From: Candidatus Mediterraneibacter guildfordensis | GTDB lineage: Bacteria; Bacillota; Clostridia; Lachnospirales; Lachnospiraceae | Assembly: GCA_019112735.1 (NCBI GenBank) | Contig: DXIS01000016.1 | Span: forward strand, 1-59,576 | Direction of reading: 5' to 3' | DNA length: 59,576 nt | Shown here: positions 1-59,576 of the stretch, one piece after another | Numbering within the stretch: the stretch's first letter is position 1 | Layout of the letters: the number at the start of each line of letters is the position of its first letter | Program-made: the position numbers and the translations under genes | Notes under the pieces: generated by a model | Told to the model about the DNA's origin: nothing | Databases searched by the model: none | What the model saw: only the letters and a program-made list of their open reading frames with translations

Positions 1-779
1 TGGATTCTGACACAGCAAAAGATGTGTACAGGTTCAGTTCGAGAATTATGAAAAATCTAAGGCCACGAAAAGCCGGCTAAATACAAAAAGAGGAATTGGA
101 GAACTCGCCTTTCAGGCTCAGACAGCTCCAAATCACAGAATCGACTGCCCAATACTTTTGAATCACCCGTCCGGAAAACAGAAGATTATCTCCTGAAGGC
201 AAGCTGTTTGAGAAGGGCTTATGTCCTTTTACAACCGGTTACGGTCAGAATGAGACTTTGTCTTGCTTGATTGATTATGATCTGCGGGATCAGGGCGCGT
301 CAAGGCCCTGCCCTTTGGGTGCTGCGCAGCCTTGACGCGCCCTGATCCTGCAGATATGATACAGACAAGCAGGCAAAGCCTCTCTGCGGTCCGGATTCCG
401 TCCCCCTTCTCGACACATTCTTTGGTTATTGTTTGTCGAACTGATCTTGGTAACTGCAGCACGGAATCATAAAAGAATTTCCAATCGGATGCAACTTTCA
501 CGGAATAAGGGATAAGACCAGACCGGTGACTGTGGAGCGGCTGTAGAAAAAGTAAAAAACGGAGCGCTGACTTTAGGAGTAGAGATGAAGTTGTCTGAGC
601 GAATGCGAGTTCTTCATCTCTGCTCCTGTTTTTTGTCAGTGTTCCGTTTTTGTAGTTTTTCTTAAGCTGCGGAACCGGAAACGGGAAGGTTTTATCCCTT
701 ATTCCGTGAATCCGCATCCTGATAGAAATTTATTGTTGTATTCTATGCTGCAGGTTCCGCTCAGTTCGATAAACAGGAA
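1..779 (+). repeat. Large structured non-coding repeat, copy 1 (candidate large RNA)
   Basis: This stretch aligns along its whole length with 50861-51620 in the same orientation, from the common start GGATTCTGACACAGC to the common end GATAAACAGGAA. The left edge is at the window start, so it may extend further. No reading frame is shared by both copies. Seen helices: a 23-bp stem 497-519/688-710; inside it 555-571/635-651 (17 of 17 paired, two as G-U) and a hairpin 576-590/612-626; a closing helix 437-444/761-768 with 454-461/746-753; a hairpin 253-269/366-381. Relative to copy 2 it lacks 48 nt after position 130, which removes the 3' strand of the first big hairpin, and carries 65 nt extra at about 280-355. 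Strand is inferred from most imperfect pairs being G-U on +. It could be a large non-coding RNA or a non-autonomous mobile element; no named family is claimed. Confidence 0.8.
280..355. repeat. 26-bp-arm palindrome inside repeat copy 1
   Basis: Arms 280-305 and 330-355 are inverted repeats matching at 25 of 26 positions around a 24-nt loop; the single difference (G286) would be a G-U pair in a + strand RNA. Copy 2 keeps only the outer end of the right arm (about 51188-51198), so this block is either a palindromic insertion into copy 1 or a deletion from copy 2. It sits exactly in the loop of the hairpin 253-269/366-381, so it lengthens a helix rather than disrupting the surrounding fold. Confidence 0.8.
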
Positions 780-781
780 TT

Positions 782-2104
782 TCACACTTTCAGCAGCGCC
801 TGTTTATACTCATTCTGAAATGCGGTTTTGTATTTGTCGGTCACTACGGACATATACAGGTTTGAGGCCAGGATGTCGTCCTGGAGCATTTTCTGTGCGA
901 TCCGGGGAAGATCTTCGCTGTCTGACAGGCGGGCGATGAGCGTCAGCGGGCTTTCCCGGGTGATCTTTGCCATGATTTTTTCACGTCCCTTCCGGATGCC
1001 TAGGAGCCGGGCGTAACAGTGAAAGCCGTTTTCGATATATTCGGTCATCCTGTCTTTTTTTATTCCAAGCATGATATGAAGCAGCGCCCGGTTGATACGC
1101 GTCTGGGTTGTCTCGCGGGTTTTGAGTAGCTCGCAGAACTGCCGGTAGTTGAAGAAGTCGTTCAGCCGTGCGGTGATGCGCGAGGCCAGTTCTTCAGAAA
1201 CGTCTGCGTAACGGATGAGGCTGTCAGTCCGTTTGTTAAGCAGCTTATATTTCAGGATAAGTGAAAAGTCGTTTGCATATACCGGGTACTGAACGTGGTG
1301 CCAGTCTTTTAAAAGCTCCAGGCAGTTTGGCGGCACCTGGCCTTCCAGCTCGGAGCGGATGTCTGAAAACGAAGTGTCTTCAAATGTCCCGGCGGTCTGC
1401 CCGGTGCCGAGGGCAGCGCTGGAGAAGGCAAGAAGAGAGCGGATCGCCGACGCGGAACTGTAATAACTGTCTGAGAGCTCACGGTCGTGATAGTGGGCTC
1501 CTTCGCGCCGGATCGTAAAGGGGGTGATCGGGCTTTTCAGCTTCTTCAGCGCTTTCAGGTATTCAATTCCCAGGATGTTGTTCGGCTCTTTCATAATATC
1601 CGCAAGCGTTGAGGAAGAGACAGAAGAGGCGGTCTTATCCCGGACTGACAGGGAATAGCCTGTGACGGCATTCTGGCGTGCGGCCGGGTAGGAGCAGCCC
1701 TGACGGAGATTTTCTCTGAGCAGATCCCGGTATTCGGGCGGCTCTTTTAAAAGGATGTCCGCGATCATTTCCATGGATCTGAGGTCGCTGCACTCGCTCC
1801 CGAAGCAGAGGCAGTCTACGATGCCAAGGCTGTCCAGAAGAGATACGGCGCCGGTGGCGAAGAGCTCCGCGCTTCCGGTGGCATAACAGACGGGGAGTTC
1901 GAATACGGCGTCCGCGCCGCATTTCAGCGCCATTTCCGCACGGAGCCGTTTAGGCATGATGGCGGGAACGCCCCGCTGTACATAATCGCCGCTCATTACG
2001 ACGATGACGGCGTCGGCGCCGGTGATCCGTTTGGTTTCCTGTATATGATAGAGATGTCCGTTGTGGAACGGATTGTATTCGGCGATCAGGCCAGCAATTT
2101 TCAT
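782..2104 (-). CDS. tmcAL: tRNA(Met) cytidine acetate ligase (TmcAL, formerly DUF795)
   Basis: The 440-residue product opens with the nucleotidyltransferase HIGH-like motif NPFHNGH at residues 11-17 and carries FGSE near residue 100, both typical of TmcAL. The family activates acetate with ATP and forms N4-acetylcytidine at the wobble position of elongator tRNA-Met in the cytoplasm. The start follows an AAGGAG ribosome binding site. It is divergent from mgtE across a 77-nt gap. Its stop codon lies 3 nt outside the 3' edge of repeat copy 1, so the repeat is directly downstream. The C-terminal half is helical and less conserved, as usual. Function is by family, not shown here. Confidence 0.93.
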   Translation of the reverse strand: MKIAGLIAEYNPFHNGHLYHIQETKRITGADAVIVVMSGDYVQRGVPAIMPKRLRAEMALKCGADAVFELPVCYATGSAELFATGAVSLLDSLGIVDCLCFGSECSDLRSMEMIADILLKEPPEYRDLLRENLRQGCSYPAARQNAVTGYSLSVRDKTASSVSSSTLADIMKEPNNILGIEYLKALKKLKSPITPFTIRREGAHYHDRELSDSYYSSASAIRSLLAFSSAALGTGQTAGTFEDTSFSDIRSELEGQVPPNCLELLKDWHHVQYPVYANDFSLILKYKLLNKRTDSLIRYADVSEELASRITARLNDFFNYRQFCELLKTRETTQTRINRALLHIMLGIKKDRMTEYIENGFHCYARLLGIRKGREKIMAKITRESPLTLIARLSDSEDLPRIAQKMLQDDILASNLYMSVVTDKYKTAFQNEYKQALLKV

Positions 2105-2114
2105 AAGAATCTCC

Positions 2115-2143
2115 TTGTATATCGATTTTTACCATATTATACT
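2115..2143 (+). promoter_or_regulatory. Sigma-A-type promoter for mgtE
   Basis: TTGTAT (2115-2120), 17 nt, TATACT (2138-2143), about 40 nt upstream of the mgtE start. The same AT-rich stretch on the minus strand contains TATAAT (2136-2141), so a tmcAL promoter may overlap it. The leader is too short to hold an M-box magnesium riboswitch. Confidence 0.65.
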
Positions 2144-2181
2144 ATAAAATGACGTGAACATACAGGAAGGATGGAGACAAA

Positions 2182-3537
2182 ATGGAAAATAATTATCAGG
2201 AAATGAGAGTCCGCAGGATTATTTCTATGCTGGACACACATGATTTTAAGACGCTGAAAGAAGAACTGGAATCCATGCATCCTGTGGATATTGTTGATGC
2301 TTTTGAAGATCTGGACAAGAAGGAGCGTACGCTTGTATTCAGGCTTCTGGCGAAAGAAGAGGCGGCGGAAGTATTTACCGATATGAACAGCGACATGCGC
2401 GAGGAACTGATCGGCGCGCTGACGGATTCGGAGCTGGAAGAAGTCATGGACGAGATGTACGTCGATGATACGGTGGACGTTCTGGAAGAGATGCCGGCAA
2501 ATGTGGTGGACCGTCTGATCATGGTGACGGATGAGGAGACAAGACGGAAGATCAACGCGCTTCTCCAGTATCCGGATGACAGTGCCGGCAGCATCATGAA
2601 CGTGGAGTACATCAGCCTGCGCAAGGAGATGACGGTGGCGGATGCGATCCTGAAGATCCGTCAGGTCGGTATTAACAAGGAAACGATCTACACCTGCTAC
2701 GTGACGGAGAAGAAGAAACTCATCGGAATGGTCGATGTCAAGGATCTGCTGACGGCCGGTGAATCCCGTCTGATCGGGGAGATCATGGATGAAAATGTGC
2801 TGTACGCCCGGACGCTCGACGACCAGGAGTATGTGGCGAATATGATCAACAAATACGGCCTGGTGGCGATCCCCATCATTGACCACGAGAACTGTCTGGT
2901 CGGCATTGTAACCGTAGACGACGCGATGCTCGTCCTGCAGGATGAGACCACGGAAGATATCAGCATGATGGCCGGTGTAAGCCCCAATGAGGATTCCTAT
3001 TTTGAGACGTCGGTGGTGCGCCAGGCAAGGAACCGTGTGCCCTGGCTGATGCTCATGATGCTTTCGGCGACGGTTACGGGCGAGATCCTCGGATATTATG
3101 AAAATGCGATGGCTGTGATGCCGGTGCTTATCACCTTCATCCCGATGCTCATGGGAACAGGCGGTAACTGCGGCTCCCAGAGCTCCACCCTGATGATCCG
3201 CGGACTGGCGGTCGGGGAGATCGAGTTTAAAGATATCTTTAAAGTAATCTTTAAGGAGATCCGGGTGGCGCTCATCGTGGGCGCCCTTCTGGCGGTGGTC
3301 AACGGCATCCGGATCTGTATCATGTACGACTGGAATGTGATGCTGGCGGTGGCGCTCGGGATCACCATGATCGCGGTGGTCATCATGGCGAAATGCATCG
3401 GATGCGTCCTGCCGCTGCTGGCAAGGAAGATCGGCCTGGATCCGGCCATCATGGCGGCGCCGCTGATCACGACGGTGCTGGATACATGTACGATCCTGGT
3501 TTATTTCAATATCGTGACGGCATTCTTTAAGATCTGA
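2182..3537 (+). CDS. mgtE: Magnesium transporter MgtE
   Basis: This 451-residue protein has the full MgtE layout: an N-terminal helical superfamily domain (about 1-135), two CBS domains (about 135-260) that sense cytosolic Mg2+, a connecting helix, and five predicted membrane helices from about residue 285. The pore-region sequence MGTGGNCGSQSSTL and the terminal helix with DPAIMAAPL are characteristic. It mediates Mg2+ entry across the cytoplasmic membrane, gated by internal Mg2+. It stands alone in its transcription unit, with its own promoter and 197 nt before pta. Start supported by GGAAGGATGG upstream. Confidence 0.95.
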   Translation: MENNYQEMRVRRIISMLDTHDFKTLKEELESMHPVDIVDAFEDLDKKERTLVFRLLAKEEAAEVFTDMNSDMREELIGALTDSELEEVMDEMYVDDTVDVLEEMPANVVDRLIMVTDEETRRKINALLQYPDDSAGSIMNVEYISLRKEMTVADAILKIRQVGINKETIYTCYVTEKKKLIGMVDVKDLLTAGESRLIGEIMDENVLYARTLDDQEYVANMINKYGLVAIPIIDHENCLVGIVTVDDAMLVLQDETTEDISMMAGVSPNEDSYFETSVVRQARNRVPWLMLMMLSATVTGEILGYYENAMAVMPVLITFIPMLMGTGGNCGSQSSTLMIRGLAVGEIEFKDIFKVIFKEIRVALIVGALLAVVNGIRICIMYDWNVMLAVALGITMIAVVIMAKCIGCVLPLLARKIGLDPAIMAAPLITTVLDTCTILVYFNIVTAFFKI

Positions 3538-3640
3538 TGAGGAAGATATGCATCGTTAAAATTGTGACAAACTTCTAAAAATAAAACGGCAAACTGAGGC
3601 GGTTGTACTTAAAAATGCACATAAAATACAGGGGAATTGC

Positions 3641-3669
3641 TTGTATACAAAAGGAATTTGCTATATAAT
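3641..3669 (+). promoter_or_regulatory. Sigma-A-type promoter for pta-ackA
   Basis: TTGTAT (3641-3646), a 17-nt spacer, TATAAT (3664-3669), giving a leader of about 60 nt before pta. The -35 element is part of the palindrome TTGTATACAA (3641-3650), which may be chance. Confidence 0.75.
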
Positions 3670-3734
3670 ATTAGCAGCGCGTTGGTGGATTCCGACGCTG
3701 GCGTGTGATAAAAATGAAAGGTGGCTGAACTGAA

Positions 3735-4730
3735 ATGGGATTTATTGATGAAATCAAGGCAAGAGCCAAGGCTGACAAGAAAACGATCGTTCTTCCGGAG
3801 ACAGAAGACGAACGTACATATAAAGCGGCCGAAGCAGTATTAAAGGAAGGGATCGCAGATCTGATCCTTGTGGGAAGCAAAGAAGAGGTCGAGAAGAATA
3901 AAGGCTCATATGATATTTCCGGAGCCGTGATCGTGGATCCGGCGACAGATGAGAGAACAGAAGGATATATTGCCAAACTTGTAGAGCTCAGACAGAAGAA
4001 GGGCATGACAGAGGAGCAGGCAAGAGACATCCTTTTAAACAATTATCTGTACTATGGCGTTATGATGGTCAAGATGGGTGATGCAGACGGAATGGTATCC
4101 GGAGCATGCCACTCTACGGCGGACACCCTTCGTCCGTGCCTGCAGATCCTGAAGACAAAACCGGGAACCAAGCTCGTATCCGCTTTCTTCCTGATGGTTG
4201 TTCCGGATTGCGATATGGGTGCGAACGGCACATTTATCTTTGCGGATTCCGGACTGGAGCAGAACCCGGATCCGGAGAAGCTGGCGAACATCGCCATCTC
4301 TTCCGCAGATTCTTTCCAGGCGCTGACCGGCAAAGAGCCGATCGTAGCGATGCTTTCCCACTCTACAAAGGGAAGTGCAAAACATGCGGATGTAGATAAA
4401 GTCGTTGAGGCGACAAAACTGGCGAAGGAGCTTGCTCCGGAACTGAAGCTGGACGGAGAGCTGCAGCTTGACGCAGCCATCGTTCCGTCTGTAGGCGCAT
4501 CCAAAGCGCCGGGCAGTGAAGTTGCAGGACATGCCAACGTACTTGTATTCCCGGACCTGGATGCCGGCAATATCGGATACAAGCTGGTGCAGAGACTGGC
4601 GAAGGCAGAGGCATACGGCCCGTTGACCCAGGGCATCGCCGCACCGGTAAACGATCTTTCAAGAGGCTGCAGCGCCGAGGACATCGTGGGTGTGGTAGCG
4701 ATCACATCTGTCCAGGCACAGGCTCAGTAA
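3735..4730 (+). CDS. pta: Phosphate acetyltransferase (phosphotransacetylase)
   Basis: The 331-residue product matches the compact Pta form, a single catalytic PTA_PTB domain with no N-terminal DRTGG region. It interconverts acetyl-CoA plus phosphate and acetyl-phosphate plus CoA. Supporting sequence includes VLPETEDERT near residue 20, the conserved block DADGMVSGACHSTADTLRP near residue 120 and SKAPGSEVAGHANVLVFPDL near residue 255. An RBS (AAGGTGG) lies 11 nt before the ATG. ackA follows after 57 nt without an obvious terminator, so the two form the acetate/ATP-yielding unit of fermentation. Confidence 0.96.
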   Translation: MGFIDEIKARAKADKKTIVLPETEDERTYKAAEAVLKEGIADLILVGSKEEVEKNKGSYDISGAVIVDPATDERTEGYIAKLVELRQKKGMTEEQARDILLNNYLYYGVMMVKMGDADGMVSGACHSTADTLRPCLQILKTKPGTKLVSAFFLMVVPDCDMGANGTFIFADSGLEQNPDPEKLANIAISSADSFQALTGKEPIVAMLSHSTKGSAKHADVDKVVEATKLAKELAPELKLDGELQLDAAIVPSVGASKAPGSEVAGHANVLVFPDLDAGNIGYKLVQRLAKAEAYGPLTQGIAAPVNDLSRGCSAEDIVGVVAITSVQAQAQ

Positions 4731-4787
4731 AACGTGCGTAAGCTGACAGGCATTCAATAAAAAATAAAAGTTCGGGAGGAAAAGAAC

Positions 4788-5984
4788 ATGAATGTATTAG
4801 TTATCAACTGCGGAAGTTCTTCACTGAAGTTCCAGCTCATTGACGCTGCATCAGAGAAAGTTCTGGCAAAAGGTCTCTGTGAGAGGATCGGGATCGACGG
4901 ACGCCTGACCTATCAGCCGATAGGCGGTGAGAAGGAGAAATCCGACAAGCCGATGCCGACGCATACCGAGGCGATCCAGTTCGTGATCGAGGCGCTGACC
5001 AATCCGGAGACCGGCGTTGTAAAGAGCCTGGATGAGATCGGAGCTGTGGGACACCGTATGGTCCATGGCGGCGAGAAATTTGCATGCTCTGCAGTGATCA
5101 CGGAAGAGGTGAAGAAAGCAGTGGAAGAGTGCAACGACCTTGCACCGCTCCACAACCCGGCAAACCTGATCGGCGTGGCTGCATGTGAGAAACTGATGCC
5201 GAATACGCCGATGGTCGGGGTATTTGACACAGCGTTCCATCAGACGATGCCGGAGAAGGCTTATATGTACGGCCTTCCGTATGAGTACTATGAGAAATAC
5301 AAAGTAAGACGCTACGGCTTCCACGGAACAAGCCACAGCTTTGTATCCAAGAGAGCGGCTGAGGTGATGGGCAGACCGTACGATGATCTGAAGACGATCG
5401 TCTGCCACCTCGGAAACGGATCCAGTATTTCCGCAGTCCTGAACGGCAGATCCGTAGATACGTCCATGGGACTTACACCGCTTGAGGGTCTTGTAATGGG
5501 AACCCGTTCCGGTGATATCGATCCGGCGATCATGGAGTTCATTGCCCAGAAGGAAAACCTCGACATCGAGGGCGTTATGGCCGTGCTGAATAAGAAATCC
5601 GGCGTGTTCGGTCTTTCCGGCGGCCTTTCCAGTGATTTCCGCGACCTGACAGACGCCATGAACGCAGGCGACAAGAAAGCCAAGATCGCAATGGATGTAT
5701 TCTCCTACCGTGTGGCAAAATACATCGGAGCTTATGCGGCAGCCATGAACGGTGTGGACTGCATCGCATTTACGGCAGGCGTTGGCGAGAACGACGACTA
5801 CGTAAGAGAGCAGGTATGCAGTTATCTCGGATATCTTGGCGTTGACTTTGATAAAGAAGTGAACGACGGACTCAGGGGAGAAGAAAAAGAACTTACAAAA
5901 CCCGGCTCTAAAGTACGTGTATTTGTCATCCCGACAAATGAGGAGCTTGCGATCGCGAGAGAGACACTGGCGCTTGTTAAATAA
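4788..5984 (+). CDS. ackA: Acetate kinase
   Basis: The 398-residue protein begins with the ASKHA phosphate-binding segment NCGSSSLKFQL (N7, S10-S12, K14) and contains HRMVHGGE, GFHGTSH and GNGSSISA, the conserved acetate kinase motifs. It converts acetyl-phosphate and ADP to acetate and ATP in the cytoplasm, completing the pathway begun by Pta directly upstream. Length matches the family. The start is fixed by GGGAGGAAAAGAAC just before the ATG. A terminator follows. Confidence 0.97.
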   Translation: MNVLVINCGSSSLKFQLIDAASEKVLAKGLCERIGIDGRLTYQPIGGEKEKSDKPMPTHTEAIQFVIEALTNPETGVVKSLDEIGAVGHRMVHGGEKFACSAVITEEVKKAVEECNDLAPLHNPANLIGVAACEKLMPNTPMVGVFDTAFHQTMPEKAYMYGLPYEYYEKYKVRRYGFHGTSHSFVSKRAAEVMGRPYDDLKTIVCHLGNGSSISAVLNGRSVDTSMGLTPLEGLVMGTRSGDIDPAIMEFIAQKENLDIEGVMAVLNKKSGVFGLSGGLSSDFRDLTDAMNAGDKKAKIAMDVFSYRVAKYIGAYAAAMNGVDCIAFTAGVGENDDYVREQVCSYLGYLGVDFDKEVNDGLRGEEKELTKPGSKVRVFVIPTNEELAIARETLALVK

Positions 5985-6015
5985 GCGGATCATATAATAT
6001 AGAAGTGCCATTTTA

Positions 6016-6053
6016 CAGGCGGTTTTCATGAAGAGGAAAACCGCCTGATTTTT
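6016..6053 (+). terminator. Rho-independent terminator of pta-ackA
   Basis: A 12-bp perfect stem (6016-6027 with 6036-6047) is followed by a T-rich run at 6049-6053, 31 nt after the ackA stop. Confidence 0.8.
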
Positions 6054-6065
6054 ATGATTTTACAG

Positions 6066-6093
6066 TTGACAAACATTTTTTCCATGATATAAT
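6066..6093 (+). promoter_or_regulatory. Near-perfect sigma-A promoter for the YceD-rpmF operon
   Basis: TTGACA (6066-6071), 16-nt spacer, TATAAT (6088-6093), preceded by TG at 6085-6086 (extended -10). Both hexamers are exact consensus, consistent with strong expression of the ribosomal protein gene downstream. Confidence 0.88.
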
Positions 6094-6121
6094 AGTCTAG
6101 GTATGAATAGGAGTAATGACT

Positions 6122-6649
6122 ATGTTAATTAACCTATCAGACGTTTTGTCAGACCAGCATAAGACAGTTGAGGAGACTGTACCGCTCACGATGGATGTGA
6201 TCCGTCTGAAGTCCGGAGATTATCCGGTCGTAAGCAGTGAGCCGGTCCATGTCCGGGCAGAATACATTAAAGGGAAGGAACTGAGCATTCAGGCTGATAC
6301 CAGACTGACAGTCGTGATCCCCTGTGACAGATGCCTGGACGATGTGAAACATGAATTTGTCATCAACAGCACAAAGCATGTGGACTTAGGTCTCTCCGAC
6401 GCAGAACTGACAGAGGAGCTGGATGAATCAAATTTTATCGACGGATATCATCTTGACGTGGACAAAATGCTTTTCAAAGATATTTTGTCAGGGTGGCCGG
6501 AGAAAGTGCTCTGCCGTGAGGACTGCAAAGGTCTCTGCCCGGTGTGCGGCCGGAACCTGAATACGGGGTCCTGTGATTGTGAGGATCCGGGGCTTGATCC
6601 AAGAATGTCAGTTGTCCGTGACTTATTTAAGAATTTTAAGGAGGTGTAA
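6122..6649 (+). CDS. YceD/DUF177 family protein, rRNA-processing associated
   Basis: This roughly 175-residue DUF177 protein sits immediately upstream of rpmF, the order seen in most bacteria. The C-terminal half carries the cysteine-rich pattern CREDC..LCPVCGRN..SCDC, a probable zinc site in Firmicutes members. Family work links YceD to 23S rRNA and to L32 expression; the exact role is unsettled. Two ATGs are possible; 6122 is preferred because AGGAG (6109-6113) lies 8 nt before it, whereas the ATG at 6116 would be only 2 nt away. It shares the strong promoter at 6066. Confidence 0.85.
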   Translation: MLINLSDVLSDQHKTVEETVPLTMDVIRLKSGDYPVVSSEPVHVRAEYIKGKELSIQADTRLTVVIPCDRCLDDVKHEFVINSTKHVDLGLSDAELTEELDESNFIDGYHLDVDKMLFKDILSGWPEKVLCREDCKGLCPVCGRNLNTGSCDCEDPGLDPRMSVVRDLFKNFKEV

Positions 6650-6652
6650 CCT

Positions 6653-6832
6653 ATGTCAATCTGTCCAAAGAATAAATCTTCAAAAGCAAGAAGAGACAAG
6701 AGAAGAGCAAACTGGAAGATGAGTGCTCCGAACCTTGTAAAGTGCAGCAAGTGCGGCGCTCTTATGATGCCTCACCGTGTATGCAAGGCATGCGGCTCTT
6801 ACAACAAGCGTGAGATTGTGTCTGTTGACTAA
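6653..6832 (+). CDS. rpmF: Large-subunit ribosomal protein bL32
   Basis: This short gene encodes 59 residues beginning MSICPKNKSSKARRDKRR and containing two CxxC knuckles (CSKC and CKAC, residues 31-34 and 44-47), that is the zinc-binding form of L32. The ATG follows AAGGAGGTGTAACCT, an excellent ribosome binding site that overlaps the end of the YceD gene. The protein is part of the 50S subunit near the peptidyl transferase centre. A terminator follows, so the transcript is mainly YceD-rpmF with possible read-through to plsX. Confidence 0.97.
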   Translation: MSICPKNKSSKARRDKRRANWKMSAPNLVKCSKCGALMMPHRVCKACGSYNKREIVSVD

Positions 6833-6851
6833 TTAATATGCACAGATAAAA

Positions 6852-6885
6852 GGCGTAAAAACTTTGTGTTTTACGTCTTTTTTTT
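6852..6885 (+). terminator. Rho-independent terminator after rpmF
   Basis: GGCGTAAAA (6852-6860) pairs with TTTTACGTC (6869-6877), followed by eight T residues (6878-6885). It separates rpmF from plsX. Confidence 0.82.
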
Positions 6886-6943
6886 GTTGATTTTTATAAT
6901 GTTTTCCAGTAGAATGAGTTCAGTAGTGTTAGGAGGAGATATA

Positions 6944-7969
6944 ATGTCTGAGATTACGAGAGTCGCTCTGGACGCTATGGGCGGGGACAACGCCCCCGTT
7001 GAAACGGTAAAGGGCGCAGTTCAGGCCGTACAGCAGAGAAAAGACATTCAGATTCTGCTGACAGGACGCGAAGATGTGATTAAAAGCGAGCTGGCCAAAT
7101 ACACTTATCCCAGCGAACAGATCCGCATCGTGAACGCCACGGAAGTGATCGAGACGGCAGAGCCGCCGGTGAAGGCCATCAGAGGGAAGAAAGATTCGTC
7201 CATCGTGGTTGCCATGAAGATGGTGAAGAACGACGAGGCGGACGCATTTGTCTCGGCCGGAAGCACGGGGGCGGTCCTGGTCGGCGGACAGGTCCTTGTC
7301 GGCCGGATCAAAGGAGTGGAACGGCCGCCGCTGGCACCGCTGTTCCCGACGCTCAAGGGAATGTCGCTTCTGATCGACTGCGGCGCGAATGTTGACGCAC
7401 GTCCGTCGCATCTTGTGCAGTTTGCAAGGATGGGATCCATCTATATGGAAAGCGTTGTGGGCAGGAAGAATCCGACCGTCGGCATCGTCAATATCGGTGC
7501 GGAGGAGGAAAAGGGCAACGCGCTTGTAAAAGAGACGTTCCCGCTTCTGAAGGCGTGTAAGGATATCAACTTCATCGGAAGCGTAGAAGCCCGGGATATT
7601 CCATACGGGATGGCGGATGTGATCGTCTGCGAGGCTTTTGTGGGAAATGTGATCCTCAAGCTGTACGAGGGAGTCGGAGGCGCGCTGCTCAAGAAAATGA
7701 AGCAGGGAATGATGACAGATCTTCGGAGCAAGATCGGCGGGCTGCTCGTGAAGCCGGCGCTGAAAAATGTAATGAAAGATTTTGACGCCAGCGAATACGG
7801 CGGGGCACCGATGCTCGGGCTGAACGGACTTGTCGTCAAGACGCACGGCAGTTCCGATGCGAAAGAAGTATGCAACTCGATCTTCCAGTGTGTGACATTT
7901 AAGGAACAGCAGATCAACGAGAAGATCAGGGCGGCAATACAGGAAGAACAAAACAAAGGGAATGAATAA
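6944..7969 (+). CDS. plsX: Phosphate acyltransferase PlsX
   Basis: The product is 341 residues when started at 6944, where AGGAGGAGAT precedes the ATG; an upstream in-frame ATG at 6866 lies within the terminator and is rejected. The N-terminal ALDAMGGDNAP and the later block SAGSTGAVL are PlsX signatures. PlsX converts acyl-ACP and phosphate to acyl-phosphate, the donor for PlsY (encoded at 19367). acpP, its substrate carrier, starts 14 nt downstream with its Shine-Dalgarno overlapping the plsX stop. Confidence 0.96.
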   Translation: MSEITRVALDAMGGDNAPVETVKGAVQAVQQRKDIQILLTGREDVIKSELAKYTYPSEQIRIVNATEVIETAEPPVKAIRGKKDSSIVVAMKMVKNDEADAFVSAGSTGAVLVGGQVLVGRIKGVERPPLAPLFPTLKGMSLLIDCGANVDARPSHLVQFARMGSIYMESVVGRKNPTVGIVNIGAEEEKGNALVKETFPLLKACKDINFIGSVEARDIPYGMADVIVCEAFVGNVILKLYEGVGGALLKKMKQGMMTDLRSKIGGLLVKPALKNVMKDFDASEYGGAPMLGLNGLVVKTHGSSDAKEVCNSIFQCVTFKEQQINEKIRAAIQEEQNKGNE

Positions 7970-7982
7970 GGAGGACTATAAT

Positions 7983-8219
7983 ATGGAATTTGAAAAACTT
8001 CAGGACATCATCGTAGACGTACTCAATGTACAGAAAGAAGAAGTAAAACCGGAGACAACGTTTGTTGACGATCTGGGAGCGGATTCACTGGACATCTTCC
8101 AGATCATCATGGGGATCGAGGAAGAGTTTGACATCGAGATCGACAATGATGAGGCAGAGAAGATCGTAACAGTACAGGATGCAGTTGACCAGATCAAAAA
8201 GGCTGTAGATAACAAATAA
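7983..8219 (+). CDS. acpP: Acyl carrier protein
   Basis: The 78-residue acidic protein has the phosphopantetheine attachment motif GADSLD with the modified serine near residue 38. It carries fatty acyl chains for fatty acid and phospholipid synthesis. Start 7983 is chosen because AAGGAGG (7969-7974) lies about 8 nt upstream; an in-frame ATG at 7962 overlaps plsX and has no such site. It is followed by a strong terminator, so the fab genes are not in this operon. Confidence 0.96.
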   Translation: MEFEKLQDIIVDVLNVQKEEVKPETTFVDDLGADSLDIFQIIMGIEEEFDIEIDNDEAEKIVTVQDAVDQIKKAVDNK

Positions 8220-8239
8220 AGATATCAGGTTAAGTAGTG

Positions 8240-8269
8240 CGAAAAAGCCCCTGCGGGCTTTTTCGTTTT
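8240..8269 (+). terminator. Rho-independent terminator after acpP
   Basis: An 11-bp perfect stem CGAAAAAGCCC/GGGCTTTTTCG with a 4-nt loop, then TTTT. It ends the plsX-acpP unit 20 nt after the acpP stop. Confidence 0.88.
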
Positions 8270-8307
8270 AATGTGTGGATCTGTGATGAAATCGGAGAAA
8301 AAGCAGT

Positions 8308-9009
8308 ATGACAGTTGAAAACAGATTAAAGGAACTGGAGAAGAAGATCGGATATACGTTCAGGGAGCCGGCGCTTCTGAAGCAGGCGCTTATGCATAGT
8401 TCCTATACCAATGAGAAGCATCTCCCGAAATATCAGTGCAATGAGCGGCTGGAATTCCTCGGGGACGCCGTGCTGGAACTTGTTTCCAGTGAATATCTGT
8501 ATCTAAACTCGCCCCATACACCGGAGGGCGAGCTGACAAAGACGAGGGCGAGCATGGTGTGCGAACCTTCGCTGGCCCTGTGCGCCAGAGATATCGGGCT
8601 CGGGGATTATCTTCTGCTCGGAAAAGGCGAAGAGGCAACCGGCGGACGTCACAGAGATTCGGTGACATCGGACGCCATGGAGGCGCTGATCGGCGCCGTC
8701 TATCTGGATGGTGGTTTTACTAGTGCAAAAGAGTTCATACACCGGTTCGTTCTGACGGATCTTGAAGATAAAAAGCTCTTTTATGATAGTAAAACTATCC
8801 TTCAGGAAATGGTCCAGGGTATGAAGGCAGGGTCCATCTCATACCGGCTGACCGGAGAAGAGGGGCCGGATCATGACAAGTCGTTTTATGTGGAAGTCCT
8901 GATCGGAGACCGGGCATACGGCGACGGAAAAGGAAGGACAAAAAAAGCCGCCGAACAGCAGGCGGCATACCGGGCGATCTTGAAGCTGCGAAAAAAAGAG
9001 ACAAAGTAG
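8308..9009 (+). CDS. rnc: Ribonuclease III
   Basis: The 233-residue protein has the RNase III signature ERLEFLGDAVL at residues 46-56, the second acidic catalytic pair in DAMEALIGAVYLDGG near residue 120, and a C-terminal double-stranded RNA binding domain (about 155-228) with GKGRTKKAAEQQAA. It processes rRNA precursors and other double-stranded RNA. smc begins 7 nt downstream, the classical Firmicutes rnc-smc-ftsY order. No strong promoter is visible in the 38 nt after the acpP terminator. Confidence 0.96.
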   Translation: MTVENRLKELEKKIGYTFREPALLKQALMHSSYTNEKHLPKYQCNERLEFLGDAVLELVSSEYLYLNSPHTPEGELTKTRASMVCEPSLALCARDIGLGDYLLLGKGEEATGGRHRDSVTSDAMEALIGAVYLDGGFTSAKEFIHRFVLTDLEDKKLFYDSKTILQEMVQGMKAGSISYRLTGEEGPDHDKSFYVEVLIGDRAYGDGKGRTKKAAEQQAAYRAILKLRKKETK

Positions 9010-9016
9010 GGAATGT

Positions 9017-12000
9017 ATGTACTTAAAGAGTATTGAGGTGCAGGGATTTAAGTCCTTTGCCAACAGGATAAAGTTTGATTTTCATAACGGGATCACCGGC
9101 ATTGTCGGACCCAACGGAAGCGGTAAGAGCAATGTGGCCGACGCGGTGCGGTGGGTGCTTGGCGAACAGCGCGTGAAGCAGCTGCGCGGCGGCAGCATGC
9201 AGGATGTCATTTTCTCCGGAACGGAGAACCGCAAGCCTTTAAGTTATGCGTCTGTGGCCATTACGCTGGATAATTCGGACCATAAGCTCCCGGTTGATTT
9301 TGAAGAAGTGACGGTGACCCGCAAGCTGTACCGCTCCGGGGAAAGCGAATATCTGATCAACGGGGCGGCGTGCCGTCTGAAAGATATTAATGAAATGTTC
9401 TATGATACCGGTATCGGTAAAGAAGGATATTCGATCATCGGACAGGGACAGATCGACAGGATCCTCAGCGGCAAGCCGGAGGAACGGCGCGAGCTTTTTG
9501 ACGAGGCGGCCGGGATCGTTAAGTTCAAGCGCAGGAAGAATCTCTCTGTGCGCAAGCTTGAAGAAGAGCGGATGAACCTGACCCGTGTGAACGATATCCT
9601 GAAAGAGCTGGAAAAGCAGCTGGGACCTCTGGAAAAGCAGTCGGAGATTGCGAAAGAGTATCTGAAGAAAAAAGAAGAACTTAAGACTTACGATATCAAT
9701 ATGTTCCTTCTTGAGGAGGAGCGTCTGCGGGAGAAGATCACGGACCTGGAAGAAAAGTATTCCGCAGCGGATGAGGAGCTGAATGATTCCCGCAGCCGCT
9801 ATGATGAGATGAAGGCGGAATACGAGGCCATCGAGGAAGAGGTGGAGCAGATCGATCTGGAGATCGAGACGGCGAAAAACCAGCTCAATGAGACCAATCT
9901 CCTGAAGCAGCAGCTGGAAGGCCAGATCAATGTCCTGAAAGAGCAGATCAACACGGCCCGGATGAACGATGAGCATTATGGCAGCCGTGCCAATGTGATC
10001 CATGCGGAGATCGAGGCCAGGGATGCGCAGAAAGAGTCGCTGGAGAATGAGAAAAAAGAACTCCGGGAGAAGTTAAGGGACGCCGAAGCGCGGGATACAG
10101 AGGCTAAAAACGCACTGATCAGTGTGCAGACGCGGATCGCGGAGCACACGGGCCGCATCGAGGAGAAGAAGCAGGAGATCATGGACCTTCTGGGAAGCCG
10201 TGCCTCCACAAAAGCCAAGATCCAGCACTATGATACGTCAAAAGAGCAGATCCGCTCAAGGAAAGAAGAACTGACGGAAAATCTCCGCGAGGTCAGTGAG
10301 GAGGCGGACCGCCTGCTCCAGCGGCTGCAGGAGTACGAGGATGAACTTAAGAAGGTCCGTGAAACGATCCGGACCTATAATGAGCAGATCGCGGAAAATG
10401 AGCGGAAGATCGAGGCTTATCAGAAGGAACTGGATGAAAAACAGGAGAAGCTCCGGATCGGACAGACCGCATACCACCGTGAGTCTTCGCGGCTGGAATC
10501 GCTCAAGAACATTACAGAACGCTATGACGGGTACGGGAACAGTATCCGCAGGGTCATGGCGAACCGGGATAAAGAAAAAGGCCTGATCGGGGTTGTGGCC
10601 GATATCATTAAGACGGACAAAGAATATGAGATCGCCATCGAGACGGCGCTGGGCGGCAGCATCCAGAACATCGTTACGGATAACGAGGAGACCGCCAAGC
10701 GGATGATCGCATTTCTGAAGCAGAATAAATACGGCCGTGCCACATTCCTGCCCCTTACCGGCATGCACGCATCCGGCGGCCTGCGCACGCCCGAGGCGCT
10801 GAACGAACCGGGTGTGATCGGCCTTGCGAATACGCTGGTCCATGTGGAGAAGCGTTTTGAAGACCTGGCCGGACAGCTTCTGGGCCGGACCATCGTCGTG
10901 AAGGATATTGACGACGGCATCCGGATCTCCCGGAAATACCGGCAGTCCCTCCGTCTGGTGACGCTGGAGGGCGAGCTGATCAATCCGGGCGGCTCCATGA
11001 CCGGCGGTGCATTTAAGAATTCCAGCAACCTGCTGAGCCGCCGCCGTGAGATCGAGGAATTCGAGAAGACGGTAGCCATGCTCAAAAAAGACATGGACGA
11101 GCTGGAACAGGATGTAAATGCTGTGAAGAGCAGACGTGCGGCCTGCTACAATGCGGTCGATGAGATCCAGAAAGAACTGCGGCAGGCTTCTGTCCTGGAA
11201 AATACAGAAAAGATGAATGTGGAGCAGACCCAGATCCGTCTCAGAGAGGCAAAAGAGCGAAGCGAACGGTTTACCGGGGAACAGACGGAGCTGGAACGGG
11301 AACTGCAGCGCATCGCCGAGAATGAAGAGTCGATCCAGATGGAACTGGAGACGTCGGAGAACCTGGAAGAAGAACTGGGCCGGACGATCACAGAGCTCCA
11401 GCGGGCGCTGGACGCGGAAAAAGAGGAAGAGGGCGAACAGCTGAAAGCTTCGGAGAAAGTGCATCTTGCGCTGGCAGGATTCGAACAGCAGCATGCATTT
11501 GTGGAGGAAAACATTTCCCGTATCAGTGAAGAGACTGAAAAGTTCAGGGCCGAACTGAAAGAACTGGATGAGAATAAAGATCTGGCATCCGAAGAGATCC
11601 GGAAGAAAGAGGAGAAGATCCTGGAACTCCGCAAAACGATCAGTGATTCGGCGGAACTCTTTAAAGAGATCGGTCAGGAGATCGAGGCCCATACCCGGAA
11701 GCGGGATGAACTGAACCGGAAGCACAAGGATTTCCTGAAAATGCGGGAGGAACTGTCAAACCATATTGCCGCGCTGGATAAAGAATGCTTCCGCCTGAAC
11801 AGCCAGAAAGAATCCTATGAATCCGCTTCAGAAAAGCAGATCAATTATATGTGGGAAGAATACGAGATCACATTTAACCGGGCGATGGAACTCAGGAATG
11901 CGGATCTGACGGATCTGGCTTATATGAAGAAGCAGATCCAGGCGCTCAAGAGTGAGATAAGAGGACTTGGAAACGTCAATGTAAATGCCATTGAGGATTA

Positions 12001-12589
12001 TAAAAATGTATCCGAGCGGTACGGCTTCCTGAAGAACCAGCACGATGACCTTGTGGAGGCGGAAGCGACGCTGGTGCAGATCATCGCCGAACTGGATGAG
12101 GCCATGCGCAAGCAGTTCGCGGAGCAGTTCAAGCGGATCGCGGACGAATTCAATGTGGTCTTCAGAGAACTTTTCGGCGGCGGCAAAGGAACGCTGGAAC
12201 TGATGGAGGATGAAGACATCCTGGAGGCAGGCGTGCGGATCATCGCGCAGCCGCCAGGCAAGAAACTGCAGAACATGATGCAGCTTTCCGGAGGAGAGAA
12301 AGCACTGACTGCGATCTCGCTCCTGTTTGCGATCCAGAATCTGAAACCGTCGCCCTTCTGTCTCCTGGATGAGATCGAGGCGGCGCTGGATGACAATAAC
12401 GTGGACCGGTTTGCACAGTATCTCCATAAACTGACAAAATATACCCAGTTCATCGTGATCACGCACAGAAGGGGGACCATGTCTTCCGCAGACCGTCTGT
12501 ACGGCATCACAATGCAGGAAAAGGGAATATCCACGCTGGTTTCTGTGGATCTTCTGGAGAAAGAACTGGATCAGCAGGAGAAAGGATGA
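9017..12589 (+). CDS. smc: Chromosome segregation ATPase SMC
   Basis: This 1190-residue SMC has Walker A GPNGSGKS at residues 31-38, two long coiled-coil arms (about 165-500 and 670-1020) rich in E, K, Q and L, a hinge around 515-660 with the GG-rich LINPGGSMTGGA, the ABC signature LSGGEKA at about residue 1090 and Walker B LLDEIEAALDD near 1116. It forms the bacterial condensin with ScpA and ScpB, which are not encoded here. The start at 9017 gives the canonical MYLKSIEVQGFKSF opening. It is translationally close to rnc and ftsY (6 nt gap). Confidence 0.97.
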   Translation: MYLKSIEVQGFKSFANRIKFDFHNGITGIVGPNGSGKSNVADAVRWVLGEQRVKQLRGGSMQDVIFSGTENRKPLSYASVAITLDNSDHKLPVDFEEVTVTRKLYRSGESEYLINGAACRLKDINEMFYDTGIGKEGYSIIGQGQIDRILSGKPEERRELFDEAAGIVKFKRRKNLSVRKLEEERMNLTRVNDILKELEKQLGPLEKQSEIAKEYLKKKEELKTYDINMFLLEEERLREKITDLEEKYSAADEELNDSRSRYDEMKAEYEAIEEEVEQIDLEIETAKNQLNETNLLKQQLEGQINVLKEQINTARMNDEHYGSRANVIHAEIEARDAQKESLENEKKELREKLRDAEARDTEAKNALISVQTRIAEHTGRIEEKKQEIMDLLGSRASTKAKIQHYDTSKEQIRSRKEELTENLREVSEEADRLLQRLQEYEDELKKVRETIRTYNEQIAENERKIEAYQKELDEKQEKLRIGQTAYHRESSRLESLKNITERYDGYGNSIRRVMANRDKEKGLIGVVADIIKTDKEYEIAIETALGGSIQNIVTDNEETAKRMIAFLKQNKYGRATFLPLTGMHASGGLRTPEALNEPGVIGLANTLVHVEKRFEDLAGQLLGRTIVVKDIDDGIRISRKYRQSLRLVTLEGELINPGGSMTGGAFKNSSNLLSRRREIEEFEKTVAMLKKDMDELEQDVNAVKSRRAACYNAVDEIQKELRQASVLENTEKMNVEQTQIRLREAKERSERFTGEQTELERELQRIAENEESIQMELETSENLEEELGRTITELQRALDAEKEEEGEQLKASEKVHLALAGFEQQHAFVEENISRISEETEKFRAELKELDENKDLASEEIRKKEEKILELRKTISDSAELFKEIGQEIEAHTRKRDELNRKHKDFLKMREELSNHIAALDKECFRLNSQKESYESASEKQINYMWEEYEITFNRAMELRNADLTDLAYMKKQIQALKSEIRGLGNVNVNAIEDYKNVSERYGFLKNQHDDLVEAEATLVQIIAELDEAMRKQFAEQFKRIADEFNVVFRELFGGGKGTLELMEDEDILEAGVRIIAQPPGKKLQNMMQLSGGEKALTAISLLFAIQNLKPSPFCLLDEIEAALDDNNVDRFAQYLHKLTKYTQFIVITHRRGTMSSADRLYGITMQEKGISTLVSVDLLEKELDQQEKG

Positions 12590-12595
12590 TAAGAG

Positions 12596-13531
12596 ATGGA
12601 AGAGAAAAAAGGCTTTTTTAAGCGGCTTGTATCCGGACTCGCAAAGACGAGGGACAACATCGTATCCGGGATGGACAGTATATTCCACGGATTTTCCAAT
12701 ATTGACGACGACTTCTATGAAGAGCTTGAAGAAACGCTGATCATGGGAGATCTGGGCGTCCGTGCGACGGATCAGATCCTTGAGGATCTGAAGCAGAAAG
12801 TAAAAGAACAGCATATTAAAGAGCCTGCGGACTGCAGACAGCTGTTGATCGACAGCATCCGGGAGCAGATGGATGTGGGAGAGACTGCCTATGAGTTCGA
12901 GGAGCGGACTTCCGTGGTATTTGTGATCGGTGTGAACGGCGTGGGCAAGACGACCACCATCGGCAAGCTTGCAGGAAAGCTGAAGAGCCAGGGGAAGAAA
13001 GTCGTGATCGCCGCCGCGGATACATTCCGTGCGGCAGCAGGCGAGCAGCTCCGGGAGTGGGCGGACCGTGCAGGCGTAGATATGATCGGCGGACAGGAAG
13101 GCGCCGATCCGGCGGCTGTGGTCTATGATGCCGTTGCGGCGGCGAAGGCCAGAAAGGCGGATGTGCTCCTCTGTGATACGGCGGGGCGCCTCCATAACAA
13201 AAAGAACCTGATGGAAGAACTGAAGAAGATCAACCGGGTCATTGACCGGGAATATCCCGAGGCATTCCGTGAGACGCTGGTCGTACTGGATGCAACGACC
13301 GGGCAGAATGCGCTGGCCCAGGCCAGAGAATTCAACGAGGCGGCCGATATTACCGGTGTGATCCTGACGAAGATGGACGGGACGGCAAAAGGCGGGATCG
13401 CAGTGGCGATCCAGGCGGAACTCGGGATCCCGGTGAAATTCATCGGCGTAGGCGAGACCATTGACGATCTTCAGAAATTTGATTCCGAAGCGTTCGTGAA
13501 GGCGTTATTTTACAGAGAAGAGGATGAATGA
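12596..13531 (+). CDS. ftsY: Signal recognition particle receptor FtsY
   Basis: The 311-residue protein is the short Gram-positive form: an N domain (about 1-95) and a G domain with G1 GVNGVGKTTT near residue 112, DTAGR and TKMDGTAKGG. It is the membrane-associated SRP receptor GTPase that pairs with Ffh to deliver ribosomes to SecYEG. The acidic A domain found in E. coli is absent, as expected. Its stop overlaps the next start (ATGA), coupling it to ilvA rather than to the ylxM-ffh pair usually found next. Confidence 0.96.
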   Translation: MEEKKGFFKRLVSGLAKTRDNIVSGMDSIFHGFSNIDDDFYEELEETLIMGDLGVRATDQILEDLKQKVKEQHIKEPADCRQLLIDSIREQMDVGETAYEFEERTSVVFVIGVNGVGKTTTIGKLAGKLKSQGKKVVIAAADTFRAAAGEQLREWADRAGVDMIGGQEGADPAAVVYDAVAAAKARKADVLLCDTAGRLHNKKNLMEELKKINRVIDREYPEAFRETLVVLDATTGQNALAQAREFNEAADITGVILTKMDGTAKGGIAVAIQAELGIPVKFIGVGETIDDLQKFDSEAFVKALFYREEDE

Positions 13532-14748
13532 ATATGATGACACTGGAAAAATTTGAAGAGGCCAGTGAACTGGTCAAACGGGTGACCAACCCGACGAAGC
13601 TGGTCTGGAGTGAATATCTAAGCGCCCAGACCGGAGGAAAGGTCTATCTGAAACCAGAGAACATGCAGCATACCGGCGCTTACAAGATCCGCGGCGCGTA
13701 CTATAAGATCAGCACCATGAGCGAGGAAGAACGGTCCAGGGGACTGATCACAGCGTCGGCCGGGAACCACGCTCAGGGCGTGGCGTTTGCGGCGCAGAAG
13801 TTCGGCTGTAAGGCCGTGATCGTTATGCCGACGGTCACGCCGCTGATCAAGGTAAACCGGACGAAGAGCATGGGCGCTGAAGTGATCCTGCACGGGGATG
13901 TATATGACGATTCCTATGCATATGCATGCGAACTGGCCGAGAAAGAGGGCTATACATTCGTCCATCCGTTCAATGATACGGATGTCGCCACCGGTCAGGG
14001 GACGATCGCCATGGAGATCGTGCAGGAACTTCCGACGGTAGATTACATCCTGGTGCCGGTGGGCGGCGGCGGACTGATCTCCGGCGTAGCTACGCTGGCC
14101 AAGATGCTGAACCCGAAGATCAAAGTCGTGGGGGTCGAACCGGCACAGGCGGCGAGCATGACGGCGGCCCTTCACGCGGGAGAAGTGGTGGAACTGGACA
14201 GCGCGGATACCATTGCCGACGGTACGGCTGTAAAAGCGGTAGGCGATAAGATCCTTCCCTATGTTCAGAAAAATGTGGACAGCATGCTTCTTGTGGAGGA
14301 TGATGAACTGATCGGCGCCTTCCTGGATATGGTAGAGAATCATAAGATGATCGTTGAGAATTCAGGACTTCTTTCTGTGGCTGCCCTGAAGCAGATGGAC
14401 CTGAAAGGAAAGAAAGTCGTCTGCATCTTAAGCGGCGGCAACATGGATGTGATCACCATGTCATCCATCGTCCAGCACGGCCTGATCCAGCGCGACCGGA
14501 TCTTCTCTGTCTCCGTGCTTCTGCCGGATAAACCGGGCGAGCTGGTGCAGGTGGCGAAGACCATCGCGGACAATCAGGGGAATGTTATCAAACTTGAGCA
14601 CAACCAGTTTGTAAGCACAAACCGGAATGCCGCTGTGGAACTGAGGATCACGATGGAGGCGTTCGGAACTGAACACAAGAACCGGATCCTGGATGCACTT
14701 GAGAAAAACGGATTCAGACCGAAATTGATCAGCGCGAAACTCTACTGA
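13528..14748 (+). CDS. ilvA: Threonine ammonia-lyase (threonine deaminase)
   Basis: This 406-residue fold-type II PLP enzyme has the lysine in GAYKIRGA (K53), the phosphate-binding GGGGLISG near residue 177, and a C-terminal ACT domain (about 325-406). It converts threonine to 2-oxobutyrate and ammonia. A single ACT domain and this length fit the TdcB/IlvA short form; whether it serves isoleucine synthesis or threonine breakdown cannot be told here. The first ATG overlaps ftsY by 4 nt; the ATG at 13534 is an alternative. It seems to have entered the smc-ftsY operon in place of ylxM-ffh. Confidence 0.92.
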   Translation: MNMMTLEKFEEASELVKRVTNPTKLVWSEYLSAQTGGKVYLKPENMQHTGAYKIRGAYYKISTMSEEERSRGLITASAGNHAQGVAFAAQKFGCKAVIVMPTVTPLIKVNRTKSMGAEVILHGDVYDDSYAYACELAEKEGYTFVHPFNDTDVATGQGTIAMEIVQELPTVDYILVPVGGGGLISGVATLAKMLNPKIKVVGVEPAQAASMTAALHAGEVVELDSADTIADGTAVKAVGDKILPYVQKNVDSMLLVEDDELIGAFLDMVENHKMIVENSGLLSVAALKQMDLKGKKVVCILSGGNMDVITMSSIVQHGLIQRDRIFSVSVLLPDKPGELVQVAKTIADNQGNVIKLEHNQFVSTNRNAAVELRITMEAFGTEHKNRILDALEKNGFRPKLISAKLY

Positions 14749-14789
14749 TCAGAGCATACACTGCCCCGGTTTCGGGAAAGGAGAGCAGG

Positions 14790-15281
14790 ATGGGAAGGAA
14801 AATACCGAAAAAAGGTGATATATACCGTCATTTTAAAGGGAAAAAGTACCAGATCCTTGATCTGGCAGTCTGCACAGAGACCGGAGAAGATATGGTCGTA
14901 TTCGAGACGGTCGACGGGTCTCACCGGATGTATGCGAGTTTTCTGGAATCTTTTCTGAGTGCGCTGGATACGGGAAAGTATCCGCATGCGGATCAAAAAT
15001 ATCGTTTTGTGCTGTGCCGGAATGATAAACAGGCACAGGCATCATCCGTGAAGCGGCATGGAAATACGACTTCACTGATCCTGGAATTTCTTGATCTGGA
15101 TGAAAATGACCAGAGGATCGCTTTTCTGCAGAAGCATCAGGCGCAGATTGACAGCCGGTTCCTTACTGCCGCGGCTGAGAGTCTGGAGTTCACAGATGAT
15201 TCGGAAACGGTTGAGGAGCGTTATGATGCATTGATAAGCTTCCTTAAGACAAAAGCAAAATATGAAAACGGGCGCCGCTGA
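14790..15281 (+). CDS. DUF1653 domain protein
   Basis: The 163-residue product begins with a DUF1653 domain (about residues 6-70: GDIYRHFKGKKYQILDLA, with MVVFETVDGSHRMYA). The C-terminal half is an acidic, probably helical segment without a family I recognise. DUF1653 is a small SH3-like fold of unknown function. RBS GGAAAGGAGAG precedes the start. The stop codon lies in the loop of the terminator that follows. It could be co-transcribed with ilvA, 41 nt upstream. Confidence 0.75.
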   Translation: MGRKIPKKGDIYRHFKGKKYQILDLAVCTETGEDMVVFETVDGSHRMYASFLESFLSALDTGKYPHADQKYRFVLCRNDKQAQASSVKRHGNTTSLILEFLDLDENDQRIAFLQKHQAQIDSRFLTAAAESLEFTDDSETVEERYDALISFLKTKAKYENGRR

Positions 15282-15299
15282 TGGCGCCCGTTTTCATAT
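15260..15299. terminator. Bidirectional terminator between the DUF1653 gene and prs
   Basis: A 17-bp perfect inverted repeat (15260-15276 with 15283-15299) around a 6-nt loop, with A-rich and T-rich flanks on the two strands. It serves both convergent genes and contains the stop codon of the + strand gene. Confidence 0.85.
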
Positions 15300-15311
15300 G
15301 CTTTATAGAAA

Positions 15312-16496
15312 TCAGATATTTTCACCGCTTGCACGTTTTTCAAGAAGCGTGTGGATCTTGTCAGTCGGATTCATGACTGAGCCGATGGTAATATCATGGT
15401 TCAGGGAATCAATGATAAGCGCAAGGAACTTGCTCATGTCCGCCGCGACAAAATACGGTTTGTCGTACAGCTCCGGCGGGAGATAGGTCAGGTTCGTGGT
15501 GATCACTTTATTGATATAACCCTTTTCATAGTATTCATCAAATTTATCAAAACCGTCCGTGAAAAGACCGAATGTGGTGCAGACGAATACCCGGCCCGCA
15601 TTGCGTTCTTTTACCTGTCTTGCAACGTCCAGCATGCTTCCGCCCGAGGAGATCATATCGTCAATGATGATCACATCCTTGCCGTTTACGTCGTCCCCGA
15701 GGAATTCATGGGCGACGATTGGGTTCTTGCCGTTTATGATCACGGAATAATCGCGGCGTTTATAGAACATACCCATGTCTACCCCCAGAATGTTGGAGAG
15801 GTATACGGCTCTGTGCATGGCTCCTTCATCGGGGCTTATGATCATCAGATGATCCTTATCCGGGATCAGGTCCGGAACCGCGCGGAAGATGGCTTTCATG
15901 AACTGGTAGGCAGGACTGAAGCTGTCGAATCCGCTTAAGGGGATGGCGTTCTGCACCCGCGGGTCATGGGCGTCAAATGTGATAATGTTGGAAACACCCA
16001 TTGCCGTCAGTTCTTCCAGTGCCAGCGCGCAGTCCAGGGATTCCCTCTTCGTGCGTTTGTGCTGCCGGCTCTCGTAGAGGAACGGCATGATCACATTGAT
16101 GCGGTGCGCTTTTCCTGTAGCCGCGGAGATGATCCGCTTCAGATCCTGGTAATGGTCGTCCGGCGACATGTGGTTCGGATGACCGCTGACCGTATAAGTC
16201 AGACTGTAGTTGCATACATCTGTCATAATGAAAAGATCGGTGCCGCGGATCGTTTCACGAAGAACTCCTTTGGCCTCGCCGGTGCCGAAACGCGGACACT
16301 GGCAGTCAACCAGATAGTTGTTTGATCTGTAGTTGACATAAAGGGGGGATTCCGTTACTTCATTGATCGTGTTTTCACGGAAAGAAACGATGTAGTCGTT
16401 GACTTTGCGGCCCAGTTCCCGGCAGCTTTCCATCGCTACGATCTTAAGCGGGGCAACGGGAAGGGTCTGTTCTAATAGATCGATGTTTGTGGACAT
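15312..16496 (-). CDS. prs: Ribose-phosphate pyrophosphokinase, long divergent form
   Basis: The 394-residue protein contains the PRPP-binding loop DVIIIDDMISSGGS and the metal-binding ITFDAHDPRVQ, so it makes PRPP from ribose 5-phosphate and ATP. It is about 80 residues longer than the usual ~315 and differs in the N-terminal part: the ATP-loop region reads FLYESRQHKRTKRESLD, and an extra segment (SGHPNHMSPDDHYQD) precedes it. This is the long form I associate with Clostridia. RBS CAGGAG precedes the ATG. It is monocistronic, with its own promoter and a shared terminator. Confidence 0.9.
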   Translation of the reverse strand: MSTNIDLLEQTLPVAPLKIVAMESCRELGRKVNDYIVSFRENTINEVTESPLYVNYRSNNYLVDCQCPRFGTGEAKGVLRETIRGTDLFIMTDVCNYSLTYTVSGHPNHMSPDDHYQDLKRIISAATGKAHRINVIMPFLYESRQHKRTKRESLDCALALEELTAMGVSNIITFDAHDPRVQNAIPLSGFDSFSPAYQFMKAIFRAVPDLIPDKDHLMIISPDEGAMHRAVYLSNILGVDMGMFYKRRDYSVIINGKNPIVAHEFLGDDVNGKDVIIIDDMISSGGSMLDVARQVKERNAGRVFVCTTFGLFTDGFDKFDEYYEKGYINKVITTNLTYLPPELYDKPYFVAADMSKFLALIIDSLNHDITIGSVMNPTDKIHTLLEKRASGENI

Positions 16497-16548
16497 TTTT
16501 TTCTCCTGTCAGTGAATTTCTGATTAAAATTGTATCTTATGCCCTTGC

Positions 16549-16577
16549 ATCATACCATTTTAAGTGGTCAAATTCAA
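16549..16577 (-). promoter_or_regulatory. Promoter of prs
   Basis: On the minus strand: TTGAAT (16577-16572), 17 nt, TATGAT (16554-16549), with TG one base upstream of the -10 (extended). It gives a leader of about 45 nt. Confidence 0.72.
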
Positions 16578-16599
16578 GTGAAACCGGAAGAATATACCT

Positions 16600-16627
16600 T
16601 TGCCGCGATGTGGAATTATGTTATACT
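16600..16627 (+). promoter_or_regulatory. Promoter of the DUF512-der operon
   Basis: TTGCCG (16600-16605), 16 nt, TATACT (16622-16627). A transcript from here would start near 16634, which argues for the downstream ATG of the DUF512 gene. Confidence 0.55.
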
Positions 16628-16662
16628 TGACAGGAACTATGAGAGGAGCAACGGACCGGATC

Positions 16663-18003
16663 ATGAAAACGCATGAACATATTGTAAAAGAGATCATAAA
16701 GAACAGTATCGCAGATGAACTCGGGATCGAACCCGGGGATAAGCTGCTTTCCATAAACGGACAGGAGATAGAGGATATATTTGACTATCAGTTTTATTCA
16801 GAGGATGAGGAGATCCTGCTCCTTATAGAGAAGCCGGACGGAGAGCAGTGGGAACTGGAGATCGAGAAGGACGCGGACGAACAGCTGGGGATGGAGTTCG
16901 GATCCGGCCTGATGGATGAGTACCGGTCCTGCAGGAACAAGTGTATTTTCTGTTTTATCGACCAGATGCCGGAAGGGATGCGGGACACCCTGTATTTTAA
17001 AGATGATGATTCCAGGCTGTCGTTCCTTCAGGGCAATTATGTGACGCTTACCAACATGAGTGACCATGATATTGAGCGGATCATCCGCTACCGGCTGGAG
17101 CCGATCAATATTTCATTTCAGACGACCAACCCGGAGCTCCGCTGCCGGATGCTCCACAACCGCTTTGCCGGGGATGCCCTGAAGAAAGTGGACCGGCTCT
17201 TTGAAGGCGGGATCGAGATGAACGGGCAGATCGTTCTCTGCAAAGGGATCAATGACGGAGAGGAACTGGAACGGTCCATCCGTGACCTGACCCGGTATCT
17301 GCCGCTCCTTAAGAGCGTTTCAGTTGTGCCGGTGGGCCTGACCAGATTCCGGGATAGCCTGTGTCCGCTGGAGCCTTTTACAAAAGAAGACGCCAGGCAG
17401 GTGCTTGCGTTGATCCACCGCTGGCAGAAGGAGATCTTTGCACAGTACGGCCTGCATTTTATCCATGCGGGGGATGAATGGTATCTGCTTGCCGGAGAGG
17501 AGATCCCGGAAGAAGAACGGTATGACGGGTATCTTCAGCTGGAGAACGGTGTGGGCATGCTGCGCCTGCTTTTTAATGAATTCCGGGAGGCTTTTGACAG
17601 AGCACAAGGAGATCGTAAAAAGCGGTCCCTGTCCATCGCGACCGGGCAGCTGGCATATCCGTACATCAGGCGGATGGCGGAGAAGCTTAAGGAGAAATAT
17701 CCGGCGACAGAGATCCGGGTCTATGCTGTCCGCAATGATTTTTTCGGAGAGCGGATCACGGTTTCAGGGCTTGTTACGGCGCAGGATATTATGGCGCAGC
17801 TGAAAGACAAAGAGCTGGGCGACCGGCTCCTTATCCCGTGCAATATGCTTAAAGCGGATGAAGATGTTTTTCTTGACGATTATACGGTCAGTCAGGTCGC
17901 AGACGCTTTACAAGTGCCGGCAGTTATTGTAAAATCAAGCGGACAGGACTTTGTTGAGGCAGTCCTCGGATCAGAGAAAAATAGAAAGGCTGATATAGAA
18001 TGA
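16663..18003 (+). CDS. DUF512 family radical-SAM-like protein with PDZ domain
   Basis: With the ATG at 16663 the product is 446 residues. An N-terminal PDZ-like domain (about 1-60, [16 protein letters not shown]) is followed by a cluster CRNKCIFC (C90, C94, C97), the CX3CX2C spacing of radical SAM enzymes, then the DUF512 region. The family is conserved next to der in Firmicutes, but its substrate is not known to me. In-frame ATGs at 16639 and 16600 are alternatives; 16663 fits the promoter best, although the nearest GAGAGGAG is rather far. It overlaps der by 4 nt (ATGA), implying coupled translation. Confidence 0.82.
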
Positions 18004-19328
18004 GCAAACCAGTAGTTGCCATTGTCGGACGTCCGAACGTGGGGAAATCCACCCTGTTCAATGCGCTGGCCGGTGAGATGATCTCCATCGTGAAAGATAC
18101 GCCGGGCGTGACGCGGGACAGGATCTATGCGGATGTGACATGGCTTGATAAAGAATTTACCATGATCGACACCGGCGGGATCGAGCCGGACAGCAAAGAC
18201 GTGATCCTCTCCCAGATGCGGGAGCAGGCACAGATCGCCATCGAGACCGCGGATGTGATCATTTTCCTTACGGATGTGCGCCAGGGACTTGTGGATGCGG
18301 ATTCCAAGGTGGCGGATATGCTGCGGCGCTCCGGCAAACCGGTCGTGCTGGTCGTGAATAAAGTAGATAATTTTGAAAAATATATGCCCGATGTATATGA
18401 ATTTTACAATCTTGGCATCGGGGATCCGGTACCGATCTCGGCATCATCCCGGCTGGGACTTGGCGATATGTTGGAGGCTGTGGCGGAGCATTTCCCGGAA
18501 GGCGCAGGGGAGCAGGAAGAGGACGACCGGCCGCGGATCGCCATCGTGGGCAAGCCGAATGTAGGAAAATCGTCTATTGTCAACCGCCTGCTGGGTGAAA
18601 ACCGGGTGATCGTTTCCGATATTGCCGGGACGACCCGGGACGCCATAGATACAGCGATCGTACACAACGGGAAGGAATACGTGTTTATCGACACGGCCGG
18701 ACTCCGGCGCAAGAGCCGGATCAAAGAGGAACTGGAGCGGTACAGCATCATCCGCACCGTGACGGCGGTGGAGCGCGCGGATGTCGTGCTTATGGTCATT
18801 GACGCCACGGAAGGCGTGACCGAGCAGGATGCGAAGATCGCGGGGATCGCACATGAGCGGGGCAAGGGTGTCATCATTGTTGTGAACAAGTGGGACGCCA
18901 TTGAGAAAAATGACCGCACCATGCGGGAATACGAGAGCGACATCCGCAATGTCCTTTCCTATATGCCCTATGCGGAGATCATGTATGTGTCCGCCCTGAC
19001 CGGCCAGCGTCTTGCGAAACTCTATGATATGATCGATATGGTCATTGAGAATCAGACGCTTCGTGTGGCCACAGGCGTCTTAAATGAGATCATGACGGAG
19101 GCCGTCGCGCTGCAGCAGCCGCCGTCAGACAAAGGAAAACGGCTGAAGCTTTATTATATCACTCAGGTTGCAGTCAAGCCGCCGACTTTTGTGATCTTTG
19201 TAAACGATAAAGAACTGATGCATTTCTCCTATACGAGATATCTGGAGAATAAGATCCGCGAGGCATTCGGCTTCAGGGGGACTTCACTGAAATTCTTTAT
19301 CCGCGAGCGCAAGGATAAAGATCAGTAA
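18000..19328 (+). CDS. der: Ribosome-associated GTPase Der (EngA)
   Basis: The 442-residue protein has two tandem GTPase domains, each with its P-loop (GRPNVGKST at residues 10-18 and GKPNVGKSS near 184), DTGG/DTAG and NKxD motifs, and a C-terminal KH-like domain (about 355-442). Der acts in late 50S subunit assembly and is normally essential. Overlapping translation with the DUF512 gene and plsY 38 nt downstream is the common clostridial arrangement. Confidence 0.97.
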
Positions 19329-19366
19329 AGTATAAAAAATAAAGGAGAGTAAAGGAGCGGAGAGGT

Positions 19367-20020
19367 ATGGAACGTTTGATCTGTCTGGCTGTCGGGTATG
19401 TGTGCGGTCTGTTTCAGACCGGCTACATTGTGGGCGAGATGAACCATGTGGATATCAGGAAACAGGGGAGCGGCAACGCGGGTACTACGAACGCTTTGCG
19501 GGTCCTTGGATGGAAGGCGGGAGCGCTGACATTTGCCGGCGACGTCCTGAAATGTGTTGTCGCGTTTCTGATCGTATACTTTATGTACAGAGGAAGCGAC
19601 TGCCGGTGGCTTCTTGCAATGTACGCCGGAGCCGGCGTGACGCTGGGCCATAATTTTCCGTTCTATATGAATTTTAAAGGCGGAAAAGGAATTGCCGTAA
19701 TGGCGGGCCTGGTTGTTGTGAACAGTTTCTGCCATCTGCCGGCAAGCCTGCTTCTGATCCCGGTCACACTTGTCTGCTTCCTTCTTCCGGTGGTTGCGAC
19801 CCGTTACATATCGGTAGGATCACTTACCGCATATACTGTATTTCTGATCGAGATGATCGTGATCGGCCAGTGGGGCTGGTTCGATATGGAACAGGCCCGG
19901 TGTACGGAACTGTATGTGATCCTTGCACTGATGACAGCGCTGGCGTGGTACAGACACAGGGCAAATATCAAGCGCCTGGCAGCAGGGGAAGAAAACAAAT
20001 TCGGAGCAAAAAAGAAATAA
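19367..20020 (+). CDS. plsY: Acyl-phosphate glycerol-3-phosphate acyltransferase PlsY
   Basis: This 217-residue integral membrane protein has several hydrophobic helices and the PlsY motifs GSGNAGTTNALRVLGWKAG (about 36-54) and GHNFPFYMNFKGGKGIA (about 92-108). It acylates glycerol 3-phosphate using the acyl-phosphate made by PlsX, the first membrane step of phospholipid synthesis. gpsA, which makes the glycerol 3-phosphate acceptor, follows after 32 nt, so donor and acceptor steps are genetically paired. Confidence 0.95.
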   Translation: MERLICLAVGYVCGLFQTGYIVGEMNHVDIRKQGSGNAGTTNALRVLGWKAGALTFAGDVLKCVVAFLIVYFMYRGSDCRWLLAMYAGAGVTLGHNFPFYMNFKGGKGIAVMAGLVVVNSFCHLPASLLLIPVTLVCFLLPVVATRYISVGSLTAYTVFLIEMIVIGQWGWFDMEQARCTELYVILALMTALAWYRHRANIKRLAAGEENKFGAKKK

Positions 20021-20052
20021 ACATTATAAAATATAAAAAGGAGCGTTAAGAC

Positions 20053-21066
20053 ATGGCGAATGTAGGCGTACTCGGGGCAGGAAGCTGGGGGACCGCGCTG
20101 TCTGTCCTTCTCACGGAAAACGGACATCAGGTGACGGTCTGGTCTATAGATGAGAATGAGGTAAATATGCTGAACGAAAAACGGGAGCACGTGCAGAAGC
20201 TTCCGGGCGTGAAGCTCCCGGACAGTATGGTGGTCACCACTGACCTGGAAGGGACAGTAAAAGGGAAGGACTTTCTGGTCCTTGCCGTGCCGTCACCGTT
20301 TACGAGGAGTACAGCGAAGAAAATGGCTCCTTTTGTGGCGGAGGGACAGATCATTGTTGATGTTGCAAAAGGAATTGAAGAGGCTACGCTTCTGACGCTC
20401 TCGAAACAGATCGAGGAGGAGATCCCGCAGGCGGATGTAGCCGTCCTGTCAGGACCGAGCCATGCAGAAGAAGTGGGGAGAAAACTTCCGACCACCTGCG
20501 TGATCGGCGCGAAGACACGGAAAACGGCGGAATATCTCCAGTCCATGTTTATCAGCCCGGTATTCCGGGTATATACAAGTCCGGACATCCTCGGCATAGA
20601 ACTGGGCGGTTCTCTGAAAAATGTCATCGCCCTGGCCGCCGGTATCGCGGACGGCCTGGGATACGGCGATAATACAAAGGCGGCCCTGATCACCAGAGGC
20701 ATCGCAGAGATCACGCGTCTTGGCGTAAAAATGGGCGGCAGGATCGAAACATTCAGCGGTCTGACCGGGATCGGCGACCTGATCGTAACCTGCGCCAGCG
20801 TCCACAGCCGGAACCGGAAGGCCGGCTACCTGATGGGACAGGGAATGTCCATGCAGGAGGCCATGGATGAAGTAAAGATGGTTGTCGAGGGCGTGTATTC
20901 GGCCAAAGCGGCGGCAAAACTTGCAGAGAAATACGGAGTATCCATGCCGATCGTCGACGAAGTAAATGCAGTCCTTTTTGACGGGAAATCACCGGCGGAG
21001 GCCGTAAATGACCTGATGATGCGTGAATCCCGCAGCGAGAACCGCGCCCTTGAGTGGGAAGAATAA
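20053..21066 (+). CDS. gpsA: Glycerol-3-phosphate dehydrogenase [NAD(P)+]
   Basis: The 337-residue enzyme has the Rossmann motif GAGSWGTALS at residues 7-16, the catalytic-lysine region ELGGSLKNVIALAAGIADGLGYGDNTKAA, and the C-terminal domain of GpsA. It reduces dihydroxyacetone phosphate to sn-glycerol 3-phosphate for phospholipid synthesis. RBS AAGGAG is 9 nt before the ATG. spoIVA lies downstream under its own sporulation promoter. Confidence 0.96.
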   Translation: MANVGVLGAGSWGTALSVLLTENGHQVTVWSIDENEVNMLNEKREHVQKLPGVKLPDSMVVTTDLEGTVKGKDFLVLAVPSPFTRSTAKKMAPFVAEGQIIVDVAKGIEEATLLTLSKQIEEEIPQADVAVLSGPSHAEEVGRKLPTTCVIGAKTRKTAEYLQSMFISPVFRVYTSPDILGIELGGSLKNVIALAAGIADGLGYGDNTKAALITRGIAEITRLGVKMGGRIETFSGLTGIGDLIVTCASVHSRNRKAGYLMGQGMSMQEAMDEVKMVVEGVYSAKAAAKLAEKYGVSMPIVDEVNAVLFDGKSPAEAVNDLMMRESRSENRALEWEE

Positions 21067-21070
21067 AAAA

Positions 21071-21100
21071 GTCATACCCCCGTATTCTGCGTCATACATT
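21071..21100 (+). promoter_or_regulatory. Sigma-E-type promoter of spoIVA
   Basis: GTCATAC (21071-21077) and CATACATT (21093-21100) with 15 nt between match the mother-cell sigma-E pattern (-35 with an ATA core, -10 CATACAnT). No sigma-A promoter is visible in this gap. This fits the known mother-cell expression of spoIVA in Bacillus. Confidence 0.72.
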
Positions 21101-21127
21101 GTATCAGCAGAGTAAGGGGGTATTATT

Positions 21128-22600
21128 ATGGATTCATTTCAGGTATACAGAGATATGCAGATGCGGACCGGAGGCGAGATCTATATCGGGATCGTCGGAC
21201 CGGTGCGGACCGGAAAGTCCACATTTATCAAAAGATTCATGGATCTGCTCGTGCTTCCGAATATGACAGACAGCCATGCAAAAACGCGGACAAAGGATGA
21301 ACTTCCCCAGTCTGCATCCGGTACGACCGTTATGACAACAGAACCGAAGTTCGTTCCGAAAGAAGCGGCTGTCGTCAGATTCTCGGATGATGTGGATGCA
21401 AAGGTCCGGCTGATAGACTGTGTGGGGTTCATGGTAGACGGCGCATCCGGGCATATGGAGAACGGCGGGGAGAGGCAGGTTAAAACACCCTGGTTTGAAT
21501 ATGAGATCCCGTTTACAAAAGCGGCGGAGATCGGGACGGAGAAAGTGATACGCGATCATGCGACGATCGGTTTTGTGATCACAACAGATGGCAGCATCAC
21601 GGATCTTCCGAGGGAAAACTACATAGAGCCGGAGGAAAAAACGGTGTGCGAACTGAAAGCGATCGGAAAACCGTTTATTATCCTTCTGAACTGTAAAAAA
21701 CCTTACGCCGATGAGGCAAAGACGCTCGCCGGTGAACTGCAGCAGAAATATGGCGTCAGGACGGTGCCGGTCAACTGCGAACAGATGAAGCCGGAGGACA
21801 TCCATGAGGTCATGCGGCAGGTGCTCTATGAATTCCCGGTTACAGAAGTGGAGTTCTATATCCCGAAATGGGTGGAGATGCTCTCCAGGGATCACAGGAT
21901 CAAAAAGGACCTGCTGGATCAGGTCCGCGGATTTATGGACGGGATAAGTGATATCCGAAGCGCCGTCGCTGCGGAGCCGGAAACCGACAGCGGGTATATA
22001 GAAGGCATGGCAGTGGAAAAAGTCGATATGGATACCGGTATAGTGAGAGTGCAGGTACAGTATGAAGAAAAATATTATTATGAAGTGCTCAGCGAGCTTA
22101 CCGGAACAGATATCCGCGGGGAGTATGAACTGATCACGATGATCCGGGAACTGTCATCCATGCGCCGGGAACTGAGTGCCATAAAAGATGCTTTCACGAA
22201 CGTTAAAATGAAAGGATACGGGGTCGTCACTCCGGCAAAAGAGGAGATACGGCTGGATGAACCGGAAATAATCAAACAGGGCAGCAGGTTCGGCGTCAAG
22301 ATCCATTCAGAAGCGCCGTCCATCCATATGATCCGCGCAAATATCGAGACGGAGATCGCACCGATCGTGGGGACTGAGCAGCAGGCGCAAGATCTGGCGG
22401 CTTATATAAAAAAGGAAAGCGAAACGCCGGAGGGAGTCTGGGGGACGAATATATTCGGTAAAACTGTGGAAGAACTGGTTATGGACGGGATGCGCAGTAA
22501 AATTGCCATGATCGGGGATGAGAGCCAGGTGAAGCTTCAGGATTCCATGCAGAAGATCGTAAATGATACAAATGGCGGGCTTGTATGTATCATTATATAA
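21128..22600 (+). CDS. spoIVA: Stage IV sporulation protein A (spore coat morphogenetic ATPase)
   Basis: The 490-residue protein has an N-terminal Walker A GPVRTGKST (near residue 25), a central region, and the conserved SpoIVA C-terminus ending GGLVCIII. SpoIVA polymerises with ATP hydrolysis on the outer forespore membrane and forms the basement layer of the coat. Length equals the Bacillus protein (about 492). Its presence behind a sigma-E-type promoter shows the organism belongs to an endospore-forming lineage. RBS AGTAAGGGGG precedes the ATG. Confidence 0.96.
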   Translation: MDSFQVYRDMQMRTGGEIYIGIVGPVRTGKSTFIKRFMDLLVLPNMTDSHAKTRTKDELPQSASGTTVMTTEPKFVPKEAAVVRFSDDVDAKVRLIDCVGFMVDGASGHMENGGERQVKTPWFEYEIPFTKAAEIGTEKVIRDHATIGFVITTDGSITDLPRENYIEPEEKTVCELKAIGKPFIILLNCKKPYADEAKTLAGELQQKYGVRTVPVNCEQMKPEDIHEVMRQVLYEFPVTEVEFYIPKWVEMLSRDHRIKKDLLDQVRGFMDGISDIRSAVAAEPETDSGYIEGMAVEKVDMDTGIVRVQVQYEEKYYYEVLSELTGTDIRGEYELITMIRELSSMRRELSAIKDAFTNVKMKGYGVVTPAKEEIRLDEPEIIKQGSRFGVKIHSEAPSIHMIRANIETEIAPIVGTEQQAQDLAAYIKKESETPEGVWGTNIFGKTVEELVMDGMRSKIAMIGDESQVKLQDSMQKIVNDTNGGLVCIII

Positions 22601-22634
22601 GATCCGCATATAAGATCCGCGGCATAAAGCTGTC

Positions 22635-22663
22635 TCGACATTTCTGCCGGGGCAGAGTATAAT
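22635..22663 (+). promoter_or_regulatory. Promoter upstream of the DEAH helicase gene
   Basis: TCGACA (22635-22640), 17 nt, TATAAT (22658-22663), giving a leader of about 70 nt that contains the hairpin at 22665-22690. Confidence 0.55.
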
Positions 22664-22664
22664 G

Positions 22665-22690
22665 AAGGCAGGTTCGTGTAAACCTGCCTT
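22665..22690 (+). terminator. Hairpin between spoIVA and the helicase gene
   Basis: AAGGCAGGTT (22665-22674) pairs perfectly with AACCTGCCTT (22681-22690) around a 6-nt loop. The T-run after it is short. It could terminate spoIVA transcription or be a leader hairpin for the next gene. Confidence 0.45.
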
Positions 22691-22739
22691 TGTTCCGGAC
22701 CGTTCGGCTGTGCCGGGATTATATCGCAAAAGGATGTGA

Positions 22740-25469
22740 ATGTACATGAAAGATAAAAATGTGTATGACGGGATCCTTTCTTTTCAGGGAAAGTGGCGAA
22801 GTTACCAGGAACGGGTACTGAATGAGTCAGAAATCTATCTGGATGACGGGAAGATCCATATCGTGGCGGCTCCCGGTGCGGGCAAGACAACGCTCGGGAT
22901 CGAGCTGATCCGGCGGACAGGCCGTCCGTGCCTTATCCTGTCGCCGCGTATTGTAATACGTCAGCAGTGGCTGGAACGGATCCGGGATTCATTTCTGAGC
23001 GGAAGAGAGCTGCCGCAGAAGGAACAGGACGGAGAGGATATTCTGTTCTCCAGTGATATCCGGCATCCCGGGCTGGTTACTTCCATTACTTACCAGACGC
23101 TTTACAGCGCGATGAACGGTGCGAAAAATGTGGAAGAAACAGATGAAGAAGGAGAGAAGGAAGAAACAGATTTTGCCGGATTTGAGTTTGTGCGCCAGAT
23201 CAAAGCCGCGGGGATCGGGACGATCTGTCTGGATGAGTGCCACCATCTGAAAAATGAATGGTGGAAGGCTCTTGAAACATTCATGGGCGAGATGGAGGAG
23301 ACCGGTGTGACAGTGATCTCGCTTACCGCTACGCCGCCTTATGATTCAACACCTGCTCAGTGGGAGCGGTATACGAAAATGTGCGGACCTGTCGATGCGG
23401 AGATCGCTGTTCCGGAACTGGTGAAGGAAGGAAGCCTGTGCCCGCATCAGGATTATGTCTGGTTCAATGTGCCTTCAGAGGATGAAGTGCAGGAGATACG
23501 GCGGTTCCGTGAAAATGCGGGAGAGGTGTTCAGGTTCCTTATGACGGATCAGAGCCTGCGTGAAGCGGCTGCAACCCACCCGGCGCTTAAAAACTATGAT
23601 GCGTATTTTGACCGGATGCTGGAAAATCCGGGATATCTTTCAGGCCTTTTATGCTTCTGCCAGGCGTCAGGCATTCCGTTTTCAGGAAAGTGGCTGAAAG
23701 TCCTCGGCGTTGGCAGGATGCCTGAAATGTCGGAAAAGTGGATGGAATATTTCCTTCAGGGATTTCTTTTTGACGATGCGGATAGCTATCAGACAACAGA
23801 TCAGTACCGCAGCGCACTTAATAAGCAGTTAAAAGAATCGGGACTTACAGAACGAAAGAATGTCCGTTTCCTGTCAAATGAAAAGATCGAGAAAATGCTG
23901 GTCAGCAGCCGCGGCAAGCTTGAGAGTATCCTGCGGATCGCTTCATGTGAGCATACCGCAATGGGTGAAAAACTGAGGATGCTGATCCTGACGGATTATA
24001 TCCGTAGCGAGTACAGAAGCGCCATTGGCGATGCAGATAAAACGCCGGGGATCATGGGCGTCCTGCCGGTATTTGAACTTCTGCGCAGAAGGGGCGCAGG
24101 ATGGCGGCTGGGCGTTCTGTGCGGAAGCATGGTGGTCATACCGGATGCGGCAGGAGAGGCTTTTGCGGCGGAACTGGACAAAGCAGCGCCCGGGCAGAAA
24201 CCGGTCTTTAAGGAATTGCGTGATCCAGAGGGCACAAGTCTCGGATACAGTGAGGTAAAATTAAACGGCGGGACAGGGATCTGCACCCGTGTTGTTACAG
24301 AATTATTTGAACAGGGATTTATCCAGATCCTTGTGGGAACAAAGTCTCTGCTGGGAGAGGGATGGGATTCCCAGGTGATCAATTCCCTGATCATGGCCAG
24401 CACGGTGGGGTCCTACGTGCTGGGCAATCAGATGCGGGGCAGGGCGATCCGGATCAACCGGAATGATCCTTATAAAGTGAGCAATATCTGGCATCTTGTC
24501 TGCATGTCCACCCCGCAGGAGGAAGCGGAAAAACGGCGTATGGGGATCAGCGAACCGGAGCTGTCAGAGGATTTCCGTACGCTGGAGCGCCGGATGGAAG
24601 GGGTGCTCGGCGTCAGTTATGACGGCGCGGTGATCGAAAACGGCATCGGGCGCCTGACGACGATCCGGAGACCATTCACAAAGAAACATATCGGACAGAT
24701 CAATGAGGAAACGGCACGAAGGAGTGCCGACCGGGTTTCGGTAGCCGGTCAGTGGAAACAGGCTGTATGTGCCTGTGATAAGATGGAAGTGGCGGAAGAA
24801 TACAGATCCGTCAGGAAGAGATTCCGGCCGGGGGTTCTGTTTTATAATGCACTTGGCGTGCAGATCCTTGCTATTGTTCTGGAAATCCTTAATATCCTCC
24901 AGTTTGTCCTGTTCGGGGGGCTGCTTCCGAATGCAGGCTTTTACGGGATCACCGGCGGCTTTATCCTGCTGACAGTTGTATTTGGCGGAAAGCTGATCCG
25001 TCAGCTTACACCGATGTGGCGGTTCAACGGCATCAGCAGGGGCGTGTTCCGTGCGCTTCAGAAAGCGGGACAGATCACTTCTGAATGTATGGTAAAGACA
25101 GAAGAAGAGGATGGCATCTGGTTCTCTGCATGGCTGCAGGGCGGAACAGACCGTGAGAAGCATGTCTATGCAGATGCGCTCGCCGAGATGCTGGCTCCGG
25201 CAGACAACCAGCGGTATCTTCTGTGCCATGGCGGCAGCAGAGAACGGGCAAAAGAGTTTTTCTGCGTACCGGCGGTGTTTGCTGGAACGAGGGAGAAAGC
25301 AGATCTCTTCCAGAGAGAAATGATTCCTTATATCGGAAGGTTCCGGCTCGTATATACCCGCAATCCGGAAGGAAGAAAGGTCCTGCTCCATGCAAGGGCG
25401 CGTGCATTTGCAAACCGGAATGAGCGCAGTATGGACAGAAAGAGGAAAGTAAGAGGCACACTAGAGTGA
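22740..25469 (+). CDS. DEAH-type superfamily 2 helicase with C-terminal membrane hairpin
   Basis: The 909-residue protein has a helicase core: Walker A AAPGAGKTT (residues 43-51), Walker B/motif II DECHH (165-169), motif III SLTATPP, and a C-terminal helicase half with GTKSLLGEGWDSQVINSLI and QMRGRAIR. The core resembles the helicase half of type III restriction enzymes, yet no methylase or nuclease gene is adjacent. At about residues 698-755 two hydrophobic stretches predict a membrane hairpin, followed by a 150-residue soluble tail I do not recognise. The ATG at 22746 is an equally possible start. Its role is unknown; it precedes punA by 16 nt. Confidence 0.8.
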   Translation: MYMKDKNVYDGILSFQGKWRSYQERVLNESEIYLDDGKIHIVAAPGAGKTTLGIELIRRTGRPCLILSPRIVIRQQWLERIRDSFLSGRELPQKEQDGEDILFSSDIRHPGLVTSITYQTLYSAMNGAKNVEETDEEGEKEETDFAGFEFVRQIKAAGIGTICLDECHHLKNEWWKALETFMGEMEETGVTVISLTATPPYDSTPAQWERYTKMCGPVDAEIAVPELVKEGSLCPHQDYVWFNVPSEDEVQEIRRFRENAGEVFRFLMTDQSLREAAATHPALKNYDAYFDRMLENPGYLSGLLCFCQASGIPFSGKWLKVLGVGRMPEMSEKWMEYFLQGFLFDDADSYQTTDQYRSALNKQLKESGLTERKNVRFLSNEKIEKMLVSSRGKLESILRIASCEHTAMGEKLRMLILTDYIRSEYRSAIGDADKTPGIMGVLPVFELLRRRGAGWRLGVLCGSMVVIPDAAGEAFAAELDKAAPGQKPVFKELRDPEGTSLGYSEVKLNGGTGICTRVVTELFEQGFIQILVGTKSLLGEGWDSQVINSLIMASTVGSYVLGNQMRGRAIRINRNDPYKVSNIWHLVCMSTPQEEAEKRRMGISEPELSEDFRTLERRMEGVLGVSYDGAVIENGIGRLTTIRRPFTKKHIGQINEETARRSADRVSVAGQWKQAVCACDKMEVAEEYRSVRKRFRPGVLFYNALGVQILAIVLEILNILQFVLFGGLLPNAGFYGITGGFILLTVVFGGKLIRQLTPMWRFNGISRGVFRALQKAGQITSECMVKTEEEDGIWFSAWLQGGTDREKHVYADALAEMLAPADNQRYLLCHGGSRERAKEFFCVPAVFAGTREKADLFQREMIPYIGRFRLVYTRNPEGRKVLLHARARAFANRNERSMDRKRKVRGTLE

Positions 25470-25485
25470 ACGAAGGAGACATAGA

Positions 25486-26322
25486 ATGAGCATACAGTAT
25501 GAAAAACTGGAAAAATGTTATGAATATTACCGGTCGGTGACCGGCTTTATGCCGAAAGTGGGTCTGATCCTGGGGTCGGGGCTGGGCGGATATGCGAAAA
25601 ATATGAAGGTGGTAAAGGAGATCCCTTACGGGGATATCCCCGGATTCCCGGTTTCCACGGTGCAGGGGCACGACGGCCGGTTTATGCTGGGCTATATCGG
25701 AGATGTGCCGGCTGTTGTCATGAAAGGCCGGGTGCACTATTATGAAGGATATCCGATGGAGGATGTGGTGCTCCCGACGAGGCTGATGAAGCGGATGGGC
25801 ATTGAAGTGCTTTTTCTGACCAATGCGGCGGGCGGGATCAACCGGGGATTCCGGGTGGGTGATTTTATGATGATCACGGATCAGATCTCGAGCTTTGTCC
25901 CGTCACCGCTGATTGGCGAGAATGTATCGGAACTGGGCGACCGTTTTCCGGATATGACCCATATTTATGATGAAGAACTTCAGGGGTGGATCGAAGAGAC
26001 GGCGCGGGAGGAAGATATCCCGCTGCAGAAAGGCGTTTATCTCCAGACCACAGGGCCGAATTTTGAAAGCCCGGCCGAGATACGTATGTACAGTCTGCTT
26101 GGGGCGGATGCGGTCGGAATGAGTACGGCCTGTGAAGCCATTGCCGCGCGGCATGCGGGCGTCCGCGTGTGCGGGATTTCCTGCATATCAAACATGGCCA
26201 GCGGGATCTCGGAAGAAGAACTGAGCCATCTGGACGTGCAGGCGATCGCGGATCAGAGATCCGGAGAATTTGAGCGGATCGTGACAAAGAGTATAGAGAA
26301 GATAGGAGCACATATAGGATGA
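25486..26322 (+). CDS. punA: Purine-nucleoside phosphorylase
   Basis: The 278-residue enzyme has GLILGSGLGG (about 27-36), MKGRVHYYEGY, the purine-site segment TNAAGGINRGF and TTGPNFESPAEIRM, all typical of the trimeric PNP family. It phosphorolyses guanosine and inosine to the base plus ribose 1-phosphate in purine salvage. The stop overlaps the next start (ATGA), coupling it to an aminohydrolase that could supply or use purine-like substrates. RBS GAAGGAGAC lies upstream. Confidence 0.93.
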   Translation: MSIQYEKLEKCYEYYRSVTGFMPKVGLILGSGLGGYAKNMKVVKEIPYGDIPGFPVSTVQGHDGRFMLGYIGDVPAVVMKGRVHYYEGYPMEDVVLPTRLMKRMGIEVLFLTNAAGGINRGFRVGDFMMITDQISSFVPSPLIGENVSELGDRFPDMTHIYDEELQGWIEETAREEDIPLQKGVYLQTTGPNFESPAEIRMYSLLGADAVGMSTACEAIAARHAGVRVCGISCISNMASGISEEELSHLDVQAIADQRSGEFERIVTKSIEKIGAHIG

Positions 26323-27629
26323 GGACAAGGATTTATAATGCTAGAATACTGACAATGGAAGCAGACCGGGCGGTCTTTACGGGCGAGATCCACATTGAGG
26401 ACGGCAGGATCATCTGCGTCAGCGGATACGACGGAAAAGAAACCCCGGAAGGCGCCCCGGCAAACTGGGATGAGGAGATCGACGCCGGAGGCAATCTGAT
26501 CATGCCGGGCTTTAAAAATGCGCATACCCATTCACCCATGACATTCCTGCGATCCTATGCGGACGATATGAAGCTGCAGGAGTGGCTGTATGATAAAGTA
26601 TTTCCGGCGGAGGCAAAGCTGACGGAAGATGATATCTACTGGCTGACAAAGCTGGCGGTCATGGAGTATCTGACCAGCGGGATCACTTCTGCCTTTGATA
26701 TGTACATGAAGAAGCATGAGACGGCGCGGGCTGCACAGGAGACCGGCTTCCGGATGGTGCTCTGCGGGGATATCAATGATTTCGGCGGAACCGTGCAGGA
26801 TGTGGAGAACGATTATCTGAAATACAATCAGGATAAAAACAGTCTGGTATCCTACAGGATCGGGTTTCACGCGGAATATACGACCGCCCGCCCGATCATG
26901 GAGGGGCTGGCCCGGCTGGCGGACCAGTACGGGGCTCCGGTGTGCGTCCACTGTTCGGAGACCCGGAAAGAAGTGGAAGAGTGCCGGGAACGTACCGGTA
27001 TGACGCCGGTGGCCTATATGGATTCCCTGGGGCTGTTCCGCCACGGCGGCGTCCTGTTCCACGGCGTGCACATGGATGACGGGGATTTTGATATCATTAA
27101 GAAACGCGGGATCTGCGTTGTGACGAATCCGGCTTCCAATCTGAAGCTGGCAAGCGGTATTGCGCCGGTGAAGCGCTATCTGGATATGGGGATCCCGGTG
27201 GCGATCGGGACGGACGGACCGGCCAGCAATAACTGCCTGGACATGTTCCGGGAAATGTTCCTGGTAACAGGACTCCAGAAAGTATTCTGCGACGATCCGG
27301 AAGCCGTGCCGGCCATGGACGTGCTGAAGATGGCGGTCACAAACGGCGCGCATGCAATGGGGCTTTCGGACTGCGACAGCATTGCCCCGGGAAAACGGGC
27401 GGACCTGATCATGCTGGATCTGTCCCAGCCCAATATGCAGCCGCTTCGCAACAGCATCGAGAAGAACATTGTGTACAGCGCAAGCAAGCAGAATGTGAAG
27501 ATGACGATGATAGGCGGAAAAGTTCTGTATCAGGACGGTACATTTTATATCGGAGAAACGAAGGAAACGATCTACGAGAATGCCGCGCGGATCTCAGAGC
27601 GGATCCTCGGCGCAGAGAAGGGGATATAA
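26319..27629 (+). CDS. Amidohydrolase, 5'-methylthioadenosine/S-adenosylhomocysteine deaminase type
   Basis: This 436-residue metal-dependent hydrolase has the HxH motif NAHTHSPM (H69, H71), a downstream VCVHCSET histidine, HGVHMDDGDF and the metal aspartate in GTDGPASNNCLDMF. The sequence fits the MtaD/SAH deaminase group of the ATZ/TRZ amidohydrolases, which convert adenosine-type compounds to inosine-type ones. Coupling to punA makes purine nucleoside salvage likely, with the nucleoside product passed to the phosphorylase. Substrate is inferred from family and context only. Confidence 0.82.
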   Translation: MRTRIYNARILTMEADRAVFTGEIHIEDGRIICVSGYDGKETPEGAPANWDEEIDAGGNLIMPGFKNAHTHSPMTFLRSYADDMKLQEWLYDKVFPAEAKLTEDDIYWLTKLAVMEYLTSGITSAFDMYMKKHETARAAQETGFRMVLCGDINDFGGTVQDVENDYLKYNQDKNSLVSYRIGFHAEYTTARPIMEGLARLADQYGAPVCVHCSETRKEVEECRERTGMTPVAYMDSLGLFRHGGVLFHGVHMDDGDFDIIKKRGICVVTNPASNLKLASGIAPVKRYLDMGIPVAIGTDGPASNNCLDMFREMFLVTGLQKVFCDDPEAVPAMDVLKMAVTNGAHAMGLSDCDSIAPGKRADLIMLDLSQPNMQPLRNSIEKNIVYSASKQNVKMTMIGGKVLYQDGTFYIGETKETIYENAARISERILGAEKGI

Positions 27630-27632
27630 GAC

Positions 27633-28106
27633 ATGCTTGTAAAGATCTATACAGACGGCGCGGCCAGAGGCAATCCGGACGGACCCGGCGGCTACGGCAG
27701 CGTCCTTGAATATGTGGATACGAAGGGGGAACTCCATGTAAAGGAGATCTCCCGGGGGTATGTGCGGACAACCAACAACCGGATGGAGCTGATGGCGGTC
27801 ATCGCCGGGCTGGAGGCGCTGAACCGACCGTGCGAAGTGGAAGTGTATTCAGACTCCCAGTATGTGGTGAATGCTTTCAACCAGCACTGGGTGGACGGCT
27901 GGATCAAAAAGGGCTGGAAGCGCGGGAAGAATGAGCCGGTCAAAAATGTGGATCTCTGGAAACGGCTTCTGGAGGCAAAAGAAAAACACAGCGTGACATT
28001 CCACTGGGTAAAAGGCCATGACGGCCATCCGCAGAATGAACGCTGTGATGAGCTTGCCACGTCCGCGGCGGACGGTGACGATCTTATCGTTGACGAGGGC
28101 GTGTGA
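27633..28106 (+). CDS. rnhA: Ribonuclease HI
   Basis: The 157-residue protein has the RNase H fold and catalytic residues: D7 in [17 protein letters not shown], the glutamate of [16 protein letters not shown], the aspartate of YSDSQYV and the C-terminal [14 protein letters not shown]. It degrades the RNA strand of RNA-DNA hybrids. It starts 3 nt after the amidohydrolase stop. The promoter of RNase P RNA begins inside its last codons. Confidence 0.95.
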
Positions 28107-28118
28107 CAATAGTATAAT
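28090..28118 (+). promoter_or_regulatory. Promoter of RNase P RNA
   Basis: TTGACG (28090-28095), 17 nt, TATAAT (28113-28118). The -35 lies within the rnhA coding sequence; transcription would start about 7 nt after the -10, right at the P1 helix. Confidence 0.85.
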
Positions 28119-28125
28119 CATAAAA

Positions 28126-28478
28126 TGTGTCAAGTAGGACAGACAATCGCGGCTGCAGGCGCCGAAAGGCCGCAGACGAGGAAAGTCCGGGCTTCACAGG
28201 GCAGGATGCCGGATAACGTCCGGTGGAGGCGACTCCAAGGCCAGTGCAACAGAAATAAACCGCCGGGAATTTCCCGGTAAGGGTGGAAAGGCAGTGTAAG
28301 AGACTACCGCCCCGACGGTAACGGCGGGGGCACATGTAAACCCCATCCGAAGCAAGACCGGATAGAAACAATGTGGCGGCCCGTCACGTTTCAGGTAGGT
28401 CGCTTGAGCACAGCGGCGACGCTGTGCCTGGATAGATGATTGTCCACGACATAACCCGGCTTATCGTCCTGCTTGGCA
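28126..28478 (+). ncRNA. rnpB: RNase P RNA (class A)
   Basis: The RNA shows the conserved cores of bacterial RNase P: GAGGAAAGTCCGGGCT (CR-I) near 28180, the AAGGCCAGTGCAACAGAAA region, AGAGACTACCGCCCC and AAACCCCATCCGAAGCAAG, and the 3' ATAACCCGGCTTATCG strand. The ends pair over 13 bp (28128-28140 with 28466-28478, two or so as G-U) to form P1. TTTTT follows immediately, so P1 also acts as the terminator hairpin. It is the catalytic subunit for tRNA 5' maturation; rnpA is not in this window. Confidence 0.97.
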
Positions 28479-28481
28479 TTT

Positions 28482-30422
28482 TTATTCAGCCAGCATTTCC
28501 CATAATTCATAAAGCTCAGCCAGCTTTTCTTCGTTTTCCGCATGCTCTGATGCAAGCTCCTGACATCTGACAGAATTGGAATAGACTTCCTCAAGCGTCA
28601 TCTCATGGTCGATCTGTGCATTGCGTTCTTCCAGACGGCTGATCTCTTCTTCCGTCTTTTTCAGTTCGTTTTTTCTTTTGCGTTCCCGTGCCTGCTGTTC
28701 TTTCTGTTCCTGCCAGCTTAATCTGGAACCCGGGTCTTTTGCGCCGGTATCAGAGGCAGCGGGTGAGGAAGAAGCCGCAGCACCGGCAGCCGGACCGGAC
28801 GCACAGGCCCGGGTGAGTTCTTCTTTTTTCTCCAGATAGTAGTCGTAATTCCCGATATAATTTACAAAGGTCCGGTTGACCAGCTCCAGGATCCGGGATG
28901 CGGTGCTGTTGATAAAATACCGGTCGTGGGATACGTAGAGCAGGGTGCCGCTGTAGTTGTTGAGCGCTTCTTCAAGGATCTCTTTAGAGGCAATGTCCAG
29001 ATGGTTCGTGGGCTCGTCGAGGATCAGGAAGTTGGCCTCGGAGAGCATCAGCTTCGCAAGAGAAACCCGGCCTTTCTCGCCGCCGCTTAAAGAGCGGATC
29101 TCCTGAAATACCTCGTCTCCGGTGAACTGGAATGCAGCGAGCGTGTTGCGGATCTGCGTATTGTTCAGGGACGGATAGGCGTCGGATATTTCATCAAAAA
29201 TGGTTTTATCGTCGTGGAGCACGTGGTGTTCCTGGTCATAGTAGCCGATCTTTACTTTGGCGCCGAGCGTAAAGGTGCCGCTGTCGGCCGGCACGACCTG
29301 GTTCAGTATTTTCAACAGGGTCGTTTTCCCGGTGCCGTTGTCGCCGATGATGGCCACATGCTCGCCCCGTCTGATCTCAAAACTGACATCCGTGAACAGA
29401 GGCTGGCCGTCAAACTGTTTCGATAAATGTTCTACGGTGAGAACGTCATTTCCGCTGACGCAGGAAGGCTCCAGGCTGAAATGCATTTCCGGCGCTGCAT
29501 CGGCCGGCTTTTCAACGGGGGTGATCTTCTCCAGCATCTTCTCCCGGCTTTCCGCACGGCGGATGGATTTTTCCCGGTTGAAGGATCTCAGCTTTTCTAT
29601 GACAGCCTGCTGATGGCGGATCTCCCGCTGCTGGTTGAAGTATTCTTTCAGGCGGGCGTCGCGGAGCTGCTGCTTCTTTTCGGAATAGGCTTTGTAATCG
29701 CCGGAGTACATGCGGATCTCCCCGTTTTCAATTTCCACCACCTTTGTCACCACACGGTTCAGAAAATACCGGTCATGGGACACGATAAAAACAGCGCCCG
29801 GATAGTTGATCAGATAGGTCTCCAGCCAGGCGATGGAATTCAGGTCCAGATGGTTCGTGGGCTCATCAAGGAGCAGGATGTCCGGGGTGGTGAGGAGCAG
29901 TCGTCCGAGGGCCACCCGCGTTTTCTGTCCGCCGGATAATGTGTCGGTCTTTTTGGAGAAATCTTCTTCCGAAAAGCCCAGTCCTTTCAGTACGCCGACG
30001 ATCTCGCTTTCACAGGCGTAGCCGTTCCGGGCATCGAATTCGGACTGAAGGCGGTTGTAGGTCTCGAGCCGTTCTTCCAGCTCCCGGCCGGTGAGGGATT
30101 TCAGTTCCAGTTCGATTGCCCGGATCCGGCGCTCCATCTCAAAGATATCCTCCCGCGCGCTCTTAAGTTCCTCGTAGATCGTGCCGCCGGGGAGCAGGTC
30201 CTGATGCTGGGCCAGATATCCCAGTGTTTTCCCCCTGGCAAGGGTGATGTCGCCGCCGTCGGGCAGCTCCTCGCCGATGATCATTTTCAGGATGGTGGAC
30301 TTGCCGGCGCCGTTGACGCCGACAAGGGCGGCTTTTTCCCGTTCTTCTATATGAAAAGATCCCTGACGGACGATTACGTGATCGCCGAAGGATTTGTTGA
30401 TATTATGGCATGCAAGTATCAT
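28482..30422 (-). CDS. ABC-F family ATP-binding protein
   Basis: This 646-residue soluble protein has two ABC domains: Walker A GVNGAGKST (about 35-43) and GDNGTGKTT, signatures LSGGQKTRVALGRLLL and LSGGEKGRVSLAKLML, and DEPTNHLD twice. It has no membrane segment. The inter-domain linker is helical and positively charged, and the C-terminus (about 560-646) is coiled coil. ABC-F proteins act on the ribosome, some giving antibiotic resistance and others (Uup, YfmR and YdiF types) general translation roles; this architecture fits the latter better. Its stop lies inside the T-run of the rnpB terminator. Confidence 0.9.
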   Translation of the reverse strand: MILACHNINKSFGDHVIVRQGSFHIEEREKAALVGVNGAGKSTILKMIIGEELPDGGDITLARGKTLGYLAQHQDLLPGGTIYEELKSAREDIFEMERRIRAIELELKSLTGRELEERLETYNRLQSEFDARNGYACESEIVGVLKGLGFSEEDFSKKTDTLSGGQKTRVALGRLLLTTPDILLLDEPTNHLDLNSIAWLETYLINYPGAVFIVSHDRYFLNRVVTKVVEIENGEIRMYSGDYKAYSEKKQQLRDARLKEYFNQQREIRHQQAVIEKLRSFNREKSIRRAESREKMLEKITPVEKPADAAPEMHFSLEPSCVSGNDVLTVEHLSKQFDGQPLFTDVSFEIRRGEHVAIIGDNGTGKTTLLKILNQVVPADSGTFTLGAKVKIGYYDQEHHVLHDDKTIFDEISDAYPSLNNTQIRNTLAAFQFTGDEVFQEIRSLSGGEKGRVSLAKLMLSEANFLILDEPTNHLDIASKEILEEALNNYSGTLLYVSHDRYFINSTASRILELVNRTFVNYIGNYDYYLEKKEELTRACASGPAAGAAASSSPAASDTGAKDPGSRLSWQEQKEQQARERKRKNELKKTEEEISRLEERNAQIDHEMTLEEVYSNSVRCQELASEHAENEEKLAELYELWEMLAE

Positions 30423-30445
30423 AGTCGTTCTCCTCTCAGCTATCC

Positions 30446-30473
30446 ATTATATCGGAAATGCCGGAAAATACAA
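30446..30473 (-). promoter_or_regulatory. Promoter of the ABC-F gene
   Basis: On the minus strand: TTGTAT (30473-30468), 16 nt, TATAAT (30451-30446). It gives a leader of about 20 nt with GAGAGGAG before the ATG. Confidence 0.68.
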
Positions 30474-30516
30474 GAAAAACCGAACGGTTAAAATGCGGTT
30501 TCGGACAAAGTCGAAA

Positions 30517-30545
30517 TTGACATAATATTAACTATTTAATATAAT
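30517..30545 (+). promoter_or_regulatory. Sigma-A promoter of rex
   Basis: TTGACA (30517-30522), 17-nt spacer, TATAAT (30540-30545): exact consensus hexamers and spacing. The spacer and -10 are covered by an inverted repeat that resembles a Rex operator. Confidence 0.88.
30525..30542. promoter_or_regulatory. Probable Rex operator (autoregulation)
   Basis: ATATTAA (30525-30531) and TTAATAT (30536-30542) form a perfect inverted repeat with a 4-nt centre. This is the same arm length and spacing as the Rex consensus TTGTTAAnnnnTTAACAA, with the G/C positions replaced by A/T. It lies between the -35 and -10 of the rex promoter, where binding would block RNA polymerase. Binding is inferred. Confidence 0.6.
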
Positions 30546-30564
30546 AAAACGGAGTATTAAATGG

Positions 30565-31221
30565 ATGGTGGTAAACTTGGAGCACAGAAAAATATCCCGG
30601 GCAGTAATATCAAGACTGCCGAGGTATTACCGGTTTTTGGGGGAACTGCTCGATGCAGGCGTAGAGCGTATTTCGTCCAATGACCTCAGCAAGAAGATGC
30701 ATGTGACCGCATCGCAGATCCGTCAGGATCTGAACAATTTCGGGGGATTCGGCCAGCAGGGATACGGATATAATGTAAAATATCTGCATTCCGAGATCGG
30801 AAAGATCCTCGGACTTGATAAAACCCACAACTTTATCATAATCGGGGCCGGCAACCTGGGACAGGCGCTTGCGAATTATGCATCTTTTGAGAAGAGCGGA
30901 TTTGTCCTGAAGAGCCTTTTTGATGTCAATCCCCGGTTGGACGGGATATCGATCAGGGGGATCCGGGTAAGGATGATGGATGAACTGATCGGCTTCCTTA
31001 AGGAGAACGACATTGAGATCGCCGCTCTTACCATACCGAAGTCAAAGGCGGTGGAAGTGGCGGATATCCTGGTAAAGAACGGGATCAAAGCAATCTGGAA
31101 TTTCGCACATACAGATCTCACGCTTCCAAAAGATGTGATCGTGGAGAATGTACATCTGTCCGACAGCCTGATGCAGCTGTCGTATAATATCAGCCAGAAA
31201 GAAAATGTGCGGAAGAAATAA
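30565..31221 (+). CDS. rex: Redox-sensing transcriptional repressor Rex
   Basis: The 218-residue protein has an N-terminal winged helix (about 1-85, with SRLPRYYRFL and VTASQIRQDLNNFGGFGQQGYGYNV) and a Rossmann domain with GAGNLGQALANY near residue 94. It represses fermentation and respiration genes until NADH rises. RBS GGAG (30551-30554) is 10 nt before the ATG; an out-of-frame ATG at 30561 is not used. nnr lies downstream, linking NADH sensing with repair of damaged NAD(P)H. Confidence 0.96.
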   Translation: MVVNLEHRKISRAVISRLPRYYRFLGELLDAGVERISSNDLSKKMHVTASQIRQDLNNFGGFGQQGYGYNVKYLHSEIGKILGLDKTHNFIIIGAGNLGQALANYASFEKSGFVLKSLFDVNPRLDGISIRGIRVRMMDELIGFLKENDIEIAALTIPKSKAVEVADILVKNGIKAIWNFAHTDLTLPKDVIVENVHLSDSLMQLSYNISQKENVRKK

Positions 31222-31234
31222 TGTCCGATCACAG

Positions 31235-31254
31235 CCCCGCAGCCTGCTGCGGGG
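31235..31254 (+). terminator. GC-rich hairpin after rex
   Basis: CCCCGCAGC (31235-31243) pairs with GCTGCGGGG (31246-31254). There is no good T-run, so it may only attenuate transcription between rex and nnr. Confidence 0.35.
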
Positions 31255-31295
31255 TGTATTATGAGTAAAAACGGGCGGAAAGAAGGAAACAGCGT

Positions 31296-32807
31296 ATGAG
31301 ATATCTCCCTGACGGAATTCAGATGAAACGGGCGGATGAATATACGATCCGCAATATCGGCATTCCCTCGGTTGTCCTGATGGAGCGTGCGGCCTTTCAG
31401 ACGGTTGCAGTGATGCGGAGCAGGAAAGTGGATGTTTCCCGCGCCCTTGTCGTGTGCGGGAGCGGCAACAACGGCGGGGACGGGTTCGCTGTGGCAAGGC
31501 TCCTTGCTGAAGCGGGGGAAGAGCCCGAGATCCTGTTTGCCGGCCGTGAGGGATCCCTGAGCGAAGAGTGCAGGCTGCAGAAAGAGGTCGCGCAGAAGAT
31601 GGGGATCAGAATATACACAGAACAGCCGGAAAAAGAATATACTGTTATCATAGACGCCGTATTCGGCGTCGGATTAAGCCGTGAGATCACGGGAAGATAT
31701 CTGGAAGTGATCGAATGGATGAACAGCCGGAGATGCAGCAAGGTGGCCATCGACATTCCGTCGGGCGTGTGCGCCCGCACAGGGAAGATCCTTGGCACGG
31801 CATTCCGTGCGGAGCTGACGGTTGCCATGGCCTGTGTGAAGGCCGGCTGTGAATGGTTCCCGGGGAAGGAGTATGCGGGCAGGACGGTTCCGGTCCCGAT
31901 CGGGATCGACACCGCACGGTTCGGGACAGACCCGGATGTGTGCGTGACCTTTGACCGGGCGGACATTTCCCGGATGCTTCCGCCAAGGAGGCCGGATTCA
32001 CATAAGGGCACGTACGGGAAAGTGCTGATGATCACGGGAAGCAGCGGCATGGCCGGCGCAGCTTATCTCTCGGCAAAGGCGGCCTACAGTGTGGGCGCCG
32101 GACTTGTACAGATCTATACGCATGAAGATAACCGCGCAGTGCTGCAGCAGCTTCTGCCGGAGGCGATCATTTCCTGTTACAGAGATTATAATGAAGAACA
32201 GCTTAATAAGCTTACCGGATGGGCGGACGTGGTCTGCATCGGCTGCGGGCTGGGCAGATCTGAGACTGCAGCGCGCATGCTCGGATACATTATGGAATGT
32301 ACGGATAAACCATGCGTCGTTGATGCGGACGGCCTGAACCTGCTGAGTGAAAATATGGAACTTCTGGAGCGTGCGAAAGCGCCGCTGATCCTGACCCCTC
32401 ACATGAAGGAAATGTCGAGGCTTGCAGGGTGTGATGTCCGTACGCTGAAAGACCGGCGGATGGATATCCTGAAAGCTTTCGGCGATCGATATCCGGCGGT
32501 GTGCGTGCTGAAGGACAGTCGGACCGCAGTGTATGAAACGGGCAGGCATCCCTTTGTGAACCTGGCCGGAAACAGCGCCATGGCAAAAGGCGGGGCAGGC
32601 GATGTGCTGGCCGGTGTGATCACCGGGCTTCTCGCCCAGGGCATGGGCTGTTATGAGAGCGCGTCTCTCGGAGTTTATCTCCATGCCTGCGGCGGGGATG
32701 AAGCCAGAAGAAGAAAAGGAAGCTACAGTGTCCTTGCGGGGGATCTGATCGCAGGGATCGAAACGGTAACAGCAAATGAAGAGGAGAAGAAAGATGACAG
32801 AGCATAA
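31296..32807 (+). CDS. nnr: Bifunctional NAD(P)H-hydrate epimerase / ADP-dependent dehydratase
   Basis: This 503-residue fusion has the YjeF_N epimerase domain (about 1-215; VVCGSGNNGGDGFAVARLL) and the C-terminal ribokinase-like dehydratase (about 220-500; KGTYGKVLMITGSSGMAGAAY and GNSAMAKGGAGDVLAGVI). It repairs hydrated NADH and NADPH, using ADP in the dehydratase step. RBS is GGCGGAAAGAAGGAAAC. The alr start lies within its last codons, so the two are translationally linked. Confidence 0.95.
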   Translation: MRYLPDGIQMKRADEYTIRNIGIPSVVLMERAAFQTVAVMRSRKVDVSRALVVCGSGNNGGDGFAVARLLAEAGEEPEILFAGREGSLSEECRLQKEVAQKMGIRIYTEQPEKEYTVIIDAVFGVGLSREITGRYLEVIEWMNSRRCSKVAIDIPSGVCARTGKILGTAFRAELTVAMACVKAGCEWFPGKEYAGRTVPVPIGIDTARFGTDPDVCVTFDRADISRMLPPRRPDSHKGTYGKVLMITGSSGMAGAAYLSAKAAYSVGAGLVQIYTHEDNRAVLQQLLPEAIISCYRDYNEEQLNKLTGWADVVCIGCGLGRSETAARMLGYIMECTDKPCVVDADGLNLLSENMELLERAKAPLILTPHMKEMSRLAGCDVRTLKDRRMDILKAFGDRYPAVCVLKDSRTAVYETGRHPFVNLAGNSAMAKGGAGDVLAGVITGLLAQGMGCYESASLGVYLHACGGDEARRRKGSYSVLAGDLIAGIETVTANEEEKKDDRA

Positions 32808-33933
32808 CCGGGTGTGCGCCGAGATCGACCTCGACGCGATCGCTTATAATATGGAACAGATGAAGAAACGGATCGGGGACCATGCCCGCCTGATCGCGGT
32901 CGTCAAGGCGGACGGCTACGGACACGGCGCGGTGCCGGTCGCAAAGATGTTTGAAGCGTGTTCCTATGTGTGGGGCTATGCGGTGGCCTGTCTGGAAGAA
33001 GCGATGGAACTCCGGGAACAGGGGATCCGCAAACCGATCCTGGTCCTGGGGTGCGTATTCCCGGATCAGTTTGAGAAAATGATCCGTTATGATGTGCGCC
33101 CTGCGGTCTATATGGAATCCATGGCGGAACGGATCTCGCAGGAAGCAGTGCGCCAGGGGAAAGACGCCTTTATCCATATTAAGATCGATACAGGGATGGG
33201 GCGGATCGGGTTCCCGGTGACAGAAGAGAGTGCGGATGCGGTCGAACGGATCAGCAGGCTTCCTGGGATCCGGATCGAAGGAATGTTCACGCACTTTGCC
33301 AAAGCGGATGAACGGGACAAAACATATACATTTCTGCAGCATGACCGGTTTATGCGGATGAAGGAACTGGTCGAAAAGAGACAGGTCCCGGTCCGGTATT
33401 TTGACTGTGACAACAGTGCGGGGATCATTGATTTCCCGGACATGAAACATGATCTGGCCAGAGCCGGGATCGCCATGTACGGGATGTATCCGTCGGATGA
33501 GGTGGATCAGAAGGCGGTGGATCTCAGGCCGGCCCTGTCGCTTGTCAGCCATGTGAGCTTCGTGAAAGAAGTGGAGGCGGGCACGCCGATCAGTTACGGC
33601 GGCACCTTTGTTTCCGACCGGCCGATGCGCGTGGCCACGATCCCGGTGGGATACGGCGACGGGTATCCCAGGTCCCTCTCTAATAAGGGATATGTGCTCA
33701 TCCACGGGAAACGTGCAAGGATCCTGGGAAGGGTCTGCATGGATCAGTTCATGGCTGACGTGACGGACATACCGGAGACCGCTTTTATGGACCGGGTCGT
33801 GCTCGTGGGCCGGGACGGGGATGAGGAGATCACAGTGGATGAACTGGCGGACTTAAGCGGCCGGTTTAATTATGAGTTTGTCTGCTGTCTCGGGAAACGG
33901 ATCCCGAGAATCTATAAGAAATCAGAAGAATAA
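32794..33933 (+). CDS. alr: Alanine racemase
   Basis: Started at 32794 the protein has 379 residues, matching the family; GAAGAGGAGAAGA is just upstream, and the in-frame ATG at 32776 lacks a comparable site. The PLP lysine is K38 in VVKADGYGHGA, and SYGGTFVSDRPMRVATIPVGYGDGYPR and ILGRVCMDQFM are further family motifs. It supplies D-alanine for peptidoglycan. It overlaps nnr by 14 nt and precedes mazF, an order related to Bacillus alr-ndoAI-ndoA. Confidence 0.96.
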   Translation: MTEHNRVCAEIDLDAIAYNMEQMKKRIGDHARLIAVVKADGYGHGAVPVAKMFEACSYVWGYAVACLEEAMELREQGIRKPILVLGCVFPDQFEKMIRYDVRPAVYMESMAERISQEAVRQGKDAFIHIKIDTGMGRIGFPVTEESADAVERISRLPGIRIEGMFTHFAKADERDKTYTFLQHDRFMRMKELVEKRQVPVRYFDCDNSAGIIDFPDMKHDLARAGIAMYGMYPSDEVDQKAVDLRPALSLVSHVSFVKEVEAGTPISYGGTFVSDRPMRVATIPVGYGDGYPRSLSNKGYVLIHGKRARILGRVCMDQFMADVTDIPETAFMDRVVLVGRDGDEEITVDELADLSGRFNYEFVCCLGKRIPRIYKKSEE

Positions 33934-34017
33934 CCTGAATACGCCCGATGAACATGGGAATACTGAAGTATGCAGGAACTGCATCAAGTAAGTAAATCGG
34001 AGAGTGAAAAAGAAACC

Positions 34018-34365
34018 ATGATCAGACGGGGAGATATTTATTATGCTGATCTGAGCCCGGTGGTGGGCTCTGAACAGGGCGGGATAAGGCCGGTGCTCGT
34101 GATACAGAATAATGTGGGGAACAGGCACAGTCCGACCATTATCTGCGCGGCGATCACATCGAAGATGAATAAGGCGAAGCTGCCTACCCATATAGAGATC
34201 AGCACAAAAGATTATAAGATCGTCAGGAATTCCGTGATCCTGCTGGAACAGATCCGCACGATAGACAAACAGCGCCTGAAGGAGTATGTCTGCCATATCG
34301 ACGGGACGACGATGCAGAAGGTTGACCGGGCGATCAGAGTCAGTCTGGAACTTGCTACATACTGA
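34018..34365 (+). CDS. mazF: MazF/EndoA-type mRNA interferase (type II toxin)
   Basis: From 34018 the product is 115 residues beginning [27 protein letters not shown] after the initiator, the classical PemK/MazF opening and length (B. subtilis EndoA is 116). The later block [15 protein letters not shown] carries the conserved Thr/Arg surface. It cuts single-stranded mRNA at short motifs. An in-frame ATG at 33970 would add 16 residues but has no better ribosome binding site. No MazE/EndoAI antitoxin gene is visible between alr and this gene, where Bacillus has one. Confidence 0.92.
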
Positions 34366-34369
34366 CTTC

Positions 34370-34398
34370 TTTACAGAATCCCAAAAGAGTGTTAGAAT
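34370..34398 (+). promoter_or_regulatory. Promoter of the YebC gene
   Basis: TTTACA (34370-34375), 17 nt, TAGAAT (34393-34398), with TG at 34390-34391 (extended -10). The leader is about 45 nt. Confidence 0.68.
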
Positions 34399-34450
34399 TG
34401 AAAAGCACAGCGTGCATATGAAGAAATACGGAAAAGAGGAGAATTTATAA

Positions 34451-35182
34451 ATGTCAGGACATTCAAAGTTTGCCAATATCAAGCATAAAAAAGAAAAAAA
34501 CGATGCAGCAAAAGGCAAGATCTTTACAAAGATCGGCCGTGAGCTCGCCGTAGCCGTTAAGGAAGGCGGCGGAGCGGACCCGGCGAACAACAGCCGTCTC
34601 CGCGATGTGATCGCCAAGGCAAAAGCCAACAATATGCCCAATGACACGATCGAGAGAAATATTAAAAAAGCGGCCGGTGAAGGCGCGGCGGACAACTACG
34701 AGCATATTACATATGAAGGATACGGACCGGGCGGAACGGCGATCATTGTCAGAACACTGACGGACAATAAAAACCGGACGGCGTCCAACGTGCGCAATGC
34801 CTTTACAAAAGGAAGCGGAAACGTCGGGACACCGGGATGCGTTTCGTTCATGTTTGATGAAAAGGGACAGATCTTTGTGGCAAAAGAAGACTGCTCCATG
34901 GATGCGGATGAACTGATGATGCTGGCCCTTGATGCTGGCGCAGATGACTTTAATGAAGATGAGGAGAGTTATGAGATCCTCACCACACCCGAGGCGTTCA
35001 GCGACGTCCGTCTCCAGCTTGAGGAGGCGGGGATCGAGATGGCGCAGGCGGAAGTGACCATGATCCCGCAGACTTATGTGGAACTGACCAGCGAGGATGA
35101 CATTAAGAATATCCAGAAGACGCTGGATCTGCTGGATGAAGATGACGATGTCCAGGATGTATACCACAACTGGAACGAATAG
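34451..35182 (+). CDS. yebC: YebC/PmpR family protein
   Basis: The 243-residue acidic protein opens with the YebC signature [22 protein letters not shown] and has the three-domain layout of the family, with [13 protein letters not shown] near residue 90. Members bind DNA as regulators in some bacteria, and YebC-type factors have been tied to relief of ribosome stalling at proline runs. Which role holds here is unknown. RBS GAGGAG lies upstream. metY follows 41 nt downstream and may be co-transcribed. Confidence 0.92.
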
Positions 35183-35223
35183 AAAACAATCTGTACGGAT
35201 GACAGACAGGAGGAGATACACAG

Positions 35224-36498
35224 ATGAGCAATTACAGAATTGAGACAAAATGCATCCAGTCCGGGTATGAGCCGGGCAACGGCGAGCCGAGGGTGCTTCC
35301 GATCTATCAGAGCACCACATTCCGCTATACGAGCAGCGAACAGATGGGCAGACTCTTTGACCTTGAGGAGTCTGGCTATTTCTACACACGGCTCCAGAAC
35401 CCGACAAATGACGCAGTGGCAGCGAAGATCTGTGACCTGGAGGGCGGTTTTGCCGCAATGCTGACTTCCTCCGGCCAGGCGGCGAATTTCTATGCGATCA
35501 TGAATATCGCCCAGGCGGGGGACCATATTGTCTGCGCATCCGCACTGTACGGAGGTACATACAATCTCTATGCGCACACGATCCGCAAAATGGGGGTTGA
35601 AGCGACGTTCGTTGATCCGGAGTGTTCAGAAGAAGAACTGAATGCGGCGTTCCGTGACAATACGAAGGCCGTGTTCGGAGAGTCCATCGCGAACCCGGCG
35701 CTGGTCGTTCTTGATTTCGAGAAATTTGCGAAGGCGGCCCATGCGCACGGCGTTCCGTTCATCGTGGACAATACATTCGCCACGCCGATCAACTGCCGGC
35801 CTTTCGAGTGGGGTGCGGATATCGTGACCCATTCCACGACAAAGTATATGGACGGCCATGCAGCCTGTGTGGGCGGTGCGATCGTGGACAGTGGCAATTT
35901 TGACTGGGAGGCCCACGGGGGCAAATTCCCGGGGCTCACGACGCCGGATGAGACGTATCACGGCATCGTGTATACGAAGAAGTTCGGAAAAGGGGCATAT
36001 ATTACAAAGGCGACCGCCCAGCTGATGCGCGACCTGGGATCGATCCAGTCTCCGCAGAATGCGTTCCTTCTGAATATCGGTCTGGAGACGCTCCATCTGA
36101 GAGTGCCGAGACACTGTGAGAATGCGCTGAAAGCCGCGCAGTATCTGCAGAACCATGAGAAAGTGGCCTGGGTACGCTATCCGTCCCTTCCGGGAGACAG
36201 GTATTACGATCTTGCGCAGAAATATATGCCGAACGGAACATGCGGCGTCCTTACTTTCGGTCTGAAAGGCGGAAGAGAGGCGGCGGTTGAGATGATGGAT
36301 AAACTGAAGCTGGTTGCCATTGTCACCCATGTGGCGGATGCCAGAAGCTGCGTTCTCCATCCGGCGAGCCATACGCACCGCCAGATGAATGAGCAGGAAC
36401 TGATCGAGGCAGGCGTTCAGCCGGATCTGATCCGTTTCAGCGTTGGAATTGAAAATATAGAAGACATCATAGCCGATCTTGAGCAGGCGTTGAAGTAA
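35224..36498 (+). CDS. metY: O-acetylhomoserine sulfhydrylase / Cys-Met metabolism PLP enzyme
   Basis: This 424-residue enzyme belongs to the cystathionine gamma-synthase superfamily; the PLP lysine lies in HSTTKYMDGHAACVGG near residue 215 and LTSSGQAANFYA binds the cofactor phosphate. Length and sequence fit O-acetylhomoserine aminocarboxypropyltransferase, which makes homocysteine directly from sulfide. No SAM riboswitch or T-box fits in the 41-nt leader, so it depends on upstream transcription. RBS CAGGAGGAG is strong. A terminator follows. Confidence 0.9.
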   Translation: MSNYRIETKCIQSGYEPGNGEPRVLPIYQSTTFRYTSSEQMGRLFDLEESGYFYTRLQNPTNDAVAAKICDLEGGFAAMLTSSGQAANFYAIMNIAQAGDHIVCASALYGGTYNLYAHTIRKMGVEATFVDPECSEEELNAAFRDNTKAVFGESIANPALVVLDFEKFAKAAHAHGVPFIVDNTFATPINCRPFEWGADIVTHSTTKYMDGHAACVGGAIVDSGNFDWEAHGGKFPGLTTPDETYHGIVYTKKFGKGAYITKATAQLMRDLGSIQSPQNAFLLNIGLETLHLRVPRHCENALKAAQYLQNHEKVAWVRYPSLPGDRYYDLAQKYMPNGTCGVLTFGLKGGREAAVEMMDKLKLVAIVTHVADARSCVLHPASHTHRQMNEQELIEAGVQPDLIRFSVGIENIEDIIADLEQALK

Positions 36499-36502
36499 AA
36501 AC

Positions 36503-36543
36503 AATGGTATGGATGTATACAATCTGCATCCATACCATTTTTC
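36503..36543 (+). terminator. Rho-independent terminator after metY
   Basis: A 13-bp perfect stem (36503-36515 with 36527-36539) runs into a T-tract at 36538-36542, 5 nt after the metY stop. Confidence 0.88.
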
Positions 36544-36625
36544 TGTGTATAGAAACCGGATCCGTTTTTAATACTAGCATTATAAAGAACTGCGGGAAAT
36601 CCTGCGGATCGGGGAGGTATTAAAG

Positions 36626-37309
36626 ATGGAGAATGAAAAAAACGAAGGGATAAAAGAGTTCGGCACGACCCGCCTTTCTGACAAAAAGAGCGGTTCCGGG
36701 ATCGAACTGTTTACGATCATCGGGGAGATCGAGGGCCATGAGGTCCTGAGCGGCAGTACAAAAGCGACAAAGTATGAACACCTTCTGCCGAAGCTCGCCC
36801 AGGCGGAGGAAGACGAAGATGTTGAAGGGATCCTGATCCTTCTCAATACACTCGGGGGCGATGTGGAAGCCGGGCTGGCGATCGCGGAAATGATCGCGTC
36901 ACTGAGCAAACCTACGGTCTCTCTTGTGCTCGGCGGGAGCCATTCCATCGGCGGGCCGCTGGCGGTGTCGGCGGATTATTCCTTCATTGTTCCCACCGGA
37001 ACGATGACCATCCATCCGGTCCGGTCTACGGGCATGTTCATCGGCGTGATCCAGAGCTACCGGAATATGGAGAAAACCCAGGACCGGATCATCCGCTTTA
37101 TCGCAGAACATTCGAAGATATCCCAGGAGCGCCTTATGGAACTGATGCTTGATCCCACACAGCTCGTAAAGGATGTGGGGACGATGCTTGAGGGAGAGGA
37201 AGCGGTGAGGGAAGGGCTCATCGACGAAGTGGGAGGCGTGCGCCATGCGTTCGAAAAACTGCGGGAAATGATCCGGGAAGAAAAAAATAATGACATGAAA
37301 TCCAAATAA
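36626..37309 (+). CDS. ClpP-class serine protease, TepA-like
   Basis: The 227-residue protein has a ClpP/crotonase fold: LNTLGGDVEAGLAIAEMI, the nucleophile region GGSHSIGGPLAVSA and the histidine in TMTIHPVRSTG. Bacillus TepA (YmfB), which it resembles, is encoded beside spoIIIE, matching the ftsK gene 44 nt downstream. It is predicted cytosolic with no signal peptide. TepA was proposed to aid protein translocation, but its substrates are unclear. RBS GGGGAGG precedes the start. Confidence 0.85.
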   Translation: MENEKNEGIKEFGTTRLSDKKSGSGIELFTIIGEIEGHEVLSGSTKATKYEHLLPKLAQAEEDEDVEGILILLNTLGGDVEAGLAIAEMIASLSKPTVSLVLGGSHSIGGPLAVSADYSFIVPTGTMTIHPVRSTGMFIGVIQSYRNMEKTQDRIIRFIAEHSKISQERLMELMLDPTQLVKDVGTMLEGEEAVREGLIDEVGGVRHAFEKLREMIREEKNNDMKSK

Positions 37310-37318
37310 TGCTATACT
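37290..37318 (+). promoter_or_regulatory. Possible promoter of ftsK
   Basis: ATGACA (37290-37295), 17 nt, TATACT (37313-37318), with TG at 37310-37311 (extended -10). It overlaps the end of the protease gene. Confidence 0.5.
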
Positions 37319-37353
37319 AAATAGAGTATGTTTAATTTTCAAGGGGGAATAAT

Positions 37354-39858
37354 ATGGCTGCTAAATCGACAAAAAAGCGAAAAAACACAAAAAGCAGACC
37401 AAACAAAAAACAGCAGGATAACGGACTGAAAAGCGAGATCATCATACTGGCATCACTTGCGGTATGCATATTGCTCGTACTCAGTAATTTCGGAGTCGGC
37501 GGGATCGTGGGGGAGGCGGTCTCATCGGTATTTTTCGGGTTATTCGGATTCATGGCTTATGTGCTTCCGTTTGTATTTTTTGCATTGACGGCATTTCAGA
37601 TATCAAACAGAGGCAATGCCCATGCACATGTGAAAATTATATCGGCAGCAGTATTGTTCCTGCTCCTGACCGCGATCCTGGAACTGATGTTTAATTCTTA
37701 CACGCCGGGAGCTTCTCTGCTTTCTTATTACAGGGAAGCGGCGGAACACCGGGATGCGGGCGGACTGGCCGGCGGATGCCTGGTAAGTATCCTCTGCCCG
37801 ATGATCGGCGTTGCGGGGACATATGTTGTACTGGTGATCTTTTCCGTGATCTGTCTGATCCTTGTGACAGAGAAATCTCTCCTCGCACCGCTCGGGAAGA
37901 AGAGCCGGGCGGCCTATGAGGATGTGAAGAAGCGCCGCGCAGAATCAGCGGCGGTCCGTGCACGCAAGCGGGAAGAAAGATGGCAGGAGATCCCTGCCGC
38001 GCCAGCGGCGGACCGCGGGGAGTACACGCCGGCACGAAGGAACAGAAAAGTGTCCGGTGTATCTTTTGCGACGACGCTGGGGGAAGAAAAAACGAAGAAG
38101 AGGTCAGGAAGGAAATCTCCTGATATTTATGAACTGAAACCGGAGAATGTACCGGCAGAGAAGATACCGGAGAACATCGTTCCGGAAGAAAAAGAGGAAC
38201 AGCCTTTTGTCATAAACCGTGCGGAACCGGCAGAACCGTCTCCGGCAGAAGAAAAGCCGGCTGAGACTCCGGCGGCGGAAGAAAAGCCGAAGCGCAGGAA
38301 CAAGGCAAAAGAGGCGGCGATCGTCTCCGCAGAAACAGAAACGGTGGCCGCTGAAGCAGAAAAGCATGAGCAGCAGCTTGAGAAGCAGTCCGCTTACCGG
38401 ACGCCGCCGATGAACCTCTTAAAAAGAGGTAAAAAAAGCGGCGGGGATTCGGACGCCCATCTCCGGGCCACTGCGCAGAAGCTGGAAGAGACCCTTCAGA
38501 ATTTCGGCGTAGGGGTACATGTGACCAACGCAAGCTGCGGCCCGTCTGTCACCCGGTATGAACTGCAGCCTGACCAGGGCGTGAAAGTCAGCCGGATCGT
38601 CGGCCTGGCGGATGATATCAAGCTGAACCTTGCCGTGGCGGATCTGAGGATCGAAGCGCCGATCCCGGGGAAGGCGGCGGTGGGCATTGAGGTCCCGAAC
38701 CAGGAGAATACGGCGGTCATGCTCCGCGACCTTCTGGAGTCGCCGGAATTTGAAAAAAGCGCCTCCCCGATCACATTTGCGGTCGGAAAAGACATCGCGG
38801 GCAAGACGGTGGTTGCAGATATCGCGAAGATGCCCCATCTGCTTGTCGCCGGATCGACAGGCTCCGGTAAATCCGTGTGCATCAACACACTGATCATGAG
38901 CATTATCTATAAATCGGATCCGGATGAAGTGAAACTCATCCTGGTGGACCCGAAAGTTGTGGAGCTTAGCGTATACAACGGGATCCCGCATCTTATGATC
39001 CCGGTTGTCACTGATCCGAAGAAAGCGGCCGGCGCCCTGAACTGGGCCGTGGCCGAGATGGAGAAGCGCTACAAGCTTTTTGCAGAATACAATGTCCGTG
39101 ATCTGAAAGGATTTAACGCGAAAGTAGAGCGCGGCGAGACCGGGGAAGAGGTTAAGAAGAAACTGCCACAGATCGTGATCATCATAGACGAGCTTGCCGA
39201 CCTGATGATGGTGGCTCCGGGCGAGGTTGAAGGCGCCATCTGCCGTCTGGCACAGCTTGCCAGAGCGGCCGGCCTGCACCTTGTGCTGGCGACCCAGCGG
39301 CCTTCGGTCAATGTCATCACGGGTCTGATCAAGGCGAATATGCCTTCCAGGATCGCGTTCGCCGTGTCATCAGGAGTGGATTCCCGTACGATCATCGATA
39401 TGAACGGCGCGGAGAAGCTGCTCGGAAAGGGCGATATGCTTTTCTATCCTTCGGGTTACCCGAAGCCGGTGCGCGTGCAGGGATCTTTCGTATCAGACAA
39501 AGAGGTCCAGGATGTGGTTGAGTTCCTGCTGAAGAATAATGCGGGCACCACCTATAATAATGAACTGGAAGAACACATGAATTCCAACACCGTGCTGGCT
39601 GATCCAGGGGCGTCCTCCGACGGAGGCGACGACAGGGATACATATTTTGCCGATGCCGGGAAACTGATCATTGATAAAGATAAAGCGTCCATCGGAATGC
39701 TCCAGCGGATGTTCAAGATCGGATTCAACCGGGCGGCGCGGATCATGGACCAGCTCGCGGAGGCCGGCGTCGTCGGTCCGGAAGAAGGGACGAAGCCCCG
39801 GAAGGTGCTGATGACGGCGGAAGAGTTTGAGGAATATATGAGCAACAGCCGCTCCTGA
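37354..39858 (+). CDS. ftsK: DNA translocase FtsK/SpoIIIE
   Basis: The 834-residue protein has a basic N-terminus, four predicted membrane helices (about 30-185), a long variable linker rich in E, P, A and K (about 195-370), the alpha/beta motor with Walker A GSTGSGKSV near residue 500 and IIIDELADLMM, and a C-terminal winged-helix gamma domain (about 765-830) that reads KOPS/SRS-type sequences. It pumps DNA through the division or sporulation septum. Length fits SpoIIIE (about 790). Adjacent to the TepA-like gene as in Bacillus. Confidence 0.95.
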   Translation: MAAKSTKKRKNTKSRPNKKQQDNGLKSEIIILASLAVCILLVLSNFGVGGIVGEAVSSVFFGLFGFMAYVLPFVFFALTAFQISNRGNAHAHVKIISAAVLFLLLTAILELMFNSYTPGASLLSYYREAAEHRDAGGLAGGCLVSILCPMIGVAGTYVVLVIFSVICLILVTEKSLLAPLGKKSRAAYEDVKKRRAESAAVRARKREERWQEIPAAPAADRGEYTPARRNRKVSGVSFATTLGEEKTKKRSGRKSPDIYELKPENVPAEKIPENIVPEEKEEQPFVINRAEPAEPSPAEEKPAETPAAEEKPKRRNKAKEAAIVSAETETVAAEAEKHEQQLEKQSAYRTPPMNLLKRGKKSGGDSDAHLRATAQKLEETLQNFGVGVHVTNASCGPSVTRYELQPDQGVKVSRIVGLADDIKLNLAVADLRIEAPIPGKAAVGIEVPNQENTAVMLRDLLESPEFEKSASPITFAVGKDIAGKTVVADIAKMPHLLVAGSTGSGKSVCINTLIMSIIYKSDPDEVKLILVDPKVVELSVYNGIPHLMIPVVTDPKKAAGALNWAVAEMEKRYKLFAEYNVRDLKGFNAKVERGETGEEVKKKLPQIVIIIDELADLMMVAPGEVEGAICRLAQLARAAGLHLVLATQRPSVNVITGLIKANMPSRIAFAVSSGVDSRTIIDMNGAEKLLGKGDMLFYPSGYPKPVRVQGSFVSDKEVQDVVEFLLKNNAGTTYNNELEEHMNSNTVLADPGASSDGGDDRDTYFADAGKLIIDKDKASIGMLQRMFKIGFNRAARIMDQLAEAGVVGPEEGTKPRKVLMTAEEFEEYMSNSRS

Positions 39859-39904
39859 CAGGCGGCAGGATATACATTGATTCATCAGAAAAGGAGAGAG
39901 GAAA

Positions 39905-41575
39905 ATGAAGACGGATATTGAGATCGCTCAGGAGGCAGCGCTGGAACACATCCGCGACGTTGCCGCAAGTATCGGCATTGAAGACGATGACCTGGAGTAT
40001 TACGGAAAGTACAAAGCCAAACTTTCCGATGAACTGTGGGACAAGATAAAAGATAATAAAGACGGAAAGCTTGTGCTTGTTACGGCGATCAATCCGACTC
40101 CGGCAGGAGAAGGAAAGACGACGACAACCGTCGGTCTCGGACAGGCGATGGCAAAATTAAATAAAAAGGCGCTGATCGCCCTTCGCGAACCCTCACTGGG
40201 CCCCTGCTTCGGCATCAAGGGCGGCGCGGCAGGCGGCGGATATGCGCAGGTCGTTCCGATGGAAGACCTGAATCTTCATTTTACCGGTGATTTCCACGCC
40301 ATTACTTCCGCCAACAACCTGCTGGCGGCCATGCTTGACAACCATATCCAGCAGGGCAATGCCCTCAGGATCGATCCCAGACAGGTCGTGTGGAAACGCT
40401 GCCTGGATATGAACGACCGCGTACTCCGCAATATCGTTGTCGGCCTCGGCAACAAGATGGACGGAATGGTGCGGGAGGATCATTTCGTGATCACAGTGGC
40501 ATCTGAGATCATGGCGATCCTCTGCCTGGCGGATGATCTTGCGGATCTGAAGAAGCGTCTGGCCCGGATCGTCGTGGCATATAACTTTGACGGGGAGCCG
40601 GTCACGGCGGAAGATCTGAACGCGACAGGCGCAATGGCGGCGCTTCTTAAAGATGCGATCAAACCGAACATCATCCAGACACTGGAGCATACGCCGGCCC
40701 TTGTACACGGGGGACCGTTCGCCAATATCGCCCACGGATGCAACAGTGTGCGTGCGACTAAGATGGCGCTCAAACTCAGTGATATCACGATCACAGAAGC
40801 CGGATTCGGTGCGGATCTCGGGGCGGAGAAGTTCTTTGATATCAAATGCCGCATGGCCGGGCTGAAACCGGATGCGGTCGTGCTGGTCGCAACAGTGCGT
40901 GCGCTGAAATATAACGGCGGCGTTCCGAAGGCTGATCTGGCGCAGGAGAATCTGGATGCTCTGGCGAAGGGGATCGTGAATCTTGAAAAGCATATTGAAA
41001 ATATACAGAAGTACGATGTGCCGGTTATCGTAACGCTCAACTCCTTTGTGACAGATACAGAGGCGGAAAATGAGTTTATCCGCAGATTCTGTGAGGAAAG
41101 GGGCTGTGAGTTCGCACTTTCCGAAGTATGGGAAAAGGGCGGAGAGGGCGGCATCGCTCTGGCAGAAAAGGTACTGTACACACTGGAAAATAAAGAAAGC
41201 CATTTCCATCCGCTCTATGAAGACGGCCTGTCTATCCGGGAGAAGATCGAGAAAGTGGCCAGAGAGATCTACGGTGCGGACGGGGTTGTCTATGAACCGG
41301 CAGCGCAGAAGCAGATCGACCGGATCGAAGCGATGGGATTCGCTTCTTTCCCTGTCTGCATGGCAAAGAATCAATACTCCCTGTCTGATGACGCGAAGAA
41401 GCTGGGCCGTCCGTCCGGATTCGACATCCATATCCGGGAGGTGTATGTCAGCGCCGGCGCCGGATTTGTCGTAGCTCTGACAGGCGCGATCATGACCATG
41501 CCGGGCCTTCCGAAAGTTCCGGCGGCAAACGGGATCGACGTCACCGAAGACGGAAAGATCACAGGACTGTTTTAA
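39905..41575 (+). CDS. fhs: Formate--tetrahydrofolate ligase
   Basis: The 556-residue enzyme has the P-loop [11 protein letters not shown] near residue 65 and the characteristic [23 protein letters not shown]. It makes 10-formyl-THF from formate, THF and ATP. The length is standard. RBS AAAAGGAGAGAGG precedes the ATG. folD, which handles the next steps, follows 17 nt downstream. The 46-nt leader is too short for a THF riboswitch. The pair could feed purine and formyl-Met synthesis or part of a Wood-Ljungdahl methyl branch; no other genes of that pathway are in the window. Confidence 0.97.
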
Positions 41576-41592
41576 GATAGAAGGGAAAATGC

Positions 41593-42447
41593 ATGGCACA
41601 GTTAATTGATGGAAAGAAAATCTCTAAGCAGATAAAAGACGAGCTGAAAGAAGAAGTACAGAGACTCGGAGAAATCGGGAAGAACGCCTGCCTGGCAGTG
41701 GTCCAGGTCGGGAACGACCCGGCTTCGTCGGTCTATGTTAACAATAAAAAGAAAGCCTGCGCCTATATCGGCATCGGATCAAAGTCCTATGAACTTCCGG
41801 AAGCGACGACAGAGGAAGAACTTGTCGCGCTGGTGGAGGATCTGAATGCGGATGAGACGGTAAACGGGATCCTGGTACAGCTTCCGCTCCCGGCGCACAT
41901 TGATGCGGACCGCATTATCCGCACGATCTCACCGGACAAAGATGTAGACGGCTTCCATCCGGTCAGCGTGGGCCGGCTCTGGATCGGCGAAAAAGGCTTC
42001 CTTTCCTGCACGCCGGCGGGCATCATCCAGCTTCTGAAACGATCCGGTATCGCGATCGAGGGCAAAGAGTGCGTGGTGATCGGCAGGAGCAATATTGTCG
42101 GGAAGCCGATGGCTGCCCTTCTTCTCCGGGAGAACGGGACTGTAACGGTCGCGCATTCCAGGACGAAAGATCTGAAGGAAGTGGCAAAACGCGCGGACAT
42201 CCTTATCGTAGCGATCGGGAAAAAGAAGTTTATTACGGCAGAATATGTAAAAGAAGGTGCAGTGGTCATTGACGTGGGCATGCACCGGGATGAGAATAAT
42301 CATCTGTGCGGTGATGTGGATTTTGAAGATGTTGAGCCGCACACATCCGCGATCACGCCGGTCCCCGGAGGGGTCGGACCGATGACGATCGCGATGCTGA
42401 TGGATAATTGCGTTGAAACAATGCGTACTCAGGAGGAAAGATCATGA
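41593..42447 (+). CDS. folD: Methylene-THF dehydrogenase / methenyl-THF cyclohydrolase
   Basis: The 284-residue bifunctional enzyme has the catalytic lysine region [36 protein letters not shown], the NADP-binding [13 protein letters not shown] and the C-terminal [15 protein letters not shown]. It interconverts 10-formyl-, methenyl- and methylene-THF, directly following Fhs in the pathway. Its stop overlaps the next ATG (ATGA). Confidence 0.97.
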
Positions 42448-43760
42448 TATGTACTCGTTGCGGGGCGGAATTTCCGGATGATAAAATGATCTGTCCGATA
42501 TGCGGGGCAGAGGTGCAGATCGTTCCGGACTATAATCCGCTTGATGATGTCCTTGCCCAGGAGGTTAAGGGATCTGTAGAGGGTGCGACACGTCGTATAC
42601 AGACGGATGGGGTCAGAAGATACAGAAGAACTGCCATGACGCAGAATGTGAATTCCACACGTATACTCCGCCCGGAGGAGATGGACAGGATCCGTGACGG
42701 CAGGCAGACGGGAACCCGGCGGCAGACCGGCCAGACACAGCAGACCCGCCGGAATACCGGCGAGGTGAAACGTGCCCGTCAGGATACTGCCGAGCTGAGA
42801 CGGCAGAGAAAGCAGAAGCGTCTGGAGGCGGCAAAACGCAAGAGAAGAAACCTTCTGATCACACTTTTTGTGATCCTTGCCGTTATTGTTGCGGGAATTG
42901 TCGTCGTGTATCAGAATTCCTATACATCCATGATAAATAAAGGATATCGTGAGATCCAGAGCAGAGATTATACAGCGGCTGAAAATTACTTTAAACGCGC
43001 GATCGTAAAAGATGAGTCGCGTCCGGAAGCCTACACCGGGTACGCGAAGCTCTATACGGACCAGAATGATATGGAAAGCGCGGAAAATGTATTCCTCTCT
43101 GCGATCGAGTCCCAGCCGACCAATGCGCAGCTTTATCAGGCAGCGATTGATTTCTACATGGAAGTAGAACAGCCGGAAAAAGTGTCGGCCCTGCTGAACA
43201 ATTGCGAGGATGCAGGGGTTTTGAAGGCTGTTGAAAAATATATTTCCGCCGCACCGGTATTTTCACTGGAAGAAGGAACGTACGAGGAAGTCCAGGAGGT
43301 TGCGATCACTTCCGAGACCGGCGGAGAGATCTACTATACAACGGACGGAACAGATCCGACCGTATCCACAGGGACCCGGTATACGGAACCGGTTCTTCTT
43401 CAGGAAGAAGGGGATACAGAGATCCGTGCGATCGCCGTGAATGAAAGCGGGATCCCGAGTGTTGTATCATCTGCGGAATATACCATCGAATTCCCGATAG
43501 AAAATGCACCGATCGTCAATCCGCCGACAGGACAGTATACGGAACCGACGCAGATCACGATCACCGTGCCGGAAGGGTATACGGCATATTATACATTGGA
43601 CGGGACCACGCCGGATCCGTCGTCATCCTCAACGGAAAAATATACCGGACCGGTCGATATGCCGGAAGATGCCCAGACGATCTTTAATGCGATCCTTGTG
43701 AATGACCAGAACGGCAAGGCCACGGATATGACGACGAGGAACTATATTACAACAGAGTAA
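42444..43760 (+). CDS. Zinc-ribbon, membrane-anchored TPR protein with chitobiase-type C-terminal repeats
   Basis: This 438-residue protein is modular: a zinc ribbon at residues 1-25 ([16 protein letters not shown]), a basic Arg/Gln-rich linker (about 50-130), one membrane helix (about 133-155, [20 protein letters not shown]), a TPR-like stretch (about 160-255), then two CHB_HEX_C-type repeats ([13 protein letters not shown] and [13 protein letters not shown]). The topology would put the ribbon in the cytoplasm and the repeats outside, perhaps at the cell wall. It is translationally coupled to folD yet looks unrelated to folate. Function unknown. Confidence 0.8.
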
Positions 43761-43823
43761 CGCTTGCCAATACGCGTGATTTAGCGTATGATAGGGAAGA
43801 TGATTTATTCGAGGAGGAAGACC

Positions 43824-44711
43824 ATGTATCAGATCATGAAAAAAGAAGTACTGGCCGACAAGATCTTTCTGATGGATGTGCACGCACCGCGTGTGGCTCA
43901 GCACTGTGAGCCGGGTCAGTTTGTTATTGTAAAAATGGATGAAAAGGGCGAGCGTGTCCCGCTGACGATCTGTGATTATGACCGGGAAGCCGGCACGATC
44001 ACCATCGTTGTGCAGGAGGTGGGCGCGTCCACAACAAAGATGAGCAGCCTGGAAGAGGGGGATTACTTCCGTGATTTCACCGGACCGCTCGGATGTCCCT
44101 CCGAGTTCGTCCATGAAGATATGGAAACACTGAAAAACAAGAAGATCCTTTTCGTGGCCGGCGGTGTGGGCGCGGCGCCCGTATATCCGCAGGCGAAGTG
44201 GCTCTTTGAGCACGGCGTGAAGGCGGATGTGATCGTCGGCGCCAAGACAAAGGACATGCTGATCCTTGAGGATGAGATGAAAGCCGTATCAGGCAATTAC
44301 TATCCCTGTACGGACGACGGCTCCTACGGCCATGCCGGCATGGTCACAGCCATGGTGGAAGAGCTTGTGAATAACGGACATAAGTACGATGTCTGCGTGG
44401 CCATCGGACCGATGATCATGATGAAGTTCGTCTGTCTCCTGACAAAGAAGCTGGAGATCCCGACCATCGTCAGCATGAACCCGATCATGGTGGACGGTAC
44501 GGGAATGTGCGGCGCCTGCCGTCTGCAGGTGGGCGATGAGATCAAGTTCGCATGCGTGGACGGACCGGAATTCGACGGACATCTTGTAGATTTTGATCAG
44601 GCGATGAAGAGAAGCCGTATGTATAAGACTCAGGAAGGGCGGGCGCTTCTGAAACTCCAGGAGGGCGACACCCATCACGGCGGATGCGGACATTGCGGAG
44701 GTGACGAATAA
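43824..44711 (+). CDS. nfnA: NADH-dependent ferredoxin:NADP+ oxidoreductase, subunit A (NfnA/SudB type)
   Basis: Started at 43824, where GAGGAGGAAGACC precedes the ATG, the protein has 295 residues. It has an N-terminal flavin domain, an NAD-binding domain with VAGGVGAAPVYPQAKWL, and a C-terminal [2Fe-2S] region (GMCGACRLQ, later CVDGPEFDGH). The PyrK-like architecture next to a GltD-like large subunit is diagnostic of NfnAB, which couples NADH and reduced ferredoxin to NADP+ reduction by electron bifurcation. The partner gene overlaps by 1 nt. Confidence 0.9.
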   Translation: MYQIMKKEVLADKIFLMDVHAPRVAQHCEPGQFVIVKMDEKGERVPLTICDYDREAGTITIVVQEVGASTTKMSSLEEGDYFRDFTGPLGCPSEFVHEDMETLKNKKILFVAGGVGAAPVYPQAKWLFEHGVKADVIVGAKTKDMLILEDEMKAVSGNYYPCTDDGSYGHAGMVTAMVEELVNNGHKYDVCVAIGPMIMMKFVCLLTKKLEIPTIVSMNPIMVDGTGMCGACRLQVGDEIKFACVDGPEFDGHLVDFDQAMKRSRMYKTQEGRALLKLQEGDTHHGGCGHCGGDE

Positions 44712-46105
44712 TGGCTGATATGTTAAAAAAAGTACCGGTAAGAGAGCAGGATCCGGAGGTCCGGGCGACGAATTTTGGTGAGGTCTGCCTCGGCTACAAT
44801 AAAGAAGAGGCGATGGAAGAGGCGGAAAGATGCCTCAACTGCAAGAATGCGAAATGCATCCAGGGATGTCCGGTAGCGATCGACATCCCGGCATTTATCC
44901 ATGAAGTAAAAGAAGGAAACATCGAAGAGGCCTATAAGGTGATCGGAAAGTCCAGCGCCCTTCCGGCGATCTGCGGCCGTGTCTGTCCGCAGGAGTCCCA
45001 GTGCGAGGGCAAATGCATCCGGGGCATCAAGGGCGAGCCGGTTTCCATCGGAAAACTGGAGCGGTTCGTGGCGGATTACGCGCTTGAGAATGACATCAAA
45101 CCGGTGGGTGCAGAGACGAAGAACGGCCACAAGGTAGCCGTGATCGGTTCCGGTCCGTCCGGTCTTACATGCGCCGGTGATCTGGCGAAAATGGGCTATG
45201 ATGTAACGGTATTCGAAGCCCTGCATGAGCTGGGCGGCGTACTTGTATACGGCATCCCGGAATTCCGTCTTCCGAAACAGAAGGTCGTGGCAAAAGAGAT
45301 CGAGAAGGTAAAAGAACTTGGCGTAAAATTCGAGACCAATGTAGTCATCGGAAAGTCAACGACCATTGACCAGTTGATGGAAGAGGAAGGATTCGAGGCC
45401 GTATTCATCGGATCCGGCGCGGGTCTTCCGATGTTCATGGGCATCCCGGGAGAGAACGCCAATGAAGTATTCTCGGCAAATGAGTATCTGACGAGAAGCA
45501 ACCTGATGAAAGCGTTTGACGATTCTTACGACACACCGATCGCTGCAGGAAAGAAAGTGGCGGTCGTGGGCGGCGGAAACGTGGCCATGGACGCCGCGAG
45601 GACGGCACTGCGTCTCGGAGCGGACGTACATATCGTGTACAGAAGGAGCGAGGCGGAGCTTCCGGCCAGAGTGGAAGAGGTGCATCACGCGAAAGAAGAG
45701 GGCGTGATCTTCGATCTTCTGACCAATCCGACGAAGATCAATGTGGATGAGAACGGAAATATTAAGAGTATGACCGTGATCAAAATGGAACTGGGCGAGC
45801 CGGATGCATCCGGCAGAAGACGTCCGGTAGAGATCCCGGGTTCTGAATATGATATTGAAGTTGACACAGTGATCATGTCTCTTGGAACTTCACCGAACCC
45901 GCTTATCTCTTCAACGACAAAAGGACTGGAGACAAACCGCAGAAAATGCATCGTTGCGGATGAGGAGAACGGCCAGACGTCCAAAGAAGGCGTGTTTGCC
46001 GGCGGAGACGCCGTGACGGGCGCAGCGACGGTCATCCTTGCGATGGGTGCCGGAAAAGCCGGTGCGAAAGGGATCGATGAATATCTCAGAAATAAGAATG
46101 CATAG
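44711..46105 (+). CDS. nfnB: NfnB / glutamate synthase small-subunit-like flavoprotein
   Basis: The 464-residue protein has an N-terminal iron-sulfur region (CLNCKNAKCIQGCPV and CGRVCPQESQCEGKC) for two [4Fe-4S] clusters, then FAD and NAD(P) Rossmann motifs (VIGSGPSGLTCAGDLAKMG, VVGGGNVAMDAARTA) and FAGGDAVTGAATVILAMGAG. It is often annotated gltA/gltD, but with no glutamate synthase large subunit nearby and nfnA immediately upstream (TAATG overlap), the NfnAB transhydrogenase role is preferred. RBS GGAGGTGACG. Confidence 0.9.
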   Translation: MADMLKKVPVREQDPEVRATNFGEVCLGYNKEEAMEEAERCLNCKNAKCIQGCPVAIDIPAFIHEVKEGNIEEAYKVIGKSSALPAICGRVCPQESQCEGKCIRGIKGEPVSIGKLERFVADYALENDIKPVGAETKNGHKVAVIGSGPSGLTCAGDLAKMGYDVTVFEALHELGGVLVYGIPEFRLPKQKVVAKEIEKVKELGVKFETNVVIGKSTTIDQLMEEEGFEAVFIGSGAGLPMFMGIPGENANEVFSANEYLTRSNLMKAFDDSYDTPIAAGKKVAVVGGGNVAMDAARTALRLGADVHIVYRRSEAELPARVEEVHHAKEEGVIFDLLTNPTKINVDENGNIKSMTVIKMELGEPDASGRRRPVEIPGSEYDIEVDTVIMSLGTSPNPLISSTTKGLETNRRKCIVADEENGQTSKEGVFAGGDAVTGAATVILAMGAGKAGAKGIDEYLRNKNA

Positions 46106-46119
46106 GCAGATATAAAATA

Positions 46120-46146
46120 AGCAGGGATCCGCGGATCCCTGCTTTT
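46120..46146. terminator. Bidirectional terminator between nfnB and pyrI
   Basis: A 24-nt perfect palindrome (46120-46143) with TTTT on the right and an A-rich stretch on the left; it suits both convergent units. Confidence 0.82.
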
Positions 46147-46158
46147 GACATGTATGGT

Positions 46159-46605
46159 CTATTTTTTTCTTCTGCGGTATTTCTCTTCGCAGTATTTGCA
46201 CCGGTAGATCTGATTCTCCTCATCGGTGAGTACGAATACGTGATCCAGGCCCTGCTCGATGGATGTGATGCAGCGCGGGTTTTTGCAGCGGATCACATTG
46301 CGGATCTCTTTGGGCAGTTTCAGATTTTTCTTCTCAACGATCTTCTCATTTTCAATAATGTTGATCGTGATATTGTGATCGATGAATCCGAGGATGTCAA
46401 GATCCATGAAATCAATGGGGCATTCGATCTTGATGATATCTTTTTTGCCCATCTTGTTGCTCTTTGCGTTCTTGATGATCGCCACACAGCAGTCCAGTTT
46501 GTCGAGGTGCAGATATTTGTAGATATCCATGCTCTTTCCGGCCTCGATGTGGTCGAGCACGAAACCTTCGGAGATGCTTCCTACATTCAGTGTATTTTTT
46601 ACCAT
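46159..46605 (-). CDS. pyrI: Aspartate carbamoyltransferase regulatory subunit
   Basis: The 148-residue protein has the allosteric nucleotide-binding N domain and the C-terminal zinc domain with four cysteines in CKNPRC..CKYC (about 110-142). It binds CTP/ATP and the catalytic chains, giving feedback control of pyrimidine synthesis. It lies 58 nt after pyrB on the same strand and is read as pyrB-pyrI. Confidence 0.95.
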   Translation of the reverse strand: MVKNTLNVGSISEGFVLDHIEAGKSMDIYKYLHLDKLDCCVAIIKNAKSNKMGKKDIIKIECPIDFMDLDILGFIDHNITINIIENEKIVEKKNLKLPKEIRNVIRCKNPRCITSIEQGLDHVFVLTDEENQIYRCKYCEEKYRRRKK

Positions 46606-46663
46606 AGCTCTTTCCTTTCTCTGTATCAGAATCCTGTTGTTATCGTGAACCGTAAGATCCCCG

Positions 46664-47584
46664 TCAGTCTACATGGATGTCAAGAAGTGTGAGGATCAGT
46701 GCCATGCGGACGTATACGCCGCACTGTGCCTGATGGAAGTATGCGGCGCGCGGATCGTCGTCAACCTCTACGGAGATCTCGTTTACTCTCGGAAGCGGAT
46801 GAAGGACGTACATATCTTCCGGGGCAAGCTTCATTTTCTGCTTGTCCAGGATATAGAAGTCTTTCATTCTCACATAATCTTCTTCGTTGAAGAAACGTTC
46901 CTTCTGGACACGGGTCATGTACAGGATGTCGAGTTCCGGAAGGGCGTCTTCCAGACGTACCACTTCTTCGTAGGGAACATTGTTCCGGTCAAGTACGTCA
47001 TGGCGTACATATTCCGGAAGGCGGAGTTCCTCCGGGGAGATCAGGATGAACCGGATCCCTTCGTATCTTACCAGTGCGTTGATCAGAGAGTGGACGGTGC
47101 GTCCGAATTTCAGGTCGCCGCAAAGACCGATGGTCATGTTGTTCAGACGGCCTTTCAGGCTCTTGATCGTGAGCAGGTCGGTCAGCGTCTGCGTCGGATG
47201 TTGATGTCCGCCGTCGCCCGCATTGATCACCGGAATGGAAGAGTGCTGTGCCGCAACCATTGGCGCGCCTTCCTTCGGATGTCTCATGGCACAGATATCT
47301 GCATAGCAGGAGATCACACGGATCGTATCTGCAACGCTCTCGCCTTTGGAAGCGGAACTGGAGTCTGCGGATGCGAATCCCATCACGCTTCCGCCCAGGT
47401 TCAGCATGGCCGCCTCATGGCTCAGACGGGTTCTGGTACTCGGCTCGTAGAAGAGCGTCGCCAGTTTCTTACCCTCGCAGGCATGAGCGTATTTTGCAGG
47501 ATTCGCCTCGATATCCTGCGCGATGTCCAGCAGTTTGTCAAGTTCTTCCACTGAAAAGTCCAGTGGGCTCATCAAATGTCTCAT
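46664..47584 (-). CDS. pyrB: Aspartate carbamoyltransferase catalytic subunit
   Basis: Started at 47584, after AAGGAGGACATTT, the protein has 306 residues. It contains the carbamoyl-phosphate motif [26 protein letters not shown] and HPLPRVNEI. It condenses aspartate and carbamoyl phosphate. An upstream in-frame ATG would add 38 residues without an RBS and is rejected. Only pyrB and pyrI of the pathway are here. The 67-nt gap from the upstream nitroreductase shows no clear PyrR-type attenuator. Confidence 0.96.
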
Positions 47585-47651
47585 AAATGTCCTCCTTAAA
47601 TAAAGTGCATATTTATCCTGTTCAGATGATCCGGCAGCAGACTGCCTGTTG

Positions 47652-48188
47652 CTATCTGTACTGCAGCAGTTCCTCGACTGCTTTGCGCTTCGGCGCATCC
47701 GGTTCGATATCCGGATATCCGAGTGCGATCAGTGCGCACAGTTCCTGATCTTCAGGGATCCCGAGCAGCTCTGTGATCCCGTCTTCATCGAAAACGCCCA
47801 TGATCACTGTACCCAGCCCTTTGTCCCATGCAGCGAGGCAGAAGGTCTGGCAGGCCACACCCACGTCAAACATCTGCCAGTGGTCGCCTTTTTTGGTCGT
47901 AAAGGATCCGTCGCGCTCATAGCCGCATCTGCCTTTTCTGAAGGTGACAGCCATAAGGACGGGAGCCTGGCGGATGATATTTGAATTATAATCCGGGGTG
48001 AATCTGTCCGCGATCTCATTTTGAAGAGAAGAATCTTCGATAGCGATATAGCGGGTGATCTGAGTATTTTTCCACGAAGGGGAATAAGAAGCCAGAGAAA
48101 CAATAGAATCAATAACAGAATGGTCAACCTTGTCAGCCTTATATTTTCGGATGCTTCTTCGGGTTTTTAAACATTCAGTGACGTTCAT
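47652..48188 (-). CDS. Nitroreductase family protein
   Basis: This 178-residue FMN flavoprotein starts [17 protein letters not shown], the nitroreductase opening that places flavin-binding arginines, and has [10 protein letters not shown] and [21 protein letters not shown]. The start at 48188 follows GGAGG; an upstream ATG at 48221 is rejected. It is upstream of pyrB on the same strand and may be co-transcribed. Substrate unknown. Confidence 0.9.
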
Positions 48189-48216
48189 TTGTGTACCTCC
48201 GTAAATTCTCCACATA

Positions 48217-48245
48217 ATCATATACTAAAATGAGACCATTTTCAA
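48217..48245 (-). promoter_or_regulatory. Promoter of the nitroreductase (and possibly pyrBI)
   Basis: On the minus strand: TTGAAA (48245-48240), 17 nt, TATGAT (48222-48217), giving a leader of about 20 nt to the ATG at 48188. Confidence 0.72.
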
Positions 48246-48357
48246 CTCCAAACTGGAGATTATAAGTAGATTTTCCGGTAAAAATGTACTATACTGATTT
48301 AGTGCATAAACGCAGTAAAGCGGATAAGCGCGCTGCGTTCAGGAAGGAGCTTAAAGC

Positions 48358-49488
48358 ATGGAATCACTCGAAGTACTAAGAAAAGAGCTGGACCGGATCG
48401 ACGATCAGATCGCCGCGCTCTATGAACAGCGGATGGATGTATGCGGTCAGGTCGGTGAATATAAAGTGAAAACAGGCCGGAAGGTGTTTGACCGTCAGCG
48501 GGAGAAAGAAAAACTCGCGGATGTGGCGTCAAAGGTTTCCGGGGATTTTAATAAAAAGGGGATCCAGGAAGTCTATCAGCAGCTCATGTCCATGAGCCGG
48601 AAACTGCAGTATCAGCAGCTGGTGGAGGCCGGCGCGCTGGGACGGCTTCCCTTTATCCGGATCGACGGCATTGATAAGGAGAATGCCCGGGTCGTCTTCC
48701 AGGGAACGGAAGGGGCTTACGGACAGGCGGCCATGCAGCAGTATTTCGGGAAAGAGGTGAACTGCTTCCATGTGCGGACATTCCGGGAGGCCATGGAGGC
48801 CATCGAAGAGGGGGCTGCCGACTATGCGGTGCTGCCTATCGAGAACTCCACGGCCGGACCGGTGATCGAGATGTACGATCTCCTGGATGAATTTGAAAAT
48901 TATATTGTGGCGGAGACCATCCTGCCGGTGGTACATACGCTGGCCGGACTGCCGGGCGCGAAGCTTTCGGATATCAGCCGGGTGTATTCCAAGACCGAGG
49001 CCCTGATGCAGACCAGTCGGTTCCTGGATGACCATCCCGACTGGCAGCGGATCAGCGTGGTCAATACCGCTGTGGCGGCGAAGAAGGTCCTGGAGGAAAA
49101 CGACATCTCCCAGGCGGCAGTGTGCAGCGCCTATGCGGCAGATGTACACGGCCTGTCCGTTCTGGTGGACGGGATCAATGACGACGCGGACAATTCAACG
49201 AGATTTATCGTGGTGACCAACCAGAAAGTGTATTTAAAGGATGCCTCCAAGATCAGCATCCGCTTTGAACTGCCGCACCGGAGCGGTTCGCTGTACGGGA
49301 TCCTGTCACACTTTATCTACAATGATCTGAATATGACCAGGATCGAGTCCAGACCGGTCAAAGGACGGCCGTGGGAATACTGCTTTTTCGTGGATTTCGA
49401 AGGCAATCTGGAAGATCCGGCAGTGAAAAATGCGATCCGGGGACTCCGGGAAGAGGCCCAGAACCTGAAGATCCTGGGGAATTATTAG
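48358..49488 (+). CDS. pheA: Bifunctional chorismate mutase / prephenate dehydratase
   Basis: The 376-residue protein has an AroQ-type chorismate mutase (about 1-85, LRKELDRIDDQIAALYEQRM), a prephenate dehydratase domain (about 105-285, GTEGAYGQAAM, ENSTAGPV, NSTRFIVV) and a C-terminal ACT domain with the ESRPVKGRPWEY phenylalanine motif. It makes phenylpyruvate from chorismate under Phe feedback. RBS CAGGAAGGAGC. No T-box is visible in the roughly 130-nt upstream gap. It is 14 nt from the next gene. Confidence 0.95.
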   Translation: MESLEVLRKELDRIDDQIAALYEQRMDVCGQVGEYKVKTGRKVFDRQREKEKLADVASKVSGDFNKKGIQEVYQQLMSMSRKLQYQQLVEAGALGRLPFIRIDGIDKENARVVFQGTEGAYGQAAMQQYFGKEVNCFHVRTFREAMEAIEEGAADYAVLPIENSTAGPVIEMYDLLDEFENYIVAETILPVVHTLAGLPGAKLSDISRVYSKTEALMQTSRFLDDHPDWQRISVVNTAVAAKKVLEENDISQAAVCSAYAADVHGLSVLVDGINDDADNSTRFIVVTNQKVYLKDASKISIRFELPHRSGSLYGILSHFIYNDLNMTRIESRPVKGRPWEYCFFVDFEGNLEDPAVKNAIRGLREEAQNLKILGNY

Positions 49489-49502
49489 GAGGAAGATGTC
49501 CG

Positions 49503-50798
49503 ATGCGTACCAATGAACTGATGTTATATAAAAATATGGAATACGGGGAGATCCTGAAGGATATGACCTTCCTGATGGAGAACCACGGGAATGATTACTA
49601 TAACCGGGAGGATCTGAGGAGCCTGCTTTTCGAGTGCGTGAATGAGCTGCTGGAATTGTCCGTGAGCCACGGGTTCGAGGGGAATCTCTGGCACACTTAC
49701 CTTACATTTCTCCTCGTAAATGACGAGAACGCCTACAGCACTTCCTGTGAGATCGTGGGCGCTGTGGAGGGCAGCATCAATGAGATTGCACTCCATGATC
49801 TCGGCATCTTCAAAGAACTCTTTGATTACGACTTTACAGAGCTTGAGAAGAACCTGGGGGCGGGATGCATCCAGGTGCTGATGGATTACCACGGCGCAAG
49901 CCGCACAGGAAAAGTGTTCAACCGCCGGGTGCGGGACCGGATCTGCACGCTTGCCGGGGCGCTGGGCTGTTCGTCTGATGTGCAGGATTTCAAGGATAAG
50001 ATGACCCAGTTCTATAAAGAATTCGGCGTGGGCAAGCTGGGACTTCACAAGGCCTTCCGCATCGAGCATCCGGAAGGCGGCGACATGGAGATCATGCCCA
50101 TCACCAATATCGCCCACGTCCATCTGGACGACCTGGTAGGCTATGAGATCGCCAAAAAGAAACTGATCGACAATACCGAAGCATTCGTAAAAGGACGAAG
50201 GGCCAACAACTGCCTGCTCTTCGGAGATGCCGGTACAGGCAAATCATCCTCCATCAAAGCGATCCTGAACCAGTATTACGATCAGGGCCTTCGCATGATC
50301 GAAGTGTACAAGCACCAGTTTAAGGATCTGAACGAAGTGATCGCCCAGGTCAAAAACCGGAATTACAAGTTCATCATCTATATGGATGATCTTTCATTCG
50401 AAGAGTTTGAGATCGAGTATAAATATCTCAAAGCCGTGATCGAGGGCGGCCTGGAGCGGAAGCCGGAAAACGTGCTCATCTACGCGACCTCCAACCGCCG
50501 GCACCTGATCCGCGAAACCTTTAAAGACAAGGCGGACCGGGACGAGGAACTCCACACAAACGATACGGTCCAGGAAAAACTCTCCCTGGTGGCCCGGTTC
50601 GGCGTGACCATCTACTTCGGTTCTCCGGACAAAAAAGAGTTCCAGGAGATCGTGCGCGTGCTGGCGCAGCGCGGCGGCATCGACATGCCGGAAGAGCAGC
50701 TGCTCCTCGAAGCAAACAAATGGGAACTGGCCCACGGCGGCCTGTCCGGAAGGACGGCGCAGCAGTTTATCGACTATCTGCTGGGGAAGGAAGGGTAA
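49503..50798 (+). CDS. DUF815 family AAA ATPase
   Basis: Started at 49503, with AGGAGG 10 nt upstream, the protein has 431 residues. The N-terminal half is helical; the C-terminal half is an AAA domain with Walker A GDAGTGKSSSIKAIL and Walker B FIIYMDDLSFEEFE, then ATSNRRHLIRETF. DUF815 proteins are widespread and their substrate is unknown to me. It is probably co-transcribed with pheA. After its stop comes 62 nt of unique sequence and then repeat copy 2; no good terminator is seen before the repeat. Confidence 0.85.
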   Translation: MRTNELMLYKNMEYGEILKDMTFLMENHGNDYYNREDLRSLLFECVNELLELSVSHGFEGNLWHTYLTFLLVNDENAYSTSCEIVGAVEGSINEIALHDLGIFKELFDYDFTELEKNLGAGCIQVLMDYHGASRTGKVFNRRVRDRICTLAGALGCSSDVQDFKDKMTQFYKEFGVGKLGLHKAFRIEHPEGGDMEIMPITNIAHVHLDDLVGYEIAKKKLIDNTEAFVKGRRANNCLLFGDAGTGKSSSIKAILNQYYDQGLRMIEVYKHQFKDLNEVIAQVKNRNYKFIIYMDDLSFEEFEIEYKYLKAVIEGGLERKPENVLIYATSNRRHLIRETFKDKADRDEELHTNDTVQEKLSLVARFGVTIYFGSPDKKEFQEIVRVLAQRGGIDMPEEQLLLEANKWELAHGGLSGRTAQQFIDYLLGKEG

Positions 50799-50860
50799 AT
50801 TCCTGTTTTCCGGACAGCCTGATTCATAAATGCACTCGGCATCACGCATTGCATAGGGAA

Positions 50861-51620
50861 CGGATTCTGACACAGCAAAAGATGTGTTCAGGTTCAGTTC
50901 GAGAATTATGAAAAATCTAAGGCCATGAAAAGCCGGCTAAATACAAAAAGAGGAATTGGAGAACTCGCCTTTCAGGCTCAGACAGCTCCAATTCCTCTTT
51001 TAACGCCGCCTTTCCGTGGCCTGATTTTTTTCTATAATTCTCTCAGATTCACCTGCCCAATACTTTTGAATCGCCTGTTCGGAAAACATAAGATTTTTTG
51101 CTGAAGGGAAACTGTTGAGGGAGGGATAATGTCTTTTTATAGCCGGTTACGGTCAGAATGAGACTTTGTCTTGCTTGATTGATTATGATCCTGCAGATAT
51201 GATACAGACAAGCAAGCAAAGTCTCTCTGTGGTCCGGATTCCGTCCCCCTTCCCGACGCTTTTTTGCCCTGTTAATCGAACTGATCCTGGTAACTGCAGC
51301 ACAGAATCTTAAAATAATTTCTGATCGGATGCGACTTTCACGGAATCAGGGATAAAGCCGGACCGGTGACTGTGGAGCGGTCTTAGGAAAAGTAAAAACC
51401 GGAAAATTGACTTTAGAGCCGCAGATGAGGCTGTCTGAACGTTAGTGAGTTCCTCATCTGCGGCTCTGTTTTTTTGTCAATGATCCGGTTTTTAACTTTT
51501 CATTAGGCTGCGAAACCGGAGACGGGAAGGTTTTATCCCTGATTCCGTGAATCCGTATTCTCATAGAAATTTATTGTTGTATTCTATGCTGCAGGTTCCG
51601 CTCAGCTCGATAAACAGGAA
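50861..51620 (+). repeat. Large structured non-coding repeat, copy 2 (candidate large RNA)
   Basis: This is the fuller form of the element at 1-779. The first domain is an intact long hairpin: 50901-50909 pairs with 51034-51042, 50920-50927 with 51015-51022, and 50946-50961 with 50986-51001 (16 of 16). Further helices are 51161-51178/51209-51224, the 23-bp stem 51337-51359/51529-51551, the inner helix 51394-51411/51476-51493 and hairpin 51416-51430/51452-51466, and a closing helix 51277-51284/51602-51609. Several differ in sequence from copy 1 on both strands while still pairing. Loop 50961-50985 is complementary to loop 51431-51452. No conserved ORF. Its 3' end contains the stop codon of rqcH on the other strand. 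Confidence 0.82.
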
Positions 51621-53344
51621 GTTATCCCGCTTATATCACTGTCGATGACCAGCGAGTAATTTGTATAGTACACAACGAATCCTGGCTTGGCGCCGTTCGG
51701 TTTCTTTACGTGCTTTTTCTGGACATAGTCGATCTCGACTTTGTCGCTTCCCCGCATGCTGGAGTAATAGGCGGCCAGCCGGCCGGCTTCTTCGAAGGTC
51801 CGGTCGGGGAGTTCGGCTCCGTTTGACTTGACGATGACGTGGGAGCCGGGTGCCTGCTTGGCGTGGAACCACCAGTCATTTCCGGATGCGAAATGGAAGG
51901 TGAGTTCTTCGTTCTGCAGGTTGTTTTTTCCCACATAGATGTGGTAGCCGTCGCTGGAGATATAGTGGAGCGGCTCGTTTTTAATCCGGACCTTCTTTTT
52001 GGTGAACCGGCGGCGGATGTATCCGGCGCCTGCCAGTTCCTCCCGGATCTGGGCCAGGTCTTCCTCGGTAAGGGCGATATCGAGCGCGGTCTGGACGGAC
52101 TCCAGATAGTTGATGTCCTCCAGTGTTTCTTTGCTCAGTTCAGAGAGCGCTTCGAAGGTCCGCTTCTGTTTGTTGTATTTCGCGAAGTACCGCTGGGCGT
52201 TCTCCTGCGGCGTCTTTGTCGGGTCTAGGGGGATGGAGACCATCTCATTTGTATAGTAGTTGAGGGCGTCCAGTTTTCTGGCGTCTTCTTCCACATTGTA
52301 GCCGTAGGCGTTGATCAGTTCCCCGTAGATCCGGAATTTCTCCCGGTTTTCCGTGTCTTTCAGCTGCCGCAGCTGGAGATCGTATTTCTTGCGGTTCCGC
52401 TCCAGCGCCGTCTGGACGATGTGCCGTAGATCCGCGGATTTCTGGCGGATGCGCATCAGGAGGCTGCGGGTGGAGTAGAAGGTGCTCAAAACTTCCGAGA
52501 TGGAAGCGTATTCTCTGCACTCGTACATGTCAAAATGGGTCAGCGGCAGCGCCGCAAATTCTTTCGGCTCCCGGCCGTCATAATAAATGGCGGGCGTAAA
52601 CCGTCCTTCTTTAATGGCAGAAAGGTAGATCGTAAACTGCGTATAAAGATGGAACAGGATGTCTTCCGAATATTCTTTTGCCGGGATTGCGGAGTCCAGA
52701 CCGGCCAGGTGGCAGATCTCCTCGGCCGTGACCGGGCTGATGCCGGTGAAGCTTGTGTAGACCGCTTTGGAAACCGGCATGGGCTTTTCTTTCAGCAGTC
52801 CCGTGAAAGTATCCGCATCGACGGTGAGCGGATCGGCCTTATGCATGGTGTCCGGGATAAAGTATTCGCGGCCGGGCAGGACCTCCCGCACGGAACTCAT
52901 CTGGGCGGAGACGTGTTTGATGCTGTCGATGATCTTCCCGTCCGATGTGCAGAAGATGATATTGCTGTGCTTTCCCATGATCTCGACGATCAGTTCTTTA
53001 CGGCACAGGTCGCCCAGTTCGTCCAGATGTTCGATCGTAAAATGGATGATCCGTTCCAGTTTCGGCTGCCGGATATCGACGATCCGTCCGCCGCCGATGT
53101 GTTTGCGAAGGAGCATGCAGAAGTTCGGCGCGGTCATGGGCGCGGGTTTGTTTGCGTCTGTCAGATAGATAAGCGGAAGGGAAGCGTCCGCGCTTATGAG
53201 GAGCCGCCGCTGTCCGTCGTTTGTTTTTATCGTAAGGAGCAGTTCATCTGTCTCGGGCTGGGCGATCTTTGCGATGCGTCCCCCGATCAGTTCATTTCTG
53301 AATTCGTGGACAAGGTCTGCCACGACAATGCCGTCAAAAGCCAT
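51602..53344 (-). CDS. rqcH: Rqc2/NEMF homologue RqcH (NFACT protein, formerly FbpA-like)
   Basis: Started at 53344 the protein has 580 residues, near the Bacillus length. It has an NFACT-N domain (about 1-200, MAFDGIVVADLVHEF), helix-hairpin-helix and coiled coils (about 290-430), and an NFACT-R domain with WWFHAKQAPGSHVIVK. RqcH binds stalled 50S subunits and recruits tRNA-Ala to add alanine tails. The last codons (SCLSS) and the stop lie inside the 3' edge of repeat copy 2, so the repeat's boundary sets the C-terminus. A minus-strand TATACT with extended TG near 53385 is a possible promoter. Confidence 0.93.
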   Translation of the reverse strand: MAFDGIVVADLVHEFRNELIGGRIAKIAQPETDELLLTIKTNDGQRRLLISADASLPLIYLTDANKPAPMTAPNFCMLLRKHIGGGRIVDIRQPKLERIIHFTIEHLDELGDLCRKELIVEIMGKHSNIIFCTSDGKIIDSIKHVSAQMSSVREVLPGREYFIPDTMHKADPLTVDADTFTGLLKEKPMPVSKAVYTSFTGISPVTAEEICHLAGLDSAIPAKEYSEDILFHLYTQFTIYLSAIKEGRFTPAIYYDGREPKEFAALPLTHFDMYECREYASISEVLSTFYSTRSLLMRIRQKSADLRHIVQTALERNRKKYDLQLRQLKDTENREKFRIYGELINAYGYNVEEDARKLDALNYYTNEMVSIPLDPTKTPQENAQRYFAKYNKQKRTFEALSELSKETLEDINYLESVQTALDIALTEEDLAQIREELAGAGYIRRRFTKKKVRIKNEPLHYISSDGYHIYVGKNNLQNEELTFHFASGNDWWFHAKQAPGSHVIVKSNGAELPDRTFEEAGRLAAYYSSMRGSDKVEIDYVQKKHVKKPNGAKPGFVVYYTNYSLVIDSDISGITSCLSS

Positions 53345-53419
53345 AGTAATCCGGTCCTTTCTGTATGTTGACAAGAGAAAGTATACCATATTCAGACGGG
53401 CCGTGAAAGCCTTTTTGTG

Positions 53420-53448
53420 TTGACCATTGCCGTGCCAGAGAGTATAAT
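53420..53448 (+). promoter_or_regulatory. Promoter of the YicC-gmk-rpoZ unit
   Basis: TTGACC (53420-53425), 17 nt, TATAAT (53443-53448), divergent from rqcH. The leader before the first gene is about 90 nt. Confidence 0.8.
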
Positions 53449-53544
53449 ATATCAAATGCGGGATATGTCCCGGAATGAAAAAGAGAACTCCTGCCTGACA
53501 GGGATGAAAGGCGGAGAATATGTAAATACAGAGGATGGTTTGAG

Positions 53545-54423
53545 ATGATCAAGAGCATGACCGGTTTCGGGCGCTGCGAGGTGCAGAAAGATTCCAGAAA
53601 ATTCACCGTGGAATTGAAAAGCGTGAACCACCGGTATCTGGATGTGAATATCCGGATGCCGAAGAAGCTGAACTTCTTCGAGACGGCGATCCGGAATCTT
53701 CTGAAATCCTATGCCAACAGAGGAAAAGTCGACATTTTCATTACTTATGAAGATCTGTCGCAGGCGCAGGTGGCCGTGAAGTACAATGCAGTCCTGGCGG
53801 GCGAATATCTGAAATATTTAAAACAGATGGAAGAGGAGTTCGGCCTGGAAAATGATATCCGTGTTTCAACCCTTTCCAGATATCCGGAAGTCTTCACAAT
53901 GGAAGAGCAGAGTGAGGACGAGGAGGAACTGTGGAACGGCCTGAAAGAAGCGCTGGTAGGGGCCTTTGGCCAGTTCGTCCAGACAAGGCAGACCGAGGGT
54001 GAGAACCTGAAACGCGACATTCTTGCCAAACTGGACCGGTTAAGCGAACTGACGGCGCACATCGAGGAGCGCTCCCCTCAGATCGTTTCGGAATACCGGG
54101 CGAAACTGGAGGAGAAGATGAAGGAACTCCTTGCCGACACCCAGATCGAAGAGAGCCGGATCGCCGCCGAAGTGATCCTGTTTGCAGACAAGGTCTGTAC
54201 GGACGAGGAAGTGGTCCGCTTAAAGAGCCATATCAGCCATATGCGAAATACACTGGATGAGAAGGATGAGATCGGAAGAAAGCTGGACTTTATCGCCCAG
54301 GAAATGAACCGCGAGGCCAATACGATCCTGTCCAAGGCGAATGATATCGAGGTCTCTGATTATGCGATCAGCCTGAAGACAGAGATCGAGAAGATCCGTG
54401 AGCAGATCCAGAACATTGAATAG
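53545..54423 (+). CDS. YicC/YloC family endoribonuclease
   Basis: The 292-residue protein opens with MIKSMTGFGR and NHRYLDVNIRMP (YicC_N) and ends with the DUF1732 region (RLKSHISHMRNTLDEKDEIGRKLDFIAQEMNREANTI). Family members have been described as endoribonucleases. It is encoded directly before gmk and rpoZ, the standard Firmicutes order. RBS GAGGATGG. Confidence 0.93.
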   Translation: MIKSMTGFGRCEVQKDSRKFTVELKSVNHRYLDVNIRMPKKLNFFETAIRNLLKSYANRGKVDIFITYEDLSQAQVAVKYNAVLAGEYLKYLKQMEEEFGLENDIRVSTLSRYPEVFTMEEQSEDEEELWNGLKEALVGAFGQFVQTRQTEGENLKRDILAKLDRLSELTAHIEERSPQIVSEYRAKLEEKMKELLADTQIEESRIAAEVILFADKVCTDEEVVRLKSHISHMRNTLDEKDEIGRKLDFIAQEMNREANTILSKANDIEVSDYAISLKTEIEKIREQIQNIE

Positions 54424-54433
54424 GGGGATGAAG

Positions 54434-55069
54434 ATGAAAGAAAGAGGAATCCTGATCGTTGTTTCCGGTTTTTCCGGCTCGGGCAAGGGCACACTTATGA
54501 AAGAACTGCTTGAGCGCTATGAGGACCGGTATGCACTGTCTGTGTCGGCAACGACCCGCAAGCCCCGGGAGGGGGAGATCCATGGCAGGGAATATTTCTT
54601 CCTGTCCAGGGATGAATTTGAAAAAATGATTGCCAAAGACGAACTGATAGAGTATGCTAAGTACGTGGAAAATTACTACGGTACGCCGCGTGCATATGTG
54701 GAAGAAAAACTGGAAGAAGGAAAGGACGTGATCCTGGAGATCGAGATCCAGGGCGCCCTGAACATCAAGAAAATGTTCCCCGATACACTGCTCCTGTTCG
54801 TTACACCGCCGGATGCGGATGAACTGAGACGGCGGCTGGTGGGAAGAGGTACGGAGACGATGGATGTGATCAAGTCCCGCATGGACCGCGCCTGCGAGGA
54901 GGCAGAAGGCATGGAGAACTATGATTATCTGATCGTCAACGACAGCCTGGACGAGTGCGTCCGTGAGATGCATGCGATCATCCAGGGCGAGCACCGGCGG
55001 ACTTCCAGAAACCGTGAATTTGTGAAAAGAATTAAAGAAGATCTTGAGAGACTGAAAGGAGAAGAATAA
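54434..55069 (+). CDS. gmk: Guanylate kinase
   Basis: The 211-residue enzyme has the P-loop SGFSGSGKGT (about 10-19), TTRKPREGEIHGREYFF for GMP binding, and the lid and base regions of GMP kinase. It phosphorylates GMP to GDP. Start 54434 is preferred because AGGGGG is 6 nt upstream; ATG 54428 would add only two residues. rpoZ begins 3 nt after the stop. Confidence 0.95.
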   Translation: MKERGILIVVSGFSGSGKGTLMKELLERYEDRYALSVSATTRKPREGEIHGREYFFLSRDEFEKMIAKDELIEYAKYVENYYGTPRAYVEEKLEEGKDVILEIEIQGALNIKKMFPDTLLLFVTPPDADELRRRLVGRGTETMDVIKSRMDRACEEAEGMENYDYLIVNDSLDECVREMHAIIQGEHRRTSRNREFVKRIKEDLERLKGEE

Positions 55070-55072
55070 ACT

Positions 55073-55318
55073 ATGCTGCACCCGTCTTATACAGATTTGA
55101 TGAAGGTAGTAAACAGTGATGTGGAGGAGGGCGATACAAAGGTAGTCAACAGCCGGTACTCCATCGTAATGGCAACTGCAAAACGAGCAAGACAGCTGAT
55201 CGCCGGCGACCTTCCGCTGGTTCCCGCGAAGGACGGCGAGAAACCGCTTTCCATCGCGGTAGACGAGCTGAATCAGGGAAAACTGAAGATCCTTGCCGAG
55301 AACGCAGAAGAAGAATAG
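55073..55318 (+). CDS. rpoZ: RNA polymerase omega subunit
   Basis: This 81-residue protein has the omega core NSRYSIVMATAKRARQLIAGD, which contacts the beta-prime subunit and stabilises the polymerase. The C-terminus is acidic. Its position after gmk is the classical one. A terminator follows within 10 nt. Confidence 0.94.
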   Translation: MLHPSYTDLMKVVNSDVEEGDTKVVNSRYSIVMATAKRARQLIAGDLPLVPAKDGEKPLSIAVDELNQGKLKILAENAEEE

Positions 55319-55326
55319 ATCCGGAC

Positions 55327-55358
55327 AGGCAGATGCACACGTGGTATCTGCCTTTTTT
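55327..55358 (+). terminator. Rho-independent terminator after rpoZ
   Basis: AGGCAGAT (55327-55334) pairs with ATCTGCCT (55346-55353), followed by a run of T (55353-55358). Confidence 0.82.
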
Positions 55359-55401
55359 ACAAATAAAATCAAAGACATAATTATCAGACCGGAGGTTATA
55401 T

Positions 55402-56724
55402 ATGAAGATACTGTTTGTTTCTCTCGGATGCGACAAGAACCTGGCGGATACGGAATCTATGCTGGGTCTTCTGGCATCGAGAGGCTATGAGATGACGGAT
55501 GATGAGGCACAGGCCGATGTGATCGTCATCAATACCTGCTGCTTCATCCATGACGCCATGGAAGAGAGCATCCAGAACATCCTGGAGATGGCGGAGTACC
55601 GGAAAAGCGGGCAGGCGAAGGCGCTGATCGTAGCCGGCTGCCTGGCCCAGCGGTACCGGCAGGAGATCCTGGATGAGATCCCGGAGGTGGACGAGGTGCT
55701 CGGCACAACGGCCTTTGACCGGATCCTGGACGCGGTGGATGCGGCCCTTGCCGGCGAGCGCAGCGTGATGATCGCAGACCCGGACGCCCTGCCCCTGCCG
55801 GAGACAAAACGGCTGGTGACGACGGGCGGACATTACGCCTACTTAAAGATCGCGGAAGGATGCGACAAACACTGCACCTACTGCATCATCCCAAGCCTGC
55901 GTGGAAGGTTCCGGAGCGTACCTATGGAGCGCCTTGTTAAAGAGGCGCAGGAACTGGCGGATCAGGGGGTAAAGGAACTGATCCTGGTGGCCCAGGAAAC
56001 CACCCTGTACGGGAAAGACCTGTACGGGGAAAAATCCCTTCACATCCTTCTGAAGAAGCTCTGTGAGATCAGCGGGATCCGCTGGATCCGCATCCTCTAC
56101 TGTTACCCGGAGGAGATCACGGATGACCTTATAAGAGTCATGAAGGAAGAGCCGAAGATCTGCCATTATCTGGATATCCCGATCCAGCATGCAAGCGATC
56201 CGATCCTGAAGCGGATGGGAAGGCGGACGTCAAAGCAGGAACTGATCGATATTGTAGGCCGGCTCCGGAAGGAGATCCCGGACATCTGTCTTAGGACCAC
56301 GCTGATCACCGGATTCCCGGGAGAGACGCAGGAACAGCATGAAGAACTGATGCAGTTCGTGGACGAGATGGAATTCGACCGTCTGGGGGTCTTTACCTAT
56401 TCTCCGGAAGAGGGTACGCCGGCAGCGGCGATGCAGGATCAGATAGATGAAGAGGTGAAAGAAGAGCGGCAGGCGGAACTGATGGAACTTCAGCAGGAGA
56501 TTGCATTTGACGCGGCGGAGGATATGAAGGGCCGGGAAGTGCTTGTTATGATCGAGGGAAAAGTGGCTGACGAGAACGCCTACGTGGGCCGCACCTACAA
56601 GGACGCCCCGAATGTGGACGGACTGATCTTTATTAATACAGACGAGGAACTGGTGTCCGGGGATTTTGCAAGAGTGAAAGTAACCGGCGCTCTGGATTAT
56701 GATCTGATAGGAGAATTGTTATGA
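55402..56724 (+). CDS. rimO: Ribosomal protein S12 methylthiotransferase RimO
   Basis: The 440-residue protein has the three MTTase parts: UPF0004 domain (about 1-135, with cysteines in LGCDKN, NTCCF and AGCLAQ), the radical SAM core with CDKHCTYC (C154, C158, C161), and a C-terminal TRAM domain (about 372-440). RimO methylthiolates an aspartate of S12. The GCDKNL opening distinguishes it from MiaB. RBS CCGGAGG. It overlaps pgsA by 4 nt. Confidence 0.95.
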   Translation: MKILFVSLGCDKNLADTESMLGLLASRGYEMTDDEAQADVIVINTCCFIHDAMEESIQNILEMAEYRKSGQAKALIVAGCLAQRYRQEILDEIPEVDEVLGTTAFDRILDAVDAALAGERSVMIADPDALPLPETKRLVTTGGHYAYLKIAEGCDKHCTYCIIPSLRGRFRSVPMERLVKEAQELADQGVKELILVAQETTLYGKDLYGEKSLHILLKKLCEISGIRWIRILYCYPEEITDDLIRVMKEEPKICHYLDIPIQHASDPILKRMGRRTSKQELIDIVGRLRKEIPDICLRTTLITGFPGETQEQHEELMQFVDEMEFDRLGVFTYSPEEGTPAAAMQDQIDEEVKEERQAELMELQQEIAFDAAEDMKGREVLVMIEGKVADENAYVGRTYKDAPNVDGLIFINTDEELVSGDFARVKVTGALDYDLIGELL

Positions 56725-57263
56725 ATTTGCCAAATAAACTGACTGTACTTCGAGTTATCATGGTACCTTTTTTCGTGTTTTTTATGCTGACGGATGTGGG
56801 CGGAGCCGCCAATAAGTGGATCGCCCTTGCGCTCTTTATTGTTGCCAGCCTGACCGACATGCTGGACGGAAAGATCGCGCGGAAATACAATCTTGTGACA
56901 AATTTCGGGAAATTTATGGATCCGCTGGCGGACAAGCTTCTTGTCTGCTCAGCCATGATCTGCCTGATCCCGTCCGGAAAACTGAACACGGCGATCGTGA
57001 TCGTTATCATTGCCCGTGAATTCATCATCAGCGGGTTCCGTCTGGTGGCGTCCGACAGCGGGATCGTCATTGCGGCCAGCTACTGGGGCAAGTTCAAGAC
57101 CGTGTTCCAGATGGCCATGATCATTGTCCTGATCGCAGATTTCGGCGGCGTATTTGACCTGATCGGCCAGATCCTTATATGGATCGCCCTGGCGCTTACG
57201 ATCATTTCCCTGATCGACTATATCGTGAAGAACCGTCAGGTCCTGACTCACGGAGGCATGTGA
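56721..57263 (+). CDS. pgsA: CDP-diacylglycerol--glycerol-3-phosphate 3-phosphatidyltransferase
   Basis: The 180-residue membrane protein has the CDP-alcohol phosphotransferase motif spread over TDMLDGKIARKYNLVTNFGKFMDPLADK, with four aspartates and the GxxAR element in place, and several hydrophobic helices. It makes phosphatidylglycerol phosphate. Together with plsX, plsY and gpsA it covers several phospholipid steps in this window. Translationally coupled to rimO and to cinA. Confidence 0.95.
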   Translation: MNLPNKLTVLRVIMVPFFVFFMLTDVGGAANKWIALALFIVASLTDMLDGKIARKYNLVTNFGKFMDPLADKLLVCSAMICLIPSGKLNTAIVIVIIAREFIISGFRLVASDSGIVIAASYWGKFKTVFQMAMIIVLIADFGGVFDLIGQILIWIALALTIISLIDYIVKNRQVLTHGGM

Positions 57264-57742
57264 TGGAACCGGCGAAAACACTGGAAGAGGAAGTGGTAGA
57301 GCTTCTTGCCCGGAAGCACCTGACGGTTACAACCGCCGAATCCTGCACGGGCGGCCTGATCGCCGGGACCCTCATAAATGCGGCCGGGGCTTCGGATGTG
57401 TTGAATGAAGGATATGTGACGTATTCGAATGAAGCCAAGGAGCGGCTGGTGCATGTGTCCCATGAAACTCTGGAACGCTACGGCGCGGTCAGCGCCCAGA
57501 CAGCGAGGGAGATGGCCGAAGGCGCAGCGCGCGCGGCCGGGGCGGACGCGGCTTTGAGCGCCACGGGGATCGCAGGACCGGGCGGAGGGTCCATTGAAAA
57601 GCCGGTGGGCTTGGTCTATGTCGGATGCTGCTTGAACGGCCGGACGGTGGTGAAAGAGTGCCGTTTTAACGGGAGCCGTATGGAAAACAGGCTCCGGACA
57701 GTGGAGACGGCTCTTACGATGCTTAAAGAACAGCTGATATGA
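57263..57742 (+). CDS. CinA C-terminal domain protein, nicotinamide-nucleotide amidase (PncC)
   Basis: The 159-residue product is only the C-terminal amidase domain of CinA, with TTAESCTGGLIAGTL near residue 23, GYVTYSNEAK and the LSATGIAGPGGG loop. It deamidates nicotinamide mononucleotide. The start at 57263 follows GGAGG and overlaps the pgsA stop. The N-terminal MoCF-like domain of full-length CinA is absent, as in many stand-alone PncC proteins. No recA follows, unlike in many Firmicutes. Confidence 0.9.
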   Translation: MEPAKTLEEEVVELLARKHLTVTTAESCTGGLIAGTLINAAGASDVLNEGYVTYSNEAKERLVHVSHETLERYGAVSAQTAREMAEGAARAAGADAALSATGIAGPGGGSIEKPVGLVYVGCCLNGRTVVKECRFNGSRMENRLRTVETALTMLKEQLI

Positions 57743-57896
57743 TTTTGTGAAAAATATGTCGGCGTGTGATTGACGAATGGTGCAAATTATGAGAAAATAA
57801 AACCATATATGGGGCAGATGAATATGAACCGTGCAAGAGGGCGGGAGATCTGTGTCATATGCGAAGAAAATCATACATATTGAAAGGAGTTTTAAC

Positions 57897-58589
57897 ATGA
57901 TTTATTCACATGAAGTAGAAATGATGTGTCCGGTGGCTCAGGGCGCGAATCACGGACCGGCTCCGATCCCGGAAGAGGCGAAATGGGTAAAAGCAAAAGA
58001 GATCAAAGATATCTCCGGTTTTACACACGGCGTAGGCTGGTGTGCACCTCAGCAGGGAGCATGTAAACTGACACTGAATGTAAAAGAAGGTGTCATTCAG
58101 GAAGCACTGGTAGAGACACTTGGATGTTCAGGAATGACACATTCCGCTGCTATGGCATCTGAGATCCTTCCGGGCAAGACAATCTTAGAGGCACTGAACA
58201 CAGACCTTGTCTGTGATGCGATCAATACAGCAATGAGAGAACTGTTCCTTCAGATCGTTTACGGAAGAACACAGAGTGCGTTCTCCGAAGACGGACTTGC
58301 AATCGGTGCAGGACTGGAAGACCTTGGAAAAGGACTTCGTTCTCAGGTTGGTACAATGTACGGAACACTTGCAAAAGGTCCTCGTTACCTTGAGATGGCA
58401 GAGGGTTATGTAACAGGCATCGCTCTTGATGACAACGATGAGATCATCGGATACCAGTTCGTAAACCTTGGAAAATTCACAGATTTCGTTAAGAACGGCG
58501 ATACACCGAACGATGCTTGGGAGAAAGCAAAAGGACAGTACGGCCGTGTTGATGATGCAGTGAAGATCATCGATCCGCGTAAAGAGTAA
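57897..58589 (+). CDS. NifU-like iron-sulfur scaffold-type protein paired with GGGtGRT protein
   Basis: Started at 57897 after AAAGGAG, the protein has 230 residues. Its middle has NifU/IscU-like cysteine features (GWCAPQQGACKLTLNV, TLGCSGMTHSAAMA, DLVCDAINTAMRELFLQ). It is the usual partner of GGGtGRT proteins in anaerobes, as found 57 nt downstream. Codon use is more uniform and A/T-ending than in neighbours (aca, gca, gtt, ctt), suggesting high expression or a different history. Whether it holds an Fe-S cluster is inferred. An upstream in-frame ATG at 57831 lacks an RBS. Confidence 0.78.
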   Translation: MIYSHEVEMMCPVAQGANHGPAPIPEEAKWVKAKEIKDISGFTHGVGWCAPQQGACKLTLNVKEGVIQEALVETLGCSGMTHSAAMASEILPGKTILEALNTDLVCDAINTAMRELFLQIVYGRTQSAFSEDGLAIGAGLEDLGKGLRSQVGTMYGTLAKGPRYLEMAEGYVTGIALDDNDEIIGYQFVNLGKFTDFVKNGDTPNDAWEKAKGQYGRVDDAVKIIDPRKE

Positions 58590-58646
58590 TCGCAGATCTT
58601 TAAATGAAAATCTCAACAATGGTAAATAAATCAGGAGGATATATAA

Positions 58647-59576
58647 ATGGCTTTATTTGAATCATATGAAAGAAGAATTGATAAAATCAATGAAGTTTTA
58701 AACAGCTACGGTATCGCTTCTCTGGAAGAGGCAGAGAAGATCACAAAGGATGCCGGACTGGATGTTTACAATCAGATCAAAGGCATTCAGCCGATCTGTT
58801 TTGAGAATGCATGCTGGGCTTACATCACAGGTGCAGCAATCGCAATCAAGAAAGACTGCAGAAACGCTGCTGATGCAGCAGCTGCGATCGGAGAAGGTCT
58901 TCAGGCATTCTGTATTCCGGGATCTGTTGCTGACCAGCGTAAAGTAGGTCTTGGACATGGAAATCTCGGAAAGATGCTTCTTGAAGAGTCAACAGACTGC
59001 TTCTGCTTCCTTGCAGGACATGAGTCATTCGCAGCAGCAGAGGGCGCGATCGGTATCGCAGAGAAAGCAAACAAGGTTCGTAAAAAACCGCTCCGCGTTA
59101 TCCTGAACGGCCTTGGAAAAGATGCAGCTAAGATCATCTCCAGGATCAACGGATTCACATATGTACAGACAGAGTACGACTACTTCACAGGCGAGCTCAA
59201 AGAAGTTTCCCGTACAGCTTACTCTGACGGACTCCGTTCCAAAGTTAACTGCTACGGCGCAAACGATGTACGCGAGGGTGTAGCTATCATGTGGAAAGAG
59301 GGCGTTGACGTATCTATCACAGGTAACTCAACAAACCCGACACGTTTCCAGCATCCGGTAGCAGGTACATACAAGAAAGAATGTGTTGATGCAGGAAAGA
59401 AATACTTCTCCGTTGCATCCGGCGGCGGTACAGGACGTACCCTGCATCCGGACAACATGGCTGCAGGTCCGGCTTCCTACGGTATGACCGATACTCTGGG
59501 CCGTATGCATTCTGACGCTCAGTTTGCAGGTTCCTCTTCTGTACCGGCTCATGTTGAGATGATGGGTCTGATCGGA
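58647..59576 (+). CDS. GGGtGRT family protein, 3'-truncated by the window
   Basis: The open frame runs from 58647 (AGGAGG 8 nt upstream) to the window end without a stop, giving at least 310 residues. It contains VASGGGTGRTLHPDN, the motif that names the family, and a cysteine-bearing CFENACWAY and DCFCFLAGHESF near the N-terminal half. I know the name and its repeated pairing with the NifU-like gene upstream but no established function. Codon use matches its partner rather than the rest of the window. The C-terminus is outside. Confidence 0.85.
   Translation, partial: MALFESYERRIDKINEVLNSYGIASLEEAEKITKDAGLDVYNQIKGIQPICFENACWAYITGAAIAIKKDCRNAADAAAAIGEGLQAFCIPGSVADQRKVGLGHGNLGKMLLEESTDCFCFLAGHESFAAAEGAIGIAEKANKVRKKPLRVILNGLGKDAAKIISRINGFTYVQTEYDYFTGELKEVSRTAYSDGLRSKVNCYGANDVREGVAIMWKEGVDVSITGNSTNPTRFQHPVAGTYKKECVDAGKKYFSVASGGGTGRTLHPDNMAAGPASYGMTDTLGRMHSDAQFAGSSSVPAHVEMMGLIG

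Follow-up and report, generated by a model that had tools for sequence, protein, structure and literature searches.

The window, a stretch of 59,576 nt from Candidatus Mediterraneibacter guildfordensis, carries two long non-coding repeats that fold alike, and it raises the question of what such repeats are and what they might do. A sequence-only reading had described them as two ~760-nt copies with helices that change on both strands, and had placed them in the range of large bacterial non-coding RNAs such as GOLLD, ROOL or OLE. This interpretation is partly supported. Both repeats are real, but the second is 825 nt long (50798–51622), and the first (1–781) is truncated because the window begins at the start of its contig. 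The hairpins at 576–590/612–626 and 51416–51430/51452–51466 and the stem at 497–519/688–710 lie where that reading had put them, the 79-nt spacing from stem start to hairpin is the same in both copies, and the lack of a shared ORF is borne out across copies.

Anatomy and distribution of the repeat

The complete copy, delimited by whole-genome matching, terminal motifs and fold, was assigned to neither strand. It fills the gap between two convergent genes, encoding a DUF815 AAA ATPase (49371–50798, plus strand) and an NFACT family protein (51602–53455, minus strand), and runs from one stop codon to inside the final codons of the NFACT gene. The left terminal inverted repeat, AATTCCTGTTTTCCGG (50798–50813, plus strand), overlaps the DUF815 TAA stop (50796–50798) by its first base. 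The right one, ACTTCCTGTTTATCGAGC when read on the minus strand, occupies 51605–51622, and this end of the element encodes the last codons and the TGA stop (51602–51604) of the NFACT gene. The predicted folding energy of 50801–51625 is −356.8 kcal/mol, compared with a mean of −227.1 kcal/mol in 20 dinucleotide shuffles (z = −15).

The copy folds as three consecutive hairpin modules. H1 (50801–51088, plus strand) is a nested hairpin with outer arms TGTTTTCCGGACAG and CTGTTCGGAAAACA; its conserved core, at 50911–51032 with strand A on the plus strand, scores 111.3 bits with covariance model R1, and its tip hairpin (50946–51001, plus strand; stem 50946–50961/50986–51001) carries the conserved loop motif AACTC..TCAGACA. 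H2 is a middle hairpin (51086–51262, neither strand) at which other copies hold a 62-nt insert. H3 (51268–51620) is again nested, with 62-nt arms (51337–51398/51490–51551) and a core at 51384–51502 (109.9 bits), and has strand A on the minus strand; its reverse complement shares tip-loop and internal-loop motifs with H1. The core is a 120-nt nested hairpin within modules of ~290–355 nt. It comprises an A-rich tract and a helix, then internal loops that are conserved, a tip stem of 16 bp whose loop motif is GAACTC-(mini-stem)-TCAGACA, and a mirrored T-rich tract. In the truncated copy, again assigned to neither strand, a remnant of H1 (2–184) has lost ~50 nt of its 3′ arm, H2 (178–414) carries the 62-nt insert at ~288–346, and H3 (430–779) has its core at 544–661 on the minus strand (114.1 bits). 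The copy ends at 781, adjoining the TGA stop (782–784) of a HIGH nucleotidyltransferase gene (782–2104, minus strand), presumably tmcAL.

The two copies do not stand alone. A BLAST search of the source genome (2.4 Mb, 40 contigs) gave 50 matches that merged to ~21 places, so that both copies form part of a non-coding repeat family interspersed through this Mediterraneibacter-type genome. Modules combine variably, with the optional 62-nt insert in H2 and a 46-nt insert in H1, and some copies include an AT-rich module with many CCGTAT/ATACGG stretches. This module, of ~400 nt, was seen to replace or join H1/H2 at L036 (as reverse complement), L092, L102, L107, L110 and L111. The repeat appears to break this assembly, 11 of whose 80 contig ends fall within the element; the ends concerned were those of G000 contigs C1, C7, C9, C15, C23, C29, C30, C32, C34, C39 and C40.

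Similarity at the DNA level is narrow. It extends to 7 of 58 genus genomes, including the source genome, three of them with only short matches of 69–75%, and the named database records that share the repeat are metagenome-assembled genomes of Mediterraneibacter. Model R1 (120 positions, 41 pairs) reaches further, with matches in at least 49 of the 58 genus genomes, and with at least 28 matches in the source genome and at least 62 in each of two others. In the rest of the family it matches at least 29 of 298 other genera at one genome each (30 of 299 counting the source genome), and in other families of the class at least five genomes (7 of 291 counting the source genome and one further family genome). 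These counts are lower bounds, as 62 candidates were scored per genome in the genus and 12 in other genera and other families. Outside the family, G496, G409 and G635 gave weak core matches, at least three to eight per genome. A loop pattern matched 117 of 299 family genomes, with 24 matches in the source genome and none for the reversed control, and by eye exceeded the reversed control only in the source genome, G161 and a few others. The first loop-motif patterns tried, scanned over the window, returned the loop of the truncated copy itself and three chance-level matches, and were set aside. Three gene junctions in G031 (L118:751–803, L117:741–800 and L113:712–796) hold little beyond the tip hairpin, with near-H3 stem sequence, and are probably remnants of the full element.

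No Rfam family accounts for the element. A search of the window with Rfam 15 matched only the class A RNase P RNA (28131–28479, 305.5 bits), whose genus relatives later served as a control for pair composition, and nothing on the element. At seven loci, with E-values up to 5, there were 10 matches, none at its gathering score (the best, MIR8562, 52.1 bits against 211). Among the titles and abstract openings searched, a partial coverage of the literature, there was no description of the palindrome family.

Fold conservation and the make-up of the pairs

The two copies by themselves are weak evidence of compensation, because the tip stem in the source species and its nearest relatives has mainly two alleles, of the GGAG[C/T]AGAGATGAAG and GAGCCGCAGATGAGG types. 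Compensatory change, as the sequence-only reading had claimed, is however evident in homologues from the wider family, and so is upkeep of the fold. Further genomes have hairpins with the same loops but unrelated stems. Alignment of 16 cores gave 49 predicted pairs, of which 45 change on both sides. Scoring with R1 covered a chosen set of loci: 67 of the 80 from the genus, 32 from elsewhere, and the window itself. In 130 distinct cores, 93.7% of 5304 cells are paired, as against 48–50% when partners are slid by one column, two-sided changes occur in 41 of 41 pairs, and the covariation score is 0.863 (0.228 when shuffled); this alignment was fitted to R1 and includes the model's relatives. A check that depends less on the model used 26 cores from 25 other genera, drawn from 25 of 29 other-genus loci (L214–L242): 91.3% of cells are paired, and again all 41 pairs have changed two-sidedly. 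De novo alignment and folding of 17 of these (the first 17 of the 26 rows) recovered the same nested fold at −53.6 kcal/mol; the column-shuffled control gave 0.0, but is a weak control because the shuffle destroys all neighbourhood. Sequence comparison thus confirmed that the fold is kept while the sequence changes, across genera, and the loop motifs are conserved over the same range.

The make-up of the pairs is unusual for an RNA. On strand A, G-U accounts for 1.3% (70) and A-C for 3.4% (179) of the 5304 cells, G-U falls to 0.24% in the tip stem, and the 26 other-genus sequences give 1.9% G-U and 2.6% A-C. Changes between A-U and G-C are frequent, with few G-U intermediates. The RNase P RNA control from the genus (30 loci from 56 genomes with a match) has 12.6% G-U and 0.1% A-C, although this set is more alike (mean identity 0.84 vs 0.54), so that the comparison is indicative only. 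Terminator-like hairpins at the same loci, found with a scanner that permits any mismatch, contain 38 G-U and 20 A-C in 823 pairs. An RNA acting from one strand would tolerate G-U and avoid A-C on that strand, and the element does not follow this pattern. Near-exclusive Watson–Crick pairing is thus unlike RNA selected on one strand, and fits a two-strand constraint or upkeep at the DNA level. Where one constraint may act on both strands, even perfect covariation should not be read as proving an RNA.

These figures bear directly on the proposal of a single, stand-alone structured RNA of the GOLLD, ROOL or OLE type. The size, the strong fold and the covariation are what such an RNA would show. 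High copy number, terminal inverted repeats, mosaics of modules, position at stop codons (below), the lack of an Rfam match and the scarcity of G-U speak against it, and copy number, mosaics and pair make-up led to its rejection; we regard it as very unlikely.

Upkeep at the DNA level is also improbable, though less so. The element could act at convergent junctions, where positive supercoils meet, as a cruciform or single-stranded hairpin or as a site for gyrase or a nucleoid protein, its perfect pairs being maintained by template-switch copying between the arms. Both the almost exclusively Watson–Crick pairing, set against the G-U share of RNase P RNA, and the scarcity of G-U intermediates would follow. 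However, A-C outnumbers G-U on strand A, which suggests a difference between the strands, a two-strand terminator would likewise purge both kinds of mismatch, and the conserved loop sequences call for a binder, of which none is known.

Placement at stop codons and turnover of copies

The position of the element relative to genes was examined at 80 fetched genus loci. There were 136 core matches, and 22 low-scoring antisense matches (≤44.4 bits) were dropped to leave 114 cores, of which 109 were testable for stop spacing (five lie <300 nt from an edge). Using simple ORF calls, without homology support, here and at the other-genus loci, an ORF of at least 100 codons was found to stop 112–134 nt upstream of 83 of the 109 cores, compared with 96 of 3575 random positions in the same loci. 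The end of the element therefore abuts the stop codon: the outer arm spans the distance from stop to core, and in 72 of the 83 the terminal motif begins between −1 and 7 nt past the stop; two others have it at 10 and 13 nt, and in nine the pattern was unrecognised. At the remaining testable cores, the ORF runs into the arm in eight, stops elsewhere within 400 nt in 12 and is absent in six; 18 of the 109 are without fixed stop spacing. Some genes end at a stop codon that lies within the element, which thus encodes the C-termini of their proteins, such as ...GITSCLSS for the NFACT protein in the window and ...FAGEP or ...FVGEP types elsewhere. In other genera, fixed stop spacing of the cores is absent; by the same simple calls, 17 of 25 loci have their nearest upstream ORF on strand A, and the flanking genes recognised by eye are, we assume, ordinary metabolic or tRNA-synthetase genes.

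Where there are several cores, they face inward. The first two cores are in inward order in all 33 multi-core loci (32 as a pair, one with a third core), and ORF stops are abutted on both sides in 18 of the 27 testable two-core loci. Single-core loci (47 of the 80) are anchored mainly on one side, with a stop at 60–134 nt on the strand-A side in 40 of 47, compared with 10 of the 40 that could be tested on the opposite side, so that a role for two genes is shown for only part of the family. This one-sided anchoring, along with loop motifs kept across genera, is what would be seen if the repeat were a 3′-UTR RNA element, acting 3′ of the stop on mRNA stability or ribosome release through a loop-reading protein. 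Such a role is nevertheless doubtful, and we hold it to be improbable, because G-U is rarer than A-C on strand A, the opposite of what selection on a strand-A RNA would give, and because the flanking genes vary from site to site.

Comparison of the same junctions between genomes shows some that are filled and some that are empty. Between the DUF815 and NFACT genes, 10 of 30 loci (in G070, G005, G024, G026, G025, G020, G013, G017, G074 and G021) were readable as convergent pairs that lack the element, with the ORFs from −32 nt (an overlap, in G021) to 80 nt apart; the overlap aside, these gaps are 5–80 nt, compared with 803 nt in the window. Next to the nucleotidyltransferase gene, where the truncated copy lies, short gaps of 12 nt (G009), 51 nt (G024) and 113 nt (G013 and G081) were found, as were long gaps with element-type ends of 193 nt (G004), 349 nt (G010), 422 nt (G066), 752 nt (G030) and 1050 nt (G019). 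Other neighbourhoods of the DUF815 and NFACT genes in the genus (L132, L140, L145 and L149) hold a different short motif, CTTCCCGTATT or its near-complement form, which is perhaps another repeat family.

Copies also appear to be exchanged. The end of the DUF815 gene adjoins the H1 end of the element in one of G000 and G030 and the H3 end in the other, and the convergent partners are not the same in G000 and G019; together these suggest recombination between copies. For the 103 of 123 cores that have an ORF end on their upstream side, median core identity is 0.51 for the same gene end in different genomes (34 pairs), 0.52 for different ends (4763 pairs) and 0.59 for different sites in the same genome (456 pairs). 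In 26 of the 34 same-end pairs each core more closely resembles another copy from its own genome, six are mixed, and in two the ortholog is closer; since four of the 34 are also 90–99% identical, replacement is not universal. Full-length composites at unrelated loci of G062 align over 958–976 nt at 88–93% identity (the best nine pairs), with sharp ends of the form AAATCTG...CAGATTT. Thus, junctions stay in use while the sequences that occupy them are often replaced.

An alternative view is that the repeat is a non-autonomous mobile element, MITE- or REPIN-like and without a host role, which survives 3′ of stops because it is least harmful there and is moved in trans, perhaps by a Y1/RAYT-type enzyme. 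The terminal inverted repeats, the copy numbers (up to at least 62) and the sharp ends with unrelated flanks all speak for it, as does a Y1-type protein of ~246–309 aa in many genomes. As a partner, however, a Y1/RAYT transposase was rejected, its distribution and neighbourhood fitting poorly: there is no core in the 4.5–5 kb surrounding the Y1 gene at 16 loci (one weak match, E = 0.043), G072 has 43 copies at 100% completeness and no Y1 match, and a longer Y1 protein is present in four of nine genomes without R1 matches. In all four loci whose ORFs were read, the Y1 gene has the same two neighbours, which we take to be glyS and a gene for an M18-type aminopeptidase. A Y1/RAYT-like gene at G000:C24:8153–8479 (L367) has an HFHILI motif and kept neighbours, as if domesticated. 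Nor do other observations favour mobility alone, as the two-sided change of all 41 pairs in different genera argues that the fold is maintained, random insertion would not be expected to leave ends flush at two stops, and one 24-base pattern had no exact match in viral contigs. One end pattern had 12 matches in the source genome, nine of them at element ends, and no target-site duplication was seen by eye in the subset of element flanks inspected. We consider mobility without a host role unlikely, although it is the strongest of these alternatives.

A possible two-way terminator and its relation to known systems

The reading that we favour is of a family of fold-conserved palindromes, mostly stop-abutting, often occupying the entire gap of a convergent pair and homogenised within genomes, that may serve as two-way transcription terminators (insulators); judged from comparative sequence data, we put its probability at a little under one half. 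A polymerase leaving either of the convergent genes would transcribe first the core belonging to that gene, where it would be released by the hairpin together with a U-rich tract; any read-through would be caught by the second core, and neither gene would then be read in antisense. Each core being an almost perfect palindrome, either strand could do this, and strict Watson–Crick pairs would be favoured as a result. The A/T-rich tracts are symmetric; for strands A and B, the T fraction beside helix 2 is 0.55 and 0.60, respectively. We infer that transcription ends at the elements, that both strands are used, and that copies spread within the genome or overwrite one another by gene conversion while the gene junctions stay in use.

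There is precedent for this class of function in two reports. In E. coli, inverted repeats are enriched just 3′ of stop codons and are mostly parts of intrinsic terminators (PMC6060812), and in human microbiomes terminators were predicted within 230 of 250 candidate structured RNAs of palindromic type (PMC8040213), which makes a terminator function plausible. Several observations count against a two-way terminator, among them the mainly one-sided anchoring of single-core loci, the cores that lack fixed stop spacing and the A-C excess on strand A. The U-tract, as judged by eye, often lies 2–4 nt beyond helix 2 rather than directly after it, the conserved internal and apical loop sequences are superfluous for a plain terminator, and the terminator-like hairpins at the same loci contain more G-U.

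More tentatively, and with less confidence than in termination itself, the family may represent a new class of genome element: inward-facing, fold-conserved palindromes installed exactly at convergent stops, replacing the native gap and terminator, sometimes supplying the last codons of a gene, and rewritten in concert in each genome. Were this so, the convergent junctions of a bacterium would carry one shared, replaceable insulator. If the favoured reading is right, many unrelated genes in gut Lachnospiraceae have 3′ ends made up by one repeat family, whose fold is conserved across genera and whose ends are set at stop codons. This raises the question of how DNA comes to be placed flush between two stop codons, and it opens to testing the connection of repeats with convergent transcription and with genome rearrangement.

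Several known systems resemble the family in part. REP, REPIN and BIME sequences with their RAYT (TnpA-REP) proteins are likewise multi-copy extragenic palindromes, often downstream of genes, and a Y1-type protein occurs in many of the genomes here. REP/REPIN copies sit beside the RAYT gene, whereas the Y1 gene here is not flanked by copies at the 16 loci apart from the one weak match. As defined in the abstract of PMC3733652, a REP is a palindrome of 20–40 bp that is tagged at one end by GTAG or CGTC, in contrast to modules of ~290–355 nt. The elements here end in motifs of the AATTCCTG, ATTCGTG or AAATCTG type, with neither tag; CGTC occurs inside some arms, never at an end. Fixed spacing to stops and conserved internal loops also set the family apart from REP/REPIN.

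MITEs and BOX/ERIC repeats have terminal inverted repeats, lack coding capacity, and are interspersed and modular. The family matches them in all of these, with terminal inverted repeats and no ORF common to its copies, but differs in ends that abut stops, inward-facing core pairs and cross-genus covariation. No parent insertion sequence was found, one end pattern having been searched in the source genome. GOLLD, ROOL and OLE share with the element a length of several hundred nucleotides and a strong conserved fold, and are unlike it in that the family is repeated, palindromic and Watson–Crick only, with no Rfam match. The similarity to bidirectional intrinsic (Rho-independent) terminators lies in an A-rich tract, a helix and a T-rich tract that are present on both strands at gene 3′ ends; unlike these, the family has a core of 120 nt in which internal and apical loops are conserved, set in modules of ~290–355 nt that are repeated and homogenised in each genome.
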